From contig NZ_CAMFJS010000037.1 in assembly GCF_945956965.1 (NCBI RefSeq), forward strand, positions 1 to 37,750: a stretch of DNA of 37,750 nt, given 5' to 3'. The stretch is from an uncultured Roseateles sp. GTDB lineage: Bacteria; Pseudomonadota; Gammaproteobacteria; Burkholderiales; Burkholderiaceae_C. Both the position numbers and the translations under genes were made by a program. Below the pieces are notes generated by a model, which did no database searches, was not told the DNA's origin, and was given only the letters and a program-made list of their open reading frames with translations. The first letter of the stretch is position 1; each line of letters begins with the position of its first letter. Below are positions 1 to 37,750 of the stretch, piece after piece.

Positions 1-171
1 GGGTCGTCCTGGGCTTTGCCCAGGCAGGCGAAGCCTGAGGCACTTTTCTTCGGGGAGCACTCATATCCGCGCAGCGGATGTGGGTGATCACCAGAAGACG
101 TCCGGCCTGACCCGCAGGGTCGTCCTGGGCTTTGCCCAGGCAGGCGAAGCCTGAGGCACTTTTCTTCGGGG
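1..171. repeat. Duplicated 55-bp intergenic element with hairpins
   Basis: An identical 55-bp sequence occurs at 1-55 and 117-171, a 116-bp period. The first copy touches the window edge and may extend further left. Each copy contains a perfect 7-bp hairpin (CCTGGGC, TTT loop, GCCCAGG) followed by a smaller one (AGGC, GAA, GCCT). The spacer holds a third perfect hairpin, ATCCGC-GCA-GCGGAT, at about 65-79. Another, GCGCCAG-CT-CTGGCGC, follows the second copy at 186-201. No convincing gene covers the stretch. The layout suggests a dispersed intergenic repeat of REP-like character, but only two copies are visible here. Confidence 0.75.
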
Positions 172-232
172 TCGAAGTCAAATTCGCGCCAGCTCTGGCG
201 CGCTTTGCCGCGCTATGTAAACTGTGCGCCTC

Positions 233-724
233 ATGGCCAGCCCCAAAATACAACTCGTCACGCCCGATTCCGCTGAGGCTTGGTCTTTGGTGCGCGAGAT
301 GTTGCGTGACTATCAAGCCAGCTTGTCTGTGCACTTGGGCTTCCAGAATTTCGAGCAGGAATTGCTGGATTTGCCCGGTCAGTACGCCCCCGAGCCTGGA
401 GGCTTTTTGCTGGCGCTGGTGGATGGCGCGCCCGCTGCCTGTGGCGGATTTCGGCGATTGGCCGATGTGGACTACGCCAATGCCTGTGAGATGAAGCGCC
501 TGTATGTGCGTCCGGCATTTCGTCGCTTCGGCTTGGGCCGCATGTTGGCGCAAGGCTTGATCGACGCGGCCCGGCAGTCGGGCTACTCCGTGATGTTGCT
601 GGACACCCTGGACGATATGGAGGCGGCGCGCGGGCTATACGAGAGCCTGGGCTTCGAGTCCATTCCGCCTTATTACTTCAACCCGATTCCGGGTGCGCAT
701 TATTTGAAGGTCGAACTCGACTGA
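233..724 (+). CDS. GNAT family N-acetyltransferase
   Basis: This 163-residue protein is a single-domain GNAT acetyltransferase, which moves an acetyl group from acetyl-CoA to an amine. The acetyl-CoA pyrophosphate-binding motif R-R-F-G-L-G lies at residues 97-102, after the strand MKRLYVRPAF. The C-terminal part, with ARGLYESLGF and then PPYYFNPIPGAHYLKVEL, is the usual motif B region, where the Tyr of the LYESLGF segment often acts as general acid. An in-frame GTG lies at 224, but the ATG at 233 is preferred because the family N-terminus fits; no strong ribosome-binding site is visible for either. The substrate cannot be told from sequence. The gene is 63 nt upstream of the lactonase gene on the same strand. 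Confidence 0.85.
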   Translation: MASPKIQLVTPDSAEAWSLVREMLRDYQASLSVHLGFQNFEQELLDLPGQYAPEPGGFLLALVDGAPAACGGFRRLADVDYANACEMKRLYVRPAFRRFGLGRMLAQGLIDAARQSGYSVMLLDTLDDMEAARGLYESLGFESIPPYYFNPIPGAHYLKVELD

Positions 725-787
725 GCGAGTCGGTTTCATGCGGTTACCACCGTAGGATGGCGCTTTGCTTGTTGCGAGCCTCCAGCC

Positions 788-1699
788 ATGTCCGCCAGCC
801 CTGCGCCCTATCTGATTGAATTGGCTCACGCCACACCCGCCTCCCTGGGGGAGTCGCCGCTGTGGGATGCCGCTACGCAAAGCCTATTCTTTGTAGACAT
901 TCCTGAGCGCCGCGTGTTGCGCCTGCAGACGGAGACGGGCGAATTGCGGCAATGGCAGCTCGATAGCGAGCCGGGCTGTATTGCCCTGATCGAGGGCGGA
1001 GGTTTGCTGGTCGCGCAGCGCAACGGCTTGTGGCGCCTGGATACCGAGACGGGTGCGCATACCCAGGTGGCTGCTGCGCCCTTCGATAGCGCGGCCCAGC
1101 GTTTCAATGATGGCAAGCCAGATGCGCAGGGGCGATTCTGGGTCGGCACCATCGATGATGCGCGCCTGCCGCACGCTGGTTTGTATCGTTATGCCGGCGG
1201 CGCAATGACGCGCATGGCCGACGGTATCGTCACCTCAAACGGCGCGGCCTGGAGTCCGGATGCGACGCGCATGTATTGGTCAGACACCAAGGCGCACGAG
1301 ATCTATGTGCTGAGCTTCGATGCTCAGAGCGGCAGCATCGGCGAACGTCAGCTGTTTGCCAAATTCCCGCCGCGGGCGGCCGATCAGCCTTTGGAGACTT
1401 ATGCTGGCCGGCCCGATGGCGCTGCGGTGGATGTCGAGGGCTGCTACTGGGTGGCCATGTTCGAAGGTCAGCGCCTGCTGCGGCTCTCGCCGGAGGGGGC
1501 AGTCTTGAGCGATATTGCGCTGCCTGTGCGCTGTCCGACCATGCCTGCGTTCGGCGGCGCTGACCTGCGCACGCTCTACATCACCACGGCGCGCGCGGGT
1601 CGCTCGGCCGAGGAATTGGCCGCCCAGCCCTGGGCTGGCTGCGTGTTGCAATTGCGTGTGGACGTGCCTGGCTTGGCGCCGAACCGGGTCAAGCTCTGA
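788..1699 (+). CDS. SMP-30/gluconolactonase family lactonase
   Basis: This 303-residue protein is a six-bladed beta-propeller of the SMP-30/gluconolactonase/LRE family, which hydrolyses sugar lactones such as gluconolactone or arabinolactone using one divalent metal ion. The three expected metal ligands are in place: Glu22 in LGESPLWD, Asn151 in TSNGAAWSPD and Asp210 in GRPDGAAVD. The segment RFNDGKPDAQGRFWVGTI is also typical. No signal peptide is seen, so it should be cytoplasmic. The length is usual for the family. No sugar transporter or dehydrogenase lies beside it, so the exact lactone stays open; regucalcin-like activity is an alternative. Confidence 0.88.
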   Translation: MSASPAPYLIELAHATPASLGESPLWDAATQSLFFVDIPERRVLRLQTETGELRQWQLDSEPGCIALIEGGGLLVAQRNGLWRLDTETGAHTQVAAAPFDSAAQRFNDGKPDAQGRFWVGTIDDARLPHAGLYRYAGGAMTRMADGIVTSNGAAWSPDATRMYWSDTKAHEIYVLSFDAQSGSIGERQLFAKFPPRAADQPLETYAGRPDGAAVDVEGCYWVAMFEGQRLLRLSPEGAVLSDIALPVRCPTMPAFGGADLRTLYITTARAGRSAEELAAQPWAGCVLQLRVDVPGLAPNRVKL

Positions 1700-1719
1700 G
1701 GTGTGAGCGTGCTTGCAAG

Positions 1720-1735
1720 GGCGCTGTGAAGCGCC
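1720..1735 (+). other. Short hairpin after the lactonase gene
   Basis: GGCGCT, loop GTGA, AGCGCC forms a perfect 6-bp stem 20 nt after the lactonase stop. No T-run follows, so it is a weak candidate for an intrinsic terminator. Confidence 0.3.
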
Positions 1736-1797
1736 TATCAGGCGTCTGTGGGTGCTTGGCCTGAGCAGTCGGCTCTAAAAATCCTCGGGTTTGCCCA

Positions 1798-1803
1798 TAT
1801 AAT
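1798..1803 (+). promoter_or_regulatory. Candidate -10 box of the atp operon promoter
   Basis: A perfect TATAAT lies 34 nt before the atpI ATG, in the 137-bp gap after the lactonase gene. No good -35 hexamer is found at 16-18 bp upstream. It could be an activator-dependent or weak sigma-70 promoter. It is the best promoter candidate for the operon, but no start site is shown by the sequence. Confidence 0.45.
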
Positions 1804-1836
1804 CTTTGGGTTTTGCCGACAGGCGTTCCGAAAGTC

Positions 1837-2412
1837 ATGGGTCAACACCAAGTGCCGAATAGCAATGATGGCCGTGGTAACCATGGCAGTAGGGGGCTTG
1901 TAAGCCAAGGGGTGCAAACTCCCGCGCTTGATTCGAAGTCATGGCCGTCTTGGGATGATGAGGTCGAGCCAGAGACTTTCAAGGTGCTGTCGCGAGAAGA
2001 AGCGCAGGCCTTGCGAGTCAAACACCCGCCGGTGTCGCCCTGGCGAGTGGTCGCGGCGCAAGCTGCGGTGGGCGTGGTGATGGCTGTGCTTTGGGTGTTG
2101 TTCACCGGGCAGGCCGGCAAAGGGTGGTCGGCGCTTGCGGGCACGGCTGCTGTGGTTTTGCCAAATGCCTTGATGGCGTGGGGCATGACCGGGCTCTCCA
2201 GAGGGATTCCAGGCGCTGAGGCGCTGGGTTTCATGTTCTGGGAGTTGATAAAAATTATGTCGAGCGTTGCCATGCTGGCAGCGATCGTGGTTTGGATGCC
2301 TGATCTGAGTTGGCCGGCTTTGCTGGTGGCTTTGGTCGGGTGCTTGAAGGTTAATTGGTTGGCTCTGCTTTGGCAGGGTCGGTTGAAACAAGTACAGCGG
2401 GACGGTATCTGA
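1837..2412 (+). CDS. atpI: ATP synthase accessory subunit I (AtpI)
   Basis: AtpI is a small membrane protein that assists assembly of the c-ring and may take part in Mg2+ uptake; it is not a stoichiometric part of the enzyme. This 191-residue protein has about 70 hydrophilic residues, including an acidic WDDEVEPETF stretch. Four hydrophobic segments follow, near residues 72-90, 96-115, 130-150 and 155-172. An alternative TTG start at 1813 is in frame, but the ATG at 1837 is preferred. The N-terminal extension makes it longer than the roughly 130 residues of enteric AtpI. It is the first gene of the operon; atpB follows after 2 nt, so translation is probably coupled. The call rests on position and membrane topology more than on strict motifs. 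Confidence 0.85.
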   Translation: MGQHQVPNSNDGRGNHGSRGLVSQGVQTPALDSKSWPSWDDEVEPETFKVLSREEAQALRVKHPPVSPWRVVAAQAAVGVVMAVLWVLFTGQAGKGWSALAGTAAVVLPNALMAWGMTGLSRGIPGAEALGFMFWELIKIMSSVAMLAAIVVWMPDLSWPALLVALVGCLKVNWLALLWQGRLKQVQRDGI

Positions 2413-2414
2413 CG

Positions 2415-3326
2415 ATGGCAGCCGAAGAGCACGCACAAGTTGCACAACAGCACGCGCCGAACGCGGGCGAATACATCCAGCACCATTTGCAGCACATGCA
2501 AATGAACTTCTCGGGTGAAATGGTCAAGCAGACCAGCATCGTTGACTTCAGCCTGTTCAATCTGGACTCGCTGATCTACTCGGTGATCCTGGGTCTGATC
2601 GGTTGCTTCGTGCTCTGGCGCGCAGCCCGCAAGGCGACTTCCGGCGTGCCGGGTCGCTTCCAGGCTGCAGTGGAAATCTTGTCCGAAATGGTCGAGAACC
2701 AGGCCAAGGGCGTGATCCACAATGCCGCCAGCCGCAAGGTGATTGCACCTTTGGCACTGACCGTGTTCGTCTGGATCTTCCTGATGAACTTCATGGACAT
2801 GCTGCCGGTGGATCTCTTGCCTGCGCTGTGGGCCAAGGTTTACGGTGGCATGGGCCACGACCCGCATCACGCTTATATGCGTGTGGTGCCGACGGCTGAC
2901 TTGTCCACGACCCTGGGCCTGTCGACCAGCGTGCTGTTCATGTGCTTCTTCTACAGCGTCAAGATCAAGGGTGTTGGCGGCTGGACGCATGAGCTGCTGG
3001 CTGCGCCTTTCGGTGACAAGTGGTTCCTGTATCCGGTTAACTTCCTGATGCAGCTGATCGAGTTTGCAGCCAAGACCGTGTCTCACGGTATGCGGTTGTT
3101 CGGCAATATGTTCGCTGGCGAGCTGGTGTTCATGTTGATCGCGCTGATGGGCGGGGTCTGGGCCTGGGAGTTGAACCCCTTGTCGGGTGGCTTCTGGCTG
3201 GGCCTTGGCCATCTGGTGGCCGGGACCGTGTGGACGCTGTTCCACATCCTGATCATCACCCTGCAGGCCTTCATCTTCATGATGCTGACCTTGATCTACA
3301 CCGGCCAGGCTCACGACTCTCACTGA
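2415..3326 (+). CDS. atpB: ATP synthase Fo subunit a
   Basis: Subunit a forms the two proton half-channels beside the c-ring in the inner membrane. The 303-residue protein carries the signature MRLFGNMFAGELVF, in which Arg227 is the essential arginine that faces the c-subunit carboxylate. Five or more hydrophobic helices are visible, including the segment with FVWIFLMNFMDMLPVDLLP. The open frame reaches back to 2355, but the ATG at 2415 gives the family N-terminus and lies 2 nt after the atpI stop. The N-terminal 40 residues are His- and Gln-rich. The gap to atpE holds the pyrimidine-rich leader. Confidence 0.97.
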   Translation: MAAEEHAQVAQQHAPNAGEYIQHHLQHMQMNFSGEMVKQTSIVDFSLFNLDSLIYSVILGLIGCFVLWRAARKATSGVPGRFQAAVEILSEMVENQAKGVIHNAASRKVIAPLALTVFVWIFLMNFMDMLPVDLLPALWAKVYGGMGHDPHHAYMRVVPTADLSTTLGLSTSVLFMCFFYSVKIKGVGGWTHELLAAPFGDKWFLYPVNFLMQLIEFAAKTVSHGMRLFGNMFAGELVFMLIALMGGVWAWELNPLSGGFWLGLGHLVAGTVWTLFHILIITLQAFIFMMLTLIYTGQAHDSH

Positions 3327-3351
3327 GTTGGCGGCACTGACTGATTGCTGA

Positions 3352-3663
<312 letters not shown>

Positions 3664-3701
3664 TTGATGCGCCAACCTTTCACGGTTGAAAGGATCGTGC
3701 T

Positions 3702-4172
3702 GTGAATATCAACGCAACCCTGTTCCTGCAAGCAATCGTCTTCGCGATTCTTGTGTGGTTCACCATGCGCTTCATCTGGCCTCCCATGATGAAGGCCTTG
3801 GATGAGCGCGCGCAAAAGATCGCCGACGGCTTGGCTGCGGCCGACAAGGCCAAGGCCGAGTTGGCTAACGCCAACAAGAAGGTCGACGAGCAACTGGCAC
3901 TGACCCGTGGCGAAACCACCAAGCTGTTGGCCGACGCTGAAAAGCGCGCCGCTGGCATCGTGGCCGCTGCCGCCGGAATCGCCGAAGAGAAGGCTGCCAA
4001 GATCGTGGCTGACGCGCAAGCCGAAGCTGCGCAGGAGTCCGTGCGTGCCCGTGAGGTTCTGCGTGAGCAGGTCGCCGCATTGGCCGTCAAGGGCGCCGAG
4101 CAGATTCTGCAGCGTGAGGTCAATGCCAGCGTGCATGCCGAATTGCTGGGCCGTCTGAAGACGGAGCTGTAA
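3702..4172 (+). CDS. atpF: ATP synthase Fo subunit b
   Basis: Subunit b is the peripheral stalk that holds F1 still against the rotor. The 156-residue protein has one N-terminal membrane helix (about residues 5-26). A long charged helix rich in Ala, Glu and Lys follows, as expected for the dimeric coiled coil. The start is GTG, with GAAAGGA about 8 nt upstream. The length equals that of typical proteobacterial b subunits. atpH follows after 2 nt. Confidence 0.97.
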
Positions 4173-4174
4173 TC

Positions 4175-4708
4175 ATGGCAGAGCTCGCAACCATTGCCCG
4201 CCCGTACGCTGAAGCGCTCTACCAAGTCGCTCAGAAGCACGACGTCAAGGCTTGGGCTGACAAGCTCGATGTGCTGGCCGCAGTGTCGCAAGACGCCAAT
4301 CTGCGCCAGTTCGCCGACAGCCCCAAGTCAACGCCTGAGCAGGTGCTGGCCGTCCTGACGGCCGCCGCCAAGCAAGACCTGACCCCCGAGCTGCAGAATT
4401 TTCTGCAGGCGGTGATCGCCAACGGCCGGCTCGCTGCCTTGCCTGAAGCGGTGGCACAGTTTCATGTGCTGGCCAATGCGGCTGCGGGCGTGGCTGATGC
4501 GCATATCTACAGTGCCTACGCCATCGAACCGGCCCAGTTGGCCGAGGTGATGGTGTCGCTGGAGAAGCGTTTCGGTCGCAAGCTCTTGCCACAAGTCACG
4601 CTCGAGCCCTCACTGATTGGCGGTATCCGTGTGGTGGTGGGCGACGAGGTGCTGGACACCTCGGTCAAGCACCGTCTGGAACGCATGAAAGTGGCGCTCA
4701 CCGCTTAA
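4175..4708 (+). CDS. atpH: ATP synthase F1 subunit delta
   Basis: Delta (the OSCP homologue) links the top of F1 to the b-subunit stalk. The 177-residue protein starts with [19 protein letters not shown], the family's N-terminal helix. It ends with the conserved region [20 protein letters not shown], followed by a helix ending in LERMK. It sits between atpF (2-nt gap) and atpA (88-nt gap). Confidence 0.97.
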
Positions 4709-4796
4709 AAGCGAAACGAGCGCGACGCCGACACCTAACCGTTCATCCCTGCGTCGGGCACTGGCAACAGTGGCCCGGCCAGGTGGGAGCCTCGCA

Positions 4797-6350
4797 ATGA
4801 ATTTGAATCCTGCAGAAATTTCCGAACTGATCAAGAGCCGTATTGAGGGTCTTGGCGCTTCGACCGATGTGCGCAACCAAGGTACGGTTGTGTCGGTGTC
4901 CGACGGCATCTGCCGCATCCACGGCCTGTCCGATGTGATGCAAGGCGAAATGCTGGAGTTCCCCGCCGGTGCCGATGGTCAGCCCACTTATGGCCTGGCT
5001 CTGAATCTGGAGCGCGACTCGGTCGGTTCCGTGATCTTGGGTGCTTACGAGCACATCTCCGAAGGCGACACCGTGAAGTGCACGGGCCGCATTCTGGAAG
5101 TGCCGGTGGGTCCTGAGCTGATTGGCCGTGTGGTCAACGCTCTGGGTCACCCCATCGACGGCAAGGGCCCGATCAACGCCAAGATGACGGACGTGATCGA
5201 AAAGGTCGCTCCCGGCGTGATCGCCCGTAAGTCTGTGGACCAGCCTGTGCAAACCGGTCTGAAGTCCATCGACTCCATGGTGCCCGTTGGCCGTGGCCAG
5301 CGCGAGCTGATCATTGGTGACCGTCAGACCGGCAAGACTGCCGTCGCGATCGACGCCATCATCAGCCAGAAGGGTCAGAACATGACCTGTATCTACGTTG
5401 CGATCGGCCAGAAGGCTTCGTCGATCAAGAACGTGGTGCGCGCTCTGGAAGCGAACGGCGCGATGGAATACACCATCGTCGTGGCAGCCTCGGCCTCTGA
5501 ATCGGCTGCGATGCAGTACGTGTCGGCCTACTCCGGCTGCACGATGGGCGAGTACTTCCGCGACCGCGGTCAAGACGCGCTGATCGTGTACGACGATCTG
5601 TCCAAGCAAGCTGTGGCTTACCGTCAGGTCTCGCTGCTGCTGCGTCGTCCTCCAGGCCGTGAAGCCTATCCTGGCGACGTGTTCTATCTCCACAGCCGTC
5701 TGCTGGAGCGTGCAGCTCGCGTGAACGCCGACTACGTCGAAGCATTCACCAAGGGCGAAGTGAAGGGCAAGACCGGTTCTTTGACCGCGCTGCCTATCAT
5801 CGAAACCCAAGCTGGTGACGTGTCCGCTTTCGTTCCGACCAACGTGATTTCGATTACCGACGGTCAGATCTTCCTGGAAACCTCGCTGTTCAACGCTGGT
5901 ATCCGTCCCGCCATTAACGCCGGTATCTCGGTGTCGCGCGTGGGTGGTGCTGCTCAGACCAAGCTGATCAAGTCCCTGTCCGGCGGTATCCGTACCGACT
6001 TGGCCCAGTACCGTGAGCTGGCTGCCTTCGCGCAGTTCGCTTCCGACCTGGACGAGTCCACCCGCAAGCAGCTGGACCGTGGTGCCCGCGTGACCGAGCT
6101 GCTCAAGCAAGCTCAGTACTCGCCCCAGCCGATCAGCCTGATGGCCTCGACGCTGTACGCGGTGAACAAGGGCTTCATGGACAGCATCGACGTCAAGAAG
6201 GTTCTGGCTTTCGAACACGGCATGCATCAGTACCTGAAGACTAGCCACGCCGCTCTGCTGGCCAAGCTGGAAGCTGACAAGGCGATGGACAAGGATGCTG
6301 AAGCCGAGTTGAACGCCGCCATCACGGCCTTCAAGAAGTCCTTCGCTTAA
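4797..6350 (+). CDS. atpA: ATP synthase F1 subunit alpha
   Basis: Alpha is the non-catalytic nucleotide-binding subunit of the F1 hexamer. The 517-residue protein has the Walker A motif GDRQTGKT at residues 174-181, a Walker B region ending DALIVYDD, and the late signature with the arginine finger, [14 protein letters not shown]. The frame is open to 4770, but the ATG at 4797 has AGGTGGGAG upstream and gives the family start [13 protein letters not shown]. The length is the usual one. Confidence 0.99.
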
Positions 6351-6360
6351 TGCCCATGAC

Positions 6361-6390
6361 GGGGCGGCTCACGCAAAACTGAACCGCCCC
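6361..6390 (+). other. Intercistronic hairpin between atpA and atpG
   Basis: GGGGCGG-C-TCA at 6361-6371 pairs with TGA-A-CCGCCCC at 6380-6390: 7 plus 3 pairs around one C-A mismatch, with an 8-nt loop. No T-run follows and the operon continues. It therefore looks like a transcript-stabilising or processing structure rather than a terminator. Confidence 0.5.
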
Positions 6391-6408
6391 ATCTGAACAG
6401 GAGAAATC

Positions 6409-7281
6409 ATGGCATCAAGCAAGGAAATTCGCGGCAAGATCAAGTCGGTCGAGAACACCAAGAAGATCACCAAGGCCATGGAAATGGTCGCGGCTTCGAA
6501 GATGCGCAAGGCCCAGGAGCGCATGCGCTCTGCTCGTCCTTACAGCGAGAAGATCGGCAATATCGCCGCCAATCTCGCCCAGGCCAATCCCGAGTACCAG
6601 CACGCTTTCCTCGTCAAGAACGAAGGCGCCAAGGCAGTCGGTTTTGTCGTAGTGACGACGGACAAGGGCTTGTGCGGTGGTTTGAATACCAATCTGCTGC
6701 GCGCTGCGACGACCAAGTTGAAAGACTTGGAAGGCGCAGGTCAGAAGGCTGAGGTCGTTGCCATCGGCAACAAGGGCCTGGGCTTCATGAACCGTATCGG
6801 CGCCAAGGTGGTGGCTCAGGTCACGCAGATGGGCGATCAGCCGCATATCGACAAGATCGTCGGCCCGGTCAAGGTGTTGCTGGACGCGTATGTCGAGGGC
6901 AAGCTCTCGGCCGTCTACCTCTGCTACACCAAGTTCATCAACACGATGAAGCAAGAACCGGTGGTTCAGCAGCTCTTGCCGCTGAGCGCCGAAGGCATGA
7001 AGACCGGTGGCGGCCAGCACTCGTGGGATTACATCTACGAGCCGGACGCGCAATCCGTGATCGACGAGCTGATGATGCGCTACGTCGAGGCACAGGTCTA
7101 CCAAGCCGTGGCAGAAAACATGGCGTCCGAGCAATCGGCACGCATGGTGGCGATGAAGGCTGCGACCGACAACGCCGGCACCCTGATCGGTGAGCTCAAG
7201 CTGGTCTATAACAAGACCCGCCAGGCCGCCATCACCAAAGAGTTGTCCGAAATTGTCAGCGGCGCGGCCGCTGTGGGCTGA
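6409..7281 (+). CDS. atpG: ATP synthase F1 subunit gamma
   Basis: Gamma is the central rotor shaft. The 290-residue protein begins with [36 protein letters not shown], the strongly conserved N-terminal helix that contacts the beta subunits. It ends with the matching C-terminal helix, which includes [20 protein letters not shown]. The central Rossmann-like region carries [10 protein letters not shown] good AGGAG stands before the ATG. Confidence 0.98.
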
Positions 7282-7309
7282 TCTCAGCCCCAGCACGCTC
7301 CAGCAATAG

Positions 7310-8755
<1,446 letters not shown>

Positions 8756-8849
8756 GTTGCCGCAGTGAGTGCAGCTTGATTGGATCGGTCGGTGGTAACG
8801 CTGCCTGATCCCTTCAAAGCCTCACTTGTTCACTCAAAGGAAGATTGAA

Positions 8850-9263
8850 ATGGCAACTATCCATGTGGATGTGGTCTCCGCCGAAGAGCAAATCTTCTCC
8901 GGCGAGGCCAAGTTTGTTGCATTGCCGGGTGAGAGCGGTGAGCTGGGCATTCTGCCCAAGCACACGCCCTTCATCACCCGCATCAAGCCCGGTGCTGTGC
9001 GCATTGAGAAGGCTGAAGGCGGCGAAGAGTTTGTCTTCGTGGCCGGAGGCATTCTGGAAGTGCAGCCAGGCAAGGTGACCGTGCTGGCCGACACCGCGAT
9101 TCGCGGCAAGGACCTGGACGAGGCCAAGGCCATCGAAGCTCGCAAGATCGCGCAAGAAGCCATGAAGAACGCCAAGTCGGACATCGACTTTGCCGCCGCT
9201 CAAGGTGAATTCGCCGTCATGGCCGCACAGATTGCTGCCTTGCAGAAGTTCCGCAAGCGTTAA
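8850..9263 (+). CDS. atpC: ATP synthase F1 subunit epsilon
   Basis: Epsilon joins the rotor shaft to the c-ring and inhibits ATP hydrolysis through its C-terminal helices. The 138 residues include the N-terminal beta-sandwich motif [20 protein letters not shown], then a C-terminal helix pair rich in Ala and Lys. The ATG at 8850, preceded by AAAGGAAG, is preferred over an in-frame TTG at 8826. This is the last gene of the operon and is followed by a strong terminator. Confidence 0.97.
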
Positions 9264-9291
9264 TTCAGTTAACGCGCAAGCGCAGCGAGGG

Positions 9292-9325
9292 AACGCCCGC
9301 CAACGAGAGTTGGGCGGGCGTTTTT
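9292..9325 (+). terminator. Intrinsic terminator of the atp operon
   Basis: AACGCCCGCC at 9292-9301 pairs over 10 bp with GGCGGGCGTT at 9313-9322, with an 11-nt loop, and the stem runs into a T-run. It lies 28 nt after the atpC stop and is the clearest rho-independent terminator in the window. Confidence 0.9.
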
Positions 9326-9395
9326 CATCATGGCGTCAAGCCACGCCCCGAACCTTTCCGGTTCGACCGAATATCCGCAGTTTTCTCCATCCGTT

Positions 9396-10256
9396 ATGTC
9401 TACACCGATTGCCATCACCCGCCACCAAGGCCTGGATGCCTTGGAATTGCTTGCCCCTGACGGTGCCCGCGCCACCGTGTTGCTGCACGGTGGCCATGTG
9501 TTGTCCTGGGTGCCTGCAGGCGGCGCCGAGCAGTTCTACGTCTCGCCGACCTCGGCCTATGTGTCCGGCCAAGCCATTCGTGGCGGCGTGCCGGTGATCT
9601 TTCCGCAGTTCGGCGATCGCGGCCCTTTGAAGAGCCACGGCTTTGCACGCAGCAAGCCCTGGCAGCTGGTGATGGCCGAGCAAGGGGAAGATGATGCCTT
9701 GGCCGTGCTGCGCCTGACGGATGACGCCGCCAGCCGCATGTTCTGGCCGCACGCTTTTGAGCTTGAGCTGAGCTTGCGCGTCAGCGGCCAGGTTCTGCAA
9801 ATCGAACTGGCTTGCATCAACAAGAACGAGAGTGAGCCCTTCGACTTCACCGCGGCGCTGCACAGCTATTTCCGCATCAATGATCTGGACGAATGCAGTG
9901 TCCACGGTCTCTCGGGCTTGCATTACTGGGACAAGGTGGACGGGTCCGAGAAGACCCAGCGCGTCGAGTTGCTGCTGCCTTCTGGCGAGTTGGACCGGGT
10001 CTATCACCAGGTCAAAGAGCCTTTGCTGCTGCGTGAGCAGGGCATCAGCACCGAGCGCCGTTTGCAAATCCAGCAACAAGGCTTTGATGATGCGGTGGTG
10101 TGGAACCCGGGCCCAGCAAAGTGCGCAGCGCTGAGCGATATTCCCGACCAGGACTACAAGCAGATGCTTTGCATCGAAGCGGCGACCGTGGCGCACCCGA
10201 TTCGCCTGCAGGCGGGTGAAGAGTGGATCGGTCGCCAGGACCTGATCTTGCTCTGA
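9396..10256 (+). CDS. D-hexose-6-phosphate mutarotase (YeaD type)
   Basis: This aldose 1-epimerase-like enzyme interconverts the alpha and beta anomers of glucose 6-phosphate and related hexose phosphates. The 286-residue protein has the family signature RGGVPVIFPQFGDRGPLKSHGFAR. The likely catalytic residues are His81 (SHGFAR), His156 (LHSYFRI) and Glu261 (LCIEAA). The frame is open to an ATG at 9330, directly behind the terminator T-run. The ATG at 9396 is preferred because the family N-terminus begins there. No signal peptide is present. It is probably expressed separately from the atp operon. Confidence 0.88.
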   Translation: MSTPIAITRHQGLDALELLAPDGARATVLLHGGHVLSWVPAGGAEQFYVSPTSAYVSGQAIRGGVPVIFPQFGDRGPLKSHGFARSKPWQLVMAEQGEDDALAVLRLTDDAASRMFWPHAFELELSLRVSGQVLQIELACINKNESEPFDFTAALHSYFRINDLDECSVHGLSGLHYWDKVDGSEKTQRVELLLPSGELDRVYHQVKEPLLLREQGISTERRLQIQQQGFDDAVVWNPGPAKCAALSDIPDQDYKQMLCIEAATVAHPIRLQAGEEWIGRQDLILL

Positions 10257-10329
10257 ACCGGCCACTCGGCCGGCCTCTCCGGGCGTTAAGCTCCACGCTT
10301 CAATTCAAACATTGACGATGGAGATGCTG

Positions 10330-11169
10330 ATGGGAACCGGAAAGGCGAAAAGCAAGCTCAAGCCAAGCGCACCCGCGGCCGACTCCGCTGAGCCCAAGCG
10401 GCTCAGCAAGTCGGACTATCTGTCGCAACTCGAGCCCCTTCATCTCGAACTCAACAATATGGCCCGCTGGTTGCAAAAGACCGGCAAGCGTCTGTTGGTG
10501 CTGGTGGAGGGCCGGGACACTGCGGGCAAAGGCGGCGTCATCTCGGCGATCTCCGAGACCCTGAATCCCCGCCAATGCCACACGGTGGCCCTGGGCAAGC
10601 CCAGCGATCGGGAGCAGGGCGAGTGGTACTTCCAGCGCTATGTGCCGCACCTGCCGGTGGCGGGTGAGATCGCCTTGTTTGACCGCAGTTGGTACAACCG
10701 CGCCGGTGTCGAGACGGTGATGGGCTTTTGCACCCCGGCGCAGACGCAAGCCTTTTTGCAGCAGGCGCCGGTGTTTGAAAAGCTGCTGGTTGATGACGGC
10801 ATCTTGCTCTTCAAGTACTGGCTGACCGTGGATCAGCAGCAGCAGGAGCTGCGCTTTGCGGAGCGCCTGGCCGACCCGCTCAAGCGCTGGAAGCTCTCGC
10901 CCATCGACCTGGAAGCGCGCGCCAAGTATCAGGAGTACGGGGATGCACGCGAGGCCATGCTCAAGGCCACGCACAGCAAGCATGCGCCTTGGACCTTGGT
11001 CGATTTCAATGACCAGCGGCGCGGACGCCTGACCCTGATCCGCCATTTGCTGGACCATCTGCCCGATGTGTCCTGCGCGCCAACCAAGCTGAAATTCCCG
11101 CCCTTGGGTCAGGCCCCCCTCAAAGAGAATTTCAGCGGCCGGCTCAAGCCCTTGGCGAGCAAGTTCTGA
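10330..11169 (+). CDS. ppk2: PPK2 family polyphosphate kinase
   Basis: PPK2 enzymes transfer phosphate between inorganic polyphosphate and nucleotides. The 279-residue protein has Walker A in EGRDTAGKGG (residues 60-69, Lys67), Walker B with FDRSWYNRAG (Asp118) and an Arg-rich lid region near ERLADPLKRWKLSPID. One-domain length and motif wording fit class I, which mainly phosphorylates nucleoside diphosphates, but the class is not certain. Starts at 10318 and 10324 are also in frame. The ATG at 10330 is chosen because GGAG stands 6 nt upstream of it. A link with the ATP synthase operon in energy metabolism is plausible but only positional. Confidence 0.9.
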   Translation: MGTGKAKSKLKPSAPAADSAEPKRLSKSDYLSQLEPLHLELNNMARWLQKTGKRLLVLVEGRDTAGKGGVISAISETLNPRQCHTVALGKPSDREQGEWYFQRYVPHLPVAGEIALFDRSWYNRAGVETVMGFCTPAQTQAFLQQAPVFEKLLVDDGILLFKYWLTVDQQQQELRFAERLADPLKRWKLSPIDLEARAKYQEYGDAREAMLKATHSKHAPWTLVDFNDQRRGRLTLIRHLLDHLPDVSCAPTKLKFPPLGQAPLKENFSGRLKPLASKF

Positions 11170-11268
11170 TCGACCCAGCCCTGCCTCTCGGGCGATGTCG
11201 GCCAAGGGCATTTAGGCAACGCGAGCGGTGGTGACGCGCAGGCCTGAAGCGCGGCGTGCGCCCTCAGC

Positions 11269-11772
11269 TCAAAGAATCACCACCCGGTCTGGCAACTCAT
11301 TGCGGTTGACCGTGCCGGGTCGCAGGGGGAAATGCTCGCTTAGCAAGGCGTCCACGGCCGAGACGGCCTCAATCAATCCGGCCTCGCAGCCACCGGCCTT
11401 GAGGTGTTCGCGCAGCGCGGCCACCACGCCTAGCCATTCCGCCGCCGTGACGTGGGCGTTGAGGCCGCGGTCGGCCACGATTTCGATCGCCCTGTCGGCG
11501 ATTTGCAAATAGATCAGCACCCCGTTATTGGCCTCGGTGTCCCAGACCCGCAGCTTGCCGAACAGGGTGACGGCGCGCTGGCGCGCGCTCAGCCCCTTCC
11601 ACAAATAAGACAAGGGCAGACCGCCCTCCACGCAAATGCAGATCTCGCCGTTGTGGTGGCGCTCGCTTTGTTGAACCAGCGTCTGTAGGTTCTCGACCGC
11701 GGCTTGCGGCAGCAGGCGTTCCACGTCCTTGTGATCGATCCAGCGGTGCTTGAAAAAGCGTTGCAAGTTCAT
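11269..11772 (-). CDS. TPM domain protein, cytoplasmic form
   Basis: The 167-residue protein is a second TPM-domain (TLP18.3/Psb32/MOLO-1 fold) protein, directly downstream of the secreted TPM protein with a 5-nt gap. The domain is seen in HHNGEICICVEGG, ARQRAVTLFGKLRVWDTEANNGVLIYLQIADRAIEIVADRGLN and the C-terminal helices. It has no signal peptide and no clear membrane helix, unlike its neighbour. A TTG at 11784 extends the frame, but the ATG at 11772 is preferred. Function is unknown; TPM proteins are thought to act in membrane-protein or envelope maintenance. It is last in the lemA operon. Confidence 0.8.
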   Translation of the reverse strand: MNLQRFFKHRWIDHKDVERLLPQAAVENLQTLVQQSERHHNGEICICVEGGLPLSYLWKGLSARQRAVTLFGKLRVWDTEANNGVLIYLQIADRAIEIVADRGLNAHVTAAEWLGVVAALREHLKAGGCEAGLIEAVSAVDALLSEHFPLRPGTVNRNELPDRVVIL

Positions 11773-11777
11773 TTCTT

Positions 11778-12701
11778 TCACCAATCGCCGGAGGCACCGC
11801 CGCCGCCAAAGTCGCCGCCGCCACCGGAGGAGAAACCGCCACCGCCGCCGCCTCCACCAAAGCCGCCGCCACCTCCGCCGCCGAAGATGATGGGGCCGCT
11901 GCCGCCGCCCAAGCCTCCGCCGCCTCCGCCACGTCGGCCACCGCCGCCCCCCACGCCCATCACGCCAACCAGAACGAGTGCGACCACTCCCGCCAGCGCC
12001 GCCACGATCAAGCTGCCCGCCAGCACCCAGCCCAGGGCGCCAGCGGCGCCGCCGGTCAGCAGGCTGCCGAGCTTGCGGCCGAAGATCCCTGTTAACACGG
12101 CGCCCAGCACCGGCACACCAATGAAGATCAGGGCGCCGAGTTCTTCAAAGTTCAATCCTTGTGAGGAGGCCTTCTTGCCGCCGGAGTGCTGCTCGGGCAA
12201 AGGCAAGTTTTCGCCGCGGATGCGCGCCAGCAGCTGATCGACACCGAGATTCAAGCCCCCTGCATAGTCGCCCTTGCGAAAGGCCGGGGTAATGGCGCCT
12301 TGGATGATCTGGCTGGCTGCCAGATCGGGCACCGCGCCCTCCAATGCCTTGGCCACCTCGATGCGCACCTTGCGGTCATTCTTGGCCACAACGATCAGCA
12401 TGCCGTCGCCCACACCGCGCCGGCCGATCTTCCAGCTGTCACCGACGCGTTGCGCATAGGCGGCAATGTCTTCCGGCTGTACGGTGGGCACGAGCAGAAT
12501 CACCAGCTGCGAGCCGGCCGCTTGCTCGAAGGCGGCCAGCTTGGCCTCCAGGGCCGACTGCTGCGCTGCGCTGAGCGTGGCGGTTTGGTCGATGACACGG
12601 CCACTCAGAGCCGGCACGGGCAATACATCCTGGGCCCACAAAGCCGGTGCCCAAGCCAGGCACAGCAGCAAGGTCCAAAGACTTGCAAGGCGGCGCAACA
12701 T
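11778..12701 (-). CDS. TPM domain protein with glycine-rich tail (YgcG-like)
   Basis: The 307-residue protein has an N-terminal signal peptide (MLRRLASLWTLLLCLAWAPALWA, predicted cut before Gln24). A TPM domain follows, containing SGRVIDQTATLSAAQQSALEAKL, the stretch from RVGDSWKIGRRGVGDGMLIVVAKND to KVRIEVAKALEGAVPD, and RKGDYAGGLNLGVDQLL. Two hydrophobic segments lie at about residues 195-255. The last 55 residues are almost pure Gly, with a typical GGGASGDW end. The frame is open to 12752, but the ATG at 12701 gives the signal peptide and has AAGG upstream. It follows lemA after 10 nt, a pairing common in proteobacteria. It probably sits in the inner membrane with the TPM domain in the periplasm; the biochemical role is unknown. 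Confidence 0.87.
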   Translation of the reverse strand: MLRRLASLWTLLLCLAWAPALWAQDVLPVPALSGRVIDQTATLSAAQQSALEAKLAAFEQAAGSQLVILLVPTVQPEDIAAYAQRVGDSWKIGRRGVGDGMLIVVAKNDRKVRIEVAKALEGAVPDLAASQIIQGAITPAFRKGDYAGGLNLGVDQLLARIRGENLPLPEQHSGGKKASSQGLNFEELGALIFIGVPVLGAVLTGIFGRKLGSLLTGGAAGALGWVLAGSLIVAALAGVVALVLVGVMGVGGGGGRRGGGGGGLGGGSGPIIFGGGGGGGFGGGGGGGGFSSGGGGDFGGGGASGDW

Positions 12702-12711
12702 GGGCGCTGCC

Positions 12712-13347
12712 TTATTTGGAGGCAGCTGGGGCGGCGGGCTTGGCGGTGTCAAAACTCACCGCCGGCGCGGTGCTGATGGCTGCGGCGTTTTCCACCGTGA
12801 AGTTGGGCTTGACCTCATAACCCATCACCTTGGCGGTGAGGTTGCTGGGGAAGCTGCGCGCCAGCACGTTGTAGTCGGCCACGCTCTTGATGTAGCGATT
12901 ACGCGCCACGGTGATGCGGTTCTCGGTGCCTTCCAGCTGCACGCGCAGGTCTTGGAAGCCTTGATTGGCCTTGAGGTTGGGGTAGTTCTCGCTCACCACC
13001 AGCAAGCGCGACAAGGCGCTCGACACCTCGCCCTGCGCGGCCTGGAATTTCTTCAGCGCTTCGGGGTCCTTGGCCAGCTCCGGCGTCACCTGGATGCTGG
13101 TGGCCTTGGCGCGAGCCTCGATCACCTTGGTCAGCGTCTCTTGCTCGAAATTGGCTTCGCCCTTGACGGTGTTGACGATATTGGGAATCAGGTCGGCACG
13201 GCGCTGATACTGGCTCAGCACCTCAGACCAGCTGGCCGTGACGCTTTCGTCCAGCTTCTGGAACTCGTTATAGCCGCAGCCCGACAGGCCCGCGGAAGCG
13301 GCGATGACAAGAGCGGCCAGGGACGTGCGTTGGAACATGCGGGTCAT
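12712..13347 (-). CDS. lemA: LemA family lipoprotein
   Basis: The 211-residue protein starts with MTRMFQRTSLAALVIAASAGLSGC, a lipoprotein signal whose lipobox L-S-G-C gives Cys24 as the anchored residue. The LemA domain is a helical bundle with YNEFQKLDESVTASWSEVLSQYQRRADLIPNIVNTVKG, the family hallmark, and ARNRYIKSVADYNVLARSFPSN near the end. The frame is open to 13431, but the ATG at 13347 has a strong GGAGG and gives the signal. The C-terminal 30 residues are Ala/Pro-rich and variable. It is first in an operon with two TPM genes. The function of LemA is not firmly known; an envelope role is likely. Confidence 0.93.
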   Translation of the reverse strand: MTRMFQRTSLAALVIAASAGLSGCGYNEFQKLDESVTASWSEVLSQYQRRADLIPNIVNTVKGEANFEQETLTKVIEARAKATSIQVTPELAKDPEALKKFQAAQGEVSSALSRLLVVSENYPNLKANQGFQDLRVQLEGTENRITVARNRYIKSVADYNVLARSFPSNLTAKVMGYEVKPNFTVENAAAISTAPAVSFDTAKPAAPAASK

Positions 13348-13363
13348 GAAAATCCTCCAGAAA

Positions 13364-13391
13364 TTGAACGTGCACCGGGGCGAAGTATCAC
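13364..13391 (+). promoter_or_regulatory. Possible hemE promoter
   Basis: TTGAAC (13364-13369) and TATCAC (13386-13391), spaced by 16 bp, lie 55 nt before hemE in the 99-bp divergent gap with lemA. Each hexamer matches the sigma-70 consensus at 4 of 6 positions, so this is only a candidate. Confidence 0.3.
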
Positions 13392-13446
13392 TCTGCTTTG
13401 AGCCATATCGAATGGCAAGGTTCACGAGCAAGGATAATCGCCGCCC

Positions 13447-14535
13447 ATGAGCGCACCATTACAAAACGACACCTTCCTGCGCGCCTGCCTGCGCCAGCCC
13501 ACCGACTACACGCCCGTCTGGCTGATGCGCCAGGCTGGACGCTATTTGCCCGAGTACCGCGACACGCGTGCCAAGGCCGGCAGCTTCATGGGCTTGGCCA
13601 CCAATCGCGATTACGCGACCGAGGTGACCCTGCAGCCGCTGGAGCGTTATCCGCTGGATGCCGCCATTCTGTTCAGCGACATCCTCACCGTGCCCGACGC
13701 CATGGGCCTGGGCCTGACGTTTGCACAGGGCGAGGGCCCTAAGTTCGCCAAGGTCGTCCGTGACGAAGCCGCCGTGGCCGAGTTGGCCGTGCCGGACATG
13801 AACAAGCTGAAGTATGTGTTCGACGCTGTGTCGTCGATCCGCAAAGCCTTGAACGGCCGTGTGCCTTTGATCGGCTTCTCCGGCAGCCCCTGGACGCTGG
13901 CCTGCTATATGGTCGAGGGTGGCGGCTCGGACGACTACCGTCAGGTCAAGAGTCTGATGTACGCGCGCTCCGATCTGATGCATCGCATCTTGGCGGTCAA
14001 TGCAGACTCGGTGGCCCAGTACCTCAACGCGCAGATCGAAGCCGGCGCGCAGGCTGTGATGATTTTTGACTCCTGGGGCGGCGTGCTGGCCGACGGCATG
14101 TTCCAGCAATTCAGCCTGGAATACTCGCGCCGCGTGTTGGCGCAGGTGAAGACCGAGCATGAAGGCAAGCGCATTCCTCGCTTGCTGTTCACCAAGGGCG
14201 GCGCCCTGTGGCTGGACGAGTTGGCCGATGCCGGCGCCGATGTGGTGGGCCTGGACTGGACCGCCAATCTGGGCCGTGCCCGCGCTCAGGTGGGTGACCG
14301 CGTGGCCTTGCAGGGCAATCTGGACCCCAATGTCTTGTTCGCCCCGCCAGACGCCGTGCGTGCCCAGGTGCGCGCCGTGCTGGACAGCTTTGGCAACCCG
14401 CGCCGGGCCGACGGCAGCTGGGACGGCCATGTGTTCAATCTGGGCCATGGCATCAGCCAGTTCACGCCCCCAGAACACGTGACAGCTCTGGTGGACGAGG
14501 TGCATAGCTATTCACGCAAGCTGCGCGCTCTTTGA
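13447..14535 (+). CDS. hemE: Uroporphyrinogen decarboxylase
   Basis: HemE removes four carboxyl groups from uroporphyrinogen III to give coproporphyrinogen III in haem synthesis. The 362-residue protein has the signature [12 protein letters not shown] (Arg28, Arg32), the active-site Asp78 in [14 protein letters not shown], and the second signature [19 protein letters not shown]. Length is normal and it is cytoplasmic. It is divergent from lemA and is followed by the unusual gap before priA. Confidence 0.97.
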
Positions 14536-14546
14536 CGGAGCAAGCG

Positions 14547-14572
14547 CCACGCCAGAGTGTTTTCTGGCGTGG
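14547..14572 (+). other. Perfect 10-bp hairpin after hemE
   Basis: CCACGCCAGA pairs with TCTGGCGTGG around a 6-nt loop, 11 nt after the hemE stop. No T-run follows on either strand, so terminator function is uncertain. Its right arm overlaps a DnaA-like box at 14568-14576. Confidence 0.45.
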
Positions 14573-14859
14573 ATAAAACGTGAAGTAAGCACTCAGGTTT
14601 TGACTTATCCCCAAAACAGGGCAGCTTGCCCACAGGGGGAATCCATATCGTTACGCAGCCTATGGTTTTCCCGATTGAATGCTAAGTGCTTGATTTAAAA
14701 CAGTTTGTAAACTTTCCCCCAAAATTCGTCGTTGACGGCTGGCTTGGGTGACAGAGACAAATTGACACGGTTGCCAGCACTTTTCCCACAAAGTTATCCA
14801 CAGCTGAATTGGCGCTCAAATCGCTGCCTTTCCTGGCCCTTCTAAATCATGCACTTAGC
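14568..14859. promoter_or_regulatory. DnaA-box cluster with IHF site and AT-rich segment (hemE-priA gap)
   Basis: The 380-bp gap between hemE and priA holds no gene. It contains a perfect DnaA box TTATCCACA at 14794-14802. One-mismatch boxes lie at 14605-14613 (TTATCCCCA), 14782-14790 (TTTCCCACA) and 14568-14576 (reverse strand, CGTGGATAA). A two-mismatch box is at 14626-14634. A perfect IHF consensus, AATCAAGCACTTA, is on the minus strand at 14683-14695. The segment around 14660-14725 is AT-rich compared with all neighbouring genes. Clustered DnaA boxes, IHF and AT-rich DNA are the parts of a replication origin or a DnaA-controlled regulatory site. Which of these it is cannot be decided from this window. 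Confidence 0.6.
14681..14859. repeat. 16-bp inverted repeat flanking the perfect DnaA box
   Basis: The arm at 14681-14696, read on the minus strand, is AAATCAAGCACTTAGC. The arm at 14844-14859, on the plus strand, is AAATCATGCACTTAGC. They match at 15 of 16 positions, and 147 bp lie between them. A shorter relative, AAGCACTCAG, occurs at 14587-14596. The left arm contains the IHF consensus and the right arm matches it with one change. Confidence 0.75.
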
Positions 14860-14915
14860 GCGTCAATCTAAGGTTAGGACTAAACAATCGCCGAGCTTTG
14901 GCGCGGCATCCGCGC

Positions 14916-17030
<2,115 letters not shown>

Positions 17031-17069
17031 GGCCTCAGCGCCAAAGCCCGCAGGGCGGCGCGGCTGCGC

Positions 17070-17762
17070 TCAGCGTAGTTGCGCGAGTACCTGGCGCAGG
17101 CGCAGCCACAAGGGCCCGGCAGCCGCCATATCACGCTGACCCGCCATGCGCTCCAGCTGTTGCGCGAGGTCATGCCCCTCGGTCTCGCCCAGCATCTGAA
17201 GCGCCGACTTGAGGCTGTGCGCCAGCAATTGCAGTGCGCCAGCATCTGCCCGCGCGCAAGCCTGGTCGCCGCTGGTTTGATCGGCCGGGAACTGCTTCAA
17301 GCAGCTCTGCCGGAAGGCCGTGTACAGGGCTTGGTTGCCTTGGAAGTGCTGGGCCAGCACTTGTGCTTCTGTGTGGGGCGCAACAGGCGTGAGCGCCAGT
17401 GCTTCTTCCACACAGGCCAGCAAATCCGTCAGCGAGCAGGGCTTAGGCAGCAAGCGCCAGATATGGGCTTGCTGCAGGCGCGCACGCACTGCTTCATTCA
17501 GGCCCGCGCTGAAGATCACCAGCTTGGCCTGGCCTTGCAGGGCGGGCTGTTCGCCCAGGACCTGCACCAGGTCGAAGCCGGTGCGCAGCGGCATCATCAG
17601 GTCGGTCAGGATCAGTGCGGCGGGGTGTTCGGCCAGGCTGGCCAAGGCGGCATCAACGCTGCTGCAGCAATGCAGTTCAATCGGCAAATCTTCCAGCGCC
17701 GCGCGCACGAAATGCTGGACGGGGACGTTGTCCTCGACCAGCAAAACGCGCGGCAGACTCAT
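17070..17762 (-). CDS. Response regulator with C-terminal Hpt domain
   Basis: The 230-residue protein has an N-terminal receiver domain with acidic pocket Glu10-Asp11, phosphoacceptor Asp54 (LILTDLMMP) and Lys107 (LLPKP). Residues 135-230 form an Hpt domain with LLAHSLKSALQMLGE, where His182 is the likely phosphorylated histidine. It has no DNA-binding or enzymatic output, so it probably relays phosphate. Its ATG overlaps the stop of the HTH-REC gene by 4 nt (ATGA), so the two are translationally coupled. It is convergent with priA. The kinase encoded at 19676-22222 lacks a receiver and Hpt, so these two genes could supply the missing relay parts. Confidence 0.87.
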   Translation of the reverse strand: MSLPRVLLVEDNVPVQHFVRAALEDLPIELHCCSSVDAALASLAEHPAALILTDLMMPLRTGFDLVQVLGEQPALQGQAKLVIFSAGLNEAVRARLQQAHIWRLLPKPCSLTDLLACVEEALALTPVAPHTEAQVLAQHFQGNQALYTAFRQSCLKQFPADQTSGDQACARADAGALQLLAHSLKSALQMLGETEGHDLAQQLERMAGQRDMAAAGPLWLRLRQVLAQLR

Positions 17763-18466
17763 GAATGGCTGTCGGCCAGGTCAGCGGCGGGCGCGGTCTC
17801 CGCCAAGGCCTCGCGCAGCAGGGGCGGCAGGTCACGCACGAGATTGGGCTTGTGCACCACCGGCACGCCGGTCAGCGCAAAGGCGTAAGGGGCGCGCTGT
17901 GCTTCGTCCAGCGAGGTCACCACGATCAGCTTGCTTTGCGCGAACTGTGCCTGCGAGCGCAGGCTGGTGATCAGTGTGGCGCCGTCAATGCCTGGCAACA
18001 AGATGTCGACGATCAGCACATCGGGCAGCAATTGTCCGCACATGGCCAGGCCGACGATGCCGTCCTGCGCGATGTGCAAGTCCACGCCGGGGAAATGTTG
18101 GCCCACCAAGAGCGACATCAGATTCTGGAAGTGCACCGAATCTTCGATCAGCAGCAAGCGTGGCGCCGCGGCCACTCGGCCACTGCGGTTGCCGCGCGGG
18201 CGTGGCTGAAGGCCTGCGCCCGCGTTGGGCTCGGGGCGGCGTTCGCTGCGTGCGTTGGCGGCATTACCGCCTCGGCGCTGAGCCGTCCAGGCTTCGACCG
18301 AATTGCGCGAAATGCGTCTATGCCCGCCTGGCGTTTTCCAGGCCACCAGATCACCGCGGTCGACCATCAGCTGAACCGAGCGCACGGCCAAGCCCAGCAT
18401 GCGAGCGACCTCCATGGTGCTGCAGTCCGGGCTGTCGGTGGCGGCTTGTGCTTTATTGTTGGGCAT
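17759..18466 (-). CDS. HTH (MerR/excisionase-like) DNA-binding protein with C-terminal receiver domain
   Basis: In this 235-residue protein, residues 16-60 form a winged helix of the MerR/BldC/excisionase type, with TMEVARMLGLAVRSVQLM and then the wing motif TPGGHRRI. A basic, Gly/Arg/Asn-rich linker spans about residues 62-100. A receiver domain follows with Glu108-Asp109, phosphoacceptor Asp154 (LIVDILLPG), Ser/Thr near VVTS and Lys206 (VVHKP). In common response regulators the receiver comes first; here the order is reversed. The frame is open far upstream to 18970, but the ATG at 18466 gives a sensible N-terminus. It likely regulates transcription in response to phosphorylation. The upstream gap holds repeated candidate operators. 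Confidence 0.85.
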   Translation of the reverse strand: MPNNKAQAATDSPDCSTMEVARMLGLAVRSVQLMVDRGDLVAWKTPGGHRRISRNSVEAWTAQRRGGNAANARSERRPEPNAGAGLQPRPRGNRSGRVAAAPRLLLIEDSVHFQNLMSLLVGQHFPGVDLHIAQDGIVGLAMCGQLLPDVLIVDILLPGIDGATLITSLRSQAQFAQSKLIVVTSLDEAQRAPYAFALTGVPVVHKPNLVRDLPPLLREALAETAPAADLADSHS

Positions 18467-18486
18467 CGTTCGATTTTGCCGAAATT

Positions 18487-18586
18487 TGGCACAAGCTGGC
18501 GCAAAATTGCCCAGCAAATCAGCACCATTGATAAATTCATTGTTGAAAATAGCACTTGGCGCCAGGGTATTTGCCGGCTGGCGCCG
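18487..18586. promoter_or_regulatory. Four TGGCRC motifs in a divergent intergenic region
   Basis: The 325-bp gap between the HTH-REC gene and the binding-protein gene holds four related sites. They are TGGCACAA (18487-18494), TGGCGCAA (18497-18504), the palindrome TGGCGCCA (18557-18564) and TGGCGCCG (18579-18586). Start-to-start spacings are 10, 60 and 22 bp; two of them are close to whole helical turns. The stretch 18480-18560 is AT-rich and is a likely promoter zone for the minus-strand genes. The sites are candidates for binding by the HTH-REC protein. Nothing else is recognised between 18590 and 18790. Confidence 0.4.
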
Positions 18587-18791
18587 CAGTGGGTCTAGCC
18601 GTCGAGCAAGCCGCGGCACTTTGATCGAGTGCGAATAAGGGCCGCTTTTTGTGATTGCCATGCATTCATGCGCGGGTGAATCGGCTTTGCAGCGGAGATG
18701 ATGCAAGGCGCGCGGTGCTTGATGTCGGGGCGGCGCGCAAGGTGCTGGATTTTTGCTCTGCCAATTCACCCAAGCCCTGGAGAAACGAAAG

Positions 18792-19643
18792 ATGTCGCAA
18801 GCAGGAACGTTCGCCGGCCAGTGGGCTGCGGCGCTATGCCTGGTGGTGCTGCAAGCGCTGCAGCCCGCCTGTGCGCAGGCGGCGCAATCCTCGCCGGGCG
18901 CCAAACCCAGCCCGGCAGGGCCAGCCGTGCTGGAGCGGGTGCGCAGCAGCGGCGTGCTGCGGGTCTGCATTTGGCCGGACTATTACGGCGTCACTTACCG
19001 CGACCCGCGTAATCAGCAATTCGGCGGCATCGACATCGAGTTGTCCGCCGAGTTGGCGCGTGATCTCAAGGTCAAGCTCCAATATGTGGAGTCCTCTTTT
19101 GTGCAGCTGATTGCCGACGTCACCGGGGATCGCTGCGACATCGCCATGTTCGCCATCGGCGTGCTGCCACAGCGCAAAGAGCATTTGAGTTTCAGCCAGC
19201 CCTATTTGCGCAGCGATATTTACGGCGTGGCCAGCCGCACCAGTCGCAGCGTGCGCGAGTGGGCTGATATCGATAAACCCGGCGTGGTGGTGGCCGTGCA
19301 GGCCGGCACCTTCATGGAGCCGGTGATGGCCGCCGCACTGAAGAATGCCCGCATGACCGTGGTCAAGCCGCCTGCCACCCGTGAGCAGGAATTGGAAAGC
19401 GGCCGTGTCGATGTCTTCATGACCGACTACCCCTACAGCCGGCGTCTGCTGGAGAACGCGGACTGGGCCAAGCTGATCGCGCCGCCGCAGCCCTTCTACA
19501 CCTTGCCTTATGCCTATGCCGTCAAGCCGGGCGACGCGGCCTGGCTGGCGCGGGTGGATGAGTTTGTGGCCGCCATCAAGCGCGATGGCCGTTTGGCCGC
19601 CGCAGCCAAGCGCCATGGCCTCAGCGCCATCGTGGTGAACTGA
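18792..19643 (+). CDS. Periplasmic solute-binding protein, family 3 (amino-acid type)
   Basis: The 283-residue protein has a signal peptide (cut near the Ala-rich stretch after LQPACAQA, about residue 30). A family 3 solute-binding domain follows: VLRVCIWPDYYGVTYRDPRNQQFGGIDIELSAELARDL, CDIAMFAIGVLPQRKEHLSFSQPYL, then GVVVAVQAGTFMEPVM and GRVDVFMTDYPYSRRLL. The TTG at 18753 would add residues before the signal peptide, so the ATG at 18792 is chosen. No permease or ATPase gene is nearby. The next gene, 32 nt on, is a histidine kinase. The protein probably senses a small molecule and passes the signal to that kinase instead of feeding an importer. The ligand is unknown. Confidence 0.87.
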   Translation: MSQAGTFAGQWAAALCLVVLQALQPACAQAAQSSPGAKPSPAGPAVLERVRSSGVLRVCIWPDYYGVTYRDPRNQQFGGIDIELSAELARDLKVKLQYVESSFVQLIADVTGDRCDIAMFAIGVLPQRKEHLSFSQPYLRSDIYGVASRTSRSVREWADIDKPGVVVAVQAGTFMEPVMAAALKNARMTVVKPPATREQELESGRVDVFMTDYPYSRRLLENADWAKLIAPPQPFYTLPYAYAVKPGDAAWLARVDEFVAAIKRDGRLAAAAKRHGLSAIVVN

Positions 19644-19675
19644 GCGTAGCAGCCGCCGCCGACGCCGACTCTCAA

Positions 19676-22222
19676 ATGACCGCCGCGCCAGCCTTCAGCC
19701 GCTTCGTGTTTCGCCGTGCGTCCAACCGCATCGTGTTGGCCTCGGGGGCTTTTTTGGCTGTGGCCTTGGTGCTGACCTTGGCGAGTTTGGCCTGGTACGA
19801 GCGGCGCGAAGCCTTGCTGAGCACCTTTGAGCGCAGCGAGTTGTTGGCGCGGGTTTTGTCTGATCACGCCACTGGCAGCGTGGAGACCTCGTCCCTGATG
19901 CTGCGCACCTTGGCGGAGACCATTTCCCAGCAATCGCAGGCCGACCCTGGCCGGCTGCAACCTTTGCTGAGCAACTCCCTGCAAGGCCTGCCTTTTTTGC
20001 GCAGCCTGGCGGTGATCGACCCGCAGGGCCGGGTTTTGGCCAGTTCGGTTCATGACGATGTGGGCCATGTGATCGACCTGAATCGTCTGGGCCCCTGGCC
20101 GGCCGTGGGGGCCGAGCGCCTGCATAGCCTGCTGGCGGGCCGTGGCTTGGCGAATCTGGTGCCTGGCCCGACACCGGCGCGCGCCACGGTCACCATGCTG
20201 CCCCTCTTGCGCCAGGTGCGCACCGCCAATGGCGCCAACCTGCTGCTGGTGGCCCTGATCAACCCGGAGACCTTGGCCACCTACCAGCAGCTAACCATGG
20301 CGGGCAGCAAAAGCATTGCGGCGCTGATGAGTTACGAGGGCCAGGTGCTGGCCGCCACGGAGACTGTCAGCGTGGAGCCCTCGGCACGGCTGCTGTCGCA
20401 CCCGATCTATACCGACTGGCTGCCTCAGCGTGAGCATGGCAGCTATGTGGGCGGCGGCGTGCTGCCGGGCGAGCAGGTGGTGGCGTTCCGGGTCTCGCGC
20501 AGCCGACCATTGCTCGTGACGGTCGAGCTGGACTTGCCCACCGCCTTGCAAGGCTGGCGCGACAATATGGTGTGGCTGCTGGCCTTTGGCGCCGGCGCGC
20601 TGGGCTTGATTGCCGGCGCCTGCGTCATTGCCCTGCGCAGCTTGCGGGTGCGTGAGTCTGCCCGCAAGGCCTTGGACGCGGCCCATGAACAGGTGGCTTG
20701 GCGTGAGCGTGAACTGCAGGTCTTGCTGAAAAGCTTGCAGGAGCTGGTGTTCCGCACCGATGCCCAGGGCGCCATCAGCTACGTCAATGCGCGCTGGGAA
20801 GTGCTCAGCCAGGAGCGTGCCGAGCAGGCCATCGGCCGCCATCTGGAGGAGTTGGTCGAGCCCGCTGACCGGCAGCAGGTGCAAGCCTTGTTCAATCCGG
20901 ACGACCGCATCGGCATCCGTACCGCCGCGATCACGGTGCGCGCGGCCAGCGGCGAGCGCTTGTACTTCGATGTGGCGGTGATGCCGCTGTTCGGCCCGGT
21001 TGCCGGGCGCACGACCTTGATTGGCTTTGCTGGCAGCGCCATCGACGTCACCGACCGCACCGTCTCACGCCAGCGTCTACAGCAGCAACTCGCCTTGACC
21101 GGCGTGCTGCTGGAGATGAGCCCTTTGCCGGTGGCCATGTACGACCAGCATTTCAACTACCTCAGCCTCAATCAGGCCTGGGAGCAATTCACCGGCCTGC
21201 GCCGCGGCGATGTGATCGGCAAGCCGCTGGGCAGCAGCCTGCTGGCGTCCGATGTTGCCCAGCATCGCGAGCAAGACAAAAAGCTGATGGCGCAGGCCAA
21301 GGCCCATGGCATGGCGCTGGGCGGGCAGCTGCGTTACGAGGCCCAGCTGATGGGGGCCGACGGTCAGCGGCACGATGTGCTGATCACCAAGGTGCTGGTG
21401 CCCGATGAAAACGGTGGTGTGCGCGGCACCTTGTGCACGCTGATGGATGTGACCGAGTTCCGCAATGCCGAGCGCGCCACCCGTGAGGCCCGCGATGTGG
21501 CGCAGGAAACCTCACGCGCCAAGTCTGAATTCGTGGCCAATATGAGCCATGAGCTGCGCACGCCGCTGCAGTCCATCCTGGGCTTCTCGGAGCTGGGCAT
21601 CAAGAAGGCGCGCGAGCATGCCTCGCTGGTCGAGATGTTCGGGGAAATCCATGCCTCGGGCCAGCGCATGCTGGCGCTGGTCAATGACTTGCTGGATGTG
21701 GCCAAGATCGAAAGTGCCGTCGGCATTTTTGAGCTGGAGCGCACCGATTTGCGCGGCCTGGTGCAGCAGGTGCTGCGCGAGCTGCGGCCCTTGCTGGATC
21801 AACGCCATCTAAAGCTGAGCCTGCAACTGCCCGATCAGCCCCTGGCCGCTCAGGTGGATGCGGTGCGCTTCTCGCAAGTGCTGCGCAATGTCCTGGCCAA
21901 TGCGATCAAGTTCTCGCCGCTGGGCGGCCAGTTGCGCATCCATGCCGAACGCAGCGCCAACGGTGAAGCTCATCTCAGCGTGGCTGACCAAGGCCCGGGC
22001 ATTCCGGAGGCCGAACTGGACAAGATTTTCGAGGCCTTTGTGCAGTCCAGCCAAACCAAGGACGGGGCCGGTGGCACCGGCCTGGGCCTGGCGATCTGCC
22101 GCAAGATCGTGGAGGTGCACGGCGGCCGCATTTACGCTGAAAACGGCGCCGGAGGTGGCGCCGTGCTGCACATCGTGCTGCCACCGCGCTCCTCACCGGA
22201 CTCTCAGCTGGGCAGCTTCTGA
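19676..22222 (+). CDS. Transmembrane PAS-domain sensor histidine kinase
   Basis: The 848-residue protein has a first membrane helix at about residues 20-40, a roughly 255-residue extracytoplasmic region (probably of Cache/PAS-like fold) and a second helix near 299-320. A coiled-coil linker and two PAS domains (about 345-465 and 480-600) follow. The HisKA domain has His625 in NMSHELRTPLQSILGFSE. The ATPase domain has N box NVLANAIKFSPLGG, G1 box DQGPGIPE and G2 box GTGLGLAI. It has no receiver domain. It follows the binding-protein gene by 32 nt, so the two are almost certainly co-transcribed. The partner regulator is not in the same operon; the divergent HTH-REC and REC-Hpt genes are the nearest candidates. 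Confidence 0.92.
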   Translation: MTAAPAFSRFVFRRASNRIVLASGAFLAVALVLTLASLAWYERREALLSTFERSELLARVLSDHATGSVETSSLMLRTLAETISQQSQADPGRLQPLLSNSLQGLPFLRSLAVIDPQGRVLASSVHDDVGHVIDLNRLGPWPAVGAERLHSLLAGRGLANLVPGPTPARATVTMLPLLRQVRTANGANLLLVALINPETLATYQQLTMAGSKSIAALMSYEGQVLAATETVSVEPSARLLSHPIYTDWLPQREHGSYVGGGVLPGEQVVAFRVSRSRPLLVTVELDLPTALQGWRDNMVWLLAFGAGALGLIAGACVIALRSLRVRESARKALDAAHEQVAWRERELQVLLKSLQELVFRTDAQGAISYVNARWEVLSQERAEQAIGRHLEELVEPADRQQVQALFNPDDRIGIRTAAITVRAASGERLYFDVAVMPLFGPVAGRTTLIGFAGSAIDVTDRTVSRQRLQQQLALTGVLLEMSPLPVAMYDQHFNYLSLNQAWEQFTGLRRGDVIGKPLGSSLLASDVAQHREQDKKLMAQAKAHGMALGGQLRYEAQLMGADGQRHDVLITKVLVPDENGGVRGTLCTLMDVTEFRNAERATREARDVAQETSRAKSEFVANMSHELRTPLQSILGFSELGIKKAREHASLVEMFGEIHASGQRMLALVNDLLDVAKIESAVGIFELERTDLRGLVQQVLRELRPLLDQRHLKLSLQLPDQPLAAQVDAVRFSQVLRNVLANAIKFSPLGGQLRIHAERSANGEAHLSVADQGPGIPEAELDKIFEAFVQSSQTKDGAGGTGLGLAICRKIVEVHGGRIYAENGAGGGAVLHIVLPPRSSPDSQLGSF

Positions 22223-22237
22223 TCCGAACGGCGTCGT

Positions 22238-22264
22238 GCGCGGCGATTTCAGTTGTCGCCGCGC
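22238..22264. terminator. GC-rich stem-loop at a convergent gene end
   Basis: GCGCGGCGA pairs perfectly over 9 bp with TCGCCGCGC around a 9-nt loop. It spans the stop codon of the minus-strand peptidase gene and lies 15 nt after the kinase stop. It could end transcription from both sides, but no T-run follows on either strand. Confidence 0.35.
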
Positions 22265-24744
22265 GGGTCGCCCAAATAGCGCTTGAGCCATTGGCTCATT
22301 TCCCACTGCACATGGCCCACCGATTCGCGCGCGGTGTAGCCGTGCGATTCGAAGGGCAGCGAGACATAACGCACCGTGCCACCGGTGCCGGCCAGGGCTT
22401 GATAGAGGCGCTCTGACTGCAGCGGGAAGGTGCCGGAGTTGTTGTCCGCCTCGCCATGAATCAGCAGCAGCGGTTCACGGATCTGGTTGGCCACCAGGAA
22501 GGGCGACAGCTTCAGGTAAACATCGCGCGCCTCCCACAGCGAGCGCCGCTCGCTCTGGAAGCCGAACGGTGTCAGCGTGCGGTTGTAAGCGCCGCTGCGG
22601 GCGATGCCGGTCTTGAACAGCGAGGTGTGGGCCAGCAGATTGGCAGTCATGAAAGCGCCATAGCTGTGGCCGCCCACCGCCATGCGCTTGGGGTCCACCA
22701 CGCCCAATTCCTCGGCCTTGTCGATGATGGCGCGGGCATTCATGGTGATCTGCTCGACGAAGCTGTCGTTCACCGTCTTGGGGTCGCCCACCACCGGCAT
22801 GGTGGCGTCGCTGAGCACCACAAAGCCGTCCATCGCCAGCATCAAGGGGCTCAGAGGCGCGAAGCTGGCGAAGCGGTTGCTGGAGCCGCCCACCTGGCTG
22901 GCCGTGCTGGCATCGGTGTACTCCAACGGATAGGCCCAGACCAGGGCCGGGCGGCGCTCACCCTGCTTGTAGTCGGGCGGCAGATACAGCCAGAAGCTCA
23001 ACTCCACCCCGTCGGCGCGCTTGAAGCTGACCAGCTCACGGCGGATCTGGCGCAGCTGCGGGCTGGGGTCTTTGTTGCGGCTCAGGGCTCGCGCCTGGCT
23101 CAGGCCGGCTCCTTGGCGCAGAAAGAGATTGGGCGGCTCGGTTTCGGTTTCGCGCTGGGTGATCAGGCGCCCGCGGTCCAGCAGCATCACGGCCTGCTCG
23201 TAGGCGTCTTCATCGGACTGGAACAGTCGCTGCGTGCTCAGGTCCTGCAGCGAGAAGCGGTCCAGAAACGGCCGCTCACCCTTGGGGCCAGCGCCCGGCC
23301 CGGCCATGAGCAAAGCGCCCTGGTCGTTGATGACCGCGCTGCGGCCATTGGCCAGCATATGGGTTTGCGGCGTACCGGGGTGGCGATAGCGTTCGCGCAT
23401 GGCGTGTTCGAACAAGGTCTTGCCCGGCCCGCCCGCCAAGGGCTGCAAGCTGGTGCGCAGCCAGGACTTCTGGCGGTCGAACTCGGTCAGCAGGGCGTGT
23501 TCGCCGTCGTCCAGAAAGCCCAGGCGCGTCAGGCGCTGGGGCAGTTGGGCCACGACTTGCGGCTTGCCCGAATAGGGTGGGTCCAGGCGCATCAGGCGGT
23601 CGCGCAGGGCGGCGGCCTGATTGGGGTTACCGCCGTCCAGCGCTTCGACCCAGTAGATGGCCGCATCTTTGCCCGGCGAGGCCTGGAAGCCGCGCGGCCC
23701 CGGCAACACGCCTTCCAGCACCACGCCTTGCTTGAGCGGCAATCGGGCCAACTCGCGCAGCGGCTGGCCGTCGCGGCGGCGCAGCTCAACGCTGCGCGCA
23801 AAGTCCTGCCAGGGCAGGGTGTAGCTGAAAGGGCGCAGCAGGCGCTCACTCAGAATGACTTGGGCGGCGCCCTCGCCGGTCACGGCCAGGCTGCTGAACA
23901 GGCCGGGCTCGCCCAGCGGGCGGGTGGCGCCGGTCAGCAGATTGACATGGGTGATCTGGCTGCGGCCGTGATAGGCCAGCAAGGCCTCGTCATGGGCGTT
24001 TTTCAGCAGGTCTTGATAGGTGCGCTCGGGCGAGTTGCGGCCCAGGCTTTCCTGAATTACCGGCCCGGCGGGCGCGGCCGGCAAGCTGGGCGGCGCGCCG
24101 CGTGGCGAGGGCAGGGCCAGCACCAGCAGCTCGGTGGCGCTGAGCCAGACCGGCTCGGTGCCGCCCAGCACCAAATTGAGCTGGAGCTTGGGAATGGGGT
24201 GGATGTCGCCCGTGCGGGCATCACCCACCCACAGCTCGCTGGCCGTGGCGGTGCGGCGGCTCAGGATGAAGCGCTGGCCGTCCGGCGCCCAGTGGAAGGC
24301 GTGAAAGGCCTGGAACTTGCCTTCGCTCGGCAAGTTCACCGTGCGCTCGGGCGCTTGCGGATCCAGCAGCGCACGCAGGCGCAGGTTCTGAATCACCGGT
24401 TGGGCTTGCGGGCAGGCGCAGCCGGGGTCAATGCGCAGGCCGGCCAGGCGCAGCACCGGGCGGGCCAGCTCTTCCAGATTGTTGAGGCGGCGCAGTTGCA
24501 CGCTGGCCAGGGTTTTCTGGTCGGGCGAGATGATGGGCCGGGGCAGATTGGGCGCGTCCAGCAGGGCGCGCACCGGGGCCGAGGGCTGCTGGTAGCTCAG
24601 GGCCAGGGTTTTGGCGTTGTTGCCATTGCCCTTGCTGTTGTCATTCGCCAAAGCTTGGCTGGGCAGGGCCAGGCTCAGCAATGCGGCCGAGGCGACAAGC
24701 AGGGCGGCGGGCGCGCGGCGGTGGGGCCGGGGAGGCTTTTGCAT
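22249..24744 (-). CDS. Secreted S9 family serine peptidase (glutamyl endopeptidase-like)
   Basis: The 831-residue protein has a signal peptide at the N-terminus (hydrophobic stretch LLVASAALLSLALPSQALA), a beta-propeller region and a C-terminal alpha/beta-hydrolase domain. The catalytic triad is readable: Ser694 in GGHSYGA, Asp767 in HGEADNN and His801 in FESHGYTA. The segment PALVWAYPLEYTDASTASQ, followed by a GGSSNRF stretch, resembles the S9D glutamyl-endopeptidase branch known from plant chloroplasts and bacteria. It likely trims peptides in the periplasm or outside the cell. The ATG at 24744 yields the signal peptide. A 221-bp divergent gap separates it from the pseudokinase gene. Confidence 0.88.
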   Translation of the reverse strand: MQKPPRPHRRAPAALLVASAALLSLALPSQALANDNSKGNGNNAKTLALSYQQPSAPVRALLDAPNLPRPIISPDQKTLASVQLRRLNNLEELARPVLRLAGLRIDPGCACPQAQPVIQNLRLRALLDPQAPERTVNLPSEGKFQAFHAFHWAPDGQRFILSRRTATASELWVGDARTGDIHPIPKLQLNLVLGGTEPVWLSATELLVLALPSPRGAPPSLPAAPAGPVIQESLGRNSPERTYQDLLKNAHDEALLAYHGRSQITHVNLLTGATRPLGEPGLFSSLAVTGEGAAQVILSERLLRPFSYTLPWQDFARSVELRRRDGQPLRELARLPLKQGVVLEGVLPGPRGFQASPGKDAAIYWVEALDGGNPNQAAALRDRLMRLDPPYSGKPQVVAQLPQRLTRLGFLDDGEHALLTEFDRQKSWLRTSLQPLAGGPGKTLFEHAMRERYRHPGTPQTHMLANGRSAVINDQGALLMAGPGAGPKGERPFLDRFSLQDLSTQRLFQSDEDAYEQAVMLLDRGRLITQRETETEPPNLFLRQGAGLSQARALSRNKDPSPQLRQIRRELVSFKRADGVELSFWLYLPPDYKQGERRPALVWAYPLEYTDASTASQVGGSSNRFASFAPLSPLMLAMDGFVVLSDATMPVVGDPKTVNDSFVEQITMNARAIIDKAEELGVVDPKRMAVGGHSYGAFMTANLLAHTSLFKTGIARSGAYNRTLTPFGFQSERRSLWEARDVYLKLSPFLVANQIREPLLLIHGEADNNSGTFPLQSERLYQALAGTGGTVRYVSLPFESHGYTARESVGHVQWEMSQWLKRYLGDPRGDN

Positions 24745-24965
24745 GGTTGTTCTTCAGATTTAGGGACGATTGCCCCAAGCTAGGGGCCTCAATTTCGGCC
24801 CAAAAGCTGGGATGATGCCAGTTCGCGCCAGGATCGGCGCGGCCGCAGCACTGCGCCGGCGCGTCCCCCCTGGGTGAGTGGCGGCGGCCCGCGGGCTCCC
24901 CCAGATGCGGGGATGCAGTGCCCGGCTCGGCCCTTTGAGCAACCTAACATCAGCGAAAACCCGCC

Positions 24966-26465
24966 ATGCGCATGCCTGAACTTGCCCTGCCACCGCCTGC
25001 CGCGCCAGCATTGCTGGGCGTTGGCGCGGCGCTGGGCGTGTGGCGGGTGCGTCAGGCCTTGGCTGCGACCACGGCAGCGGCCCGCGAGGCGACATCGGCC
25101 GTGCCAGTGGCGCAATGGTATGAAGCCAGCCACGCGCTGGCCAAGGACAAGCAGGCCACCGTGCTGCTGCTGCCGCGCAGCGAACGCGCCATGGGCCTGA
25201 TGCTGCGTTTTGGTGATCTGGCGGCTGACTTCGAGCAGCTCGGCCAGCCCATGATCGCCGTCCCCACCGACAGTGGCGTGACACCGCAAGGCCAGCCCTA
25301 TCTGGTGTTTGAACAAGTGCAGGGCGGCCAGCCGCTGCTGCAGGCGGCTGCCGGCATGCCGTTGCGCGCCCGGGTCGAGTTATTGCTGAGTTTTTGCGAG
25401 GCCTTGCGTGCCTTGCACGCCCAAGGGTGGCTGTGGGCCGAAATCGACCCGGCCATGTTGTGGCTGGACCGCAGCCAGCAACTCAAACTGATGGCCTTGG
25501 GCTTGCTGCGCATGGCCGACCCGAGCGACCCTTTTGAGCATGTGATGGCGCTCAGTTCGGCCACCGGCTATGCCAGCCCCGAGGTGGCGGCCGGCCATCC
25601 GCCCAGCTTGGGCAGCGAGGTGTTTGGCGTCGGCCAATTGCTGGCGACTTGCCTGGACGAGACCAGCCTGGCCAGCCTGAGCCCTAAAGACCGCTTCAGC
25701 CTGGAGGCTTTGATCCGCAAGGCGCAGGCCAAGCAGGTCGATTTCCGCTATGGCTGCGTGGAGGCTTTGGCGGATGATTTGCGCGCCTGGCTGGCCGGTG
25801 AAGGGCATTCCGCTCTGCGCTTCCAGCCCATGCCCGCGCAGCGGGCGCCACAAACGCAAACGCAAACGCAAGCTTTGGTCAGCGACGCTGCTGCGGCCAG
25901 CTGGGGCGGACGCAAACCCCGGCGCGGCCTTGGCCTTTGGCTGGCGGCCGGCGGGGTGGCTGTGAGCCTGAGCCTGGCGGGCTGGCTGGGGCGTGAGGCG
26001 CTGCCTTCGGCCTGGGTGCCAAGGCTGGCGGGCGGCGTGTTGCCAAGCCAGAGCCCGATCCCGAGCCAAAGTGCCAAGGCCAAGCCCAGCTTGTCCGGCG
26101 AGCGCAGCGGCTCAGCCATGGCGTCGCCCGGCGATGCCGATGCCAATGCCGCCGCAGCAACGCCAGCGGCGACCCAGTCCGTACTGACGAATCAGCCCGA
26201 GCCTGCCGCCGGGTTGGCCAATGCCGCCCCCAAAACGCAGGCACCGCTGGTGCGCCCACGCAGCACGCCTGCGCCAGCCAGCAAACTGGCGCCGCTGCCG
26301 ACCAGCGGCCCGGACGCCAAGCAAGCCGCCGCCCAGCCGGCCATGCAGGGCCCGAATGCCGCCCGGCCCGAACTGCTGATGAGCGGCGCGGTCACCGAGG
26401 CCACGCCCGCCGCGCCGGGCAATGCCCAGGCCGAGCAGGCACCGCCCGGCGGCCAGCGTCCCTGA
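24966..26465 (+). CDS. Membrane-anchored serine/threonine pseudokinase
   Basis: In this 499-residue protein, residues 15-270 follow the fold order of a bacterial Ser/Thr protein kinase. A degenerate glycine loop (GVGAALGVW) comes first. The N-lobe strand QGQPYLVFEQVQGGQPL is then followed by the C-lobe segments HAQGWLWAEIDPAMLWLD and ATGYASPEVAAGHPPSLGSEVFGVGQLL. The catalytic HRD motif reads Trp157-Ala158-Glu159, the next Lys is Asp161, and DFG reads Ala177-Leu178-Gly179. The usual strand-3 lysine also seems absent. It should therefore lack normal kinase activity. One membrane helix lies near residues 320-342, followed by a 150-residue Ala/Pro/Gln-rich tail probably outside the membrane. No paired phosphatase or FHA gene is present. 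Confidence 0.75.
   Translation: MRMPELALPPPAAPALLGVGAALGVWRVRQALAATTAAAREATSAVPVAQWYEASHALAKDKQATVLLLPRSERAMGLMLRFGDLAADFEQLGQPMIAVPTDSGVTPQGQPYLVFEQVQGGQPLLQAAAGMPLRARVELLLSFCEALRALHAQGWLWAEIDPAMLWLDRSQQLKLMALGLLRMADPSDPFEHVMALSSATGYASPEVAAGHPPSLGSEVFGVGQLLATCLDETSLASLSPKDRFSLEALIRKAQAKQVDFRYGCVEALADDLRAWLAGEGHSALRFQPMPAQRAPQTQTQTQALVSDAAAASWGGRKPRRGLGLWLAAGGVAVSLSLAGWLGREALPSAWVPRLAGGVLPSQSPIPSQSAKAKPSLSGERSGSAMASPGDADANAAAATPAATQSVLTNQPEPAAGLANAAPKTQAPLVRPRSTPAPASKLAPLPTSGPDAKQAAAQPAMQGPNAARPELLMSGAVTEATPAAPGNAQAEQAPPGGQRP
25850..25870 (+). repeat. Short ACGCAA hexanucleotide repeat inside the pseudokinase gene
   Basis: About three and a half in-frame copies of a 6-bp unit encode a Gln-Thr run (QTQTQTQ) just before the membrane helix. 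It sits in the linker, so copy-number change would alter linker length without shifting frame. Confidence 0.6.
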
Positions 26466-26552
26466 GCGGATCGCGTTCCAGCTCAATCAAGCCCTTCGGC
26501 CCGCCTGCCTCCGCCCGGCTGGCTATGATTCGCGCCCTAGCCCGAGAAAGTC

Positions 26553-28616
26553 ATGGCCGAAAACACCCTCAATCCTGCCCAATTGGCGGCCGTCCACCAT
26601 CTGGACGGCCCTTGCCTGGTCATTGCCGGCGCCGGTTCCGGTAAGACGCGGGTCATCACGCAAAAAATTGCGCGCTTATTGCAAGCGGGCTACCAGTCCA
26701 AGCAGATTGCCGCCATCACCTTCACCAACAAGGCCTCGCAAGAAATGCGCGAGCGTGCCAAGCACCTGATTGGCGCGCGGGCGGCCAAGGATCTGGTGAT
26801 CTCTACCTTCCACAGCCTGGGCGTGCGCATCTTGCGCCAGGAGGGCACGCTGGTCGGCTTGAAGGAGCAGTTCTCCATCCTCGACAGCGACGATGTGCTG
26901 GGCTTGCTGCGCGATGCCGGCGGCACCGTGGACGCCAACCAGGCCAAGTCCTGGCAGTGGACCATCTCGCTGTGGAAGAACCAGGGCCTCACGCCCAAGC
27001 AGGCGATGATGATCGCCAAGGACGATAACGAACGCGCCGCTGCCGCGGTGATGGAGCGTTACCAAGAGCGCCTGGCCTCCTACCAAGCGGTGGACTTTGA
27101 CGACTTGATCAGCCTGCCCCTGCGCTTGCTGGAGTCCAACCCCGAAGCGCGCGGCCGCTGGCAAGACCAGCTGCGCTATGTGCTGGTGGACGAATACCAA
27201 GACACCAACGCGGTGCAGTACGACTTGCTCAAGCAATTGGTGGGCAAACGCGCCATGTTCACCGCCGTGGGTGATGACGACCAAAGCATTTACGGCTGGC
27301 GCGGCGCCACGATTGAAAACCTCAAGCGCCTGCCGCTGGACTTTCCCCAGCTCAAGGTGATTCCGCTGGAGCAGAACTACCGCTCCACCGGCGCCATCCT
27401 GCGTGCTGCCAACAACGTCATCGCCATCAACCCCAAGCTGTTCCAGAAGACGCTGTGGAGTGACTTCGGCGACGGCGACCCGGTCAAGCTGATCGAAGCC
27501 GATGGCGAGGAACACGAGGCCGAACGCGCCGTCAGCCTAATCCAGGCCTTGATGGCCGAGGGCAAGGCCAAGGAATACAAGCAGTTCGCCATCCTCTACC
27601 GCGCCAATCACCAGGCCCGCATCTTCGAGCAAGCCCTGCGCCGCGCCGAGATTCCCTACAAGGTCTCCGGTGGCCAAAGCTTCTTCGACAAGAGCGAGAT
27701 CAAGGACTTGTGCGCCTGGCTGCGCCTGCTGGTCAATCAGGATGATGACCCGGCTTTTCTGCGCGCCATTACCACGCCCAAACGCGGCATCGGCCATCAG
27801 ACCCTGGGCGCACTGAGCCAGTTCTCCGGGCGCTGGAAGTGCAGCATGTTCGAGTCGCTGTTTGCGGAAAGCCTGGCCACCGTGATGACGACGCGGGCCT
27901 TGGGCTCCCTGCACGAGTTCGGCCGTTACATCACCGATCTGGAATTCAAGGCCAAGACCACCAGCGGCAATAAAGAAGCCAAGGCCTTGCTGCTGGAGTG
28001 GCTCAAAGACATCGGCTACGAGCAACACCTCTACGACAACGAAGAGAACGAGAAGGTGGCCGCTGCCCGTTGGAACAATGTGCTGGACTTCGTCGACTGG
28101 GTGGCCAAGCGCTGCGGCGGCGAAATCACCCAGGACAGCGGCAGCCAGTTCGAGAGTGAAAAGCAGACCGTGCTGCAGGTGGCTCAAACCATCAGCGTGA
28201 TTCTGTCCATGGCGGAGCGCGGCGATGAGCAAGACCAAGTCACGCTGACCACCTTGCACGCCTCCAAGGGCCTGGAGTGGCCGCATGTCTTCTTGGCCAG
28301 CGTCAACGAAGGCCTCTTGCCCTTCAAGGCCGACGACGAAGAGATGACCGCCCAGCGCCTGGAAGAAGAGCGCCGGCTGATGTATGTGGGCATCACCCGC
28401 GCCCGCACCACCTTGGCCGTCAGCACCCTGCGGCGGCGCAAGAAGAGCCGCGAATTGGTGATGGGCATCCCCAGTCGCTTCATCACCGAAATGCGCCTGA
28501 ACGAAAACGAGGTCAAGGAAGACCCACGCGAAAAACTCAAGCGCTTGCGCGAGACCTTTGCTGCGAAGGGCGCGGCTTCGACGGCGGCGCAGCAGCAACA
28601 AGACAAAAACGTCTGA
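26553..28616 (+). CDS. rep: ATP-dependent DNA helicase Rep
   Basis: Rep is a superfamily 1 3'-5' helicase that clears proteins ahead of the replication fork and acts in PriA-linked restart. The 687-residue protein begins MAENTLNPAQLAAVHHLDGP. It has Walker A GAGSGKT (residues 26-32, Lys31), motif Ia ITFTNKASQEM, Walker B VDEYQDTN, motif III GDDDQSIYGWRGA, motif IV EQNYRS, motif V TLHASKGLEW and motif VI YVGITRAR. It lacks the longer UvrD C-terminal extension. GAGAAAG precedes the ATG. The gene starts 87 nt after the pseudokinase gene and is convergent with a binding-protein gene. Confidence 0.95.
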   Translation: MAENTLNPAQLAAVHHLDGPCLVIAGAGSGKTRVITQKIARLLQAGYQSKQIAAITFTNKASQEMRERAKHLIGARAAKDLVISTFHSLGVRILRQEGTLVGLKEQFSILDSDDVLGLLRDAGGTVDANQAKSWQWTISLWKNQGLTPKQAMMIAKDDNERAAAAVMERYQERLASYQAVDFDDLISLPLRLLESNPEARGRWQDQLRYVLVDEYQDTNAVQYDLLKQLVGKRAMFTAVGDDDQSIYGWRGATIENLKRLPLDFPQLKVIPLEQNYRSTGAILRAANNVIAINPKLFQKTLWSDFGDGDPVKLIEADGEEHEAERAVSLIQALMAEGKAKEYKQFAILYRANHQARIFEQALRRAEIPYKVSGGQSFFDKSEIKDLCAWLRLLVNQDDDPAFLRAITTPKRGIGHQTLGALSQFSGRWKCSMFESLFAESLATVMTTRALGSLHEFGRYITDLEFKAKTTSGNKEAKALLLEWLKDIGYEQHLYDNEENEKVAAARWNNVLDFVDWVAKRCGGEITQDSGSQFESEKQTVLQVAQTISVILSMAERGDEQDQVTLTTLHASKGLEWPHVFLASVNEGLLPFKADDEEMTAQRLEEERRLMYVGITRARTTLAVSTLRRRKKSRELVMGIPSRFITEMRLNENEVKEDPREKLKRLRETFAAKGAASTAAQQQQDKNV

Positions 28617-28686
28617 GGCGGGGAAAGGCAGCTGCTGATGCTTTTTGATCAGCGGCCTGCTTCAAATGGACATGAGATTGATGTCT

Positions 28687-28724
28687 AAGGGCAGGCTGCA
28701 GTCTCAAGCCCTGCCGCTGCCCTT
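28687..28724. other. Hairpin in the convergent gap after rep
   Basis: AAGGGCAG at 28687-28694 pairs with CTGCCCTT at 28717-28724 around a 22-nt loop. The position suits a shared transcription end of rep and the minus-strand gene, but no T-run follows. Confidence 0.3.
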
Positions 28725-28734
28725 TAGGCTTGGC

Positions 28735-29541
28735 TCAATGGTGCTCAAACATCGCACGTGGCCCCAAGTCTTCGCCCATGTGTTGGATGAGTATTTTTCG
28801 CATGCTGCCGTCGGCCAGCATTTGGGCGATCAGCCTTTGCCAGCCCTCCGCCTGTGCGGGTGTGAACGTCTTTTTGGACATGACAAGGCCGCTGGGCGTC
28901 GGAGGATCAGGGTCCCAGTCCTCAATGCGTTTGGGAGGGGGCAGCTTCAGGACCTTGAAGTAATGCAGTGAAATGAACTGCGAGGCAATGAAGATGTCAT
29001 ACCGCCCCCGATCAAACATGCGAAACAAGGTGATGGGGTCGCTGACGTTGTAGACGCGATTGGCGTCTGCCAGGGTCCGCAACTGACGGTCGTAATTGGC
29101 GCTGTAGCTGTAGGAGCGCACGCCGCCAATGATCAGCGTTGGGTTGGCGATGAAGGCCTCCATGGAGCCGATGCTCGCTGGCACCTTGGGGCCGATGTGG
29201 ACGACGTTGTCCTCCAGCACGTAATGGGCAAACCAGGCGAACTTGTCTCTGGCCGGTGTCTGGATGCCGGAGCCTGCCATGTCCAGGAGGCCGCGCTCCA
29301 GCTCTATCCATATCCGCGCACGGGGCCGCAAGCTGGTCACGAACTCGCACCCGCTGCGTTTGGCCAGTTCTTTCAGCACATCGTCATCAATGCCGCCAAT
29401 GCCCTCTGCATGGAGCAGACCGTACTCATAGTGCGCAAAGCTGATGGGGCGGTCCAGGCAGAGCGATGTGGCGCGAACATCGTCGCCATGGCCTGCGCCA
29501 AGCAGCAGCAAGGACAAAAGGACACAAATCCTGAGGCTCAT
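28735..29541 (-). CDS. Orphan periplasmic solute-binding protein, family 3-like
   Basis: The 268-residue protein begins MSLRICVLLSLLLLGAG, a signal peptide, with the mature part starting near residue 25. The mature part resembles family 3 binding proteins: GIGGIDDDVLKELAKRSGCEF, then GLLDMAGSGIQTPARDKFAWFAHYVLEDNVVHIG and GRYDIFIASQF. The family match is weaker than for the protein at 18792-19643. The frame extends to 29595, but the ATG at 29541 gives the signal peptide. No transporter genes flank it. It is divergent from a soluble hybrid kinase, so a direct sensor-kinase link is unlikely. Its ligand is unknown. Confidence 0.75.
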   Translation of the reverse strand: MSLRICVLLSLLLLGAGHGDDVRATSLCLDRPISFAHYEYGLLHAEGIGGIDDDVLKELAKRSGCEFVTSLRPRARIWIELERGLLDMAGSGIQTPARDKFAWFAHYVLEDNVVHIGPKVPASIGSMEAFIANPTLIIGGVRSYSYSANYDRQLRTLADANRVYNVSDPITLFRMFDRGRYDIFIASQFISLHYFKVLKLPPPKRIEDWDPDPPTPSGLVMSKKTFTPAQAEGWQRLIAQMLADGSMRKILIQHMGEDLGPRAMFEHH

Positions 29542-29992
29542 GGTCTTGTGCTTCGAGAGTGTGGGCGGAGCCCGCTTGCCAGTCGCTTGCGCCAAGGTTG
29601 GGGCTCAGGTCTCGAACTTGAAGACATTCCCAACTCTTGCGGCCTTAGTCTTGTGGCCAGTTTAGCGTCAGAAACCTGCCATGCCAGGCCGTCATCGGGG
29701 TCTGATAAAGGGGCCTACTGCGCAGTCTGCGCCATGTGCGCGCCCCGCGCTAACCCTTCGTGCTTGCGGACAAGCGCTGTGGCTTGAGAACGCCTGCCCG
29801 TCAGCCTTGCCGCCGAATGTCTCGATCCAGTTCGCAGGCTTTTGTCTTGCTGATCAGCCCTGGATGAGGCCCTGCGTTGCGCTGGGTCTGCCAAAACAGT
29901 GAAAGGTCCAAGGCCGCTGTCAATGAAACAGCACTTCTTCCACTCCCACGCGTCAATAATGTGACGATATCGCCACTGAACTTTGGATCACT
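29542..29992. other. Divergent intergenic region, 451 bp
   Basis: No credible gene or RNA is seen here; short open frames lack family features. One small inverted repeat, CGTCA-ATAATG-TGACG at 29951-29966, lies 27 nt before the hybrid kinase start. It is a possible operator or promoter part. The stretch must carry the promoters of both flanking genes, but no clear -35/-10 pair is visible. Confidence 0.45.
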
Positions 29993-32900
29993 ATGGTTGC
30001 TGCACTGCTAGCTAATGACGAGCCTGCGCGCATCAAGGCTTTGGTGGATCTTGACATCCTCGATACGGGGCCGGAGGTGGAGTTCGATGCGCTGGTGCAG
30101 GCCGCGGCGGCTGTTTGCGAGGTGCCGATTTCGCTGGTCAGCCTGGTCGATGTGGAGCGCCAGTGGTTCAAGGCCAATGTCGGCTTGCCTGGCGCGGAGC
30201 AAACGCCGCGTGACATTGCGTTCTGCGCGCACGCCATCCTGGAAGACGACCTGTTTGAGATCGACAACGCGACGGATGACCCCAGGTTTGTAAGCAACCC
30301 CTTGGTCACCACTGATCCCCATATTCGCTTTTACTGCGGCGCCAGCCTGACGCTGAGCAGCGGTGAAAAGGTGGGGACTCTGTGCGTGATTGATCGCAAG
30401 CCCAGACACCTCAATGAACACCAGCGCACGGTTCTGAAATTGCTTGCCAAGGCCGCGGCGGCCGCGCTGGAGCGGCGCCGCGATGCGCTGGCCTTTTATA
30501 AAACAGAGGCCAAATTTCGGACCTTGAGCGATGCAGCGCCGATCGGCATTTTTAGCGCCAACGCCGCAGGAGAGTGCACCTACACCAATGTGCGTTGGCA
30601 GCAGATTCACGGCCTGACGCTGGCGCAGAGCTTGGGCTCAGGCTATAGCCAGACATTGCACCCTGAAGATCGCGAGTTAGTGCTGGCGGAGTTGCGCGCG
30701 ACCTTGCGGGCGCGGCGGGATTTCCGCTTGGCCTACAGAGTCATTCCCACGCCCGGTGTGGTCCGCAATGTGCGCGCTTGGTCCAAGGCCGTCCTGGGGC
30801 AGGATGATGAATTGCTGGGCTTCGTGGGTTCGGTCGAGGACATTACGGAGGCCGTCGCCGCCGAGCAGACCCTGAACGATGAGCGCCAGTTTCTGGCTTC
30901 GGTGATCGAGGGCACCGGCGCGGGCATCTGGGAGTGGAACGTCCAGACCGGGGCGCTGAAGCTGAACGAGAAGTGGGCGAGCATGCTGGGTTACACGCTG
31001 GCGGAACTAGGCCCCACCGACCTCACGACTTGGCAGCGGCTTTGCCATGATGAAGACTTGGTCCGAGCAACTGCCGCCTTGACGGCGCACTTTGAGGGAA
31101 GAAGTGCCTACTACGATGTCGAGTTGAGAATGCGGCACCGCGAGGGCCATTGGGTCTGGGTTCAGACGCGGGGCAGCCTCAAGTCAAGGCTCGCAGGTGG
31201 CGAGCCGGAGTGGATGTTCGGCACCCACCTGGACATCTCGGATCGCAAGCAAGCGCAGGCAGAGCTGATTGAGCGTGACCGATTCATGCGCATCCTCATC
31301 GATGTGCTGCCGGGCCTGGTTGCGTATTGGGATGCCAGTCTGCACTGCAGATTCTCGAACAGTGCCTACCAACAGTGGTTTGGACGAACACATGAGCAGA
31401 TGACCGGCATTTCGATGGCCGAATTGTTTGGGCCCGATTTGTTTGCCAAGAACACGCCCTATATCCAGGCGGTACTGCGTGGTGAGGCCCAACATTTCGA
31501 GCGGACGCTGACCAAAGCCGACGGGTCAACCGGCTATACCTGGGCGCACTATGTGCCCGATATGGAGGGTGCTGAGCTGCGAGGCTTCTTCGTGCTGGTG
31601 GCCGACATCACCGAAATCAAGCAGGGGCAGGTCAAGCTGCAGGCCTTGAACGAAGAGCTTGAGCTGAGAACGCAGCAGGCTGAGGCTGCCAGCGCGGCCA
31701 AGGGCCAGTTTCTCGCCAATATGAGCCACGAGTTGCGCACGCCGATGAATGCCGTGTTGGGCATGCTTCAGCTGATGCGGCGCACCGATCTGACACCGCG
31801 CCAGTTCGACTATGTCGAGAAGTCACGGCTGGCCGCCAAGTCCTTGCTGTCTATCCTGAACGATATCCTCGATTTCTCCAAGATCGAGGCCGGCAAGATG
31901 ACGCTGGATCCGCAGCCCTTCAGCTTGAGCCGGTTGCTTGATGATCTTGCCGTGATCGTGTCGGCCAGCATCGGCGAGAAGAACATCGAAGTCCTGTTCA
32001 AGCTCTCCACGCAGATACCCAATGACTTGATCGGCGACGCCCAGCGCTTGAAGCAGGTCTTGATCAATCTGGCCGGCAATGCCATCAAGTTCACCAGTCA
32101 GGGTGAGGTCGTGATTGCCGTCGACGCCATCGCTCAGGACGAACATGTTGTGAAGGCCAAGTTCTCGGTGCAGGACTCCGGCATTGGCATTCCGGCGGAC
32201 AAGCTGCAGTCCATTTTTGAAGGCTTTTCACAGGCCGAAGCTTCAACTACCCGCCGATTCGGCGGCACGGGGCTGGGGCTTGCGATCAGCCAGCGCTTTG
32301 TGGCCCTGATGGGCGGCGCTCTGAGCGTCCACAGCGATCTGGGTAAAGGCAGTTGTTTCAGCTTTGAAGTGATATTTGAGAGGGCGCCGACGGTCGATGA
32401 AGCGCCCGCCGGCTCACCTCCCGCTCAACCCTTGCGAGTGCTGGCCATCGACGACAGCGCGCTTTCACGTGAGCTGATTTCGACCTATGGGCGCGCGTTC
32501 GGCTGGCAAATGCAGGTGGCTGACAGCGGTCAGCATGGCCTGAGCCAAGTGACCGATGCGGCGGCGAACAAGCATCCCTTTGATGTTGTGCTGGTGGACT
32601 GGCGCATGCCAGAGCCGGACGGCTGGGGGGTGTACGAGCGGATTCGCCAACTTGGCGAGGACGGCCCGCCGGTGCTGATCATGGTGACCTCCCATGAGCG
32701 CGAGCTTCTGGCGAAGCAGGCTGAGTTGTCGGGAGAGGGCTTGGACGGCTTCCTGATCAAGCCGGTAACACCCTCGATGCTTTTGCAGGCTGTGAGCGAA
32801 GCGCGCGCCAGGGTGAACTCGAGGGCAGAAGTGGCCGCCCGGCCCGGCCTGGTCAGCGCTCTGCAGCTCCAGGGTTTGCACATCTTGTTGGTCGAGGACA

Positions 32901-33916
32901 GCCCGCTCAATCAGCAGGTGGCGACCGAGTTGTTGATGGACGAAGGTGCCACCGTGTCGCTGGCGGTGGATGGTCAGGCCGCGGTTGATGCGGTGAGGGC
33001 AGCCCGGACGCCGTTTGACCTGATCTTGATGGATGTGCAGATGCCAAGGATGGATGGCTATGAGGCCACCCGCCAGATCCGCTGCGAACTGGGGCTGGCG
33101 GCGCTGCCCATCATTGCCATGACCGCCAATGCCCTGCCTGCCGACCGCCAGGCCTGTCTTGATGCCGGCATGAATGAGCACATCGGCAAGCCGATAGATT
33201 TCGCCGAATTGGTCGAGGTCGTCAGGCGCCATGTCAGCCGTTCGAATCCGTCACCCGTCGACAGTGCGGGGCGGCTATCCCGTGGTGGAACCACCGCCTT
33301 CGCCACCGTTTTGCCCGTGCTGGATATGCCCCTGGCCCTCTACCGTTACGGCGGCCACGCTGCACTATTGCAGCGCAGCATTCGCCACCTGCTCGCTTCG
33401 CTTGCCTCCCTGCCGGATGAGCTGCGGGCAGAAGGCAGTCGGGACAGTGGCGCAGCCATCCGGCTCTTGCACACCATCAAAGGCAATGCAGGCATGATCG
33501 GTGCTGTCTTGCTGGCGGATGTGGCCAGTAAAGCCGAGGACCGAGTTCAAGAGCAGGCCCGCGCGGGAGGTCTGGCACCCGCCTTCATTGACGATCTGCT
33601 GCGCAGCCTGGCGCTCGTGGTGCAGCAGACCGTCGAGGCCCTCGATGCCTACCTGGCGCAGCACGCACCACAGTCGGCCGAAGCGGTAACAGCAAGTACC
33701 GCGCAGGCAGGTGAAAACATGGCACAGCAGCTCGACGAACTGCGGGCGCTTTTGCGTGACGGAAATATGCGTGCCAGCGAAGCGTTTGACGCCCTACGAT
33801 CAGACTTGGGTAAGGTCTTCAGTGCAGACTTGGCGGCGCTTGACTCAGCGATGGCGAGCCTCGACTTTCAGCAGGCCGCCAAGGTCTTGCAACAACTTGG
33901 GAAAGCATCATTGTGA
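29993..33916 (+). CDS. Soluble GAF/PAS hybrid histidine kinase with two receivers and Hpt
   Basis: This 1307-residue protein has no membrane helix, so it should sense a cytoplasmic cue. An N-terminal GAF domain (about residues 10-165) and three PAS domains (about 170-290, 295-420 and 425-550) come first. The HisKA domain carries His579 (NMSHELRTPMNAVLG), and the ATPase domain has NLAGNAIKFT and GTGLGLAI. Two receiver domains follow (Asp869 in LVDWRMP, Asp1014 in LMDVQMP). The C-terminal Hpt domain has His1160 in LLHTIKGNAGMIG. This is a complete internal phosphorelay of the BarA/ArcB type. Its stop overlaps the GTG of the diguanylate cyclase gene, making that protein the likely target. Confidence 0.93.
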   Translation: MVAALLANDEPARIKALVDLDILDTGPEVEFDALVQAAAAVCEVPISLVSLVDVERQWFKANVGLPGAEQTPRDIAFCAHAILEDDLFEIDNATDDPRFVSNPLVTTDPHIRFYCGASLTLSSGEKVGTLCVIDRKPRHLNEHQRTVLKLLAKAAAAALERRRDALAFYKTEAKFRTLSDAAPIGIFSANAAGECTYTNVRWQQIHGLTLAQSLGSGYSQTLHPEDRELVLAELRATLRARRDFRLAYRVIPTPGVVRNVRAWSKAVLGQDDELLGFVGSVEDITEAVAAEQTLNDERQFLASVIEGTGAGIWEWNVQTGALKLNEKWASMLGYTLAELGPTDLTTWQRLCHDEDLVRATAALTAHFEGRSAYYDVELRMRHREGHWVWVQTRGSLKSRLAGGEPEWMFGTHLDISDRKQAQAELIERDRFMRILIDVLPGLVAYWDASLHCRFSNSAYQQWFGRTHEQMTGISMAELFGPDLFAKNTPYIQAVLRGEAQHFERTLTKADGSTGYTWAHYVPDMEGAELRGFFVLVADITEIKQGQVKLQALNEELELRTQQAEAASAAKGQFLANMSHELRTPMNAVLGMLQLMRRTDLTPRQFDYVEKSRLAAKSLLSILNDILDFSKIEAGKMTLDPQPFSLSRLLDDLAVIVSASIGEKNIEVLFKLSTQIPNDLIGDAQRLKQVLINLAGNAIKFTSQGEVVIAVDAIAQDEHVVKAKFSVQDSGIGIPADKLQSIFEGFSQAEASTTRRFGGTGLGLAISQRFVALMGGALSVHSDLGKGSCFSFEVIFERAPTVDEAPAGSPPAQPLRVLAIDDSALSRELISTYGRAFGWQMQVADSGQHGLSQVTDAAANKHPFDVVLVDWRMPEPDGWGVYERIRQLGEDGPPVLIMVTSHERELLAKQAELSGEGLDGFLIKPVTPSMLLQAVSEARARVNSRAEVAARPGLVSALQLQGLHILLVEDSPLNQQVATELLMDEGATVSLAVDGQAAVDAVRAARTPFDLILMDVQMPRMDGYEATRQIRCELGLAALPIIAMTANALPADRQACLDAGMNEHIGKPIDFAELVEVVRRHVSRSNPSPVDSAGRLSRGGTTAFATVLPVLDMPLALYRYGGHAALLQRSIRHLLASLASLPDELRAEGSRDSGAAIRLLHTIKGNAGMIGAVLLADVASKAEDRVQEQARAGGLAPAFIDDLLRSLALVVQQTVEALDAYLAQHAPQSAEAVTASTAQAGENMAQQLDELRALLRDGNMRASEAFDALRSDLGKVFSADLAALDSAMASLDFQQAAKVLQQLGKASL

Positions 33917-34914
33917 AATCGGGCTTCTTGGACTTGCCGGACGAAATTGAAGAGGAGTCAATCAAGCCTTTGCGGCGTTCGTCCATCTTGATCGTGGATG
34001 ACCAAGCGGCGGTACTGCAATCGCTTTACCAGCTTTTCAAGGATGTCTACGAGGTGTTTGTGGCCACGAACGGTGCCCAGGCACTGAGCATGGTGAAGAT
34101 GAACCCGCCGGACCTCATCCTGCTCGATATGGTGATGCCCGGCATGAGCGGCATGGAGGTTTGCAAGCAGTTGAAAAGCGACCCGGAGACGCAGAACATT
34201 CCGATTATTTTTCTAACTGCGAGTTCAAGCGTCGATGACGAAGCCTTGGGCCTCGATGCCGGGGCGGCCGATTTCATTTCCAAGCCCTTCAATCCGAGAA
34301 TCGTTCTGGTTCGCGTCAGCACCCAGCTGCGGCTCAAAACCAAGTCCGATCTTTTGCGGCGGATTGCCAGAACCGATGCCTTGACCGGCCTGAGCAATCG
34401 ACGGTATTTCAATAGCACCTTGGTCAAGGAGTGGCGGCGCTGCGCGCGCAGTTCGCAGCCCTTGTCGGTGATTTTCATCGACGTGGATTTCTTCAAGCGC
34501 TTCAACGACATCTATGGGCACCCGATGGGGGACTACTGCTTGTCCTCGGTCGCTGCGGCCATGAAGTCGCGCATCTGGCGGCCTGCTGATCTCTTGGCTC
34601 GGTATGGCGGCGAGGAGTTCGTCTGCCTGCTGCCGGAAACCCCGCTGGAGGGCGCGATTCATAAGGCCCAAGAACTCGAAGCCTCGGTGCGCTCCTTGGC
34701 AATCGCCCATGAGGGATCGAGTGTGGCGCCCGTGGTCACCATCAGTTTGGGTGCGGCGACGGCGCATCCTGCCCAAGGCGATGAGCCCGGCAGCTTGATC
34801 GACGCGGCTGACCGCATGCTTTATGAGGCCAAAGCCAGCGGGCGCGGCCAGGTCAGGTTTGTTCAAATCGATGGCGATGCGCCAGCTACTGCTGGCAGTG
34901 CTTCACCTCCCTGA
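33913..34914 (+). CDS. Response regulator diguanylate cyclase (REC-GGEEF)
   Basis: The 333-residue protein makes cyclic di-GMP from two GTP when phosphorylated. The receiver domain has Asp72 in LILLDMVMPGM and the conserved FISKPF lysine. The GGDEF domain has the active motif GGEEF at residues 232-236. The product-inhibition I-site R-P-A-D at 223-226 is five residues upstream, the standard distance. DALTGLSNRRYF is the usual domain entry. The GTG start overlaps the kinase stop (GTGA), so translation is coupled. No phosphodiesterase (EAL/HD-GYP) domain is present. All catalytic motifs look intact. Confidence 0.95.
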   Translation: MKSGFLDLPDEIEEESIKPLRRSSILIVDDQAAVLQSLYQLFKDVYEVFVATNGAQALSMVKMNPPDLILLDMVMPGMSGMEVCKQLKSDPETQNIPIIFLTASSSVDDEALGLDAGAADFISKPFNPRIVLVRVSTQLRLKTKSDLLRRIARTDALTGLSNRRYFNSTLVKEWRRCARSSQPLSVIFIDVDFFKRFNDIYGHPMGDYCLSSVAAAMKSRIWRPADLLARYGGEEFVCLLPETPLEGAIHKAQELEASVRSLAIAHEGSSVAPVVTISLGAATAHPAQGDEPGSLIDAADRMLYEAKASGRGQVRFVQIDGDAPATAGSASPP

Positions 34915-34972
34915 GCCTGCTGCAGCGGGCCGCCGCGCTCGGCACTCCACCCGAGGCGCCGGAATATCGGCC

Positions 34973-34988
34973 TGGGCCCATTGGCCCA
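34973..34988. other. Small hairpin between convergent genes
   Basis: TGGGCC, loop CATT, GGCCCA forms a perfect 6-bp stem in the 80-bp convergent gap after the diguanylate cyclase gene. It is a weak terminator candidate without a T-run. Confidence 0.25.
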
Positions 34989-34994
34989 AGGGGC

Positions 34995-35831
34995 TCACAT
35001 GCCCTTGAACAACTGCGTATAGCTGCGGCTGACTTCGAGCTTTTCCGTCACGCCTTTGACGCCCACCATTTGGCGGCCGCGGAAGTCGCGGGTGATGCCG
35101 TCGATGGCGCGGGCGTTGACCAAGGTGGAGCGGTGGATCTGCCAGAACAGGGCAGGGTCCAGCTCATCGACCAGTTCTTTGATCGGCTTGCGGATCAGGG
35201 CTTCGACGCGGGCGGTTTGCACCCGGGTGTACTTCTCGTCGCTGATGAAGAAGAGCACGTCTTCCACCGGAATCATCTGGATGGCCTGGCCCACCGTGGC
35301 CTGGATCCACTGCAGGTATTTGGGCGCACCGCCGGGGTTGAGCTGGGAGGAGAGCTTGTGCAGCAGCTGCTGCAGCGGCGCGCTGGCGCGGGCGACCGAG
35401 GCTTCGTCGGCGCCGTCGCCATCGGCCTGCTTGAGTGCCAGGCGTTTTTTGATTCGCTCCACCGTCACCAGCAGGCGCTCACGCTCGGCCGGTTTGAGCA
35501 CATAGTCGGCCACGCCTTGCTCGAAGGCTTCGACGGCGTATTGGTCGTAGGCGGTGATGAAGACAATCTCGGGCACCAGCCAGTCGTCGTCCTCAGGCAG
35601 CTGGGCAATTTGGCGGGCGGCATCGACGCCGGTGAGGCCGGGCATGCGGATGTCCAGAAACACCAGCTCGGGGCGATGTTGGCGCACCAGTTCCACCGCC
35701 TCGATGCCGTTCTTGGCCTCGGCCACGATTTCCAGCTCGGGCCAGACTTCCATCAGCCGGCTGCGCAGTTGCTCGCGCATCAGGCGCTCGTCGTCGGCAA
35801 GAATGGCGCGTACGGATTTGCTTTGATTCAT
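34995..35831 (-). CDS. LytTR family response regulator
   Basis: The 278-residue protein has a receiver domain with the Asp13-Asp14 pocket, phosphoacceptor Asp60 (LVFLDIRMPG) and Lys117 (YVLKPAE). A linker follows, then a C-terminal LytTR DNA-binding domain (about residues 170-275). Hallmarks of that domain are IPVEDVLFFISDEKYTRV, FWQIHRSTLVNARAI and EKLEVSRSYTQLFKG. It resembles AlgR/LytR regulators, which bind direct repeats upstream of their targets. It is last in an operon with a LytS-type kinase and a small membrane protein; a 69-nt gap precedes it. Confidence 0.93.
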   Translation of the reverse strand: MNQSKSVRAILADDERLMREQLRSRLMEVWPELEIVAEAKNGIEAVELVRQHRPELVFLDIRMPGLTGVDAARQIAQLPEDDDWLVPEIVFITAYDQYAVEAFEQGVADYVLKPAERERLLVTVERIKKRLALKQADGDGADEASVARASAPLQQLLHKLSSQLNPGGAPKYLQWIQATVGQAIQMIPVEDVLFFISDEKYTRVQTARVEALIRKPIKELVDELDPALFWQIHRSTLVNARAIDGITRDFRGRQMVGVKGVTEKLEVSRSYTQLFKGM

Positions 35832-35900
35832 GGTGCTGGAAAAAATGGAGGGTGAGTGTGGAGTTTCACACTGGCTGGCTGGGAGCGGATTCTGACTGAA

Positions 35901-36341
35901 TCAATCGGTCTTGGTGGCGGAATTGGCGGGCCTTGCGGGCGGCGCCGCATGCTTCTTCGGTGAGCGCAGCAGCAACCACAAGAGCAGCAGCATCAGCAGC
36001 ACCGGGGAGGCCAGCAGGCTGCCCAGGCTCAAAGCGCCCAGCAACACGGCGCCGAGCACCAGCCCGATGACCAGCAGCGGCAGGCCCACACTCAGCAGCA
36101 GTACCAGGGGCAGGGCGATGCAGGCCACCACACCGATCAGCAGGCAGCCGGCCAAGGTGGGGTTGACGCTGTCGCCGAAGAAGTCGCTGCCCTCGAACAA
36201 CTCCTGGCCATTGATGCTGACGTGGATGCCCGGCATGTCTGAGAGTGCATGCCACAGCGCGCCGCCGGTCAGCACGGCCAAGAGCGCCATGCCGATGGCC
36301 AGAATGATCAAAACCTTGAAGACATTGGCAATCGCTCTCAT
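35901..36341 (-). CDS. Small membrane protein within a LytS/LytTR operon
   Basis: I do not recognise a named family for this 146-residue protein. It has a first hydrophobic helix at about residues 8-30, a 30-residue polar loop, and then very hydrophobic Leu/Val-rich segments from about 63 to 128 (probably three helices). The tail is basic and Pro-rich. The polar loop contains L-S-D-M-P and then I-N-G-Q-E-L-F-E (residues 33-50). This aligns without gaps to the same position after the first helix of the neighbouring kinase. Its ATG overlaps the kinase stop by 4 nt, so synthesis is coupled. A role in sensing or in modulating the kinase is inferred from this. Confidence 0.8.
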   Translation of the reverse strand: MRAIANVFKVLIILAIGMALLAVLTGGALWHALSDMPGIHVSINGQELFEGSDFFGDSVNPTLAGCLLIGVVACIALPLVLLLSVGLPLLVIGLVLGAVLLGALSLGSLLASPVLLMLLLLWLLLRSPKKHAAPPARPANSATKTD

Positions 36342-37732
36342 GCGTGGGCTCCCTCATAGCCTCGGCTGCGGTAGGGCACGGTGATGCACACCACGCAACC
36401 CGAGGGTTGGTTTTCTGTAATGGACACGGCTGCTTTGGCGCCGTACAGCAGGTTCAGGCGTTCACGGATATTGGCCAGACCCACGCCGGTGCCGGCGGTG
36501 GCCGCGCGGCCGAAGCCCAAGCCCGTGTCGGCCACGCTGACGGCCAGCTTGCCGTGCAGGATCTCGGCCTTGACGGTCAGCGTGCCGCCCTCGGCCTTGG
36601 GCTCCAGGCCATGCTTGATGGCGTTTTCCACCAGACTTTGCATCATCATGGGTGGGAACTCGGCCGACAGCAGACCATCGGGCACATCGATCACCGTGTG
36701 CAGCCGCTCTTCCATGCGCACCTTCAAAATTTCCAGATAGGGCTTGATGACGGCCAGCTCACGGCCCAGGTCGCGTACGCCGCTGGCATTGGCCTCGCGC
36801 ATGGTGGGCATGGAGGCGCGCAGCAGGGCGATCAGGTTCTTCTGCATGGTGGAGGCGCGCGCCGGGTCGGTTTCGATCAGGTGATCGATTGAGGCCAGGG
36901 TGTTGAACAGAAAGTGCGGCTCCACCTGGGCTTGCATGGCGGCCATGCGGGCCTCCACCACCTGGCGCTTGAGCGATTCGGCCTCGGCCGTTTCGGTGGC
37001 TTGCGCGGCCTTGACTTCGGCCTGGATGCGGCCCTTGTAGGTGACCTTGATCACCGCCGAGGCCAGCACCAGCAGCACCGAGAGATTTTGCAGAAAGTCG
37101 CCCAGGCGGATCACCGTGGTGCGGTGGCGGGTGCCGCGGGTGGCCTCGCGCACGGCGTCTTTGGCTTCCCGGGCGGCTTGCTGCGCGGCCTCACGGGCAT
37201 CCTTGACGGATTCCTCGATGCTTTGCTGCGCCTCTTCGATGGCCCCGCGAATCTCCTCGGTGTTGGCGCCCTGGGGCAGGGCTATGCGCACGCCGGGCAT
37301 GCTGTCGTCCATCTCGCCTTCATTGCCCGAGGCGGCAGAGGCGCCCGCGCTGGCGGCCGCCGCCGGTGCGGCGCCCTTGCGCGGGGTGATGCGCACGCCC
37401 TTGTCGTCGATGCTGATCTCGAAGTGGATGGGCTTGTCGAGCTTGGGGACAGGTTTGGCGGGCTTGCTGTTGCTGGGCGGCGTGTGCGGCTCGGCTGGTT
37501 CTGGCGGGCTCACCGGCTCGTCAAACAGCACTTGTTCGTTGATGCGCCAGGTGAAGGGGGGCAGGTCTTGCAGGATGTTGGCCGCGATGATCAGGGCCAG
37601 CGACAAGACCACAAAGCGCCGCCAGCTGATGCTGACCAGCCAGCTGGCATAAACGTGGAAACCCGCCACCACGGCTTTGGCGAAAGATTGCCAGCGCGCG
37701 TAGATTGTTGGGGACAGGGGGGCTGCGTTCAT
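36338..37732 (-). CDS. LytS-type sensor histidine kinase
   Basis: The 464-residue protein has a first membrane helix near residues 38-54. A long extracytoplasmic region (about 55-210) follows, with a Pro-rich part, an Ala-rich low-complexity part and an amphipathic helix rich in Glu, Ala and Lys. The second membrane helix lies near 212-232. The cytoplasmic part is a short coiled coil, then the His_kinase family domain with QVEPHFLFNTLASIDHL (His273), and an ATPase domain with N box SLVENAIKHGLEP and GLANIRERL. Typical LytS proteins have a 5TM sensor; this one has two helices and a unique loop. The ATG at 37732 is 19 nt from the right edge, so the promoter is not in the window. Confidence 0.9.
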   Translation of the reverse strand: MNAAPLSPTIYARWQSFAKAVVAGFHVYASWLVSISWRRFVVLSLALIIAANILQDLPPFTWRINEQVLFDEPVSPPEPAEPHTPPSNSKPAKPVPKLDKPIHFEISIDDKGVRITPRKGAAPAAAASAGASAASGNEGEMDDSMPGVRIALPQGANTEEIRGAIEEAQQSIEESVKDAREAAQQAAREAKDAVREATRGTRHRTTVIRLGDFLQNLSVLLVLASAVIKVTYKGRIQAEVKAAQATETAEAESLKRQVVEARMAAMQAQVEPHFLFNTLASIDHLIETDPARASTMQKNLIALLRASMPTMREANASGVRDLGRELAVIKPYLEILKVRMEERLHTVIDVPDGLLSAEFPPMMMQSLVENAIKHGLEPKAEGGTLTVKAEILHGKLAVSVADTGLGFGRAATAGTGVGLANIRERLNLLYGAKAAVSITENQPSGCVVCITVPYRSRGYEGAHA

Positions 37733-37750
37733 GGGAGGGGGACCTAGCTG

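Follow-up and report, generated by a model that had tools for sequence, protein, structure and literature searches.

The window, that is, the whole 37,750-nt stretch of DNA analysed here, is contig 37 of a 4.96-Mb draft genome (G000), whose nearest named relatives by PriA include Paucibacter and Pelomonas. It carries hemE and priA on the same strand, separated by an intergenic gap that contains the features listed in Table 1. For priA, an in-frame ATG at 14916 is a likelier start than the TTG at which the open reading frame begins, and box II ends 114 bp ahead of this likely ATG. DnaA boxes were counted using the consensus TTWTNCACA, and the count agreed with the original prediction of one perfect and three one-mismatch boxes within 235 bp. 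The perfect IHF consensus named there was located on the minus strand, and the local AT-richness noted there was confirmed by a GC content of 0.496 for the gap against 0.629 for the window, with 0.3% of 379-bp windows being equally AT-rich. A search for RNA elements gave no Rfam match up to E = 1 within 14300–15200. The layout of the element is box 1, 78 bp, the IHF site, 111 bp, and a core composed of boxes III and II and a weak inverted box I. Among 3000 first-order Markov shuffles of this gap, 1.3% had at least four boxes and 1.6% had a perfect IHF site; taken alone, the box and IHF content of the gap is only moderately beyond chance. The element was hence accepted as real on account of its conservation across relatives, which is decisive, and not on account of single-gap shuffles. 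The additional minus-strand box was found at that place in no other of the 90 hemE–priA gaps listed and does not belong to the conserved element.

Table 1. Features of the hemE–priA region in the window (DARS, DnaA-reactivating sequence; R1, sequence model of the element described in the text).
Feature	Position	Strand	Details
hemE, uroporphyrinogen decarboxylase	13447..14535	+	TIGR01464, 411 bits
hemE–priA gap	14536-14914		between two plus-strand genes
Additional DnaA box	14568..14576	-	one mismatch; outside the conserved element
Whole conserved DARS-like element (R1 match)	14600..14812	+	90.8 bits, E 1.6e-25 in own genome
Distal DnaA box 1	14605..14613	+	TTATCCCCA, one mismatch; 189 bp before box II
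IHF-binding site (predicted)	14683..14695	-	TAAGTGCTTGATT on the plus strand; every consensus letter present
Core DnaA box III	14782..14790	+	TTTCCCACA, one mismatch; 12 bp upstream of box II
Core DnaA box II	14794..14802	+	perfect TTATCCACA
Core box I position	14808..14816	-	inverted, +14; degenerate, about 3/9 letters, counted by eye
priA, replication restart helicase	14898..17030	+	TIGR00595 / NF004067; ORF from TTG 14898
Receiver-domain protein	17070-17762	-	adjoins the fusion ORF below
ORF fusing an excisionase-type DNA-binding domain with a response-regulator receiver domain	17759-18970	-	

Conservation, Spacing and Distribution of the Element

The hemE–priA gaps of relatives were bounded by tblastn, leaving out loci without a hemE match. 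The boxes were conserved across these related genomes: a perfect TTATCCACA was present in 86 of 90 gaps (0.15 expected from Markov shuffles of the same gaps), and at least two boxes with one mismatch or fewer were likewise present in 86/90 (0.3 expected), where the 90 gaps include two contigs double-counted under different names (L018/L121, L020/L126) and one mis-bounded gap of 39 nt (L151). The two main boxes, box 1 and box II, share their orientation in the relatives. Their spacing was 186–191 bp in 75 of 99 pairs, 176–179 bp in 12, 196–199 bp in 7, and elsewhere in 5, so that 94 pairs fall into three main classes approximately one helical turn apart; these pairs came from a search 166–205 bp upstream of the right box, and a few of the left boxes have three to five mismatches. 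Box 1 reads TTATCCCCA in the genus, and TTATGCACA is the majority form in an alignment of 65 sequences. When an IHF site was defined by at least 8/9 consensus letters, 125 of the 142 elements had one of the same orientation within 66–91 bp of box 1, and 8 had one of the reverse orientation. The distance from the IHF site to box II was 107–112 bp in 123 of the 126 elements, out of 142 examined, whose IHF site has at most one mismatch, with ties resolved towards 111. A direct box III with three or fewer mismatches occupied position −12 in 98% of 124 betaproteobacterial elements, and an inverted box I of the same tolerance occupied +14 in 37% of these and in 61% of 18 other elements. In the alignment, invariant letters occur in each of box 1, box II, and the IHF site, and the AAG preceding box II is nearly invariant; the 65 rows were selected for having TTATCCACA as box II. 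Judged from these positions, a putative IHF site is flanked by two groups of predicted DnaA boxes, the distances are largely fixed and in most cases in helical phase, and the group on the right is arranged as predicted boxes III, II, and (inverted) I, as in the DARS cores of E. coli. The firm result is a DnaA-IHF element outside the origin that is under strong selection sensitive to spacing.

The breadth of its occurrence was evaluated using a strict pattern, TTATNCACA-N160..190-AAGTTATCCACA, which matched 80 of 300 genomes of the order and 82 of 369 genomes of the class, and for which the backward control gave 0/300 and 0/369, respectively. Thirty matches of the order were fetched, of which 26 lay with hemE and priA, 1 with hemE alone, and 3 with neither. 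Thirty genomes without the strict pattern were also inspected: 13 still had two direct boxes 162–188 bp apart after hemE, including three pairs at 162–164 bp and three at 174, 175, and 182 bp, outside the main classes; 3 had one box and 14 had no box after hemE, and for one of these 14 the contig stops at hemE. Tandem duplication of the element inside the hemE–priA gap was observed in Acidovorax and relatives and in some other Burkholderiales (L137, L146, L154, L157, L161, L162, L172, L210, L212, L213).

A sequence-only model, R1, was built from 65 betaproteobacterial elements, one of which is the window copy, with no E. coli sequence included; its E-values are rough owing to a shortened calibration. 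R1 detected three copies in the own genome, followed by matches of about 22 bits. Besides the hemE–priA copy (Table 1), which is a training row, these are a copy between minC and metG (79.7 bits) and a copy on contig 36 (66.4 bits), whose counterpart in the same-genus genome G008 is located between xseA and exbB. At E 1e-4 or better, R1 matched 143 of 150 genomes of the order, of which at least 10 had given a training row, and the other 7 were without a match. By copy number, 35 genomes had one, 76 had two, 25 had three, and 7 had four to six. Matches were also obtained in 17 of 18 chosen genomes and in 85 of 150 genomes sampled from the phylum. By this sequence model, the predicted element is recurrent in Burkholderiales at hemE–priA and xseA–exbB, the latter gap being its second recurrent site (L324, L326, L328, L329, L330, L289). 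An unusually large number of R1 matches, 9 and 5, was observed for G718 and G721, which belong to one family (f241) of another class in the same phylum.

Relation to the Replication Origin

The original prediction had offered a replication origin as one reading of the gap, and the DnaA boxes, IHF site, and AT-rich DNA located there, as well as the small number of boxes beside dnaA in this genus, are in favour of it. This reading was not supported when the skew was determined for G008, a complete genome of the same genus whose hemE–priA gap is 96% identical to that of the window. In 40 sampled stretches, the skew changed from negative to positive between approximately 4.26 and 4.39 Mb; a single stretch at 2.97 Mb was unexpectedly positive. 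Over the contiguous region of 4.068–4.406 Mb, the cumulative GC-skew minimum was located at 4,324,873 and the T−A minimum at 4,328,055; the former is shallow and extends as a plateau over approximately 4.23–4.33 Mb, which leaves 4.95 Mb well outside it. The dnaA gene was found at 4,226,895 and the hemE–priA element at 4,950,865, which is 0.62 Mb, or 12% of the chromosome, from the skew minimum. The minimum adjoins another dense cluster, consisting of three perfect DnaA boxes within 160 bp (4,329,678–4,329,833) and DnaA-trio-like CTACTAAGACTACTAA repeats, and this rival cluster was conserved in all 13 same-genus genomes tested. The presence of two or more dispersed element copies in many genomes also argues against an origin. 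The gap was hence rejected as a replication origin by the G008 skew, and its use as the chromosomal origin or a second one is extremely improbable. Inferred from the strand, forks that start from the skew-minimum origin of G008 would run co-directionally with hemE and priA, not head-on. The other two element copies of G008 are located approximately 1.9 and 1.7 Mb from the skew minimum, one per arm. A second genome, G021, was sampled at 24 stretches and gave a noisy skew with sign changes near 3.66–3.74 Mb and at the record start; its dnaA lies at the record start, and its hemE–priA copy at 3.437 Mb is at no skew sign change.

The cluster at the skew minimum of G008 (G008:C1:4329640-4329960; L111, L331) and its equivalent in the own genome (G000:C2:92642-92961; L332) are a probable candidate for the true origin of this genus. 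Their distance to dnaA is about 100 kb in G008 and 74 kb in the own genome; they adjoin a gene that looks MazG-like by eye and were conserved in 1 of 8 genomes tested outside the genus. A weaker second origin-like unit was observed approximately 5.6 kb from the first (G008:C1:4324080-4324264, L346; G000:C2:87073-87266, L345).

Candidate Function and Alternatives

The hemE–priA element is probably an extra-origin DnaA-control locus of the DARS type, a function that its architecture suggests, and the best reading of the predicted sites is a DARS variant with a direct distal DnaA box. By bending the DNA, IHF would bring the DnaA bound at box 1 into contact with that on the III-II-I core, and box 1 may take the role that the Fis sites and box V have in E. 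coli DARS2. ADP-DnaA collected on the core would shed its ADP, leave as apo-DnaA, and rebind ATP, and the larger amount of ATP-DnaA would serve the next initiation round at the true origin. Since the hemE–priA copy of G008 is origin-proximal and the other two are further out, they would be duplicated at different times of the cycle. The hemE–priA site may in addition bring priA under control by DnaA and IHF, and the copies found at other genes show that the module is independent of priA. The main weakness of the DARS reading is box I, which is degenerate in the window copy and has three or fewer mismatches in only the 37% of betaproteobacterial elements given above. The low R1 scores of the E. 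coli sites, of which one rppH–mutH match is outside the published core, the similar box-IHF-box order of datA, and the genomes lacking a box pair of the main spacing classes or an R1 match also count against it.

A datA-type locus appears unlikely. IHF would then loop the two box groups, ATP-DnaA would be hydrolysed to ADP-DnaA, and re-initiation would be restrained after origin-proximal copying. Such a function is in line with the order of parts in datA, a DnaA box, an IHF site of the same orientation, and a DnaA box, where the essential boxes all face one direction; according to excerpts of PMC5742627, datA needs boxes 2, 3, and 7 with one IHF site and undergoes IHF-made looping. A weak box was also seen by eye 12 bp ahead of datA box 2, the origin-proximal hemE–priA copy of G008 resembles the oriC-proximal datA (excerpt of PMC8682772), and box I, a hallmark of DARS, is weak in many betaproteobacterial copies. 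However, datA is arranged as boxes 7-2, then the IHF site at +66, then box 3 at +162, which was not found in the window element, whose IHF site lies 111 bp upstream of the tandem boxes. Other spacings and the lack of an inverted partner at +14 of box 2 also distinguish datA, and R1, which would penalise altered spacing, gave no match to it even at E up to 10.

Regulation of priA, i.e., a DnaA/IHF-controlled promoter region that couples replication restart to initiation, is improbable. In its favour are the 114 bp between the end of box II and the likely priA ATG and the neighbours found in other orders of the class, where priA adjoins the element in 21 of 38 examined loci (18 taken automatically and 20 hand-picked from about 100 places). 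The remaining 17 loci had no priA within the fetched stretch, some of them ending at contig ends, and hemN, aroE, proS, and further genes were found as other neighbours of the element. Against priA control also stand the two further copies of the own genome, one at minC–metG and one with the xseA–exbB counterpart in G008, the search of 14530–14930 in which no sigma-70-like promoter was found, and the E. coli rpmE–priA gap, which R1 did not match. Passive DnaA titration deserves very little credence. It would be served by several boxes and by the number of such loci per genome, which is one to three in 136 of the order's 150 genomes, but neither helical phasing nor an IHF site of set orientation and distance is required for titrating DnaA. 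It is a poorer fit than a DARS-type site on account of the box spacing, the position and orientation of the IHF site, and the core geometry close to that of E. coli DARS2. From the three readings originally proposed, what stands is a real DnaA/IHF site with a possible role in DnaA control or a link to priA; the origin was discarded by the skew, and titration became the poorer fit.

Comparison with E. coli DARS2 and DARS1

The control of the DnaA nucleotide state has been worked out mainly in E. coli, and Fujimitsu 2009 is the founding DARS paper. The general idea of DARS outside E. coli is not new, as it is contained in reviews: excerpts of PMC10380432 report that DARS-like sequences occur in many proteobacteria, and excerpts of PMC5742627 that beta- or gammaproteobacteria close to E. 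coli retain the DARS2 spacing. The DARS2 core has also been described as specific to gammaproteobacteria related to E. coli (excerpt of PMC4245941). The hemE–priA element was not named in the titles and abstracts searched or in the excerpts cited here, the search treating hemE and heme alike. If the DARS reading is true, a site of DARS architecture would be present in 143 of 150 Burkholderiales genomes at nameable places (hemE–priA, xseA–exbB), which would make the evolution of the DnaA cycle testable in other lineages, and R1 could be used for finding such sites in further genomes.

R1 was run against 257,502 bases of E. coli K-12, among which are oriC and datA. At E up to 10, matches were obtained only in the rppH–mutH gap (20.4 and 20.3 bits) and the bioD–uvrB gap (17.7 bits), each covering only part of the model, and none at oriC or datA; the similarity to E. 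coli DARS thus extends past individual boxes, at 17–20 bits. The match in the bioD–uvrB gap, which we take by its place to be DARS1, reads TAATACACA-TGG-TTATCCACA-GGAAT-AGTGGATAA. It has the III/II/I core geometry in common with the element, and across boxes II and I the own minC–metG copy (TTATCCACAGGAGCAGTGGATAG), in which all three core boxes are visible, is nearly identical to DARS1 (TTATCCACAGGAATAGTGGATAA). At the distance of the element's IHF site, DARS1 has only a 2-mismatch IHF-like site, and it works without protein factors (excerpt of PMC4585315).

For DARS2, primer arms of the box I–III deletion are printed in PMC4585315 (excerpt), and the deleted segment, L280 1636-1670, overlaps the core end of the first R1 match (1637-1787) in the rppH–mutH gap. 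The second match (L280:1952-2107) is a core-like unit outside the published DARS2 core, with a 2-mismatch IHF-like site at 109 bp; this second unit, 316 bp from that core, is a difference from the window element. DARS cores are described as sets of three boxes in a unique arrangement, in which I and II face opposite ways and at which ADP is released (excerpt of PMC8682772). In the direction of the element, the DARS2 core has box III at −12, box II at 0, and inverted box I at +14. Boxes III and II have these positions in the window element and its family, and box I is degenerate in the window copy; box I was reported as crucial in E. coli DARS2 (excerpt of PMC4585315), whereas it is weaker in many betaproteobacterial copies. 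As in DARS2, the window element and its family have an IHF site at a set distance from the core, and in both systems it has the same orientation and is on the box III side. It lies 99 bp from box II in DARS2, 111 bp in the window, which is about one turn more, and mostly 109–111 bp in the family. Furthermore, each has a DnaA box before box II, a perfect inverted box at −197 in DARS2, which we take to be box V, and a direct box at −189 in the window. The gene neighbours are different. According to an excerpt of PMC4245941, DARS2 is activated by IHF and Fis; it requires Fis at FBS2-3, whereas the element was compared by its DnaA boxes and IHF site alone.

It is tentatively speculated, as a possibility short of probable, that an ancestral module of DnaA box, IHF site, and DARS core, often upstream of priA, may serve Beta- and Gammaproteobacteria, together with some other Pseudomonadota, as their general means of DnaA reactivation, and that most Burkholderiales would carry two or three such modules; DARS1, DARS2, and perhaps datA would then be related forms derived from it, with Fis sites having taken the place of the distal DnaA box. 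Among the known systems, DARS2 is the one that the predicted architecture of the element resembles most, a direct DnaA box being located approximately where E. coli has the inverted box and Fis sites.
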